Part shown: piece after piece, positions 1 through 37,744 of the stretch | Numbering within the stretch: position 1 is the stretch's first letter | Layout of the letters: each line of letters starts with the position of its first letter | Assembly: GCA_902604565.1 (NCBI GenBank) | Contig: CACKZF010000007.1 | Coordinates: 1-37,744, forward strand | Reading direction: 5' to 3' | DNA length: 37,744 nucleotides | Source of the DNA: an uncultured Pelagibacteraceae bacterium | GTDB lineage: Bacteria > Pseudomonadota > Alphaproteobacteria > Pelagibacterales > Pelagibacteraceae | The notes under the pieces: generated by a model | Seen by the model: only the letters and a program-made list of their open reading frames with translations | The model's database searches: none | What the model was told of the DNA's origin: nothing | Position numbers and translations under genes: made by a program

Positions 1-275
1 ATGAAGATAATTGGAAATCTATCAATAAAATGAATCCATCGACATCTGTTCCAATCCGATTATCAGTAGCGTCTAACAATATTGAAAAATCATTAAAATT
101 AGAAAATGCTTTAGGTAATTTAGATTTTGTAAATAGCTTTAAAATTGAAAAGTTTAATAGCAATAAAATTATATATAAAGTTTATTATAGCAGCAGTCCA
201 AAAAGATTTTTAAAAGATATTTTATCTTATGATATTAATGTTGACACTTCTTCAACTAATTGGAAAATAGAATGA
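1..275 (+). CDS. C-terminal part of a protein cut by the window edge, possibly DUF2066 family
   Basis: The reading frame is open from base 3 (continuous with the left edge) to a TGA at 273-275, so about 90 C-terminal residues are visible and the true start lies outside. The first ATG at 30 is probably internal, because the frame upstream of it also reads as ordinary protein. No catalytic motif is seen. The TGA overlaps the ATG of the next gene (ATGA), which suggests translational coupling to the DnaA-like gene. In many proteobacteria the gene before hda encodes a DUF2066 protein, and the charged alternating-strand C-terminus fits that, but the family call rests mainly on position. Confidence 0.5.
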   Translation, partial: EDNWKSINKMNPSTSVPIRLSVASNNIEKSLKLENALGNLDFVNSFKIEKFNSNKIIYKVYYSSSPKRFLKDILSYDINVDTSSTNWKIE

Positions 276-928
276 GCGAATTAAATCAATTACTACTAGA
301 CTTTAATTATAAAACAAATTTTAATGAACATGATTTTTACTTATCGAAAAGTAATTTTAACGCATTTAACCTAATTAATAGATGGCCTAATTGGGATAAA
401 AAAATAGTAAATATTTCAGGTGAAAAATTTTCTGGAAAAAGTCACCTAGCAAATATCTTTAGGATAAAATCTAAAGCAATTTTAATTAAAGGAAATAAGA
501 TTGATAATTCAATTTTTAAAAGTCTTAAATTACATGAAAGTATAATTATTGACGATTTTGAAGAGTGTAAAGAGGAAAAAATACTTTATTCAATTTTTAA
601 TCTGATAGATCAGGACAATAAGTATCTTTTGATAAATTCATTAAATCCAATAAATGAAATTAAATTCAAATTACCTGATTTAGCTTCAAGATCAAAAAAT
701 TGTCTTTATACTAAAATAAAAAATCCAGACGATGAATTACTTTTTGCTATAATTTTAAAGAATTTTTCCGACCGTCAGATTAAAATCGAAAAAAAAATAA
801 TAAATTTTATAATAAGTAGAGTTGACAGATCTTATAGAAAAATTGATGAATTTATATATAAGATTGACGAATACAGTTTAAAAAAAAAAAAACCAATTAA
901 TTTAAAAATAATAAAAGAGATTTTGTAA
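272..928 (+). CDS. hda: DnaA-related AAA+ ATPase Hda/HdaA (replication initiation control)
   Basis: This is a 218-residue DnaA-like ATPase without the DnaA DNA-binding domain. It is inferred to inactivate DnaA-ATP together with the replicative sliding clamp. Visible motifs are QLLLDF near the N-terminus (residues 6-11, a clamp-binding-type motif), the tract DFYLS...NRWPNWDKK, a Walker A (GEKFSGKSHL) and a Walker B (IIIDDFE), then an alpha-helical lid rich in Lys/Ile. I chose ATG 272 over ATG 260 because it makes the classic ATGA overlap with the previous stop and places the clamp motif at the usual distance from the start. aspS follows after one base. The length is typical for Hda (about 220-240 residues). 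Confidence 0.85.
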   Translation: MSELNQLLLDFNYKTNFNEHDFYLSKSNFNAFNLINRWPNWDKKIVNISGEKFSGKSHLANIFRIKSKAILIKGNKIDNSIFKSLKLHESIIIDDFEECKEEKILYSIFNLIDQDNKYLLINSLNPINEIKFKLPDLASRSKNCLYTKIKNPDDELLFAIILKNFSDRQIKIEKKIINFIISRVDRSYRKIDEFIYKIDEYSLKKKKPINLKIIKEIL

Positions 929-929
929 A

Positions 930-2714
930 TTGAATAAATATCGAACTCATAACTGCGGGGAATTAACTAAGCTACAAAAGGAAAAAGTAATTTCCTTATC
1001 TGGCTGGATTAATAAAAAAAGAGACCATGGAAATCTTTTATTTATAGACTTAAGAGATAACTTTGGAATTACACAGTGCGTTATAGAAAAAAGTAATGAA
1101 ATTTTTAAGAAAATTGAAAAACTTTCTTTGGAAACTGTAATTAAAATTACGGGAGTAGTTGTTGAGAGATCAGAAGAAACAATAAATAAAAATATTTCTA
1201 CAGGTGAAATAGAAGTCAAAATTAATAGTGTTGATATTCTAGGTGAAACCAAAGAATTGCCAATGCCAGTTTTTTCAGACCAAGAATATGCTGAGGAAAT
1301 AAGACTCAAGTATAGATTTTTAGATTTAAGAAGAAAAAAAATACATCAAAATATCATCCTAAGATCAAAAGTAATTTCATTTATTAGAGATGAAATGCAA
1401 AAACTAGGCTTCTTAGAATTTCAAACTCCTATATTAACATCCTCTAGCCCTGAAGGTGCAAGAGATTTTCTTGTACCCAGCAGATTAAATCCAGGAAAAT
1501 TTTATGCTTTACCACAAGCACCTCAACAATTTAAGCAACTAATAATGGTCTCTGGGTTTGATAAATATTTTCAAATAGCACCTTGTTTCAGAGACGAAGA
1601 CGCAAGAGCTGATAGAAGTCCTGGTGAATTTTATCAATTAGATGTTGAAATGTCTTTTGTTGAACAAGAAGATATTTTTGGAGTCATTGAAACTTTATTT
1701 TTAAAATTATTTAAAACATTCAGTAATAAAAAAATTCTTCATGAAAAGTTTCCAAGAATTACTTATGAAGAAGCAATGCTTAAATATGGTTCAGATAAAC
1801 CAGATTTAAGAAATCCTTTAGAAATTTCAGATCTAACAATTATTTTTGAAAGAGAAGATGTAAAATTTGATATTTTTAAGAAATTAGTGAAAAATGGATC
1901 TAAAGTTAGGGCATTAGTTACCAAAAATACAAGTAATAAGCCGAGAAGTTTCTTTGATGGTGTGGATAAATGGGCAAAAGACCAGGGTTCCTCAGGTCTA
2001 GCTTATTTTACATTAGAAAAAGGAGATAAAATTAGCGCCAAAGGACCAATAGGAAAATTTTTTTCAGAGAATGCATTATTAGAAATTATGAAACTAACAA
2101 ATGCGAATATAGGAGACACGGTATTTCTTTCCTGCGGAAAAAAAGTTGATGTAGAAAATATATTAAGTATTGCAAGAAATAAAATAGCTGAAGATTTAGA
2201 TTTAATTGATAATGAAATTTTTTCATTTTGTTGGATTGTTGATTATCCAATGTATGAGGTTGATGAAACTACTAAAAAAATAAAATTTAGTCATAATCCA
2301 TTTTCTATGCCTCAAGGCGAAATAAATAAGTTAGATCTATCTGATCCTTTAAATATTAAAGCCTATCAATATGACATTGTTTGTAATGGAATTGAGTTAT
2401 CATCCGGGGCTATAAGAAACCATATTCCTGAGTTAATGTATAAATTATTTGAAATAGCTGGATATTCAAAAAATGACGTTAATAGTAAATTTAGTGGAAT
2501 GATAAATGCCTTGAGTTATGGAGCTCCACCTCACGGAGGTATAGCCCCAGGAATTGATAGGATAATTATGCTTTTAGCAAATGAAAAAAATATTAGAGAG
2601 ATTACTATGTTTCCAATGAATCAGAATGCACAAGATCTAATGATGAGTGCACCATCTGAAGTTTCCGAGGATCAATTAAAAGAGCTCAATTTATCCTTAA
2701 AAAATAAAAGTTAA
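930..2714 (+). CDS. aspS: aspartyl-tRNA synthetase, probably non-discriminating
   Basis: This 594-residue class II synthetase attaches Asp to tRNA. The N-terminal OB-fold anticodon-binding domain starts with YRTHNCG and SGWINKKRDHGN. The catalytic domain shows LRRKKIHQN, the motif 2 loop FRDEDARADRSPGEFYQLDVEMSF (quoted in pieces: FRDEDARADR and GEFYQLDVEMSF) and the motif 3 region GIAPGIDRI. The bacterial GAD insertion lies between. RDHG in the OB fold (His33), instead of the RDLG of E. coli AspRS, is the signature of non-discriminating AspRS, which also charges tRNA-Asn for later amidation by GatCAB. The start is TTG at 930: no better start exists and MNKYRTHNCG aligns with family N-termini. 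It begins one base after the hda stop. Confidence 0.96.
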   Translation: MNKYRTHNCGELTKLQKEKVISLSGWINKKRDHGNLLFIDLRDNFGITQCVIEKSNEIFKKIEKLSLETVIKITGVVVERSEETINKNISTGEIEVKINSVDILGETKELPMPVFSDQEYAEEIRLKYRFLDLRRKKIHQNIILRSKVISFIRDEMQKLGFLEFQTPILTSSSPEGARDFLVPSRLNPGKFYALPQAPQQFKQLIMVSGFDKYFQIAPCFRDEDARADRSPGEFYQLDVEMSFVEQEDIFGVIETLFLKLFKTFSNKKILHEKFPRITYEEAMLKYGSDKPDLRNPLEISDLTIIFEREDVKFDIFKKLVKNGSKVRALVTKNTSNKPRSFFDGVDKWAKDQGSSGLAYFTLEKGDKISAKGPIGKFFSENALLEIMKLTNANIGDTVFLSCGKKVDVENILSIARNKIAEDLDLIDNEIFSFCWIVDYPMYEVDETTKKIKFSHNPFSMPQGEINKLDLSDPLNIKAYQYDIVCNGIELSSGAIRNHIPELMYKLFEIAGYSKNDVNSKFSGMINALSYGAPPHGGIAPGIDRIIMLLANEKNIREITMFPMNQNAQDLMMSAPSEVSEDQLKELNLSLKNKS

Positions 2715-3539
2715 TTATTTTTTTCCTTTAAGATTAATTTTTATATCTGACAAATCTACTAATTTCTTTTTATAATTACTTCTTACAAATCCTTTGCTAG
2801 TAATATCTTTTACAAGTTTTAAGAATTGAGTTTTATCTTCATTAGCTTCATCCGTACCAGTTTCATCTAAAGTTTCAGATCCACCAATAGAAGGCGTATG
2901 TGCTAGATCTTCTCTATTTAGATATGATATTGCTAATTCTCTAAATATATAATCTAGTATTGACGTTGCACTTAAAATTCTATCGTTTCCAAATACCTTT
3001 CCTGATGGTTCAAATTTAGTATCTACAAATGCATTAACAAATTCGTCTAAAGGAACTCCATACTGCAATCCAAGCGAAACAGCTATAGCAAAGTTATTCA
3101 TTGTAGCTTTTACTAACTCGCCTTCTTTGCTTGTATCAATAAATATTTCTCCTATTTTGCCATCTTCGTATTCGCCTGTATGAAGATAAACTTTATGATC
3201 TCCAATCGATGCTTTTTGGATATATCCTTTTCTTCTGTCTGGCATACTGAATCTTCTACCATTATTATCTTTAATATTTTTAGTTAACATTTCTTGGTTT
3301 ATTTGAAGGCTATTTTTTTGCTCAGGCTTAGGAATTTCTTTTTCAACAGCATTTATCCTGTTTTTTTCAATTTTTTCTAAATTTTTGGTTTTTCTATTAT
3401 CCAGTTTTACGTCCAGTATTTCAAATTTACCATCATCTCTTTTCTCTATATTTTGCATATTTTTCTCGTCAATATCATCTAGGTAATGACTTACTTTAAA
3501 ACTGCAGGTGTAATAAGTTTCTACTAAATATTTTGCCAT
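2715..3539 (-). CDS. stand-alone TSCPD-domain protein, related to the C-terminus of B12-dependent ribonucleotide reductase (NrdJ)
   Basis: The 274-residue protein has a central region (about residues 97-213) that closely resembles the C-terminal end of adenosylcobalamin-dependent ribonucleotide reductase: [54 protein letters not shown], then FEPSG..GND and [15 protein letters not shown]. None of the reductase catalytic barrel is present. In front of it sits a distinct N-terminal module (residues 1-54: [15 protein letters not shown] ... [12 protein letters not shown]) and a charged linker. A good ribosome-binding sequence (AAGGAAAT) precedes ATG 3539. It converges with aspS with no gap. Its function as a separate protein is unknown; an accessory or regulatory role in nucleotide reduction is only a guess. 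Confidence 0.8.
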
Positions 3540-3653
3540 TGAATTTCCTTATTTATTTATAAAATTGAATCTTAAAGATATAATGTATATAGAAATTTAA
3601 AATTTTAGTCTAATTTAATTTTTACAATTTTAAATTGAAAAAAATAAATATTT

Positions 3654-4013
3654 ATGTTGACATTATTTAAACAAATTTTTACCTGGTGGAATCAACAGAC
3701 GTTTGGAACTAGATTGCAAATATTTTTTTCAGGAAAATTAATTGGTGAAGATAAAAATGGTAATAAATATTATGAGAGCAAATCTGGAAGAAGATGGGTA
3801 ATTTATAATGGAGAAGTTGAGGCATCAAAAATACCTAATGAATGGTATTCATGGATGCACTATATAAATAATAAAATAGAAAATAATCATGATTTAAAAA
3901 AATATAACTGGCAAAAAGAACATTTACCTAACCAAACAGGTACAGATAACTTATATCATCCAAAAAAATATAATAATGCTGTTAAAAAAAAATATAAAAG
4001 CTGGAAAAGCTAA
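3654..4013 (+). CDS. NADH:ubiquinone oxidoreductase accessory subunit NDUFA12 family
   Basis: This 119-residue protein matches the NDUFA12/B17.2 family of complex I accessory subunits, found in mitochondria and Alphaproteobacteria. The recognisable core is TFGTRL near residue 17, GKLIGEDKNGNKYYE, GRRWVIYNGEVEASKIPNEW and then WMHYI, followed by the Pro-rich tail HLPNQTGTDNLYHP. It is expected at the membrane-peripheral arm on the cytoplasmic side. The ATG at 3654 gives a normal family N-terminus. The stop lies inside the next gene, which starts at 3976 in another frame, so the two overlap by 38 bp and are probably co-transcribed. No other complex I gene is nearby. Confidence 0.93.
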   Translation: MLTLFKQIFTWWNQQTFGTRLQIFFSGKLIGEDKNGNKYYESKSGRRWVIYNGEVEASKIPNEWYSWMHYINNKIENNHDLKKYNWQKEHLPNQTGTDNLYHPKKYNNAVKKKYKSWKS

Positions 4014-4380
4014 TTTTTTATTAGTTATTTTTTTTTCTTTTCTTTTTAATAGTAATATACTAGCTGACACACTAACAAAAAGTGAGACAACTGCCGAGTT
4101 AAGTGTTCTCGATAAAGTAAGTTCAAAAAATGTTAATATTAAAATTAAAGTTGGAGAAGAAGTTTTTTTTCAAAACCTTAATATAAAAGTTCTAAAATGT
4201 TATAATTCAAAATTTGATGATGACCCAGAAGTTACTGCGTATATACAGGTAAAAGATACTACTATGAATAATAATGATAAAGTATTTGTTTTTAATGATT
4301 GGACTTTTGCATCAAGTCCATCAATTAGACCATTTGACCATCCAGTTTATGATGTATGGCTTAAAAAATGTTATAGTTAG
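3976..4380 (+). CDS. DUF2155 domain protein, secreted
   Basis: This 134-residue protein has a positively charged start followed by a hydrophobic stretch (NFLLVIFFSFLFNSNILA) that reads as a signal peptide with cleavage near residues 28-30. The mature part fits DUF2155: LSVLDKVSSKNVNIKIKVGE, a VLKCY cysteine, and FNDWTFASSPSIRPFDHPVY followed by DVWLKKC at the end. The two cysteines (in VLKCY and LKKC) could pair in the periplasm. In Alphaproteobacteria DUF2155 often sits beside the NDUFA12-type gene, as here, where the coding regions overlap by 38 bp. The role is unknown. Its stop shares bases with the convergent accC stop (4-bp overlap). Confidence 0.88.
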   Translation: MLLKKNIKAGKANFLLVIFFSFLFNSNILADTLTKSETTAELSVLDKVSSKNVNIKIKVGEEVFFQNLNIKVLKCYNSKFDDDPEVTAYIQVKDTTMNNNDKVFVFNDWTFASSPSIRPFDHPVYDVWLKKCYS

Positions 4381-5715
4381 ATAATTTTTTCCTGATCCAA
4401 CCAGCTAACATTGAAATTAGAGGTTATAAATTTTTTATTATTTAGCAATGCCTTATGTAGTTCAATTGTAGTTATTATTCCATCAATTACAAACTCATCA
4501 AGAGACCTTAACATTCTTTGAATTGCTTCTTCTCTGTTTCTTCCGTGAGTTATCACTTTACAAACCATGCTATCGTAATATGGTGTAATTTTATATCCTT
4601 GGTATATTGATCCATCAACTCTTGTTCTAAAACCTGAGGGCTGATGACACATACCAATCTGACCTGGAGAAGGTTGAAAATTATTGCTAGGATCTTCAGC
4701 GTTTATTCTACACTCGATTGCATGACCTCTTGGATTTATATCGCTTTGTTTTAAAGCCGTATCCCCTGAGAAAGCTATCCATATTTGCTCCTTTATTATA
4801 TCAATTCCTGTTACCATTTCGGTTACAGGATGTTCAACTTGAACCCTAGTATTCATCTCCAAAAAGTAAAATTTTCCATCTTCATATATAAATTCAACTG
4901 TTCCGGCTCCTTCATATCCAATTTGACTAACCATACTTACAGTTTTCTCAAATAGATCTTTTCTAATAGTGTCATTTAAAATTGGACTAGGAGTTTCTTC
5001 TATAAGTTTTTGATGTCTTCGTTGAACTGAACAATCTCTCTCATGCAAATGTACAGTTCTATTTTTACCTGATAAAACTTGAACCTCTATATGCCTAGGA
5101 TTTTGAAAAAATTTTTCTATGTAAACTTCATCGTTTCCAAAAAAATTTTTTTGCTTCTTGCTTGGCTGTTAAAAAAAGATTTTCAAATTCTTCTAACTTA
5201 TTAACAATTTTCATTCCTTTTCCGCCTCCTCCTCCAGAAGCTTTTATTAGAACAGGAAATCCTATTTTTTCACATATTTTTTTTGCTTCATTAATATCTT
5301 TAATACCACCTTCTGATCCTTCTATTAATGGAAGTCCATATTTTTTAGCAACTTTTTTAGCTTGAATTTTATCTCCCATCATTTTTATAAGATTAGAAGA
5401 AGGACCAATAAACTTTATATCATTTTCCTCTAATATTTTTGCGAATTCAAAATTTTCCGATAAAAAACCATATCCTGGATGCACTGCTTCAGCACCTGTA
5501 AGTTCAATAGCTGACATTATAGCTGGAATATTTAAATAACTAAAAGTTGGTTGGTGAGGGCCCACACAAATACTTTCGTCAGCTAACCTCACGTGCATAC
5601 TATCTCTATCTACATCTGAATGAATAGCTACAGTTGATATTCCCCATTCTTTGCAGGCTCTAATTATACGTACAGCTATTTCACCTCTATTAGCTATGAG
5701 TATTTTTTTAAACAT
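4377..5715 (-). CDS. accC: biotin carboxylase (acetyl-CoA carboxylase subunit), reading frame broken by one extra base
   Basis: AccC carboxylates the biotin on AccB, the first step of fatty-acid synthesis. The N-terminal part (5715 to about 5146) has MFKKILIANRGEIAVRI, HPGYGFLSEN and the Gly-rich ATP-grasp loop KASGGGGGKGM. The C-terminal part has HERDCSVQRRHQKLIEETPS, EGAGTVEFIYE and the catalytic FLEMNTRVQVEHPVTE. The frame shifts within an A7T7 run (5139-5152). As read, the first frame ends in FFWKR-stop at 5128. Removing one T gives an unbroken KKFFGNDEVYIEKFF...NPRHIEVQV and a 445-residue protein, the normal AccC length. Everything else is intact, so this is either an assembly/sequencing error or a slippage-tolerated frameshift, not a decayed gene. 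It is the last gene of aroQ-accB-accC, 4 bp after accB. Confidence 0.93.
5139..5152 (-). other. homopolymer A7T7 frameshift site in accC
   Basis: Read on the minus strand, the tract is GC-A7-T7-GG. Translation in the upstream frame gives Ala-Lys-Lys-Phe-Phe-Trp-Lys-Arg-stop. With six T it gives Ala-Lys-Lys-Phe-Phe-Gly-Asn-Asp-Glu, which matches the AccC family. One base must therefore be lost at the DNA, RNA or reading level to make full-length protein. Confidence 0.9.
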
Positions 5716-5719
5716 TAAT

Positions 5720-6142
5720 TTAATCTATGGTTGCAATAGTCTGACCAAACTCAACAGGTTGTCCGTCTTCAACACTAATTTCTTTTACAATACCATCTAG
5801 TGGGCTTGGCACATGATTCATAGTTTTCATTGCTTCAACAATCATAACAGTATCGCCCTTTTTAATTTTTTGACCTATCTCAATAAATTTTTTACCACCA
5901 GGTTCTGGAGCAAGATATGCAGTGCCTATTATAGGTGAAGTAATTTTTTTAAAGTTATCAATTGAAACTTCTTCTTTTACAATCTTTCTATCAATAGCAG
6001 GTGCTATTGCTTCTGTATTTTTTGATATTCTAGATTTGGAGACTTTTACTTTAACATCTTTTTCAGTGTACTCAATTTCTGTAAGATTAAATTCCTCTAA
6101 ATAATCATTTAGCTCTTTAATAATATTTTTATTAATTTTCAT
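5720..6142 (-). CDS. accB: biotin carboxyl carrier protein of acetyl-CoA carboxylase
   Basis: This 140-residue carrier delivers biotin-bound CO2 from AccC to the carboxyltransferase. The C-terminal biotinyl domain is complete: SPIIGTAYLAPEPGGKKFIE, GDTVMIVEAMKTMNHV with the biotinylated Lys106 in AMKTM, then PLDGIVKEISVEDGQPVEFGQ. The N-terminal third (residues 1-35) is helical and charged, as usual for AccB, and the Ala/Pro linker is short (AIAPAI). Its start overlaps the end of aroQ by 11 bp and accC begins 4 bp downstream, so the three genes form one operon. Confidence 0.96.
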   Translation of the reverse strand: MKINKNIIKELNDYLEEFNLTEIEYTEKDVKVKVSKSRISKNTEAIAPAIDRKIVKEEVSIDNFKKITSPIIGTAYLAPEPGGKKFIEIGQKIKKGDTVMIVEAMKTMNHVPSPLDGIVKEISVEDGQPVEFGQTIATID

Positions 6143-6575
6143 TTTTTAAGATTTCATGCATAGAATTTATGGCTAAAATATAGCCATTTATACCCAATCC
6201 ACATATTATGCCAGTAACAACTGCGCTTATAAGAGACTTATGTCTGAAATCCTCTCTTTTATAAATATTAGATATATGAAGTTCTATGATAGGTTTTTTG
6301 AAAATACTCAAAGCATCTCTTATAGCAACTGATGTGTGACTATATCCTGCTGCATTTATTATTATTCCATCATATGTTTTACGGGCATCTTGAATGATAT
6401 CTACGATGTCTCCTTCAATATTTGATTGTATAATTTCTAAATCAATTTTTAAATCTTTTGCCCTATTTAGACAAATTTCTTTAAGATATTTATAATCCTT
6501 GCTACCATATTGAGTTTGTTCTCTTTCACCTAATAGATTAAGATTAGGACCATTAATTATTATTAATTTACTCAT
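6132..6575 (-). CDS. aroQ: type II 3-dehydroquinate dehydratase
   Basis: This 147-residue enzyme dehydrates 3-dehydroquinate to 3-dehydroshikimate in the shikimate pathway and usually forms dodecamers. Family motifs in order are INGPNLNLLGERE, the catalytic tyrosine in TQYG (Tyr23), IIQSNIEGDIVD, IINAAGYSHTSVAIRDAL, and ELHISNIYKREDFRHKS with the catalytic histidine. The last part (GIICGLGINGYILA) also matches. It leads the aroQ-accB-accC operon, an arrangement common in Alphaproteobacteria and other bacteria. Only 16 bp separate its ATG from that of the divergent thiS, so one or both promoters must lie inside a coding region. Confidence 0.97.
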   Translation of the reverse strand: MSKLIIINGPNLNLLGEREQTQYGSKDYKYLKEICLNRAKDLKIDLEIIQSNIEGDIVDIIQDARKTYDGIIINAAGYSHTSVAIRDALSIFKKPIIELHISNIYKREDFRHKSLISAVVTGIICGLGINGYILAINSMHEILKNEN

Positions 6576-6591
6576 TAAAACTTTATATTAT

Positions 6592-6810
6592 ATGAATAAA
6601 AAAAATAAAATAAAAATAGTAGTCAATGGTAGACTTTTAACTGTAAATACAAAATTTTCTTTAAAAAATCTTATCGAAAAGTTAAAAACACCGATTAATA
6701 AAGTAGCAATAGAATTAAATGAAGAAATAGTTGATAAAAAAAAATTAAATAAAATTTATTTAAAAAATAAAGATAAAATAGAAATTGTACATTTTATAGG
6801 TGGGGGTTAA
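6592..6810 (+). CDS. thiS: ThiS sulfur-carrier protein (thiamine thiazole synthesis)
   Basis: This 72-residue ubiquitin-fold protein ends in Gly-Gly-Gly. In the ThiS family the C-terminal Gly-Gly is adenylated and turned into a thiocarboxylate that supplies sulfur for the thiazole ring. KIVVNGRLLTV and IVHFIGGG are typical family ends. The N-terminus carries about seven extra Lys/Asn residues before KIVVNG, so a later start cannot be excluded, although no other ATG is present there. The stop overlaps the thiG start (TAATG), which couples the two partners. Confidence 0.92.
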   Translation: MNKKNKIKIVVNGRLLTVNTKFSLKNLIEKLKTPINKVAIELNEEIVDKKKLNKIYLKNKDKIEIVHFIGGG

Positions 6811-7583
6811 TGAAAGTTGATAATTTAAAAATTGCAAGTAAGAAATTTAAATCAAGACTAATTGTTGGTACTGGAAAATATAAAAATATGAAAGAGTGTG
6901 CGGATGCAATTAAAATTTCGGGTGCTGAAATTGTTACCGTTGCAGTAAGAAGAGTAAATATATCAGATAGATCTAAGCCTTTGCTAATGGATTATATTGA
7001 TCCAAAAAAAATAATGTATTTACCAAATACAGCAGGTTGCTTTACTTCAAAGGATGCCCTAAGAACATTGAGACTTGCTAGAGAAATAGGAGGATGGAAA
7101 ATAGTAAAATTAGAAGTTTTGGGAGATAAAAAAAATTTATTTCCAGATATGATTGAAACTTTAAAATCTACAGAAGTTTTAACAAAAGAAGGGTTTAAGG
7201 TAATGGTTTATTGTAATGATGATCCACTTATGTGTAAGAGATTAGAAAATTCTGGAGCCTCAGCTATTATGCCACTAGCAGCTCCAATCGGTTCAGGCCT
7301 AGGAATTCAAAACAAAACAAATATAAAAATATTAAGACATCAAACAAAAGTTCCATTGATAATTGATGCTGGAATAGGAAAAGCCTCTGACGCCGTTGAG
7401 GCTATGGAAATGGGATGTGATGCTGTATTAATTAATACGGCAATAGCAAAAGCCAGAAATCCTTTTCAAATGGCCGAGTCTATGAAATTAGCAGTGATAT
7501 CTGGAAGAAAATCATTCCTATCAGGAAGCATAACACCTAGTCTTCAAGGATCACCCTCATCTCCAAAAAAAGGACTAATTTAA
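6810..7583 (+). CDS. thiG: thiazole synthase ThiG
   Basis: This 257-residue (beta/alpha)8 enzyme condenses DXP, dehydroglycine and ThiS thiocarboxylate into the thiazole phosphate of thiamine. Recognisable segments are KFKSRLIVGTGKYK, GAEIVTVAVRRVNI, LPNTAGCFTSKDALR, WKIVKLEVLGDKK with the Schiff-base lysine, IMPLAAPIGSGLGIQNK and DAGIGKASDAVEAMEMGCDA. It overlaps thiS by one base (TAATG). No thiC, thiD, thiE or thiO gene and no TPP riboswitch lies next to the pair. Its 3' end overlaps the convergent RNase gene by 9 bp. Confidence 0.97.
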   Translation: MKVDNLKIASKKFKSRLIVGTGKYKNMKECADAIKISGAEIVTVAVRRVNISDRSKPLLMDYIDPKKIMYLPNTAGCFTSKDALRTLRLAREIGGWKIVKLEVLGDKKNLFPDMIETLKSTEVLTKEGFKVMVYCNDDPLMCKRLENSGASAIMPLAAPIGSGLGIQNKTNIKILRHQTKVPLIIDAGIGKASDAVEAMEMGCDAVLINTAIAKARNPFQMAESMKLAVISGRKSFLSGSITPSLQGSPSSPKKGLI

Positions 7584-9347
7584 TTTCTTTTTATTAAAAT
7601 TTTTTCTCTTTTTAAATTTTTTTCTTTTGAACTTTGATTTTTTTTCCTGCTTCAATTCTTTATTTTTATCAACTGTTTCGGCCACAATTTTTTGTAAAGT
7701 TTCAATTTTTTCAATTTTCTCTAATACTTTAGATAGTTTTGATTTAAATTCTATTTTGTAATCTTGCAGTCCTAGTCCTTCGCCAACGGTAAGTTCAATC
7801 TTAATCTTATTCTTTTTTTTAAAATAATTTAAATCCTCAGAAAAATAATTTTCAATAAAATGAAGTATTTTTTCACAAACTTTGACTTCCACTACTTTAG
7901 CATTTGTTTCAAATGTCTTAATTTCAATTAATTTAATTATCTTCAAGGCAAAAGTTTCGTTAGTTAATTTAATTGACCATTTAATATTACTTTCCCTTAA
8001 TCTTTGTCTAGACATCTCGAGTAATCCAAAATTACTTATTCTGCCTATTTGAATTCTTGCTCTGTCATTTCTACATCTTTCCTTTAATCTTCGTTCAACT
8101 TGTTTACGATTATTAAAGCTAAGCATGTCTATGAAATCTATTATTATTAGACCCGATAAATCTCTAATCTTAATTTGCCTAGCTATCTCCTCAGCCGCTT
8201 CAAGATTAGTGTCCAGCGCGGTACTTTCAACATTCTTCTGTTTGATAGATTTACCTGAATTAATATCTATTGATACTAGTGCTTCTGTAGGGTTTATTAC
8301 AAGATAGCCCCCAGAGCTGAGCTTCACTTCTGATTTAAATATTTCATAAAGTTTTTTTTCAATATTTTCTTTAAAAAATAGTGGTATTTTTTCTCTAAAT
8401 TTTTTTACTTTTTTCAATTGTTTGGGCATCATAAGCTTCATGTAGTTTTTTGCCTTTTGATATCCGTCAGTACCTTCTACTATAATATTTTGAGTTTCAT
8501 CATCATACATGTCTCTTATACTTCTTTTTATAATATCACTTTCTTGGTGAATTAATGATGGAGCAATAGAATTTAATGCATTATCCTTTATTGAGTTCCA
8601 AACTATAATTAAATTTTTAAGATCACCATTTATCTCGTTTTTCGTTTTGTTTGAACCAGCTGTTCTTACAATAATACCCATCTCTTTTGGAATTTCTATT
8701 TCGTTTAAAATTTTTCTTATTTTTTTTCTATCACCAGGGTTGAATATTTTTCTTGAAATGCCACCTCCTTTAGCAGTGTTAGGCATTAAAACTATATATT
8801 TTCCTGCAATGCTTATAAATGTGCTGAGTGCTGCTCCTTTAAAACCTCTCTCATCTTTAAGCACCTGAACTAATATAACTTGGTTTGGTTTAATTACTTC
8901 TTGAATTTTATATCTTTTAGATGGAAATTTTTTCTCTTTATTTATTTTTTCTTTACTATCATCTTCTAATTTTTCGACTGGATCACTTAATTTTATCTCT
9001 TCGTTACCTTCTAAAATTTGATTTTCATTATTTTCGCTTTCTTTTGATAATTCTTCTCTAACTTTTTCTTCCTCTTCTTTTATTTTTTCTAAATCAGTCT
9101 GCGGTAGCTGATAATAATCAGACTGGATATCGTTAAAAGACAGAAATCCATGTCGCTCTCGACCGAAATCAACAAATGCTGCTTGTAGCGAGGGTTCTAC
9201 TCTACTTACTTTGCCCAAGTAAATATTATTTTTTATTAATGTGTTGTTTACGCTTTCATATTCATAATCTTCAATATGATTATCTTTTTTAAGAACAACT
9301 CTTGTTTCATTTGGATGCGATGCATCAATGTATAAATTTTTTGACAT
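7575..9347 (-). CDS. rne: ribonuclease E/G family endoribonuclease, short form without the Zn-link motif
   Basis: This 590-residue RNA endonuclease is expected to process rRNA/tRNA and degrade mRNA. The N-terminal part has the RNase H-like and S1 regions (NNIYLGKVSRVEPSLQAAFV, DFGRERHGFLSF), interrupted at about residues 85-145 by a Glu/Lys-rich insertion. The catalytic region shows VSIDINSGKS (Asp near 360) and LIIIDFIDML (Asp near 402), then RLKERCRNDRARIQIGRISN and LEMSRQRLRES. After RQRLRES, where E. coli RNase E and RNase G have a CPxC zinc-link, the sequence runs SNIKWSIKLTNETFALKII with no cysteine pair. There is no long degradosome scaffold; the protein ends in a very Lys-rich tail (residues 560-590). 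The stop is TAG at 7575. Confidence 0.93.
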   Translation of the reverse strand: MSKNLYIDASHPNETRVVLKKDNHIEDYEYESVNNTLIKNNIYLGKVSRVEPSLQAAFVDFGRERHGFLSFNDIQSDYYQLPQTDLEKIKEEEEKVREELSKESENNENQILEGNEEIKLSDPVEKLEDDSKEKINKEKKFPSKRYKIQEVIKPNQVILVQVLKDERGFKGAALSTFISIAGKYIVLMPNTAKGGGISRKIFNPGDRKKIRKILNEIEIPKEMGIIVRTAGSNKTKNEINGDLKNLIIVWNSIKDNALNSIAPSLIHQESDIIKRSIRDMYDDETQNIIVEGTDGYQKAKNYMKLMMPKQLKKVKKFREKIPLFFKENIEKKLYEIFKSEVKLSSGGYLVINPTEALVSIDINSGKSIKQKNVESTALDTNLEAAEEIARQIKIRDLSGLIIIDFIDMLSFNNRKQVERRLKERCRNDRARIQIGRISNFGLLEMSRQRLRESNIKWSIKLTNETFALKIIKLIEIKTFETNAKVVEVKVCEKILHFIENYFSEDLNYFKKKNKIKIELTVGEGLGLQDYKIEFKSKLSKVLEKIEKIETLQKIVAETVDKNKELKQEKKSKFKRKKFKKRKNFNKKKLN

Positions 9348-9430
9348 ATATTTTGAGTATTTTTCATTAATTTAATTTTTTAAATTCGGTGCCTTATCTT
9401 TAACAAATTCAATCAATAATTTAAACTAAA

Positions 9431-11770
9431 ATGAGTAATATAATCAAAAAACTTCTAATTGTTTTAACACTTTTTTCATTATCCAGCTTTATTGCAATTT
9501 TTACAATTCTTTGGACATATTCAAACAAGTTACCAGATTATAAATTTTTAAAAAGTTATAAGCCACCAGTTTCAAGTAAAGTATATTCTGGGAATGGAGT
9601 TTTAATAAGTGATTTTTCATCTGAAAAGAGAATATTCATTCCTTATAATGCAATTCCCAAAAAAATAATAAACTCTTTTTTGTCTTCAGAAGATAAAAAT
9701 TTTTTTAAGCATCCTGGAGTAGATGCAAAAGGAGTATTAAGAGCAGTTAAAAATAATTTTTTTAATTTAATTAAATCTAATAGGCTTGAAGGCGCTTCTA
9801 CAATTACCCAACAAGTAGCTAAAAACTTTCTTTTATCAAACGAAGTTAGTTTAGATAGGAAAATAAAAGAAGCTATCTTGGCATTTAGAATAGAAAGAGC
9901 ATTATCTAAAGAGAGAATATTAGAACTTTATTTAAATCAGATTTATTTAGGCGAAGGATCATATGGTATAGCATCTGCGAGTCTTAGATATTTTGATAAA
10001 CCAATTGGTGAGTTAAATTATTCTGAGTCTGCATTATTAGCTGCATTACCTAAAGCACCAAGTAAATACAATCCATATAAAAATAAAGAATTAGCAACTT
10101 ATAGAAGGAACTTAGTAATAAAAAATCTCTATGAGAATACTTATATTTCAAAAAATAAATATGAGGAATTAATTAATTCAAAAATTATTTTAAAGAAGAG
10201 AAAAAGAATTTTTTTAGAAGATACAAGATATTTTGTTGAAGATATTAGAAAAAAAGTAATTCAAGATTATGGCTATGAAAAAGTTTATAAACAAGGTTTT
10301 AACATAAAAACACCAATTAATTTAGAACTTCAGAATTTAGCAGCAGCTTCACTAAGAAAAGGCTTGTTAGAATATGATAAAAGGAAAGGTTGGCGTGGTC
10401 CTTTAGATAATAGAAAAGATAAGAATTGGTATAAAAACTTAAATAAGTTTAATTTAGAAAAAATAATTGATTGGCAAATAGCAATTGTAAAAAGAATAGA
10501 TAAGTTCGAGACTGTAATTCAAACATCGAACAAAGAAAATGGTATTATAAATTATGAAGATATTAATTGGACGAGAAAAAACTTTGATCAAATATTTAAA
10601 GTTAATGACCTAATTTATGTAAAAAAAATATCAGATGGAATTTTTAGTTTAAGACAATTACCTAGTGTAAATGGAGGAATAGTTGTTATGGATCCTTATA
10701 GTGGAAGAGTATTGGCAATGTCTGGAGGATTTAGTTTTAAACAAAGTGAGTTTAATAGAGTTTCGCAAGCAAAGAGACAACCTGGTTCAGCTTTTAAACC
10801 ATTCATATATGCTTTGGCATTAGAAAATAATTATACGCCATCTTCTTTAATCCTTGATGCGCCGATAGTGCTTAACCAAGGTCAAGATCTTAAAATGTGG
10901 AAACCCGAAAATTATGGTAAGAAATTTTATGGACTTTCAACGCTAAGAACTGGAGTAGAAAAATCTAGAAACCTTATGACCGTCAGAATTTCACAAGATT
11001 TAGGAATAGATAAGATCATAAATTTTTCAAAAAAACTTAATATTTATGAAAATCCTGAGGAATTGATGTCAGTATCATTAGGTTCTGCAGAAACTACATT
11101 ATTAAATATTACTAGTGCATATTGCTCTTTTGTAAATGGTGGGAAATTAGTTTCCCCAGTTATAATAGATAGAATTCAAGATAGTTTAGGGAATACAATT
11201 TTTAATAATGAAAAAAGATTTTGTGAAAATTGTGACAAGATTTCGTTTCAGGGTAATAATATACCAATAATAAAAAATAATTTTAAACAAATTTTCTCCT
11301 CTCAAACCGCATATCAAATGACTTCGATTCTAGAAGGCGTAATCCAGAGAGGCACCGGAAAAAGACTTAGAGACTTAAATTTACAACTTGCTGGAAAAAC
11401 TGGGACAACCAATAATAATACTGATACGTGGTTTATCGGTTATACTTCAAATTTAGTAGTTGGTGTATATGTTGGTTTTGATAGTCCAAAAAAATTAGGA
11501 AGATATGAGACAGGTTCTAAAACTGCACTACCTATTTTTAAAGATTTCATTAAAAAAGCTGTAAATAATTATGAAGCAAGACCTTTTAAAATTGCAAAAG
11601 GAATTAAAATGATGGTTATTGATACTGAAACTGGAAAAAAAGCAGATTTTGGCTCAAAAAAAACTATTATAGAGTCTTACAAAAAAGAAAAAATTGAAAA
11701 TAAATCATTTATTAGTAATGATAAGTATAATTCAAATAAATTAAGAAATAATATTCTTAAATTTTATTAA
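9431..11770 (+). CDS. mrcA: penicillin-binding protein 1A (bifunctional glycosyltransferase/transpeptidase)
   Basis: This 779-residue class A PBP polymerises and cross-links peptidoglycan. Residues 6-29 form an N-terminal membrane anchor. The GT51 domain has the catalytic SSEDKNFFKHPG (Glu87), EGASTITQQVAKNFLL, RKIKEAILAFRIERALSK and ELYLNQIYLGEGSYGI. A linker/OB-like region follows (about 260-400). The transpeptidase domain has RQPGSAFKPF with the acylated Ser453 and Lys456, EKSRNLMTV (SxN) and LAGKTGTTNN with KTGT at 656-659. The tail is Lys/Asn-rich. The ORFs mrcA and prfB share one base (TAATG), so mrcA, prfB and the AsmA-like gene probably form one transcript. Confidence 0.96.
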   Translation: MSNIIKKLLIVLTLFSLSSFIAIFTILWTYSNKLPDYKFLKSYKPPVSSKVYSGNGVLISDFSSEKRIFIPYNAIPKKIINSFLSSEDKNFFKHPGVDAKGVLRAVKNNFFNLIKSNRLEGASTITQQVAKNFLLSNEVSLDRKIKEAILAFRIERALSKERILELYLNQIYLGEGSYGIASASLRYFDKPIGELNYSESALLAALPKAPSKYNPYKNKELATYRRNLVIKNLYENTYISKNKYEELINSKIILKKRKRIFLEDTRYFVEDIRKKVIQDYGYEKVYKQGFNIKTPINLELQNLAAASLRKGLLEYDKRKGWRGPLDNRKDKNWYKNLNKFNLEKIIDWQIAIVKRIDKFETVIQTSNKENGIINYEDINWTRKNFDQIFKVNDLIYVKKISDGIFSLRQLPSVNGGIVVMDPYSGRVLAMSGGFSFKQSEFNRVSQAKRQPGSAFKPFIYALALENNYTPSSLILDAPIVLNQGQDLKMWKPENYGKKFYGLSTLRTGVEKSRNLMTVRISQDLGIDKIINFSKKLNIYENPEELMSVSLGSAETTLLNITSAYCSFVNGGKLVSPVIIDRIQDSLGNTIFNNEKRFCENCDKISFQGNNIPIIKNNFKQIFSSQTAYQMTSILEGVIQRGTGKRLRDLNLQLAGKTGTTNNNTDTWFIGYTSNLVVGVYVGFDSPKKLGRYETGSKTALPIFKDFIKKAVNNYEARPFKIAKGIKMMVIDTETGKKADFGSKKTIIESYKKEKIENKSFISNDKYNSNKLRNNILKFY

Positions 11771-12868
11771 TGGAACAAGAAATAGAAAAATTCAAATCTG
11801 AGGTAATTAAAATAAATCAAAGAATTAAGGAGTTTCTTTGAAACACAAGATATTGCTTTAAAAAGAAATAAACTTAGCATCCTCATAGAGGACCCAAAAT
11901 TCTGGGATGATAGAAAAAAAGCTGAAAAAATATTAAAAGAAAAAAAAGGATATGACGATCTTTTAGGCTCTCATAAACAATCAGAAAGAGAGATTGATGA
12001 GTTATATGACATGTTCAAGCTTGCAAGCGAAGAAAATGACAAACAGCTAATTCAAGAAATATTAGACAAATTTTTAAACTTAAAAAAAGATTTAAAAAAA
12101 CTAGAAATTAAATGTTTTCTTTCAAATGAAAATGATACTTTTGATAGTTACCTAGAATTTCATGCAGGTGCAGGGGGTACCGAGAGTCAAGATTGGGCTC
12201 AAATGCTAAGGAGAATGTATATGAAGTGGGCATCTAATAAAGGATATAATGTTGAATTGATTAGTGAGCATAAAGGTGATGAAGCAGGTATTAAGTCATC
12301 AGTTATTAAAATTTCTGGAGAATATATTTATGGTTTTTTAAAATCGGAGTCAGGAATACACCGTTTAGTAAGAATCTCACCATTTGACTCAGGCTCAAGA
12401 AGACACACAAGCTTTTCTAGTGTTTGGGTTTACCCAGTTATCAGTGAGAATATAGATATTGAGGTATTAGATAAGGACTTGAGAATCGATACTTACAGAT
12501 CAAGTGGAGCAGGTGGACAACATGTCAATACAACTGATAGTGCAGTAAGAATTACTCATATTCCAAGTAAAATTGTTGTTCAATGTCAGAATGAAAGATC
12601 ACAACATAAAAATAAAGAAACATGCATGAACATGCTTAAAGCAAGACTGTACGAATTTGAAATACAAAAGAGAAAAAAAGAGAGTGACAATATTGAAAGT
12701 TCAAAATCAGAAATTGGTTGGGGACATCAAATAAGATCATATGTGTTGCATCCTTACAGAATGGTGAAAGATAATAGAACGAATTTTGAAAATTCAAATC
12801 CTGACAAAGTATTAGATGGTGAAATTGATGAATTTTTAGAGAATTCCTTATATAAAATAAATGCGTAA
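11770..12868 (+). CDS. prfB: peptide chain release factor 2 with programmed +1 frameshift
   Basis: RF2 ends translation at UGA and UAA. The first frame starts at ATG 11770 and stops at an in-frame TGA (11839-11841) after 23 codons. The second frame resumes at 11840 and runs to 12868. Joining 11770-11838 to 11840-12868 (one T skipped) gives 365 residues, the E. coli RF2 length. The stop-recognition tripeptide SPF is at 203-205 (RISPFDSGS) and the catalytic GGQ at 248-250 (SSGAGGQHVNTTDSAVRITH). A start at ATG 12011 would drop the N-terminal domain and is not the real start. The coding end overlaps the next gene by 8 bp. Confidence 0.96.
11827..11841 (+). promoter_or_regulatory. programmed +1 frameshift signal of prfB
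   Basis: The sequence reads AAGGAG-TTT-CTT-TGA-A. An internal Shine-Dalgarno element (11827-11832) lies three bases before the slippery CTT codon, followed directly by the UGA stop. E. coli prfB has the same order and spacing (SD, three bases, CUU UGA). Low RF2 slows reading of UGA and favours the shift, so RF2 controls its own level. Confidence 0.95.
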
Positions 12869-15839
12869 GAAAATATTTATTACTGGCATATCAATTTTAC
12901 TAATATTAATTATAAGCATATTATATCTAAGTATTTATGGAGTTAAAACAGCTAAATTTAACAGGTTTATAAATAATAAAGTTAAAGATTTTAATTCAAA
13001 ATTAACTCTTCGTACTGAGGATGTTTATATTAAGTTAAATCTTATTGAAAGTACCATTAAAATTAATACTAAGAATGCAAACTTAATTGCAGAATTTAAT
13101 ACCATTAAAATTTCAAATATAGATATAAATTTAAATTTAATAAAATTTTTAAAGAATGAAAATTCAATCAAAGATTTAAATATTAAATCTTCAAGTAATT
13201 TGATAACAGATGTTACATCATTCTTGAATACGATAGACTATAATCTATCTAGATATATCTTTTATAGTCAGATCAAAGAAGGATTATTAAATTTTGAATT
13301 AGATGCTAAATTAGATAGCACAAACCAAGAGGATCTTTCTTATTCAATCTTGGGCTATGTAAGTAAAGCAAAATTAAATATTCCAGGACATGAAAGTCTG
13401 AAAGACATAAATTTTAATTTTGAGACACAAGATAAAATAACTAAAATTTCAAATTTAAATTTTACTTATAGGGAGATACCAGTTTCGTCAAAAAGATTGA
13501 ATGTGAAAGAGAAAATATCTGGGGAATATTATATTGAAGGAGATATAGAAAATACTAAAGCATTAATAAACCCAAATTTAATATTAAAATATGCAAATAT
13601 AAAACTAGATTATTTGTCCGATAAAGAGATCTTGGCTCATAGTAAAAATTTATTCTCTTTTATAATTAATAAAAATAAGAAAATAGAAAATATTAAAATT
13701 GACTCAGTTTTAAATTTTGATGAAATTTATTTTAATAATAAATACCAAAACTTTATAATTTTTAAAGAAGGCACAATCAATTCTAAATTTGAAAATGAAA
13801 AATTTACAGCAGAACTTAATACAAACTTTGCTTTTTTAGATGATTTAAATTTGGTTAATGAGGTTAAAAATAATAATTTAAATTTATCTTTAAATAAAAA
13901 AAACAGTCAAAAAATGATGATAAAAGGAAATATAAGCAATGGAAAAATACCTGTAGATTCTAAAATTTTTTTAAATCTTTTTGATTTAAATCCAAAATTA
14001 CTATCTGATAAAAAAATTAATATTGAGACAGATAGTAACTTCAAATTTGAAATTAATAACAACAAAATAGAAAATTACCTCGTCAATTCAAAAATAAATT
14101 TAGATAAATTAGAACTAAATAAAAAAATTCAGGACGTTTTATATCTTAAAAATATAAAGACTGAAATTACCTTTAGAGATAAATTCTTTAATTTAGATTT
14201 AAAAAGTAATTACTCATTCCTAGATAAAAATTTTAATAATGAGTCTGAAAATAATATTATAAATTTTAAATTAGATAAAAATGATTCTAAATTTTCGGAT
14301 GTAGAACTATTTGTACGGTCAGATAATAATAGCATTAATACTAAAGAGTTTAAAAAATATTTAAAAATTCAAGAACAAGATAATTTGATAGTCGATCAAA
14401 TAGTAAATATAAATTCAAATTTTAAGATAAATGCTTTAATCGATGAAAATTTTAATATTAAAAATTTTGACATAAAATCAGATTTAAATTTCGATAATTT
14501 AAATATTAATTACAAATCAAATTTAATTAAAAAATATTTAACAAATTTCGATAATAAGATAGCCATCAAAAATCCTCAAATTTTATTTGAATACTCAAAT
14601 GACTTATTCAATTTACAAATGGATGGAAAATATTTATTAAATGATAAAGAAGATAATTTTTTTATTATATACAAAGGTGATGAAAATAACTTTGAACTTT
14701 ATTCCTTATTAGATTTAAATGATAGCGATTTAAAAATTGATGAAATTCAATATTTAAAAAAAAAAAATATTCCTTCAAAATTAGAAATTTTATTAAATAA
14801 ATCTAAAAATAACTTTAATTTAGAGAAAATCAATTTCATAGAAAGTAAAAACTATATTTCAGTAAATAATCTCAATATTTCAGATAAGTTTAAAATTCAG
14901 AGTGCAGATAAAATTGATATAAATTTTCTCAATAGTAATGGAGTTATAAATAATTTTAAAATTGTAAGAAATTCAAATATCTATGAATTTATAGGAAACC
15001 AAATCGATGGAGAAAAAATAATTCAAAAATTATTGGACAGAAATAACGAAAATAAGTTTTTAAATTTTTTTGATAATTTAAATACTTCAGTATTATTGAA
15101 TTTAGAAAAAGTATATTTAGAACAAGATGAATATCTTAAAAAATTTGTTGGCGAATTCGATATAAGAAATAATAAATTAATATTAGCTAAAGCTAATGGA
15201 GTTTTGGATAAAGAAAATCAATTCTCTTATTCTTATAGAACAACAGCTAAGAATGAAAAAATTACAAATATATTTATTCAAGAACCAAAACCATTTATAA
15301 ATAATTATAAATTTATAAAAGGTTTTGATGAAGGTGAATTAAACCTAAGTTCAATCAAAATTGATAATACATCTAGGTCAAATCTCAAGATTACTAATTT
15401 CAAAGTTAAAGAAGTACCAGTTTTAGCAAAAATTCTTACACTCGCGTCTTTACAAGGAATTGCTGATCTTTTGACGGGTGAGGGAATAAGATTTAATGAA
15501 TTCGAGATGGATTATAGAACAAAAAACAATCTAACAGAGATTGATGAGATGTATGCAATAGGACCAGCTATTTCAATAATGATGGAGGGTTATATTGAGA
15601 AAGACAATATAACAAGTTTAAGGGGAACTTTAGTGCCTGCAACAACTATTAATAAGAATATAGCCAAAATTCCTTTGCTCGGTAACATTTTAGTTGGCGG
15701 CAAATCTGGTGAAGGTATATTTGGTGTCAGTTTTAAAATTAAAGGACCACCTAATGATTTAAAAAGTACAGTTAATCCAGTAAAAACTTTAACTCCAAGA
15801 TTTATTACTAGGACTTTAGAAAATCTTAAGGGTAATTAA
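12861..15839 (+). CDS. large AsmA-like (DUF3971/YhdP-type) envelope protein
   Basis: This 992-residue protein has one N-terminal membrane helix (FITGISILLILIISILYLSI, about residues 5-27) followed by a very long, low-complexity-looking beta-rich region full of Asn, Lys, Ile and Asp. The C-terminal 130 residues are more conserved in style: VLAKILTLASLQGIADLL, GIRFNEFEMDYR, AIGPAISIMMEGYIEKD, LRGTLVPATTINK and IPLLGNILVGGKSGEGIFGV. This pattern fits AsmA-like C-terminal domains of TamB/YhdP-type proteins, which bridge the periplasm and move lipids between membranes. The exact subfamily is not certain. It overlaps prfB by 8 bp and the convergent tyrS by 4 bp. Confidence 0.8.
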   Translation: MRKKIFITGISILLILIISILYLSIYGVKTAKFNRFINNKVKDFNSKLTLRTEDVYIKLNLIESTIKINTKNANLIAEFNTIKISNIDINLNLIKFLKNENSIKDLNIKSSSNLITDVTSFLNTIDYNLSRYIFYSQIKEGLLNFELDAKLDSTNQEDLSYSILGYVSKAKLNIPGHESLKDINFNFETQDKITKISNLNFTYREIPVSSKRLNVKEKISGEYYIEGDIENTKALINPNLILKYANIKLDYLSDKEILAHSKNLFSFIINKNKKIENIKIDSVLNFDEIYFNNKYQNFIIFKEGTINSKFENEKFTAELNTNFAFLDDLNLVNEVKNNNLNLSLNKKNSQKMMIKGNISNGKIPVDSKIFLNLFDLNPKLLSDKKINIETDSNFKFEINNNKIENYLVNSKINLDKLELNKKIQDVLYLKNIKTEITFRDKFFNLDLKSNYSFLDKNFNNESENNIINFKLDKNDSKFSDVELFVRSDNNSINTKEFKKYLKIQEQDNLIVDQIVNINSNFKINALIDENFNIKNFDIKSDLNFDNLNINYKSNLIKKYLTNFDNKIAIKNPQILFEYSNDLFNLQMDGKYLLNDKEDNFFIIYKGDENNFELYSLLDLNDSDLKIDEIQYLKKKNIPSKLEILLNKSKNNFNLEKINFIESKNYISVNNLNISDKFKIQSADKIDINFLNSNGVINNFKIVRNSNIYEFIGNQIDGEKIIQKLLDRNNENKFLNFFDNLNTSVLLNLEKVYLEQDEYLKKFVGEFDIRNNKLILAKANGVLDKENQFSYSYRTTAKNEKITNIFIQEPKPFINNYKFIKGFDEGELNLSSIKIDNTSRSNLKITNFKVKEVPVLAKILTLASLQGIADLLTGEGIRFNEFEMDYRTKNNLTEIDEMYAIGPAISIMMEGYIEKDNITSLRGTLVPATTINKNIAKIPLLGNILVGGKSGEGIFGVSFKIKGPPNDLKSTVNPVKTLTPRFITRTLENLKGN

Positions 15840-17059
15840 TTTGTAATTTTAAAGTGCTTTTTTTTTCCTATAGATAGCTTAATAAAACCCTTATCTGCGA
15901 ATAGATTAGGATCAATTATATACTTTTCATCTAGCACACTTTCATTATTTAATTTTATCCCGTTTGACTTAATTAATCTTCTTATTTCTGATTTAGAAAT
16001 ATCTTTATTTACAAAAGAAATTAGCTCAACTATATTTTTTGATAAAATATCATTATTGACTTTTATCCCAGGAAGATTTTCTCCTGTAGAATTCTCTTTA
16101 AAAGTATTTTCTGCAAGTTTCTCAGACTTTTTAGCTTCTTTTATTCCGTGTAGCATTTCTGTTGCATTATTGGCGAGTAAAATTTTTAGTTTGTTTATAT
16201 CCTTATCTTTTTCCTTCTCAATTTTATCTAAAGACAGATCAGTAAACATTTTTAAAAACTTTAAAACATCTCTATCATCTGTATTTCTCCAAAACTGCCA
16301 ATAATCATATGGAGATAACATTTCTTTATTTAACCATACTGCCCCTTTTTCAGTTTTACCCATTTTAGTACCTGACGCTAATGTTATTAGTGGAGTAGTT
16401 AAGCCAAATACTTGATTCCCAGACTCTCTTTTAATTAGTTCAACACCGTTTACTATATTTCCCCATTGATCGGATCCACCAATTTGTAAATTACATTTGT
16501 TTGATTTATTAAGTTCATAAAAATCATATGCTTGTAAAATCATATAATTAAATTCCATATAACTTAAAGATTGTTCTCTCTCTAATCTTAATTTAACACT
16601 ATCAAATGTTAACATTTTATTTATTGTAAAATGTTTACCTATGTCTCTTAAAAAATCTATATAATTAAGTTTGCTCAACCATTTATAATTATTCACAAAA
16701 ATCGGTTTTAATTTTGAATTATTTGTTTTAAGAAAAATTTTAAAAACCTTTTTTATATTATTAATATTATTCTCAATTTGCTTTTCAGAAAGAATTTTTC
16801 TAGTTTCCTCTTTACCAGATGGATCTCCTATTCTAGTTGTGCCCCCACCCAAAAGAACAATTGGTCTGTGGCCATACTTTTGTAAAAGTCTAAGACACAT
16901 GATTTGCAATAAACTTCCAACATGTAAACTTGGAGCTGTACTATCAAATCCAATATAAGCATTTGTGCTTTCTCTATTTAATAGATTTGATAATTCTATT
17001 TCATTTGTACATTGATAATAGTACCCTCTCTCTTTAAATTCTTTTAAAAAATTATTCAT
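15836..17059 (-). CDS. tyrS: tyrosyl-tRNA synthetase
   Basis: This 407-residue class I synthetase shows AYIGFDSTAPSLHVGSLLQI with the HIGH-type motif HVGS, then LLGGGTTRIGDPSGKEETR, the tyrosine-binding region YMEFNYMILQAYDFYEL and LQIGGSDQWGNIVNGVEL. The second signature is KMGKT (about residue 233), which replaces KMSKS with KxGKT as in many bacterial TyrRS. A C-terminal S4 RNA-binding domain (about 340-400: SKSEIRRLIKSNGIKLNNE) is present. Start ATG 17059 lies 47 bp from the divergent anmK, a neighbour pair seen in other Alphaproteobacteria. Confidence 0.97.
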   Translation of the reverse strand: MNNFLKEFKERGYYYQCTNEIELSNLLNRESTNAYIGFDSTAPSLHVGSLLQIMCLRLLQKYGHRPIVLLGGGTTRIGDPSGKEETRKILSEKQIENNINNIKKVFKIFLKTNNSKLKPIFVNNYKWLSKLNYIDFLRDIGKHFTINKMLTFDSVKLRLEREQSLSYMEFNYMILQAYDFYELNKSNKCNLQIGGSDQWGNIVNGVELIKRESGNQVFGLTTPLITLASGTKMGKTEKGAVWLNKEMLSPYDYWQFWRNTDDRDVLKFLKMFTDLSLDKIEKEKDKDINKLKILLANNATEMLHGIKEAKKSEKLAENTFKENSTGENLPGIKVNNDILSKNIVELISFVNKDISKSEIRRLIKSNGIKLNNESVLDEKYIIDPNLFADKGFIKLSIGKKKHFKITN

Positions 17060-17106
17060 AGGTCTATAATCTTACAATATACATATTTTAATAAAAAAAA
17101 ATAAGA

Positions 17107-18201
17107 ATGGAAAAAAACTTATCTGCACTTGGATTTATGAGTGGTACATCTGGCGATGGTGTTGATACTTCCGTCATCAGTTCTAATGGCAAAGATACTA
17201 TTAATATCAAATATAATAGATTTGATCCTTATCCAACAAGCCTTTCAAATAAAATTCATAGAGTAAAAGAAAGCATTTCAGAAATGCAAGACTTGCTAAA
17301 ATATTCTTCTGAAATTGACAATTTAGAGATAGAAATTACTGATTTTCATATTGATATAGCAATTAAGGTAACTAAAGAGGTTGATTATGACCTAATCGGT
17401 TTTCATGGTCACACTATTTATCATAATACAGAGGAAAAAATTTCAAAACAAATTGGACTTGGTGCTAATTTATCAAAAATAACAAATAAAGATGTAGTTT
17501 ATAACTTTAGACAAAACGATATTAAAAATGGAGGTGAGGGTGCACCCTTATCTCCTATTTATCATCTAGCACTAATAAAATCATTGTTTAATGAAAATAA
17601 AGTTAAAATTCCAATTTCAATATTAAATATTGGTGGAATTGCCAATATTACCGAAATTGAGAAAGATTTTAAAATTACTAGTAGAGACATAGGACCTGGA
17701 AATTGTCTAATAGATAAATGGATAAGAAAAAATTCTGATAAATTTTTTGACGAAAATGGAATTTTGGCTGATAAAGGAAAAACAGATAAATTTATTTTTG
17801 ATCAATATTTAGACAATTACTATTATAGCAAAGTCAATTCTAAAAGATCTCTTGATACAAATGATTTTGATATTTCTTTTGCCAAAGGTCTCTCTTTAGA
17901 AAATGGTACAACCACAATTACAGACATAACATCTGAATTATTATCCAAAAAAATAGGTATAAATGATATTTTTATTTGTGGAGGTGGTAGAAAAAATAAA
18001 TATTTAATTAACTCTTTAAAAAAAAAAATTAATAATAAATTACATCTAATTGATGACTTAAATATAGATGGTGACTATATAGAGTCACAAGCATTTGCAT
18101 TTCTTGCAATTAGATCATATTTAGGGTTACCTAATTCATTTCCATCCACAACTAATTGTAAAGAACCTACAGTTGGGGGAAACATAATTAAAAATTCTTG
18201 A
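17107..18201 (+). CDS. anmK: anhydro-N-acetylmuramic acid kinase
   Basis: This 364-residue sugar kinase recycles cell-wall anhydro-MurNAc by opening the 1,6-anhydro ring and phosphorylating it to MurNAc-6-phosphate. Motifs are GFMSGTSGDGVDTSVI (ATP-binding start), GFHGHTIYH, NDIKNGGEGAPLSPIYH with the Asp/Gly-rich active-site loop, LNIGGIANIT, DIGPGNCLIDKWI, FICGGGRKNKYL and ESQAFAFLAIRSYLGLPNSF. A MurQ etherase gene is not in the window. The stop at 18201 is immediately followed by the end of the convergent hydrolase gene at 18202. Confidence 0.95.
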   Translation: MEKNLSALGFMSGTSGDGVDTSVISSNGKDTINIKYNRFDPYPTSLSNKIHRVKESISEMQDLLKYSSEIDNLEIEITDFHIDIAIKVTKEVDYDLIGFHGHTIYHNTEEKISKQIGLGANLSKITNKDVVYNFRQNDIKNGGEGAPLSPIYHLALIKSLFNENKVKIPISILNIGGIANITEIEKDFKITSRDIGPGNCLIDKWIRKNSDKFFDENGILADKGKTDKFIFDQYLDNYYYSKVNSKRSLDTNDFDISFAKGLSLENGTTTITDITSELLSKKIGINDIFICGGGRKNKYLINSLKKKINNKLHLIDDLNIDGDYIESQAFAFLAIRSYLGLPNSFPSTTNCKEPTVGGNIIKNS

Positions 18202-18867
18202 TTAGTATAATGCAGTTTCTCTTTTTATATATTTATTTAAAGATTTAACTAAAGCTACATCATTTTTAGAAAAAAAATGGTTAGCATCAGCAATAGATTC
18301 AAATTCAACTTTTATACCCTTTTGTTCACTAAGTCTTTTATTTAGATCATTTATATGTTCTATTGGAACTAGTTCATCCTTTCTTCCATAAATCATTGTA
18401 CCAGAGGTTGGACATGGTGATAAAAAAGAAAAATCATAAACATTTGGCTGAGGCGAAACTACAACAAACCTATTTATTTCTGGTCTTCGCATTAATAATT
18501 GCATCGCAATTAGAGAACCAAAAGAAAAACCCGAAATCCAACATTGAGAGTTATCAAAATTTTCTCTTTCTAACCAATCTAACGCTGCAGCTGCATCAGC
18601 GAGTTCTCCTTGGCCATTATCAAAATCTCCATCACTCTTACCAACTCCTCTAAAATTTACTCTACAAACTGAAAAATCATTATCGACAAAAGTTTGAAAA
18701 ATATCGACAACAACTTTGTTATTCATTGTTCCACCATACTGCGGGTGTGGGTGTAAAACTAATGCTATTGGAGATGTATTTTTTTTACTTTTGTAATATT
18801 TGGCTTCCAGTCTTCCAGCAGGACCTGGGATAAATATTTCTACAATTTTATTGTCTACTGATGCCAT
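18202..18867 (-). CDS. alpha/beta hydrolase, small serine esterase type
   Basis: This 221-residue alpha/beta-hydrolase is of the short dienelactone-hydrolase/YfhR-like type. The oxyanion region LVLHPHPQYGGTMNNKVV comes first, then NFRGVGKSDG, the nucleophile elbow GFSFGS (Ser115), the acid in GRKDELVP (Asp164) and the base in ADANHFF (His197). No signal peptide is seen, so it should be cytoplasmic. The substrate is unknown. It is divergent from the iscR/suf operon with 129 bp between them, a position this family also holds in other Alphaproteobacteria, but there is no direct evidence for a role in Fe-S metabolism. Confidence 0.88.
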   Translation of the reverse strand: MASVDNKIVEIFIPGPAGRLEAKYYKSKKNTSPIALVLHPHPQYGGTMNNKVVVDIFQTFVDNDFSVCRVNFRGVGKSDGDFDNGQGELADAAAALDWLERENFDNSQCWISGFSFGSLIAMQLLMRRPEINRFVVVSPQPNVYDFSFLSPCPTSGTMIYGRKDELVPIEHINDLNKRLSEQKGIKVEFESIADANHFFSKNDVALVKSLNKYIKRETALY

Positions 18868-18944
18868 TGATTATTAATCTCAAAAAAAAATTAGGTTTTT
18901 CTATCAAAATTGAGTGACAAAATGCAAGTTTTTAAGTTGTGATT

Positions 18945-18969
18945 AATCTTGACTAAAATAGTCGGGTAT
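18945..18969 (+). promoter_or_regulatory. IscR-type operator (type 1 Isc box)
   Basis: The 25-bp element has the palindromic core GACTA-AAA-TAGTC and the right flank GGGTAT. Compared with the type 1 IscR consensus as I recall it from E. coli (ATASYYGACTRWWWYAGTCRRSTAT), nearly all positions agree, the mismatches being mainly in the left flank. It overlaps the -35 hexamer of the inferred promoter, 28 bp before the iscR ATG. This predicts repression by [2Fe-2S]-IscR. Confidence 0.8.
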
Positions 18970-18976
18970 ATATAAG
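18949..18976 (+). promoter_or_regulatory. predicted sigma-70 promoter of the iscR-suf operon
   Basis: TTGACT at 18949-18954 is a near-consensus -35. TATAAG at 18971-18976 is a plausible -10 with 16 bp spacing (overlapping TATATA alternatives exist). The transcription start would fall near 18982-18984, leaving a short leader before ATG 18997. Confidence 0.6.
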
Positions 18977-18996
18977 TCACGCTAATTGCGGAAAAT

Positions 18997-19419
18997 ATGA
19001 AATTATCAAGTAAAGGCAGATACGCTGTCATGGCTTTAGCGGATCTGGCAAAATTTAATATAAGAGAGCCAGTATCATTGAGAGATATATCCCTAAGACA
19101 GGGAATATCCCTAGTTTACTTAGAACAATTATTTTCAAAATTAAAAAAAAACCAAATTGTTAAAAGCGTCAGAGGAAATAAAGGAGGTTATATTTTATCA
19201 AGACAGGCTTCCCAGATAAAAATTTCAGATGTATTTATTGCAGTTGACGAAAAAGTTAAAACAATTGGTTGTGAAAAGCACTCTGAAAGTGGGTGCAATG
19301 GAAAGTCGTCAAAGTGCATTACTCACGATTTATGGGATGAACTAGAAGATTATATAAATAATTTTTTTCAACAAAAAACATTGAGTGATTTAATTGGTAA
19401 GAGAACTTTAAATGGATAA
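18997..19419 (+). CDS. iscR: Rrf2-family Fe-S cluster regulator, IscR type
   Basis: This 140-residue winged-helix regulator has [20 protein letters not shown] at the N-terminus, the recognition helix region [20 protein letters not shown], and the wing [12 protein letters not shown]. Cys92, Cys100 and Cys107 followed by His110 ([20 protein letters not shown]) match the three-Cys/one-His cluster ligands of IscR, although the spacing (7 and 6 intervening residues) is slightly wider than in E. coli. It heads the suf operon and overlaps sufB by 8 bp. The IscR-type box upstream implies autoregulation. A RirA-like role (iron sensing in Alphaproteobacteria) is the alternative; the box and the cysteine positions favour IscR. 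Confidence 0.92.
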
Positions 19420-20854
19420 TAGACAGAAAGAAATTGATAATCTTAAAGATTATAAATACGGTTTTACAACTGATATTGAAAATACAAGAGCTCCTAAAGG
19501 ATTAAATGAAGATGTAATAAGATTTATATCTAATATTAAAAAAGAACCTCAATGGATGCTTGATTTTAGATTAAAAGCATATGCAAGATTTAAGCAGCTA
19601 AAAGAGCCAGATTGGCAAAAACCAAAGTACCCAAAAATAGATTACCAAGACTTATATTATTATTCAGCACCCAAAAGTATGAAGGATAAACCAAAAAATT
19701 TAGATGATTTAGACCCTAAACTTTTGGAAACTTATAAAAAATTAGGTATTCCACTTCAGGAGCAAAAAAGGCTTAATGGAATAGCAGTTGATGCTGTCTT
19801 TGATTCTGTCTCAGTAGCAACTACATTTAGAGAAGAGCTTACAAAACAGGGTATTATTTTTTGTCCAATATCAGAAGCTATACAAAATCATCCTGAATTA
19901 GTTAAAAAATATTTAGGCTCAGTAATCCCAGTCACAGATCACTTTTTTGCTACCCTAAACTCTGCAGTTTTTACCGATGGCTCATTTGCATACATACCTG
20001 AAGGTGTGAGATGCCCAATGGAACTTTCAACATACTTTAGAATAAATGCGTCTAATACAGGTCAATTTGAAAGAACATTAATTGTTGCTGATAAAGGAAG
20101 TTATGTAAGTTATTTAGAAGGTTGCACTGCTCCAATGCGAGATGAAAATCAATTACATGCTGCAAATGTTGAATTAGTTGCACTTGATGATGCAGAAATA
20201 AAATATTCTACAGTTCAGAATTGGTATCCTGGAGATAAAGATGGGAAAGGTGGAATTTATAATTTTGTTACAAAGCGTGGTTTGTGCAAAGGAAAGAACT
20301 CAAAAATTTCTTGGACGCAAGTTGAAACTGGTTCTGCTATTACCTGGAAATATCCAAGTTGTATTTTAAAAGGTGACAATTCTGTTGGTGAATTTTATTC
20401 TATAGCAATTACCAATAATCATCAAAAAGCAGATACAGGAACTAAAATGATACATTTAGGAAAAAATACTAAAAGCAAAATAATATCAAAAGGTATTAGT
20501 GCTGGATTCTCAGATATGACTTACAGGGGGTTAGTTGATATCTCATCAAAAGCTACAAATTCCAATAATTATACTCAATGTGACTCTTTACTAATGGGCA
20601 ACAAATGCGGCGCACATACTGTACCATATATTAAAAATAAAAATTCAGAATCAAATATTGCTCACGAAGCAACAACATCAAAAATCAGTGAGGATCAATT
20701 ACATTACTGTCAACAGAGAGGCTTGAGTGCTGAGGAGGCAATAGGATTAATCGTTAATGGATTTTGTAAAGAAGTATTACAACAATTACCAATGGAATTT
20801 GCTGTTGAGGCTCAAAAACTAGTTGGTATCAGCTTAGAGGGTAGTGTTGGCTAA
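19412..20854 (+). CDS. sufB: Fe-S scaffold complex subunit SufB
   Basis: SufB (480 residues) is the scaffold subunit of SufBCD, on which nascent clusters are built. The family-typical core includes [107 protein letters not shown] and the C-terminal region [20 protein letters not shown]. The length is usual for SufB. It is coupled to iscR by an 8-bp overlap and to sufC by TAATG. Confidence 0.98.
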
Positions 20855-21588
20855 TGTTAAAAATAAATAAATTAAATGCAAAAATTGATAGCAAAGAAAT
20901 TTTGAAGGAATTTTCTTTAAATATAAACCCAGGAGAGGTTCATGCTATTATGGGTCCTAATGGATCTGGTAAAAGTACACTATCAAATATTTTGTCAGGG
21001 AAAAAAGGCTATGAGGTTTCAGGAGAAGTACTTTTTGAGGAAAAAGATTTATTTGAACTTGAAACTGAGGAAAGAGCTCATAAAGGTATATTTCTTGCCT
21101 TTCAATACCCTTTAGAAATTCCAGGTGTTAATACAAATATATTCCTAAAGACTTCATTAAATGCAGTAAGAAAAGCAAGAGGTGAAAAAGAGCTCGATGC
21201 TATAGAATTTTTAAAATTGGTGAAGGAAAAATCTAAAGAACTTAAATTTGATGAAGAAAAATTAAATAGGCAACTAAATGTTGGTTTTTCAGGTGGAGAG
21301 AAAAAGAAAAACGAAATTTTACAAATGTCATTATTGGCTCCAAAATTGTCAATATTGGATGAAACAGACTCAGGTTTAGATATTGATGCATTAAGAATTG
21401 TAGCTGATGGAGTTAATACATTAAGGGATAATAAAAATTCATTTTTAATAATTACACATTACCAAAGATTACTTGATTATATCAAACCAGATTTTGTACA
21501 TGTTTTAATGGATGGAAAAATTGTTAAATCTGGTGGTGCAGAACTAGCTTTGGAATTAGAAAACAAGGGGTATGAAAATTTTCATTAG
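20854..21588 (+). CDS. sufC: SUF system ATPase SufC
   Basis: This 244-residue ABC-type ATPase drives the SufBCD scaffold; it is cytosolic and not a transporter. The Walker A is [13 protein letters not shown], the Q-loop lies in [14 protein letters not shown], the signature is [16 protein letters not shown] (the [12 protein letters not shown] typical of SufC), the Walker B and D-loop are [17 protein letters not shown], and the switch histidine is in [12 protein letters not shown]. It starts inside the sufB stop (TAATG), and sufD starts directly at the next base. Confidence 0.98.
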
Positions 21589-22836
21589 ATGAAAGAGCAA
21601 CTACAAAAAGATTTTGATAACACTATTAGAAACTTAACTTTATCTCAAAAAGATATTGAAATTAAAAAATTTTATTTAGATAATTTTATTAACAAAGGTT
21701 TTCCAAACAGAAAAGAAGAGGATTGGAAATTTTCTGATATAAACCAAATAATAAAAAAAAATATTGGTGAGTTAAGTTTTTATACTGACTATACTTCCAC
21801 AAATAAAGTTGATACTTCTGCATACGTAGATGGTTTAGAGCATAACAAAATAGTATTTATTAATGGAAGAATAGAAAAAATTGATTTTGATTATGAAAAA
21901 AAAAACCAAATAGAAATAATTGATCAGTCGGAAACTATTAATAAATTCAATAATAATAGCTCTTTATCTGACTTAAATAGTGCCTTTACCAACAAGTCTT
22001 TTAAAATAGCAGTTAAAGAGGGTTATCAATTAACAAAGCCTCTTATTATCTATCATACTACGAACTCTAAAATTTGGTCTAAAAATATTAATTTAAGACT
22101 AAATTTTGAATTATATGAAAATAGTTCCTTAAGATTAATTGATTTGTTTAGAGACACTTCAGAAAAAAATTTCCTAAATATTTTTTACAACTTTGATTTA
22201 AAAGAAAACTCTATTTTAAAAAATTACAAAGTAGATAAATTTGAAAATAAAAATATTAAGTATTCATTTAATAATATCGATCAAGATAGAAATAGTATTT
22301 CAGAAACATTTATTTTATCTTCGGGATCAAATTTTTGTAAGAATGAGATCAATTGTAACTTAAATGGAGAATATTCATCAGCTTTTGTAAATGGAATTTT
22401 CTCTATAAACAATAATAAACATCATGAAATCAGAACAATCATAAATCACTTGACTGAAAATACAAAAAGTTATCAACTTATAAAAAGTGTTTTAGAAGAT
22501 AGTTCAAGAGCAGTCTATCAAGGAAAAATATTTGTTAACTCTAAAGCACAAAAAACAGATGGCTATCAACTGAGTAAAGCAATATTATTAAATAAAGACT
22601 CTGAGTTTAATGCTAAACCAGAGTTGGAAATTTATGCAGATGATGTGAAATGTTCACATGGATCTGCATCAGGTAGTCTTAATGAAGACTCGATATTTTA
22701 TTTAATGTCTAGAGGATTAAATTATCAACAATCGAGAGAACTTTTGATAAACGGTTTTCTGCTTGATGTAGTTGAAAAAATCACAGACTCCGAAGTAAAA
22801 AATTTAATTAAAAATATGATTGGAATTAAGGAATGA
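21589..22836 (+). CDS. sufD: Fe-S scaffold complex subunit SufD
   Basis: This 415-residue SufB/SufD-family protein has a divergent N-terminal half (NRKEEDWKFSDINQIIKKN is the usual SufD start pattern) and a better-kept C-terminal half: SGSNFCKNEINCNLNGEY, SSRAVYQGKIFVNSKAQKTD, GYQLSKAILLN, ELEIYADDVKCSHGSASG and SRGLNYQQSRELLINGFL. The conserved His of KCSHG is present. No gap separates it from sufC and it overlaps sufS by 4 bp (ATGA). Confidence 0.96.
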   Translation: MKEQLQKDFDNTIRNLTLSQKDIEIKKFYLDNFINKGFPNRKEEDWKFSDINQIIKKNIGELSFYTDYTSTNKVDTSAYVDGLEHNKIVFINGRIEKIDFDYEKKNQIEIIDQSETINKFNNNSSLSDLNSAFTNKSFKIAVKEGYQLTKPLIIYHTTNSKIWSKNINLRLNFELYENSSLRLIDLFRDTSEKNFLNIFYNFDLKENSILKNYKVDKFENKNIKYSFNNIDQDRNSISETFILSSGSNFCKNEINCNLNGEYSSAFVNGIFSINNNKHHEIRTIINHLTENTKSYQLIKSVLEDSSRAVYQGKIFVNSKAQKTDGYQLSKAILLNKDSEFNAKPELEIYADDVKCSHGSASGSLNEDSIFYLMSRGLNYQQSRELLINGFLLDVVEKITDSEVKNLIKNMIGIKE

Positions 22837-24053
22837 AAATAGAAAATATAAAAACTGAGTTTCCTATATTTGATGAAAAAATTCAAAATAATGATCTAGT
22901 GTATTTAGATAGTGCTAACTCATCACAAAAACCAAAAGTTGTAGCTGAAAAAATAAATGAATTTTATACTAAACAATTTTCAAATGTTGGAAGAAGTGTT
23001 CATTATTTAGCAGTTGCAGCAACAAACTTATATGAAAATACAAGGTCCTCAGTTCAAAAATATATTAATGCTAAAGATAAAAATGAAATAGTCTTCACTA
23101 AAGGAGCAACTGAAGCTTTAAATTTAGTAGCTAATACTCTAGGGCAAAAATATCTGAACGAAGGCGATGAAATTTTAATTACAGAGCTTGAGCATCATTC
23201 AAATTATGTGCCTTGGCATTTCTTAAGAAAATCAAAGAACATAAAAATTAAATTTGCAGAGGTAAATCAAGATGGAGATATTTCTCTGGAGGATATTGAA
23301 AAAAAAATAACTTCTAAGACTAAAGTAATTGCAATTACTCATCTATCTAACGTTACAGGGGCAATATTGCCTGTTAAAGAAATAACAGATCTTGCCCACT
23401 CAAAGGGAATAATAGTTGTAATTGATGGTTGTCAGGGAGCCCCTCATCTAAAATTAGATATGCAAGACCTAGATTGTGATTTTTACGCAATATCATGCCA
23501 TAAAATGTACGGACCAACTGGACTAGGTGTTTTATACGGTAAAAAAAAGTGGTTAGAGGAGCTGCCACCCTATCAAGGCGGAGGTGGAATGATTAGAGAA
23601 GTCAAAAAAGATAAAATATCTTATGGAGATTTACCGAATAAATATGAAGCTGGCACCATGGCTACAGCTCAAGTTATTGCATTTGATCAGTCAATAAAGT
23701 TTATGGAGAGTATTGGAATAGAGAATATCATGAAACACGAAGCTGATTTAGTTGAATATGGTCAAGAATTGTTACAAAAAAATAATTCAGTTAAATTGAT
23801 TGGTAGTCCAAAAAATAAAGGTGGAGTTTTATCATTTACTTTAGAGGGTGTTCACCCACACGATATTGCAACAATACTTGATGAAGATGGCGTTGCAATA
23901 AGAGCAGGCCATCATTGCTGTCAAATATTACATGATAAATTAAATATACCAGCTAGTGCAAGAGCGTCGGTTGGAATTTACAATACTAAAGATGACTTAG
24001 ATAAGTTAAATGACTCTATTAATAATTGTAAAAAAATATTCAACTTAAAATGA
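22833..24053 (+). CDS. sufS: cysteine desulfurase SufS
   Basis: This 406-residue PLP enzyme (group II, SufS/CsdA type) releases sulfur from cysteine. Features are YLDSANSSQKPKVV at the start, FTKGATEALNLVANTL, the PLP-stacking ELEHHSNYVPW, HLSNVTGAILPVKEI, the Schiff-base lysine in SCHKMYGPTGLG (Lys224) and the substrate-loop cysteine in RAGHHCCQIL (Cys362), followed by a second cysteine (Cys363) where SufS proteins usually have Ala. It partners with the downstream SufU. It overlaps sufD and sufU by 4 bp each. Confidence 0.97.
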   Translation: MKIENIKTEFPIFDEKIQNNDLVYLDSANSSQKPKVVAEKINEFYTKQFSNVGRSVHYLAVAATNLYENTRSSVQKYINAKDKNEIVFTKGATEALNLVANTLGQKYLNEGDEILITELEHHSNYVPWHFLRKSKNIKIKFAEVNQDGDISLEDIEKKITSKTKVIAITHLSNVTGAILPVKEITDLAHSKGIIVVIDGCQGAPHLKLDMQDLDCDFYAISCHKMYGPTGLGVLYGKKKWLEELPPYQGGGGMIREVKKDKISYGDLPNKYEAGTMATAQVIAFDQSIKFMESIGIENIMKHEADLVEYGQELLQKNNSVKLIGSPKNKGGVLSFTLEGVHPHDIATILDEDGVAIRAGHHCCQILHDKLNIPASARASVGIYNTKDDLDKLNDSINNCKKIFNLK

Positions 24054-24514
24054 ACTTAAAAGAGCTTTATCAAGAAATTATTTTAGAACATGGAAAAAAT
24101 CCAAGGAATCTTGGAAAAGTACATAAGTTTAATAAAGATGCAAAAGGTCATAACCCTTTATGTGGAGACAATGTTCATGTTTATCTTAAATTAAATGGAC
24201 AAAAAATAGTTGAGGATATTTCATTTGAGGGAAGTGGATGTGCTATTTCAATGGCATCAGCTTCAATCATGACCGATTTAATCAAAGGCAAAAATGAACA
24301 CGAGGCTAAAGAGATAGTTGAGGATTTTTTAGGAATGATAAAAGAAAATCCAGAATTAAAATCTGAATACTTAAAAGAAGACGAAAAAACTAAATTAATG
24401 TGTTTATCTGGTGTTAAACAATATCCAATGAGAGTTAAGTGCGCAACATTATCGTGGCACACTCTTACATCAGCAATGGATAACTCAAAAGAAATCACTA
24501 AAACCGAGTCGTAA
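24050..24514 (+). CDS. sufU: SufU-type sulfurtransferase (IscU-fold, zinc-binding)
   Basis: This 154-residue IscU-fold protein carries the SufU signature: NPLCGDNVHVYL (Cys38, Asp40), FEGSGCAISMASASIMTDLI (Cys64), then an insertion of about 20 residues, and GVKQYPMRVKCATLSWHTL (Cys131). Cys38/Asp40/Cys64/Cys131 correspond to the Zn ligands and sulfur acceptor of Bacillus subtilis SufU, which takes persulfide from SufS. It lies directly after sufS with an ATGA overlap, as expected for a SufS partner. No SufE is seen here. Confidence 0.94.
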   Translation: MNLKELYQEIILEHGKNPRNLGKVHKFNKDAKGHNPLCGDNVHVYLKLNGQKIVEDISFEGSGCAISMASASIMTDLIKGKNEHEAKEIVEDFLGMIKENPELKSEYLKEDEKTKLMCLSGVKQYPMRVKCATLSWHTLTSAMDNSKEITKTES

Positions 24515-24518
24515 CTTT

Positions 24519-24815
24519 ATGGAATTAAAAGAAAAAGTAATTGAAGAAATAAAAAAAATTTATGATCCTGAAATACCAGTAAATATTTACGAACTTGGAT
24601 TAATATATGATATTGTGGTAGACAAAAAAAATATTAGTGTAAAAATGACACTTACCACTCCAAATTGTCCAGTAGCTGAAAGTTTGCCTAAAGAAGTTAA
24701 AGATAGTATTATGCAATTAGAGGAAGTTGACAAAGTAGATTTAGATTTAGTTTGGGAACCACCATGGGATAAATCTATGATGTCAGAGGCAGCTAAACTA
24801 GAATTAAATTTATGA
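24519..24815 (+). CDS. sufT: SufT-like protein (MIP18/DUF59 family)
   Basis: This 98-residue protein of the MIP18/DUF59 fold has YDPEIPVNIYELGLIYDIVV, LTTPNCPVAESLP with the conserved Cys, and LDLVWEPPWDKSMMSEAAKLEL at the end. SufT proteins help mature Fe-S enzymes when demand is high. The position inside a suf operon between sufU and sufA supports this over the related PaaD role in phenylacetate breakdown. It starts 4 bp after sufU and overlaps sufA by 4 bp. Confidence 0.93.
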   Translation: MELKEKVIEEIKKIYDPEIPVNIYELGLIYDIVVDKKNISVKMTLTTPNCPVAESLPKEVKDSIMQLEEVDKVDLDLVWEPPWDKSMMSEAAKLELNL

Positions 24816-25147
24816 CGAAACAAGTAATATCATTAAGCGTTCAAGCAGCAAACAGGATAAAAGAAATTATGTCTTCAGCTGAAAATGGATCTATTGGTGT
24901 TAGAGTTGGGGTAAAATCAGGTGGATGCGCAGGAATGTCTTATATTATGGAATACACAAAAGAAATTAATCCTAATGATGAGGTTATTGAGGATAAGGGA
25001 GTAAAAGTGTTTATTGACCCAGCAGCTGTAATGTATCTTTTTGGAACTGAAATGGATTATAAAAAGGAGCAATTTTCCTCTCAATTTGTGTTTAATAACC
25101 CTAATGAAACTGAAAGATGCGGTTGTGGAGAGTCTTTTAAAGTTTAA
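24812..25147 (+). CDS. sufA: A-type Fe-S carrier (SufA/IscA/ErpA family)
   Basis: This 111-residue HesB/IscA-family protein receives clusters from SufBCD and passes them to apo-enzymes. The three family cysteines are present: KSGGCAGMSYIMEY and the C-terminal ETERCGCGESFKV (CxC). The body (IGVRVGVKSGGCAG, VFIDPAAVMYLFGTEMDYKK) is typical. It is the last gene of the suf operon. Assigning SufA rather than ErpA rests on context. Confidence 0.94.
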   Translation: MTKQVISLSVQAANRIKEIMSSAENGSIGVRVGVKSGGCAGMSYIMEYTKEINPNDEVIEDKGVKVFIDPAAVMYLFGTEMDYKKEQFSSQFVFNNPNETERCGCGESFKV

Positions 25148-25285
25148 TTATTGGTAATAAGAAATAAACCAATATTGGCCTCTTTTATTCATAGAATAAG
25201 TTTTATTTTTTCTACGCTTAGGTTTTCTAATTTCAGGCTTATTATAACCAATAATATTTTTTAAAGTTGATATGATTTTTGTCAT
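25148..25285 (-). CDS. possible small basic protein, 45 residues
   Basis: A 45-codon frame runs from ATG 25285 to TAA 25148. The peptide starts MTKIISTLKNIIGYNKPE, has a strongly basic middle (RKPKRRKNK) and ends with an aromatic tail (QYWFISYY). It fills most of the gap between sufA and glnA and ends exactly where sufA stops. No clear ribosome-binding site is seen and I recognise no family. It may be a real short gene or chance. Confidence 0.35.
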   Translation of the reverse strand: MTKIISTLKNIIGYNKPEIRKPKRRKNKTYSMNKRGQYWFISYYQ

Positions 25286-25324
25286 GCGTTTTCATAACAA
25301 AAATAAATGAAATTAGAATCCTAA

Positions 25325-25361
25325 TATGGGAATACCTGCTATTACTGCAGGTAATCCCATA
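25325..25361. terminator. strong hairpin downstream of glnA, possible terminator or processing site
   Basis: The arms at 25325-25339 and 25347-25361 pair at 14 of 15 positions around a 7-base loop, with a single A-A mismatch. This is the only GC-containing long hairpin in the surrounding AT-rich DNA and begins 12 bp after the glnA stop. No run of T follows it on either strand, so it is not a classic intrinsic terminator and may instead stabilise the glnA 3' end. Confidence 0.5.
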
Positions 25362-25373
25362 AAATAAAGCTTT

Positions 25374-26780
25374 TTAACAGCTATAATACATGTCAAATTC
25401 AATAGGATGCGGCGTATGTTCAAAATTATGAATTTCTTCATATTTAAGTTCAATATAGGCATCTATTTGATCATCAGTAAATACATTACCTTGAGTTAAG
25501 AAACTTCTATCTTTGTCCAAAGCTTCCATTGCTTCTCTCAGAGAACCACAAACAGTTGGTACTTTCTTAACTTGCTTTTCTGATAAAGCGTAAAGGTCTT
25601 TGTCGAAGGATTTACCTGGATCAATTTTATTTTTTATTCCATCAATTCCAGCCATAAGCATAGAAGCAAATGTTAAATATGGATTTCCAGATGCATCTGG
25701 GAATCTGATTTCGCATCTTGCGCCTTTTTTACTTAATGTGATTGGAATTCTACATGAAGCCGATCTATTTCTTGCAGAGTATGCAAGTAAAACAGGAGCC
25801 TCAAATCCCGGTATTAATCTTTTGTAACTATTTGTAGTAGCATTAGCAAATGCATTAATTGCTTTTGCATGCTTTAATACTCCACCAATATAGTAAAGAG
25901 CAGTTTGTGATAATCCAGCGTATTTATTTCCAGAAAAAACAGGAGTTTTTCCTTTCCAAATTGATTGGTGAGTATGCATACCTGAACCATTATCACCTTT
26001 AACAGGCTTAGGCATAAAGGTTGCAGTTTTACCAAAAGAGTGAGAAACCATTTGAACTACATATTTATATAGTTGAACGTTGTCTGCTTGATCAACCAAA
26101 GTTCCAAATAACATTCCAAGTTCATGTTGACTTGGAGCAACTTCATGGTGATGTTTTTCTACAGTAATTCCAACATCTCTTAATCCTTTAAGATATTCAC
26201 CTCTCATGTCTTGTGCGCTATCTACTGGTGGTACAGGAAAATATCCTCCTTTTACCCCAGGTCTATGACCCATGTTACCATTATCATAAGATTTTCCAGA
26301 GTTATATGGACCTTCTGAACTGTCAATTGAAAAACTTGTTTCATTCATATCGTTTTTAATCCTTACGTCATCAAAAACAAAAAACTCAGGCTCTGGACCA
26401 AAATAAGCTGTATCACCTATACCTGTTTTCTTTAAATAAGCTTCAGCTTTTTTTGCAATTCCTCTTGGATCTCTTTCATAAGGATCTCTCTTAACTGCAT
26501 CTAAAATATCGCAAAATAAAATTAAAGTATTATGAGATGTATAAGGATCTATTACTTTTCTACTTAAATCAGGCTTTAATATCATGTCAGATTCATTAAT
26601 TGCTTTCCATCCTGCAATTGAAGATCCATCAAAAAATACTCCATCGTTTAACATTCCTTCATCAACGATTGTTGTATCCATTGTTAAATGTTGAAGTTTA
26701 CCTCTTGGGTCCGTAAATCTAAGATCCACAAACTCAATATTCTTAGACTTCATTAATTTTAGTACGTCCTTAGCGCTCAT
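25374..26780 (-). CDS. glnA: type I glutamine synthetase (GSI-beta)
   Basis: This 468-residue enzyme makes glutamine from glutamate, ammonia and ATP; the family forms dodecamers. Motifs in order are FVDLRFTDPRGKLQHL, FFDGSSIAGW, PEPEFFVFDD, HHHEVAPSQHELGM, KPVKGDNGSGMHTHQSIW, NRSASCRIPI and RCEIRFPDASGNPYL. Tyr397 (DLYALS) falls exactly at the adenylylation site of E. coli GlnA, so GlnE-type control is possible. ATG 26780 is preceded by AGGAG. It stands alone, between the suf operon (convergent) and ybaK (divergent). Confidence 0.98.
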   Translation of the reverse strand: MSAKDVLKLMKSKNIEFVDLRFTDPRGKLQHLTMDTTIVDEGMLNDGVFFDGSSIAGWKAINESDMILKPDLSRKVIDPYTSHNTLILFCDILDAVKRDPYERDPRGIAKKAEAYLKKTGIGDTAYFGPEPEFFVFDDVRIKNDMNETSFSIDSSEGPYNSGKSYDNGNMGHRPGVKGGYFPVPPVDSAQDMRGEYLKGLRDVGITVEKHHHEVAPSQHELGMLFGTLVDQADNVQLYKYVVQMVSHSFGKTATFMPKPVKGDNGSGMHTHQSIWKGKTPVFSGNKYAGLSQTALYYIGGVLKHAKAINAFANATTNSYKRLIPGFEAPVLLAYSARNRSASCRIPITLSKKGARCEIRFPDASGNPYLTFASMLMAGIDGIKNKIDPGKSFDKDLYALSEKQVKKVPTVCGSLREAMEALDKDRSFLTQGNVFTDDQIDAYIELKYEEIHNFEHTPHPIEFDMYYSC

Positions 26781-26785
26781 ATTAT

Positions 26786-26790
26786 CTCCT
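26786..26790 (-). promoter_or_regulatory. ribosome-binding site of glnA
   Basis: AGGAG on the minus strand lies five bases before the glnA ATG. Such a clear Shine-Dalgarno sequence is uncommon in this window and fits high expression of glutamine synthetase. Confidence 0.7.
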
Positions 26791-26802
26791 ATAATTTTTT
26801 AA

Positions 26803-26823
26803 TTTTCTTATCAGTTAAGAAAA
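26803..26823. repeat. perfect inverted repeat in the glnA leader
   Basis: TTTTCTTA (26803-26810) and TAAGAAAA (26816-26823) form an exact 8-bp inverted repeat around a 5-base loop, starting 13 bp upstream of the glnA ribosome-binding site. It could be an operator or a weak leader hairpin. It is AT-rich and could also be chance. Confidence 0.4.
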
Positions 26824-26921
26824 GATAAATAATGCCTATTAAATAGATATCACTTATGCTTTTTTTACATGTATATTAACCTTAAAAAATTAGAATTTTC
26901 AATCAATCCTAAGTTGCAATA

Positions 26922-27401
26922 ATGAGTTTATTAAATAAAGAACCAGTTAAAAGAGCTGAAAAAGCATTAAAAGAATATGATGAGACTTTATCAGTCACAG
27001 AATTAGAAAATACAGCAAGAACAGCCCTAGATGCAGCAAAATCATTAAACTGTGAAGTAGGAGCGATCGTAAAAAGTCTACTTTTTAAAAATGGTGAAAA
27101 TTATTTTCTATGTTTAGTCTCTGGTGACAAAAGATGTTCATTAAACAAATTGAAAAAGTTTTTTAATAGTAAGGATTTAAGTATGGCATCTCCAAATGAT
27201 GTGAAAGAACAAACTGGATATACAATTGGAGGAGTCTCTCCAATAGGACATACTAATAGCTTGCAGATATTAGTTGATAGTTCATTGAATAGATTTGAAG
27301 ATTTGTTTGCCGCTGCTGGTCATCCAAACTGTATTTTTAAAATAAATTTTGAAGATCTTAAAAAAATTACAAATGGAACAATAGAAGATATAATTGAATG
27401 A
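26922..27401 (+). CDS. ybaK: YbaK/EbsC-family aminoacyl-tRNA deacylase
   Basis: This 159-residue single-domain editing protein is of the YbaK/ProX type, which hydrolyses mischarged tRNA (for example Cys- or Ala-tRNA-Pro). Typical features are CEVGAIVKSLLFKNGE with the conserved lysine, VSGDKRCSLNKLKKFF, TGYTIGGVSPIGH (the GGxxPxGH loop) and FAAAGHPNCIFKI. The exact tRNA specificity cannot be read from the sequence. It overlaps the following transporter gene by 4 bp (ATGA). Confidence 0.92.
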   Translation: MSLLNKEPVKRAEKALKEYDETLSVTELENTARTALDAAKSLNCEVGAIVKSLLFKNGENYFLCLVSGDKRCSLNKLKKFFNSKDLSMASPNDVKEQTGYTIGGVSPIGHTNSLQILVDSSLNRFEDLFAAAGHPNCIFKINFEDLKKITNGTIEDIIE

Positions 27402-28291
27402 AACCACCAAACACTACTGATTATTTTATTCTTACTTTTTTAGCTTTACTTTGGGCCTCAGCTTTTTTTAATATTAAAATTGCAACATATTCTTATGGAC
27501 CAATAACTATAGCTTTTTTAAGAATTTTTTTTGGGATGATACCTCTATTATTACTTTGTTATTTTAAAAAAATAAAAATTGAAGCTTTCTCCAAGGATTG
27601 GAAATGGTTTGCTGCAATTGGCATCATTAATTTAGTAATACCTTTTTTCCTAATAGCATACGGAGTTCAAAAGGTTCAAAGTAACTTAGCTGCAATTTTA
27701 ATGTCAACAACACCTATAAGCGCAACAATACTCGCACACTTCTTTGCAGATGGAGAGAAAATAAACGTAATAAAAATATTTGGAATAGTTTTAGGATTTT
27801 CTGGAATTGTTTATTTATTTTCAGAAAATTTACTTATAAATAATGAAAATTTATTTTCTGCTCTTATGATCCTATTGGGATCTACTTTTTATGTTATTGG
27901 AGGAATTTTAACATTAAAAATTAGTAATAAGAAAAATGAAAATGTAACTGCATCAATTCTTATTTGGGGAGCTATAATTGCTTGTCCAATATCACTAATT
28001 ATTGAGCAACCATGGAATTTAAATCCATCACTAGAGTCCACATTATCTTTGATTTATCTTGGTATTTTTCCAACTGGAATAGCATGGTTATTAAGATTTA
28101 TGATTTTAAAGAAAAATGGCTTAGTTTTCCAAAGTCAGGTCGCTTATCTAATACCAATTTTTGGTGTTATTTTAGGATTTATTTTCCTAAACGAATTAGT
28201 AACACCTAAAATTTTAATTGCTTTATGTGCTGTTGTCTTAGGAATTTATTTTGTAAAAAAGGCAGGAGATAAAAAAATACAAAGTATATAA
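27398..28291 (+). CDS. EamA/DMT-superfamily permease
   Basis: This 297-residue inner-membrane protein has about ten hydrophobic helices arranged as two EamA repeats of five. Repeat 1 begins at LTFLALLWASAFFNIKIA with YGPITIAFLRIFFG, and repeat 2 around FSALMILLGSTFYVIGGILT with QVAYLIPIFGVILGFIFLNE and the positively charged end VKKAGDKK. The family exports or imports amino acids, nucleotides or other metabolites, and the substrate is unknown. It overlaps ybaK by 4 bp. The convergent iolG-type gene ends 7 bp beyond it. Confidence 0.92.
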   Translation: MKPPNTTDYFILTFLALLWASAFFNIKIATYSYGPITIAFLRIFFGMIPLLLLCYFKKIKIEAFSKDWKWFAAIGIINLVIPFFLIAYGVQKVQSNLAAILMSTTPISATILAHFFADGEKINVIKIFGIVLGFSGIVYLFSENLLINNENLFSALMILLGSTFYVIGGILTLKISNKKNENVTASILIWGAIIACPISLIIEQPWNLNPSLESTLSLIYLGIFPTGIAWLLRFMILKKNGLVFQSQVAYLIPIFGVILGFIFLNELVTPKILIALCAVVLGIYFVKKAGDKKIQSI

Positions 28292-28298
28292 AAAATTT

Positions 28299-29315
28299 CT
28301 AATTTATTTTTAATTGTTCAAATTTTTTTGACTTAACTGATTTTTGTGCAGCTTCTGCTAACATTATAGACTTTCTTCCATCTTCAAAATCACCTCTAGG
28401 TTTAATATTTTTTTTGCAAAATTTTGCAAGGTCAGATAGTTGCAACCTAAAAGCTTCTGCATATCTCTCTATAAAAAAATGGAGTAGAGGGGATTTATTA
28501 TTACTTGAATTTTTTAAAAAGAGATTAGTCTCAGTATCTCTTTTATTATCTGATATCATCATTCCTTTTGTTCCGAAAAGCTCAACTCTTTGGTCATAAC
28601 CAAAACTACAATGTCTCGAATTAGTTATAATACATTGCACTCCTTTTTTCGACTTAAGCACTGCAGTTGCAAGTTCATAGTCTTTTATCTTATTAAATCT
28701 TTGATCTGATATATTACTGCCAGTGGCAAATACTGATTTAAAATCATCTGAACCTAAGTAGTATCTTGCTAAATCAAAATCATGAATCATCATGTCTTTA
28801 AAAATTCCTCCAGAACCTTTTAAATAAGACAATGAAGGAGGAGCAGGGTCTCGACTAGTTATAATAATTTTTTCTAGTTTACCTATTTTATTTTTTAACA
28901 AATTCTTTTTAAGTAAATTATGTCCAGGATCGTATCTTCTATTAAATCCCATTTGAACTTTTGGATTAAATTTTTTAATTTTTTTTAGAGATAAATTAAT
29001 TTTCTTTAAATTTAAATCTAGTGGTTTTTCACAAAAGACTACTTTTTTATATTTTGCACCCTTTTCAATAAATTTTAAATGAGTAGAAGTAGAAGAAGCT
29101 ATAAAAATACATTTAATTTCATTATCTTTAAAAGCAATATTTGGATTATTTAATGAAAAAGCATTAAATTTTTTTGAAATTTTGTTTGATAGATTTTTAT
29201 TTAAATCAAAAACATATTTTAATTCAAATTCACTATTTTTTATTAAATTACTAGCATGCATCTGGCCAATTCTACCAAGGCCAAACAGAGCGGTTTTTAT
29301 TTTATTTTTACCCAT
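28299..29315 (-). CDS. iolG: Gfo/Idh/MocA dehydrogenase, myo-inositol 2-dehydrogenase (IolG) type
   Basis: This 338-residue NAD(P)-dependent enzyme is inferred to oxidise myo-inositol to scyllo-inosose. The Rossmann start is KIKTALFGLGRIGQMHASNL, the catalytic lysine is in VVFCEKPLDL, and the motif GGIFKDMMIHDFDLARYYLG carries the Asp/His pair and is strikingly IolG-like. I chose ATG 29315 over ATG 29342 because the family begins a few residues before the Rossmann strand; the upstream gene ends at 29297, so an overlap of 19 bp remains. It follows the second dehydrogenase and belongs with the divergent iolE. Closely related sugar or cyclitol dehydrogenases share these motifs, so the substrate is probable, not proven. 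Confidence 0.82.
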   Translation of the reverse strand: MGKNKIKTALFGLGRIGQMHASNLIKNSEFELKYVFDLNKNLSNKISKKFNAFSLNNPNIAFKDNEIKCIFIASSTSTHLKFIEKGAKYKKVVFCEKPLDLNLKKINLSLKKIKKFNPKVQMGFNRRYDPGHNLLKKNLLKNKIGKLEKIIITSRDPAPPSLSYLKGSGGIFKDMMIHDFDLARYYLGSDDFKSVFATGSNISDQRFNKIKDYELATAVLKSKKGVQCIITNSRHCSFGYDQRVELFGTKGMMISDNKRDTETNLFLKNSSNNKSPLLHFFIERYAEAFRLQLSDLAKFCKKNIKPRGDFEDGRKSIMLAEAAQKSVKSKKFEQLKIN

Positions 29316-30442
29316 CTTTTTTTTCTGTTTGAAACTTTGCATGCTTCAATAAATTTTGCAGTTTCAAGTCCTTCGTCTTCATTGGGGTAAAAATACCTTT
29401 TTTTTGAATTATTTTTCAAAGAATCTGCAAATTCACGATAAATATTTGCAAATGCATCCAAATAACCTTCAGGATGACCAAATTTTAATCTAGAAAATTT
29501 TTTGGACAATTCAGCATTAAAAAAACCTCTTTCAATAAATTTTACTGCACCGTTAGATGGATTAAGTTTTAAATAGTTTGGATCGTTTTGAACCCATTCC
29601 AAACTTCCTTTCGTTCCAAAAATTCTTATTCGTAATCCATAAACTCCACCTCTAGCCATCACACTTGTCCAAAACATTCCTTTAGCTCCATTATTAAAAT
29701 TGATCATTACTTGAGCATTGTTGTCCATTTTAACTTTATTTGAAACTTGTTTAATATCTGCAAAAATAGTTTCACCTTTTAAACCTGATATATAAGTTGC
29801 CATATGATATGCATGGGAGCCAATTTCGTTTAAGACCGCTGAAGCTCCAACAATATTTTTATCTATTTTCCATTTAAACTTTTTCTTTGCATTTTTTTGT
29901 GAAATACTCTCTCCATCTGACCAATCCTGAACGTATTCAACGTTTACGTATTCAACTTTTCCAATTTTACCTTTTTCAACTAATACTTTCGCCTCTCTAA
30001 CCATAGGATAAGCAGAGTAATTGTGTGTCAAAGCATACTTAATTTTTTTATTTGATTTTATTTTTTTAAATAATTTTTTAGCTTGAGTAAGATTTCCAGC
30101 AAATGGTTTATCAGAAATTACATGTATATTTTTATCAATAAATTTTGCTGCAATAATTTGGTGACTTGAAGGAGGTGTCATTATTGCTACAACATTAATA
30201 CCATCTTTTCTTGCCGCTTCTCTTTCAGCCATTTCTCTAAAATTTGAATAGCATCTCTCTTTTAAAATACCTAGGCTTTGACCAAAGCTTTTAGATAGTT
30301 TTGAATTTCTTGAAAAAACACCAGCAACTATCTCATATTGATTATCAAATCTTGATGAAATTCTATGAACATGACCAATCCAAGATTTTGGACCACCTCC
30401 AACTACGCCGAGCTGAATTTTTTTTCCTTTAATTAATCTCAT
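29297..30442 (-). CDS. second Gfo/Idh/MocA-family oxidoreductase (cyclitol or sugar)
   Basis: This 381-residue protein has an N-terminal NAD(P) fold with QLGVVGGGPKSWIGHVHRIS, GINVVAIMTPPSSH, the lysine motif VISDKPFAG, and a C-terminal domain with ASAVLNEIGSHAYHMATYIS. It differs from its IolG-type neighbour in motif style and length, so it is not a duplication. An open frame extends to 30628, but the start at 30442 fits the Rossmann strand; the extra 62 codons lie inside the divergent iolE gene and are antisense to it. In other bacteria this type often sits beside inosose-dehydratase-like barrels. A scyllo-inositol or inositol-isomer dehydrogenase is possible; the substrate is unknown. Confidence 0.85.
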   Translation of the reverse strand: MRLIKGKKIQLGVVGGGPKSWIGHVHRISSRFDNQYEIVAGVFSRNSKLSKSFGQSLGILKERCYSNFREMAEREAARKDGINVVAIMTPPSSHQIIAAKFIDKNIHVISDKPFAGNLTQAKKLFKKIKSNKKIKYALTHNYSAYPMVREAKVLVEKGKIGKVEYVNVEYVQDWSDGESISQKNAKKKFKWKIDKNIVGASAVLNEIGSHAYHMATYISGLKGETIFADIKQVSNKVKMDNNAQVMINFNNGAKGMFWTSVMARGGVYGLRIRIFGTKGSLEWVQNDPNYLKLNPSNGAVKFIERGFFNAELSKKFSRLKFGHPEGYLDAFANIYREFADSLKNNSKKRYFYPNEDEGLETAKFIEACKVSNRKKRWVKIK

Positions 30443-30473
30443 GATTAAATATATCTTAACAAATAAAAAATTT

Positions 30474-31376
30474 ATGTCAGTAAAATTAGGTATAGCACCA
30501 ATCGCTTGGAGTAATGATGACATGCCTGAATTAGGTGGAGATACTCCTTTAGAACAATGTTTGTCAGAAGCAAGCCAGGCTGGATTTGTTGGGATTGAGT
30601 CAGGTGGTAAATTCCCAAAAACATCCAAAGAATTATTGCCGAAATTAGATAAGTATAACTTAAAATTATGCTCTGGTTGGTATAGCGGAAATCTTAGAAA
30701 AAATTCTGTTGAACAAGAAAAAAATTTAATTCAAGACCAACTTAAATTATTTAAAGATTGTGAAGCTCCATGTATCGTTTTTGCTGAAGTTTTTGGTTCT
30801 ATACAGGGCGATCCAACAAAAAAACTTTCCAATAGACCTAAGATGACGGATCAAGAATGGAAAGATTATTGCACAAAAATATCTGAACTTGCAAAATATC
30901 TTGAAGACGAGGGTATGCCTTTAGCTTACCACCATCATATGGGAACAGTTATTGAAACAGAAGAAGAAACTATTAGATTGCTAGAAAATACAGATGATAG
31001 TGTAAAATTAACTTTAGATACTGGCCATATGTTATTTGCTCAGGGAAATTCAATTAATTTAATTAATAAATTTAAGGAAAGAGTAATCCACATACACTGC
31101 AAAGATATTAGAGAAGAAGTATTAAAAAAAGCTCTTTCTGAAGATTTGAGTTTTAGGGATGCTTTTTTAGAAGGCGCCTTTACCGTACCTGGTGATGGGT
31201 GTATCGACTATAAACCTTTGTTTGATATTTTAAAAAAAAATAATTATCATGGTTGGCTTGTTGTGGAGGCTGAACAAGATCCTAAAAAAGCTAATCCACT
31301 TGAATATGCTATTAAGGGTTACAAATATATTACAGACACTTTAAAGAAATCAAATTTAGAGATTAATAATCTATAA
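30474..31376 (+). CDS. iolE: inosose dehydratase (IolE-type TIM barrel)
   Basis: This 300-residue AP-endonuclease-2-like barrel is inferred to dehydrate 2-keto-myo-inositol in inositol breakdown. Visible are VKLGIAPIAWSNDDMPELGG at the start, GFVGIESGGKFPKT, LAYHHHMGTVIETEEE, LTLDTGHMLFAQGN, VIHIHCKDIREEVL, GAFTVPGDGCIDYKPLF and GWLVVEAEQDP. The metal-binding Glu/Asp/His residues fall in the GIES, DTGH, HIHCKD and VVEAEQ segments. The start is set at ATG 30474 (MSVKLGIAP), not ATG 30441, because the extra 11 residues do not fit and would overlap the divergent gene. Only 31 bp separate the two divergent starts. The remaining inositol genes (iolB, iolC, iolD, iolJ) are not in the window. Confidence 0.9.
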   Translation: MSVKLGIAPIAWSNDDMPELGGDTPLEQCLSEASQAGFVGIESGGKFPKTSKELLPKLDKYNLKLCSGWYSGNLRKNSVEQEKNLIQDQLKLFKDCEAPCIVFAEVFGSIQGDPTKKLSNRPKMTDQEWKDYCTKISELAKYLEDEGMPLAYHHHMGTVIETEEETIRLLENTDDSVKLTLDTGHMLFAQGNSINLINKFKERVIHIHCKDIREEVLKKALSEDLSFRDAFLEGAFTVPGDGCIDYKPLFDILKKNNYHGWLVVEAEQDPKKANPLEYAIKGYKYITDTLKKSNLEINNL

Positions 31377-32327
31377 TTTTACTTTTTTACTATCTTCAAG
31401 TTTACCATCGAAAAAATCAAAAATATTTTGAATAGTTTCTTTTGCCATTCTTGTCATGCATTCCTCAGTGAATGCTGCAGCATGAGGACTTAAGAAAACT
31501 TTATCATTTTTTAATAGAGGATTATCAGCCTCTGGAGGTTCTACCTCAAATACATCAATTCCTGCTCCAAAAATCAAATTTTCATTCAAAGCCCTATCTA
31601 AATCTTTTTCATTTATAATACCGCCCCTTGCAGCATTTATGATGATGCAGTTTTTTTTCATTGTTTTTAGAAGTTCATAATTTATAATATTTTTAGTTTG
31701 ATCAGTTAAAGGTATATGGAGTGAGACAGCATCCATATCTTTAATAGCCGCTGACAAATCTTCAACTTTTTTACCACCCATTTTGCTTATTGTTTCTGTA
31801 TCTACAAATGGATCGTAAACAAAAACGTTCATTTCAAATCCTAAACATCTTTTGATCAACGCTTTTCCTATTCTTCCAAATCCAGCAATAAGAATGTTTT
31901 TATCCCAAATCTCTATAGTTTTTGGTAATTTATTTCGTTCAGTAAATTTTCCACTTTTGACTGAATGGTCATACATATTTTTTCTTTTTGAGATACTTAA
32001 AAGCATAAAAAGAACATGTTCTGCAACTGCTACAGCATTTGCTGTTGCAGTTATTGCTACATCGATATTTCCTTTTTTACAGCTATTTAAATCAATATTA
32101 TCGTAACCAACTCCATGTCTTGAAATTATTTTAAGGTTTTTTGCATTTTCAATTGCCTCAGCAGGCAATATTGAAGTTCTTAAAGAAACTGCGTCTGCAT
32201 CAACAATTTTTTGTTTTACATTTTCAACACTTAAATCTTCAACAACCTCGTAACTATAGTTACTATTACTTTTTAATAATTCCATACCTTTTTCATGAAT
32301 AGGTTGGACAATGAGAATTTTTTTCAT
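31371..32327 (-). CDS. D-2-hydroxyacid dehydrogenase (SerA-like family)
   Basis: This 318-residue NAD-dependent dehydrogenase shows RHGVGYDNIDL (with the substrate-binding Arg), the Rossmann segment NILIAGFGRIGKALIKRCLG with FVYDPF, VSLHIPLTDQT, IINAARGGIINEKDL with the catalytic Arg, GIDVFEVEPPEADNPLL (Glu) and VFLSPHAAAFTEEC with the proton-donor His. It lacks the ACT domain of serine-pathway PGDH, so a catabolic 2-keto/2-hydroxy acid substrate is likelier. It is the last gene of the minus-strand operon that starts with the PanE-like gene, and it converges with iolE (6-bp overlap). Confidence 0.9.
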   Translation of the reverse strand: MKKILIVQPIHEKGMELLKSNSNYSYEVVEDLSVENVKQKIVDADAVSLRTSILPAEAIENAKNLKIISRHGVGYDNIDLNSCKKGNIDVAITATANAVAVAEHVLFMLLSISKRKNMYDHSVKSGKFTERNKLPKTIEIWDKNILIAGFGRIGKALIKRCLGFEMNVFVYDPFVDTETISKMGGKKVEDLSAAIKDMDAVSLHIPLTDQTKNIINYELLKTMKKNCIIINAARGGIINEKDLDRALNENLIFGAGIDVFEVEPPEADNPLLKNDKVFLSPHAAAFTEECMTRMAKETIQNIFDFFDGKLEDSKKVKL

Positions 32328-32342
32328 AATTTAAAAAAGAAA

Positions 32343-33332
32343 TTATACTAGTCTAGCAAGATCTCTTTTACTATTTTTAAATGTTGGAAGTGGATATTTA
32401 AATGCATACTTTCTTGGAATACATTTATTCTTTGCCTTTTCCCATAAAGCAATCCATTGCTTATAATTGTGGATGGTAATATTTTTTTTATTTTTACTTC
32501 TTACATAAAAATTGGGTAAAGGTTTCCTACCAGATGGGGTTCCAGCTCTATTGTATCTTAAATCAGCGCTAATTCTAAAATCATTAGATCTATTAGGCAA
32601 TGAACAATGAATAGAATGTTTGTGTAAAATAATAATATCGCCAACATTAGCTTCTAGAAAAACTGGTTTGTAATTATCAAGTAGTTTACTATCTTTTATT
32701 TCGACCTGACCTCTATATCCCGATATATGATTCAATAGTCCCAATTTATTAATTTCTTTTACTGTAATCATACATCCATTTTTTTTTGTAGTTTTAGTAA
32801 ATGGAATCCAAACAGTAACCATATCTGTTAATCTTTGTCCCAAAGATGATAATACTGCTGCATCCTGATGCCATGGTGTTCTGCCTGAGAGACCATCGTG
32901 AACAGAATGTTTAGGTAATTTATTTTCAGGTTGTTTAATTCTGGTATTTTGAACTGGATTTGAAAGTATCTCTGGCCCTAATAATTTTTCAACCACATCC
33001 AAGATATTTCTGTGATTTATTAAATTCCATAAAGATTGAGATGCAAAATAATCACTATCTCTCTTCACATGATCTCTTGGAAGTCTGGTGTTAAAATATT
33101 GATCAAGATCATAAATATTTAGTTTTGAAATGTAAGTATATTTTTTCCTAAAGTTATATTTAAATATTTTTTCTTTCATGTTCTCAGGAGCAAATTTATG
33201 AACTAAATTGTCCATTACATATTCCATGTCATTTAAAATTGGTTTTAGATCTTTATTGAAGTTAAGAACATTTCTTACTCTTAAGAAGCCATCCCTATCT
33301 AAAATACTCTTTAATTTAGTCTTAATTTGCAT
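32343..33332 (-). CDS. phytanoyl-CoA dioxygenase (PhyH) family oxygenase
   Basis: This 329-residue protein is of the PhyH family of Fe(II)/2-oxoglutarate oxygenases. The metal ligands are H155 and D157 in RTPWHQDAAVLSS and the distal His in HSIHCSLPNRSNDFR (His242), with Arg253 as the likely 2-oxoglutarate ligand. The N-terminal DRDGFLRVRNVLNF is typical. PhyH-family members hydroxylate small molecules (acyl-CoAs, ectoine, methylphosphonate and others), so the substrate is open. It lies 15 bp before the dehydrogenase gene and 5 bp after the second oxygenase gene, in one operon. Confidence 0.87.
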   Translation of the reverse strand: MQIKTKLKSILDRDGFLRVRNVLNFNKDLKPILNDMEYVMDNLVHKFAPENMKEKIFKYNFRKKYTYISKLNIYDLDQYFNTRLPRDHVKRDSDYFASQSLWNLINHRNILDVVEKLLGPEILSNPVQNTRIKQPENKLPKHSVHDGLSGRTPWHQDAAVLSSLGQRLTDMVTVWIPFTKTTKKNGCMITVKEINKLGLLNHISGYRGQVEIKDSKLLDNYKPVFLEANVGDIIILHKHSIHCSLPNRSNDFRISADLRYNRAGTPSGRKPLPNFYVRSKNKKNITIHNYKQWIALWEKAKNKCIPRKYAFKYPLPTFKNSKRDLARLV

Positions 33333-33337
33333 AATTA

Positions 33338-34198
33338 CTAATTTTTTAGCAAATAATTTGAGTCATGAAAAGATGTAAGCATTCTTTTTTTCGTCGCAAC
33401 AATATGTGGATGATATTCAGAATTTTTATATTTCCATATTACTGGTTTATTAAGAGCATAACTTCCATAAATAAAAAATCTTTTTTGACAGTTTTTTTCC
33501 TTAAATCTTTTTACTCCGTGATAAGAATTAGGAGTAGATTTAAAGAAAATTACACTTCCCTGTTTTGGTATAAATTCTTTTAATTTATCAAGTTCATTAA
33601 TCTTAGGAAACCTTCTAAAGTTTTTTCTAATGTTTTTGTTTGCTTTTTTCTTATATAAAGTAAGTGATCCTCCATTTTTTTTTGGTATATCGGTTAAATA
33701 GATCAAAAAATTATATATCCTATTCACATCATCTCTATGAGGTCTCAATTTATATCCTCCTTTAGATACTGAGAAATCAATATCTAAATTTAAATTTGGG
33801 TTTTTGTAATTATTACCTAATAGTTTTTTAAGCTCTTTGGAATTTACTTTTCTTTTAAGTGTATATTTTTTTTTATTAAATATTTTTGGTTTAAATAAAC
33901 TTTCCCAAGTATTTGCCTTAAACTCTGCTTTAAATTTTTTATCAATTTTCTTATAAAACGAATGTGTATTGAAAGTAGCAAAAAGTTTTTTTGAGATTTT
34001 AGAACTTGAGATATATTTGTTGAAATTTTTTGATCCTTTGTTAATCCTGCTTCTGCCGCCCATAATCATGTCATCAAAACTTTTTGAATTACTTATTTCT
34101 TTAATTAAATAATTGCAGACTTTTTTACTGATTATTTGTTCTCCAACAATGACCGGGAAATTTGATTTAATTTTCTTTAGTTTATTAATTTTCAGCAT
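33338..34198 (-). CDS. 2-oxoglutarate/Fe(II)-dependent oxygenase (prolyl-4-hydroxylase-like)
   Basis: This 286-residue protein has a very basic, Lys/Asn-rich N-terminal half and a C-terminal double-stranded beta-helix core. The iron-binding triad is visible as H154 and D156 (GGYKLRPHRDDVNRIYNFL) and His227 (NSYHGVKRF), with Arg240 (QKRFFIYGSYA) for 2-oxoglutarate. KKNGGSLTLYKKK and PKQGSVIFFKSTP are typical surrounding strands. It is unrelated in motif spacing to the neighbouring PhyH-type gene, so the operon carries two different oxygenases. It starts directly after the PanE-like stop. The substrate is unknown, and a sugar or protein substrate cannot be ruled out. Confidence 0.85.
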   Translation of the reverse strand: MLKINKLKKIKSNFPVIVGEQIISKKVCNYLIKEISNSKSFDDMIMGGRSRINKGSKNFNKYISSSKISKKLFATFNTHSFYKKIDKKFKAEFKANTWESLFKPKIFNKKKYTLKRKVNSKELKKLLGNNYKNPNLNLDIDFSVSKGGYKLRPHRDDVNRIYNFLIYLTDIPKKNGGSLTLYKKKANKNIRKNFRRFPKINELDKLKEFIPKQGSVIFFKSTPNSYHGVKRFKEKNCQKRFFIYGSYALNKPVIWKYKNSEYHPHIVATKKRMLTSFHDSNYLLKN

Positions 34199-35143
34199 TT
34201 AGCTGTACATGCCCTCTTTTACTTTAATCATTTTGTACATAAGGTCATTTAATGGTGTGGCTATTCCATGTTTTTTTCCTATTTTAGATACGGCGCCACT
34301 TATGAAATCAATTTCAGTTTTTCTTTTATAAAGTACATCAAAAGCCATTGAAGACTTATTTGTTTGTTTTGAGTCAACAATTTTATTAAACATAAATAAA
34401 CATTCATTTTCAGAAACATTAACACCATCTGCTAAAGCAACGTCTCTTGTTTCTAATATTATCTCTTTTCCTAAACTTCTAGAAACGTCGTTAGCATTAT
34501 TATTTATGTAAAGATCGGTATGATGTAGATCAAAAATAGCTGAAAGTGGTCCTATTGCGGTTAAAGCAAAAAGTTTCATCCATTTTCTTTTTTTTACATC
34601 CTCAGCTGCAATCATTTCTAAATTATGAGCAGTAAATGTGTCTGCAATTTCGGTTATTCTATCTGAAATCCCACCATCATATTCTCCAATCCAAGAGGGT
34701 AGAGCAGCATGATTCATAATATGACCAGGACCTAAGATATTTGATGCTTGAGTTGTTGTTCCCCCGATTACTTTTTCATCGCCAACAATACTTTTAATTA
34801 TAGCTTCATGTCCAATTCCATTTTGAAAAGACATAAAAACTGTTTTATCGCTAATAATATTTTTAATACTTTTTAAAGCAGGTTCTAAAGCTGTTGCTTT
34901 ACACATGACTATCACAGCATCAACTTTTCCAATTGTAGAGGGATCTGATGTTGCTGGTACTTTTATAAATCTATCACCACCATGACCATCCATTTTTAGA
35001 CCATTTTTATTTATTTCATCAACATGCTCTTTCCAAACGTCAATGAGCGTTACATTTAGACCTTTTTCTGCCAGTAAGCCTCCAAATAGACAACCCATTG
35101 CCCCTGCACCAAGAACTGCAACTTTTAAATCTTTATTATTCAT
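34199..35143 (-). CDS. ketopantoate reductase (PanE/ApbA) family protein with an altered active site
   Basis: This 314-residue protein has the PanE/ApbA two-domain fold: LKVAVLGAGAMGCLFGGLLA (NADP site), DAVIVMCKATALEPAL, SFQNGIGHEAII, VIGGTTTQASNILGPGHIMN and KRKWMKLFALTAIGPLSAIF. In E. coli PanE, catalytic Lys176 is followed by Asn180 and Asn184 (KxxxNxxxN). Here the Lys is present but those positions are Leu and Gly, so a true ketopantoate reductase is doubtful and a related 2-keto or hydroxy acid is likelier. It leads a minus-strand operon (two dioxygenases, then a hydroxyacid dehydrogenase) and is divergent from the DUF1907 gene with 63 bp between. Confidence 0.82.
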   Translation of the reverse strand: MNNKDLKVAVLGAGAMGCLFGGLLAEKGLNVTLIDVWKEHVDEINKNGLKMDGHGGDRFIKVPATSDPSTIGKVDAVIVMCKATALEPALKSIKNIISDKTVFMSFQNGIGHEAIIKSIVGDEKVIGGTTTQASNILGPGHIMNHAALPSWIGEYDGGISDRITEIADTFTAHNLEMIAAEDVKKRKWMKLFALTAIGPLSAIFDLHHTDLYINNNANDVSRSLGKEIILETRDVALADGVNVSENECLFMFNKIVDSKQTNKSSMAFDVLYKRKTEIDFISGAVSKIGKKHGIATPLNDLMYKMIKVKEGMYS

Positions 35144-35206
35144 TTTTAAAATCGAAATATATTTATGTAAAAAAATTATGCAATATATTATGTAACTAAT
35201 TTATAT

Positions 35207-36175
35207 ATGGATTTAAAAATAGAAAAAGGAATTTTCAAAAAATTTAAGTTAGAAGAAATATCAAACGCGTTAGAAAAAGGTCTGTCAAAGAATTATGACA
35301 GTGTAAAAGCAGAAGTAATTGATTGTCCAAATTTAAGAAACTGGGATTGTCCGTCTGAAGGCATGAGTGGTAACCAAAGGATAATCGATGTAGGAGGAGA
35401 GCCTTACATGCATGATCCTAAATATCTTGGAACTGAATTTGATTATTCAGAAATCTCTAAAATGATTGGATCAGAAAGATCGTACGCACTTGGCGCAGGA
35501 TCTGGAGCAATGTCTTGCCTGGATGGACACTGTGGAGAATTGGTTATAAATGAAAACTTTATAACAAAAGAAAATAAATCTTTAATTGCTAGGGTAGGAA
35601 AAGATAAAGAATGTATAGTAGAGGACTATACCGCAAGCAAACATGGTGGGCTAGGTAATGTTTATTATTCAGATGGTGTTAAAGGAAAAGTTATATATTT
35701 AAAGATAAAAAAAAGAATTGGAAAACAAGGTTCATTACCTCAATCAATAAGAACAGTACTTTCAGAAAATCTTAAAATTGGGAATAAAGATCATATTGCT
35801 CTTGCTGGTGTATTTAGAGTTTTGAATGGAAAAATAAGATCACACGTACAACCAGATTATAAGGATATAAAACATGAATATTATGATCCACAATTGATGA
35901 AATGCACAAAAGATTTTCTACAATTTTACGAGCCTGTTGGACCAAAATTACAATGTTATACTGTTTTATGGACTGGTGATCCAACGGGGGGAGAATTAAA
36001 TTTAAGAGAGTCCGGTGAGCATACTCATTTTCACTCATATGAGCAAAAGAATGATGCTGGACATTATCATTTTGATGTAACTCCAGATGATATTGAATAT
36101 GAAGGATATTTTAATATTGCACAAGAAGTACATAGAGTGAATAATATCTATAAAGAATTAAAAAATATTAAATGA
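35207..36175 (+). CDS. DUF1907 family protein, homologue of human C11orf54 (PTD012)
   Basis: This 322-residue protein has the DUF1907 signature: YALGAGSGAMSCLDGHCGEL near residue 93, ARVGKDKECIVEDYTA and then GKVIYLKIKKRIG, and the C-terminal EHTHFHSYEQ (His272, His274, His276), AGHYHFDVTPDDIEYEGYF (His286, His288). In the human protein structure a zinc ion is bound by three histidines of this HxHxH/HYH region and ester hydrolase activity was reported. The natural substrate is not established. It opens a plus-strand pair with the PanB-like gene (4-bp ATGA overlap) and lies divergent to the oxygenase operon, so it probably acts in the same pathway. Confidence 0.88.
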   Translation: MDLKIEKGIFKKFKLEEISNALEKGLSKNYDSVKAEVIDCPNLRNWDCPSEGMSGNQRIIDVGGEPYMHDPKYLGTEFDYSEISKMIGSERSYALGAGSGAMSCLDGHCGELVINENFITKENKSLIARVGKDKECIVEDYTASKHGGLGNVYYSDGVKGKVIYLKIKKRIGKQGSLPQSIRTVLSENLKIGNKDHIALAGVFRVLNGKIRSHVQPDYKDIKHEYYDPQLMKCTKDFLQFYEPVGPKLQCYTVLWTGDPTGGELNLRESGEHTHFHSYEQKNDAGHYHFDVTPDDIEYEGYFNIAQEVHRVNNIYKELKNIK

Positions 36176-36987
36176 AAAAGATTTATACTTGGGCCGCTCA
36201 ACCTGCTAACAGAACTCTTACAGTTGATGATCTTAAAAAAGCAAAAGGAAAAAAAAAATTTACTCAAGTTACAGCTAATACAATAGATGAAGCTGAGGCC
36301 GCAGAGAAGGCTGGATTTGACATGATAATCTGCAATTCTTTTAATGTAAAACAGGTGAGAGAGGGATCAAAGAGCCTATTTTTAACTGCTGCGCTTGTAT
36401 TAAATAAGTTTGTTACTTCAGAAGATATAATGAGAGGAGCGTTTGAAGCCCTAGAAAATGGAGCTGATGCAGTAATGACACCTAGAAGTATGAAGATCAT
36501 AGAGATGTTGGCTAATGAGGATGTTCCAGTTATGGGACATCTTGGTTTAGTTCCAAGAAAATCCACATGGATTGGTGGTTTAAGAGCAGTAGGAAAAAAT
36601 TGCGAAGAGGCACATGACCTTTTTTTAAAATTTAAAAGATTAGAGGATGCGGGAGCTTTTTCTGCTGAATGTGAGGTTATCCCAGAAAATGTAATGGGAG
36701 AAATCTCTAAAAGAACAAATATAGTTACAGTATCTTTAGGTTCAGGAAAGAAAGCAGACGTAATGTATCTGTTCATGGAAGATATATGTGGAGATAATTT
36801 AAATCCTCCAAGACATTCAAAAGCTTATGGAAATTTATTAAAATTAAAAAATGAAATTAAAATTGAGAGAGTTCGAGCTCTTAAGGCATTCAAAAAAGAT
36901 TCAATGGCAGGAAAATTTCCAGGAAAAAAACAATCTTCAAATTTAAATAAAAAAGAGTTCGAGTCTTTTCTTGATAAGCTTGATTAA
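36172..36987 (+). CDS. PanB-like (ketopantoate hydroxymethyltransferase superfamily) barrel protein, divergent
   Basis: This 271-residue (beta/alpha)8 protein is related to PanB: VMGHLGLVPRKSTW matches the GHLGLTPQ loop, KNCEEAHDLFLKFKRLEDAG and AFSAECEVIPENVMGEISK match the region with the catalytic Glu, and VTVSLGSGKKADV matches the IGIGAG loop. The metal-binding Asp segments of PanB (GDSLG and VVADMPF) and its EGG are not seen; in their place are MIICNSFNVKQVREG and MTPRSMKIIEML. It is therefore likely a related aldolase or lyase rather than a pantothenate enzyme. It overlaps DUF1907 by 4 bp and converges with the aldolase gene by 4 bp. Confidence 0.78.
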   Translation: MKKIYTWAAQPANRTLTVDDLKKAKGKKKFTQVTANTIDEAEAAEKAGFDMIICNSFNVKQVREGSKSLFLTAALVLNKFVTSEDIMRGAFEALENGADAVMTPRSMKIIEMLANEDVPVMGHLGLVPRKSTWIGGLRAVGKNCEEAHDLFLKFKRLEDAGAFSAECEVIPENVMGEISKRTNIVTVSLGSGKKADVMYLFMEDICGDNLNPPRHSKAYGNLLKLKNEIKIERVRALKAFKKDSMAGKFPGKKQSSNLNKKEFESFLDKLD

Positions 36988-37744
36988 TATGTTTCAGATT
37001 CTTTTTTACTTATTGAGCCTTTCATTTTTTCAACAATTGCCTTAGCCCCAGCACTCATTGCTCTTTGATCTGCACCAATAGTTACAAAGTTAAATCCTTT
37101 GTCGATCATTTTTTGTGCGTACTCTGGCGTTCCATTATGAATTCCTGCAAAAATATTATTTTTTTTGGCATGCTCTAAAATTCTAAGAATTTCAGAATAT
37201 GCCTTTGTATCTTCTGGTCTATCAAATCCAGGCTTTTCTCCAATTGCTAAACTTAAGTCAGCTGGGCCAATATATATTCCATCTACACCATCTGTAGACA
37301 TAATCTCATCTAATTTATCTAATGATTCTTTGGTTTCAATCATAGCTAATTTTAAAATTTCGTCATTTGCATGGTCGGCATAATCAGCTCCACCATAAAT
37401 CAATCCTCTAACAGGACCAAAACTTCTATATCCTCTTGGAGGGTACATGCAGGCTTGTACAAATTTCTCTGCTTCTTCTTTATTACTTACCATAGGACAT
37501 ATAATTCCATAACAACCGGCGTCTAAAATTTTCATTATTTGACCTGGTTCATTCCAATTTACTCTAGCAAGAGGAGTTACTTCAGTTGATGAAATAGTTT
37601 GAAGCATTGGAAGTGCATTTGTGTAATCTACAAGTCCATGCTGCATATCTACAGTTAGAGAATCCCAACCTTGATGCGCCATAACTTCAGCTGATACAGT
37701 GCTTGGTATTTGCAACCAACCATTTACTACAGGCTTACCTTCAG
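36984..37744 (-). CDS. HpcH/HpaI-family aldolase, cut by the right edge
   Basis: This class II pyruvate-type aldolase is partial: the frame stays open to the right edge, so the TTG at 37715 is not the start and the first residues are missing. The upstream codons read GKPVVNGW before LQIPSTVSAEVM. Family motifs are DSLTVDMQHGLVDY, PLARVNWNEPGQIMKILDAG, ARG/YPPRGYRSFGPVRGL, MIETKESLDKLDEIMSTDGV, DGIYIGPADLSLAIG and GIHNGTPEYA (the latter three hold the metal-binding Glu and the substrate loop). Enzymes of this family split 4-hydroxy-2-oxo acids into pyruvate and an aldehyde. The substrate is unknown, but it fits the sugar/keto-acid context. Confidence 0.9.
   Translation of the reverse strand, partial: EGKPVVNGWLQIPSTVSAEVMAHQGWDSLTVDMQHGLVDYTNALPMLQTISSTEVTPLARVNWNEPGQIMKILDAGCYGIICPMVSNKEEAEKFVQACMYPPRGYRSFGPVRGLIYGGADYADHANDEILKLAMIETKESLDKLDEIMSTDGVDGIYIGPADLSLAIGEKPGFDRPEDTKAYSEILRILEHAKKNNIFAGIHNGTPEYAQKMIDKGFNFVTIGADQRAMSAGAKAIVEKMKGSISKKESETY

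Follow-up and report, generated by a model that had tools for sequence, protein, structure and literature searches.

Genes at the Contig End

The window analyzed here is the whole 37,744-nucleotide stretch of contig CACKZF010000007.1 from an uncultured Pelagibacteraceae bacterium (assembly GCA_902604565.1), and the contig itself ends at position 37744. Ten genes lie toward this end, which we divide below between an inositol cluster (module A) and a cassette (cassette B):

28299–29342, minus strand: IolG-like inositol 2-dehydrogenase; module A flank (TIGR04380, 343 bits, slightly below the cut-off of 355)
29297–30442, minus strand: Gfo/Idh/MocA dehydrogenase, Gfo1; module A flank (listed ORF extends to 30628)
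30474–31376, plus strand: IolE, inosose dehydratase; module A flank (TIGR04379, 413 bits, cut-off 290)
31371–32327, minus strand: HADH, D-2-hydroxyacid dehydrogenase (2-Hacid_dh); module A (PF02826/PF00389)
32343–33332, minus strand: PhyH family Fe(II)/2OG oxygenase; cassette B (PF05721, 63.5 bits)
33338–34198, minus strand: OG2, second Fe(II)/2OG oxygenase (2OG-FeII_Oxy_3); cassette B (PF13640)
34199–35143, minus strand: PanE/ApbA-family dehydrogenase (ApbA/ApbA_C), divergent from DUF1907; cassette B (TIGR00745, 235 bits, cut-off 141)
35207–36175, plus strand: DUF1907, predicted zinc 3-oxo-acid decarboxylase; cassette B (PF08925, 196 bits, cut-off 25)
36172–36987, plus strand: PanB-like TIM barrel (Pantoate_transf) without the PanB metal site; cassette B (PF02548, from profile position 67 on only)
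36984–37742, minus strand: HpcH/HpaI class II aldolase; module A (PF03328; start cut by the contig end)

A sequence-only reading of this DNA had named the seven genes at 31371–37744, and the ORF list and a profile search confirmed each as a long ORF that matches the family given. The likely start of Gfo1 is the ATG at 30442, because the family match begins after that codon, and that of IolE is the ATG at 30474 (listed ORF start, 30441). Comparison with the close relative L004 placed the first 11 residues of HpcH past the contig end. DUF1907 shares 4 nt with PanB-like, an overlap that recurs in 44 of the 62 loci having both among the best 80 of 170 SAR11 loci. As judged by sequence divergence, all ten genes listed above are under purifying selection, with dN/dS values of 0.02 to 0.25 (up to six relatives for each gene). 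A promoter/terminator scan of the sequence gave the same counts as shuffles (34 vs. 33.8; 3 vs. 2.8).

Recurrence of the Linkage in SAR11

Recurring linkage in relatives had been set beforehand as the test of the sequence-only reading. For this test the DUF1907 protein served as query, the best 80 of 170 SAR11 loci (L004–L083) were counted, and only those long enough to judge entered the denominator for each gene. PanE was present in 80/80 loci, PhyH in 73/73, OG2 in 70/76, PanB-like in 62/79, HpcH in 75/76 and HADH in 58/71, while IolD followed in 66/67 and a second hydroxyacid dehydrogenase, HADH2, was found in 57/61. The linkage of these genes is not chance, and on this point the sequence-only reading withstood its test. 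In four of the 13 loci from which HADH is missing (L068, L073, L074, and L079), it is replaced by c38, another 2-hydroxyacid dehydrogenase. Two loci, L012 and L015, have inverted copies or an inverted order resembling amplification chimeras and were retained in the counts; L015 is the sole miss for HpcH, ALDH, IolD, and Gfo2 among the judgeable loci. As for the regulator that had been suggested, a small protein resembling a MarR-type regulator occurs in 22 of the best 80 loci.

A Cassette Inserted Between HpcH and HADH

Comparison of relatives with and without them indicates that PhyH, OG2, PanE-like, DUF1907, and PanB-like make up a separate cassette that entered the site between HpcH and HADH. 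The flanks are 82–91% identical between such relatives (L138/L112, L140/L101, and L140/L073), and the spacing between HpcH and HADH is 30 bp in L138 vs. about 5.2 kb in L112. At a second empty site (L140) the neighbor is c38, and two more divergent pairs (L135/L075 and L126/L077) agree with insertion.

In g279 and g277, two more SAR11 genera, the cassette genes are located elsewhere, with no adjoining iol genes. Their neighbors there are a different transporter (a branched-chain-amino-acid-type ABC transporter), a sugar-acid-dehydratase-like MR_MLE protein, a CoA ligase, an enoyl-CoA hydratase, and a CitE-like lyase. PanE accompanies DUF1907 in other genera too, and PanE, PhyH, and DUF1907 stay close in three genera with differing surroundings (PhyH of g277 being from one genome only, G397). 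To the left of PhyH whole gene sets swap, the alternatives being IolG/Gfo1/IolE/HADH, a sugar ABC transporter set or a TRAP set (transporter kinds as judged by eye).

IolD was found in 81 of 105 genomes with DUF1907 vs. 77 of 292 others. This comparison takes both searches to have covered one set of 397 genomes, which the genome handles suggest, and kinship may inflate the difference, as relatedness is left uncorrected. Outside g1, IolD is present in 49 of 69 DUF1907 genomes, i.e., also where the two are unlinked.

The SAR11 Inositol Cluster

HADH and HpcH, with an aldehyde dehydrogenase (ALDH) past the contig end, belong to a SAR11 inositol cluster whose content includes an IolG-like protein, genuine IolE, genuine IolD, and an ABC transporter. 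In the close relative L004, IolD (795 bits, cut-off 715) lies just past the point where the window's contig ends, and it is absent from the window because the contig ends. A transporter lies beyond the position equivalent to 37744 in a close relative, where the sequence-only reading had proposed to look for one, and the guess of a cyclitol as substrate fits both the genuine IolE next to these genes in the window and the genuine IolD that relatives carry just past the contig end.

We also examined IolD-centered SAR11 loci, 20 regions hand-picked from IolD matches, of which L142 turned out to be no IolD region and was left out (n = 19). All 19 carry HpcH-ALDH-IolD-Gfo2, and 18 show no cassette within the stretch, L141 being cut at PanB. 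HADH adjoins HpcH in nine of the 19, also at the empty site, and is missing from both g277 IolD loci inspected (L132 and L133); as it is also missing from 13/71 cassette loci, HADH may not be required, although HADH2 is present in most of the cassette loci long enough to judge. Among the genomes picked, G399, G474, G671, G567, G413, and G461 carry DUF1907 elsewhere.

A search of 17 SAR11 genomes, at least 90% complete in 12 cases, gave no IolB (three of 14 known genomes used as control did, each over the cut-off) and no IolC over the cut-off of 300 (control: 14/14 known genomes match, three over the cut-off). Since 15 of these 17 genomes nonetheless have IolD, ALDH-HADH-HpcH probably stand in for the phosphorylating steps. 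Sub-cut-off, sugar-kinase-like IolC matches were obtained in 17/17 genomes (best 108 bits) and a protein resembling a ROK kinase by eye (n0) occurs in the stretch of 14/19 IolD loci, so that these genomes may use a phosphorylating variant. MmsA/IolA was over the cut-off at E 1e-100 in 15 of 18 genomes and was not found in G000, G399, and G404. The nearest solved structures to HADH are PGDH (1wwk) and McyI.

Beyond SAR11, an HADH-HpcH-ALDH-IolG set facing IolD-IolE recurs in another alphaproteobacterial family at one locus, L160 (IolD 808 bits, IolE 383 bits). This is the only one of 37 other-family IolD loci with HADH, HpcH, and ALDH all present; the 37 are all the places listed outside SAR11 in a class-level search, several are shortened by contig ends, and a gene missing from the surrounding 20 kb may lie elsewhere in the genome. 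Several of these loci have neither IolB nor IolC nearby, yet are without ALDH-HpcH-HADH. Among the literature matches listed, no publication title concerned SAR11 inositol catabolism, and none, by title and abstract opening, described a non-phosphorylating inositol route.

The Cassette Enzymes

Both oxygenases have an HxD...H triad and an arginine, which presumably bind the iron and 2OG, respectively, that are invariant in 10/10 aligned orthologs: H155-x-D157, H242, and R253 in PhyH and H154-x-D156, H227, and R240 in OG2. No PDB relative of OG2 was detected by sequence at E 0.01. PanE-like passes the TIGR00745 subfamily cut-off but reaches none of the equivalog models listed. Enzymes of the PanE family usually act on 2-keto acids, which speaks against the 3-hydroxyl oxidation proposed below.

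DUF1907 matches PF08925 over its full length (1–285 of 285) and is homologous over its whole length to human PTD012/C11orf54 (1xcr, E = 8e-37). The zinc histidine motifs EHTHF and GHYH align to 1xcr, with HTH and HYH invariant in 12/12 sequences, and we take three of these histidines to bind zinc. The sequence-only reading relied on an esterase activity of the human protein. That assignment is based on hydrolysis of p-nitrophenyl acetate and has given way to another: according to a commentary, it took until 2025 to establish the function of the human member, which is 3-dehydro-L-gulonate decarboxylase (PMC12435205). We therefore rejected esterase as first choice for DUF1907. In a passage of a marine metagenome paper (PMC3597751), the family appears as a table entry only, and a search for DUF1907 in plasmids gave no match.

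PanB-like shares the barrel family of E. coli PanB (1m3u) over residues 56–254 and keeps H136 and E181. It differs from that enzyme at D84 (A74), K112 (M102), and E114 (P104), and the D45 region is unaligned; we take D45, D84, and E114 to be metal ligands of PanB and K112 also to have a role there. It scores 93.6 bits against TIGR00222 (cut-off 207.55), and a full-scoring PanB is found elsewhere in 14/15 genomes (none in G507), 13 of the 15 having cassette copies at 83 to 92 bits, under the cut-off. PanB-like is probably not a hydroxymethyltransferase, and the earlier description of two aldolase barrels is doubtful because this protein lacks metal ligands of PanB. PanC matches were obtained in 12/12 genomes; in 10 the match exceeds the cut-off, and in six of the 12 it is interrupted by a single stop. 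An AlphaFold model of PanB-like was unusable (pLDDT 41).

Two Modules and Their Possible Chemistry

The explanation we favor, with a probability of roughly 45%, is of two modules, an inositol pathway that does not use IolB or IolC (module A) and a portable cassette (B) acting on a sugar or cyclitol acid. The catabolic character first proposed for the locus is supported. We infer the following substrates and reaction order. Module A would convert inositol to 5-deoxyglucuronate via IolG, IolE, and IolD, which is the established chemistry of these families. ALDH may then act on the aldehyde of 5-deoxyglucuronate to give 5-deoxyglucarate, HADH would oxidize the 2-hydroxyl of the latter, and HpcH would split the 2-keto-3,4-dihydroxy diacid into malonate semialdehyde, a substrate that MmsA could turn into acetyl-CoA, and hydroxypyruvate. 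In cassette B, PhyH and OG2 would hydroxylate or O-demethylate a sugar or cyclitol acid, PanE-like would then oxidize its 3-hydroxyl, by analogy with human gulonate dehydrogenase, and DUF1907 would decarboxylate the 3-keto acid, by analogy with human C11orf54. C-methyl inositols (laminitol and mytilitol) were considered as hypothetical substrates.

A bolder form of this explanation is somewhat unlikely to hold in full: an undescribed non-phosphorylating SAR11 inositol pathway, which replaces IolB, IolC, and the phospho-aldolase with ALDH, HADH, and HpcH, plus a movable oxygen-dependent cassette built around the first bacterial DUF1907 3-keto sugar acid decarboxylase and feeding methylated or oxidized cyclitols or sugar acids into the pathway.

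The cassette could instead be an extension of the inositol pathway, with PhyH and OG2 demethylating or hydroxylating methylated or deoxy cyclitols, PanE and DUF1907 removing the extra carbon, and the product entering the IolD route. The adjacency to HpcH (75/76) and IolD (66/67) in the best 80 of 170 loci, the co-occurrence of DUF1907 and IolD where unlinked, and a weak match of PhyH to the sporadic carbohydrate cluster oxygenase model (38 bits, cut-off 150) point this way. However, the cassette genes of g279 and g277 lie among transporter and CoA-type genes that are not iol genes, and the co-occurrence may be plain relatedness, so we judge this extension unlikely. That the genes share no pathway and were merely gathered in a hypervariable SAR11 sugar region would account for the exchange of whole gene sets left of PhyH and for loci from which PanB-like or OG2 is missing, but is quite improbable given purifying selection and the persistence of PanE, PhyH, and DUF1907 together in three genera.

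The single seven-gene pathway of the sequence-only reading (hydroxylation, oxidation, ester or lactone opening, then aldol cleavage to pyruvate) is very unlikely. Most of the best 80 of 170 loci conserve its genes together as one contiguous block, as do six separately fetched g1 loci (L100, L101, L105, L109, L112, and L113). But HADH is missing from 13/71 and PanB-like from 17/79 loci, relatives have HADH and HpcH in an inositol cluster that carries no cassette, and in other genera the cassette genes occur with neither HpcH and HADH nor iol genes adjoining; moreover, DUF1907 is now reported as a decarboxylase and PanB-like has lost metal ligands. Lastly, we reject as highly improbable a role in pantothenate salvage or breakdown or a second coenzyme A route, in which PanE-like and PanB-like act on pantoate, for although the family names and the TIGR00745 subfamily score of PanE suggest it, three PanB residues are replaced in PanB-like, 14/15 genomes have a full-scoring PanB elsewhere, and 12/12 have PanC matches.

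SAR11 bacteria rank with the most numerous marine cells, and their sugar and cyclitol diet is poorly known. Should the two-module explanation hold, a sizeable share of SAR11 would draw carbon from inositol and related cyclitols (158/397 family genomes have IolD). An inositol route that does not use IolB and IolC and the role of a bacterial DUF1907 are now directly testable, and comparing related strains that have or lack the cassette could reveal its effect.

Comparison with Known Systems

With the canonical iol pathway (PMC2597717), SAR11 has in common an IolG-like protein, genuine IolE and IolD, an ABC transporter, and MmsA elsewhere. It differs in that the SAR11 genomes searched lack IolB and an over-cut-off IolC and carry next to IolD an operon of ALDH and HpcH, which HADH often accompanies. 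DUF1907 differs from human C11orf54 in being bacterial and coupled to PanB-like, and is predicted by analogy to be a decarboxylase; its partner dehydrogenase is of the PanE family vs. the 3HCDH family for the human protein.

The nearest solved structure to HpcH (query: the full-length ortholog L004:11778-12569) is the hydroxyketoacid aldolase SwHKA at 206 bits, with HpaI at 141 bits. SwHKA of Sphingomonas wittichii (6r62) was crystallized with hydroxypyruvate, and its F210 and R120 contact hydroxypyruvate and aldehyde (PMC10099721). HpcH keeps the metal and catalytic residues Q43, H44, R69, P92, S116, E145, and D171 of that enzyme, but has valine for R120 and histidine for F210, and hydroxypyruvate is therefore a guess among 2-keto acids.

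Gene Content of the Stretch and Its Flanks

The seven genes at 31371-37744 were confirmed by open reading frames and profile matches in their places and families: a PanE-like dehydrogenase, two Fe(II)/2OG oxygenases (PhyH and OG2), a 2-hydroxyacid dehydrogenase (HADH), a DUF1907 protein, a PanB-like protein and the class II aldolase HpcH. The window (37744 bases) is an entire contig of a SAR11 (Pelagibacteraceae) genome that is 65% complete and, like its named relatives, probably a single-cell assembly. Adjoining the seven genes on the left are two Gfo/Idh/MocA dehydrogenases, one of them IolG-like, together with a genuine IolE (413 bits in a profile search with a cut-off of 290), and on the right the window ends within the HpcH gene. 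In the close relative L004, whose shared genes encode proteins 93 to 99% identical to those of the window, HpcH is followed by an aldehyde dehydrogenase (ALDH), a genuine IolD facing it (795 bits, cut-off 715), and then a Gfo/Idh dehydrogenase, a second 2-hydroxyacid dehydrogenase and an ABC transporter, the binding protein of which is most closely related to allose and ribose binding proteins. A transporter of the sort that the sequence-only reading had proposed to look for beyond position 37744 is present in this relative.

Recurrence and Distribution

Gene neighborhoods were compared in the best 80 of 170 Pelagibacteraceae loci with a DUF1907 protein, presence being counted in loci of sufficient length. 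The linkage suspected from the single contig recurs in relatives, with PanE found in 80/80 judgeable loci, PhyH in 73/73, OG2 in 70/76 and PanB-like in 62/79, together with HpcH (75/76), ALDH (72/73), IolD (66/67), HADH (58/71), IolE (57/70) and IolG (56/68) of the inositol cluster. Purifying selection acts on all ten genes of the span IolG to HpcH (dN/dS 0.02 to 0.25 in the comparisons made). Within the family, 105 of 397 genomes have DUF1907, against none of 25 from the other family sampled within the order; at the class and phylum levels it occurs in 1/385 and 1/398 genomes, respectively, both times the window's own genome. IolD is found in 81 of the 105 genomes with DUF1907 vs. 77 of the 292 others, a co-occurrence that may reflect shared ancestry. 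Flipped gene order or inverted second copies around DUF1907 in L012 and L015 are probably amplification chimeras of single-cell genomes.

Between DUF1907 and PanB-like, 22 of the 80 loci, some of them lacking PanB-like, encode a small protein of 138 aa (L069:11006-11422 and orthologs). A Pfam search of this protein gave no match; judged by eye it looks like a winged-helix MarR-type regulator, which makes it a candidate for the regulator that the earlier reading also proposed to seek.

An Inositol Cluster with an Inserted Cassette

HpcH-ALDH faces IolD-Gfo2 (a Gfo/Idh/MocA dehydrogenase) in all 19 IolD-centered SAR11 loci, 18 of which have no cassette within the stretch; the remaining one, L141, ends at PanB. 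Fifteen of the 19 also have HADH, which in nine directly adjoins HpcH. Comparison of L138, without the cassette, to L112, with it, showed the cassette to be cleanly inserted between these two genes (side identities of 86 and 91%). The same type of junction was seen in a different surrounding between L140 (without) and L101 and L073 (with; 82 to 85% identity), where another 2-hydroxyacid dehydrogenase, c38, takes the place of HADH; two further divergent pairs agree. Based on the cassette-free loci and these insertions, HADH and HpcH are inositol-cluster genes, and PhyH, OG2, PanE, DUF1907 and PanB-like constitute one inserted cassette. The stretch holds an inositol cluster of unusual composition that carries a movable DUF1907 cassette, rather than the one new seven-gene pathway that had been proposed; the original observation stands, its interpretation only in part, there being two modules.

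Left of PhyH, whole gene sets are swapped among L062, L064, L069, L073, L074, and L101: IolG/Gfo1/IolE/HADH, an apparent sugar ABC transporter accompanied by a Gfo and a 351 aa protein, or an apparent TRAP transporter together with a di-heme protein resembling MauG.

The Inositol Module

IolD was present in 15 of 17 SAR11 genomes, in none of which was IolB, or IolC over its cut-off, identified; MmsA was found in 15/18. By its known chemistry, IolD yields 5-deoxyglucuronate. As ALDH, the 2-hydroxyacid dehydrogenase and the class II aldolase share one operon, the simplest completion of the route would be non-phosphorylating: the aldehyde of 5-deoxyglucuronate and then C2 would be oxidized, and a retro-aldol step would split the product into hydroxypyruvate and malonate semialdehyde. 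In another alphaproteobacterial family, L160 (841-7936) has HADH-HpcH-ALDH-IolG facing IolD-IolE as a compact operon pair, and no IolB or IolC homolog was found in its 15 kb. (Its genome has two more IolD copies near IolC homologs, L174 and L175.) Counting against the proposal, 13 of the 71 cassette loci that could be judged lack HADH (four of these 13 have a different dehydrogenase from the same family there), as do the two g277 IolD loci, kinase-like proteins are found around, and only 1/37 other-family IolD loci has the full set.

The nearest solved aldolase to HpcH is the Sphingomonas wittichii hydroxyketoacid aldolase SwHKA (6r62; 206 bits, vs. 141 for HpaI), which was crystallized with hydroxypyruvate (PMC10099721); two of its contact residues are changed in HpcH.

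Beside IolG in L129-L133, L139, L143, and L144, c72 and c73, apparently an ABC permease and binding protein, have 85 to 93% identity to their best matches in other SAR11 loci, vs. 60 to 63% for IolG and 56 to 58% for HADH. In a small non-SAR11 genome, what by eye looks like another PhyH-family gene (L155:18805-19752) directly follows a sugar-type ABC transporter near IolD.

The DUF1907 Cassette

In the genera g279 and g277 the cassette genes are located outside the inositol cluster, in one stretch that carries PanB-like, PhyH and PanE, two transporters (EamA and a branched-chain-amino-acid-type ABC transporter), an acyl-CoA ligase, an enoyl-CoA hydratase, a CitE-like lyase, a Gfo/Idh dehydrogenase and an MR_MLE protein whose closest matches are arabinonate and galactonate dehydratases; for g277, PhyH and PanB-like are known there from one genome read through (G397). 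The protein that DUF1907 faces in these genera is weakly similar to HpaH-type hydratases. These neighbors point to a carboxylic, sugar-acid-like substrate. Both oxygenases retain the iron triad and 2OG arginine. PanB-like has lost the metal site of PanB, and true PanB is encoded elsewhere in 14/15 genomes, so PanB-like is probably not the pantothenate enzyme.

The ester hydrolase name of DUF1907 originates from the hydrolysis of p-nitrophenyl acetate by human PTD012 (C11orf54); however, a 2025 PNAS commentary describes C11orf54 as a 3-dehydro-L-gulonate decarboxylase structurally like acetolactate decarboxylase (PMC12435205), which displaces the esterase role earlier suggested for DUF1907. In three rotifer genera the C11orf54 homolog is fused to a domain of the same type as the dehydrogenase that catalyzes the preceding step (PMC12435205). 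The constant companion of DUF1907 is the PanE-like dehydrogenase, and we infer that this partner would produce its 3-keto acid. The window DUF1907 is homologous to human C11orf54/PTD012 over its full length, with the histidine motif intact.
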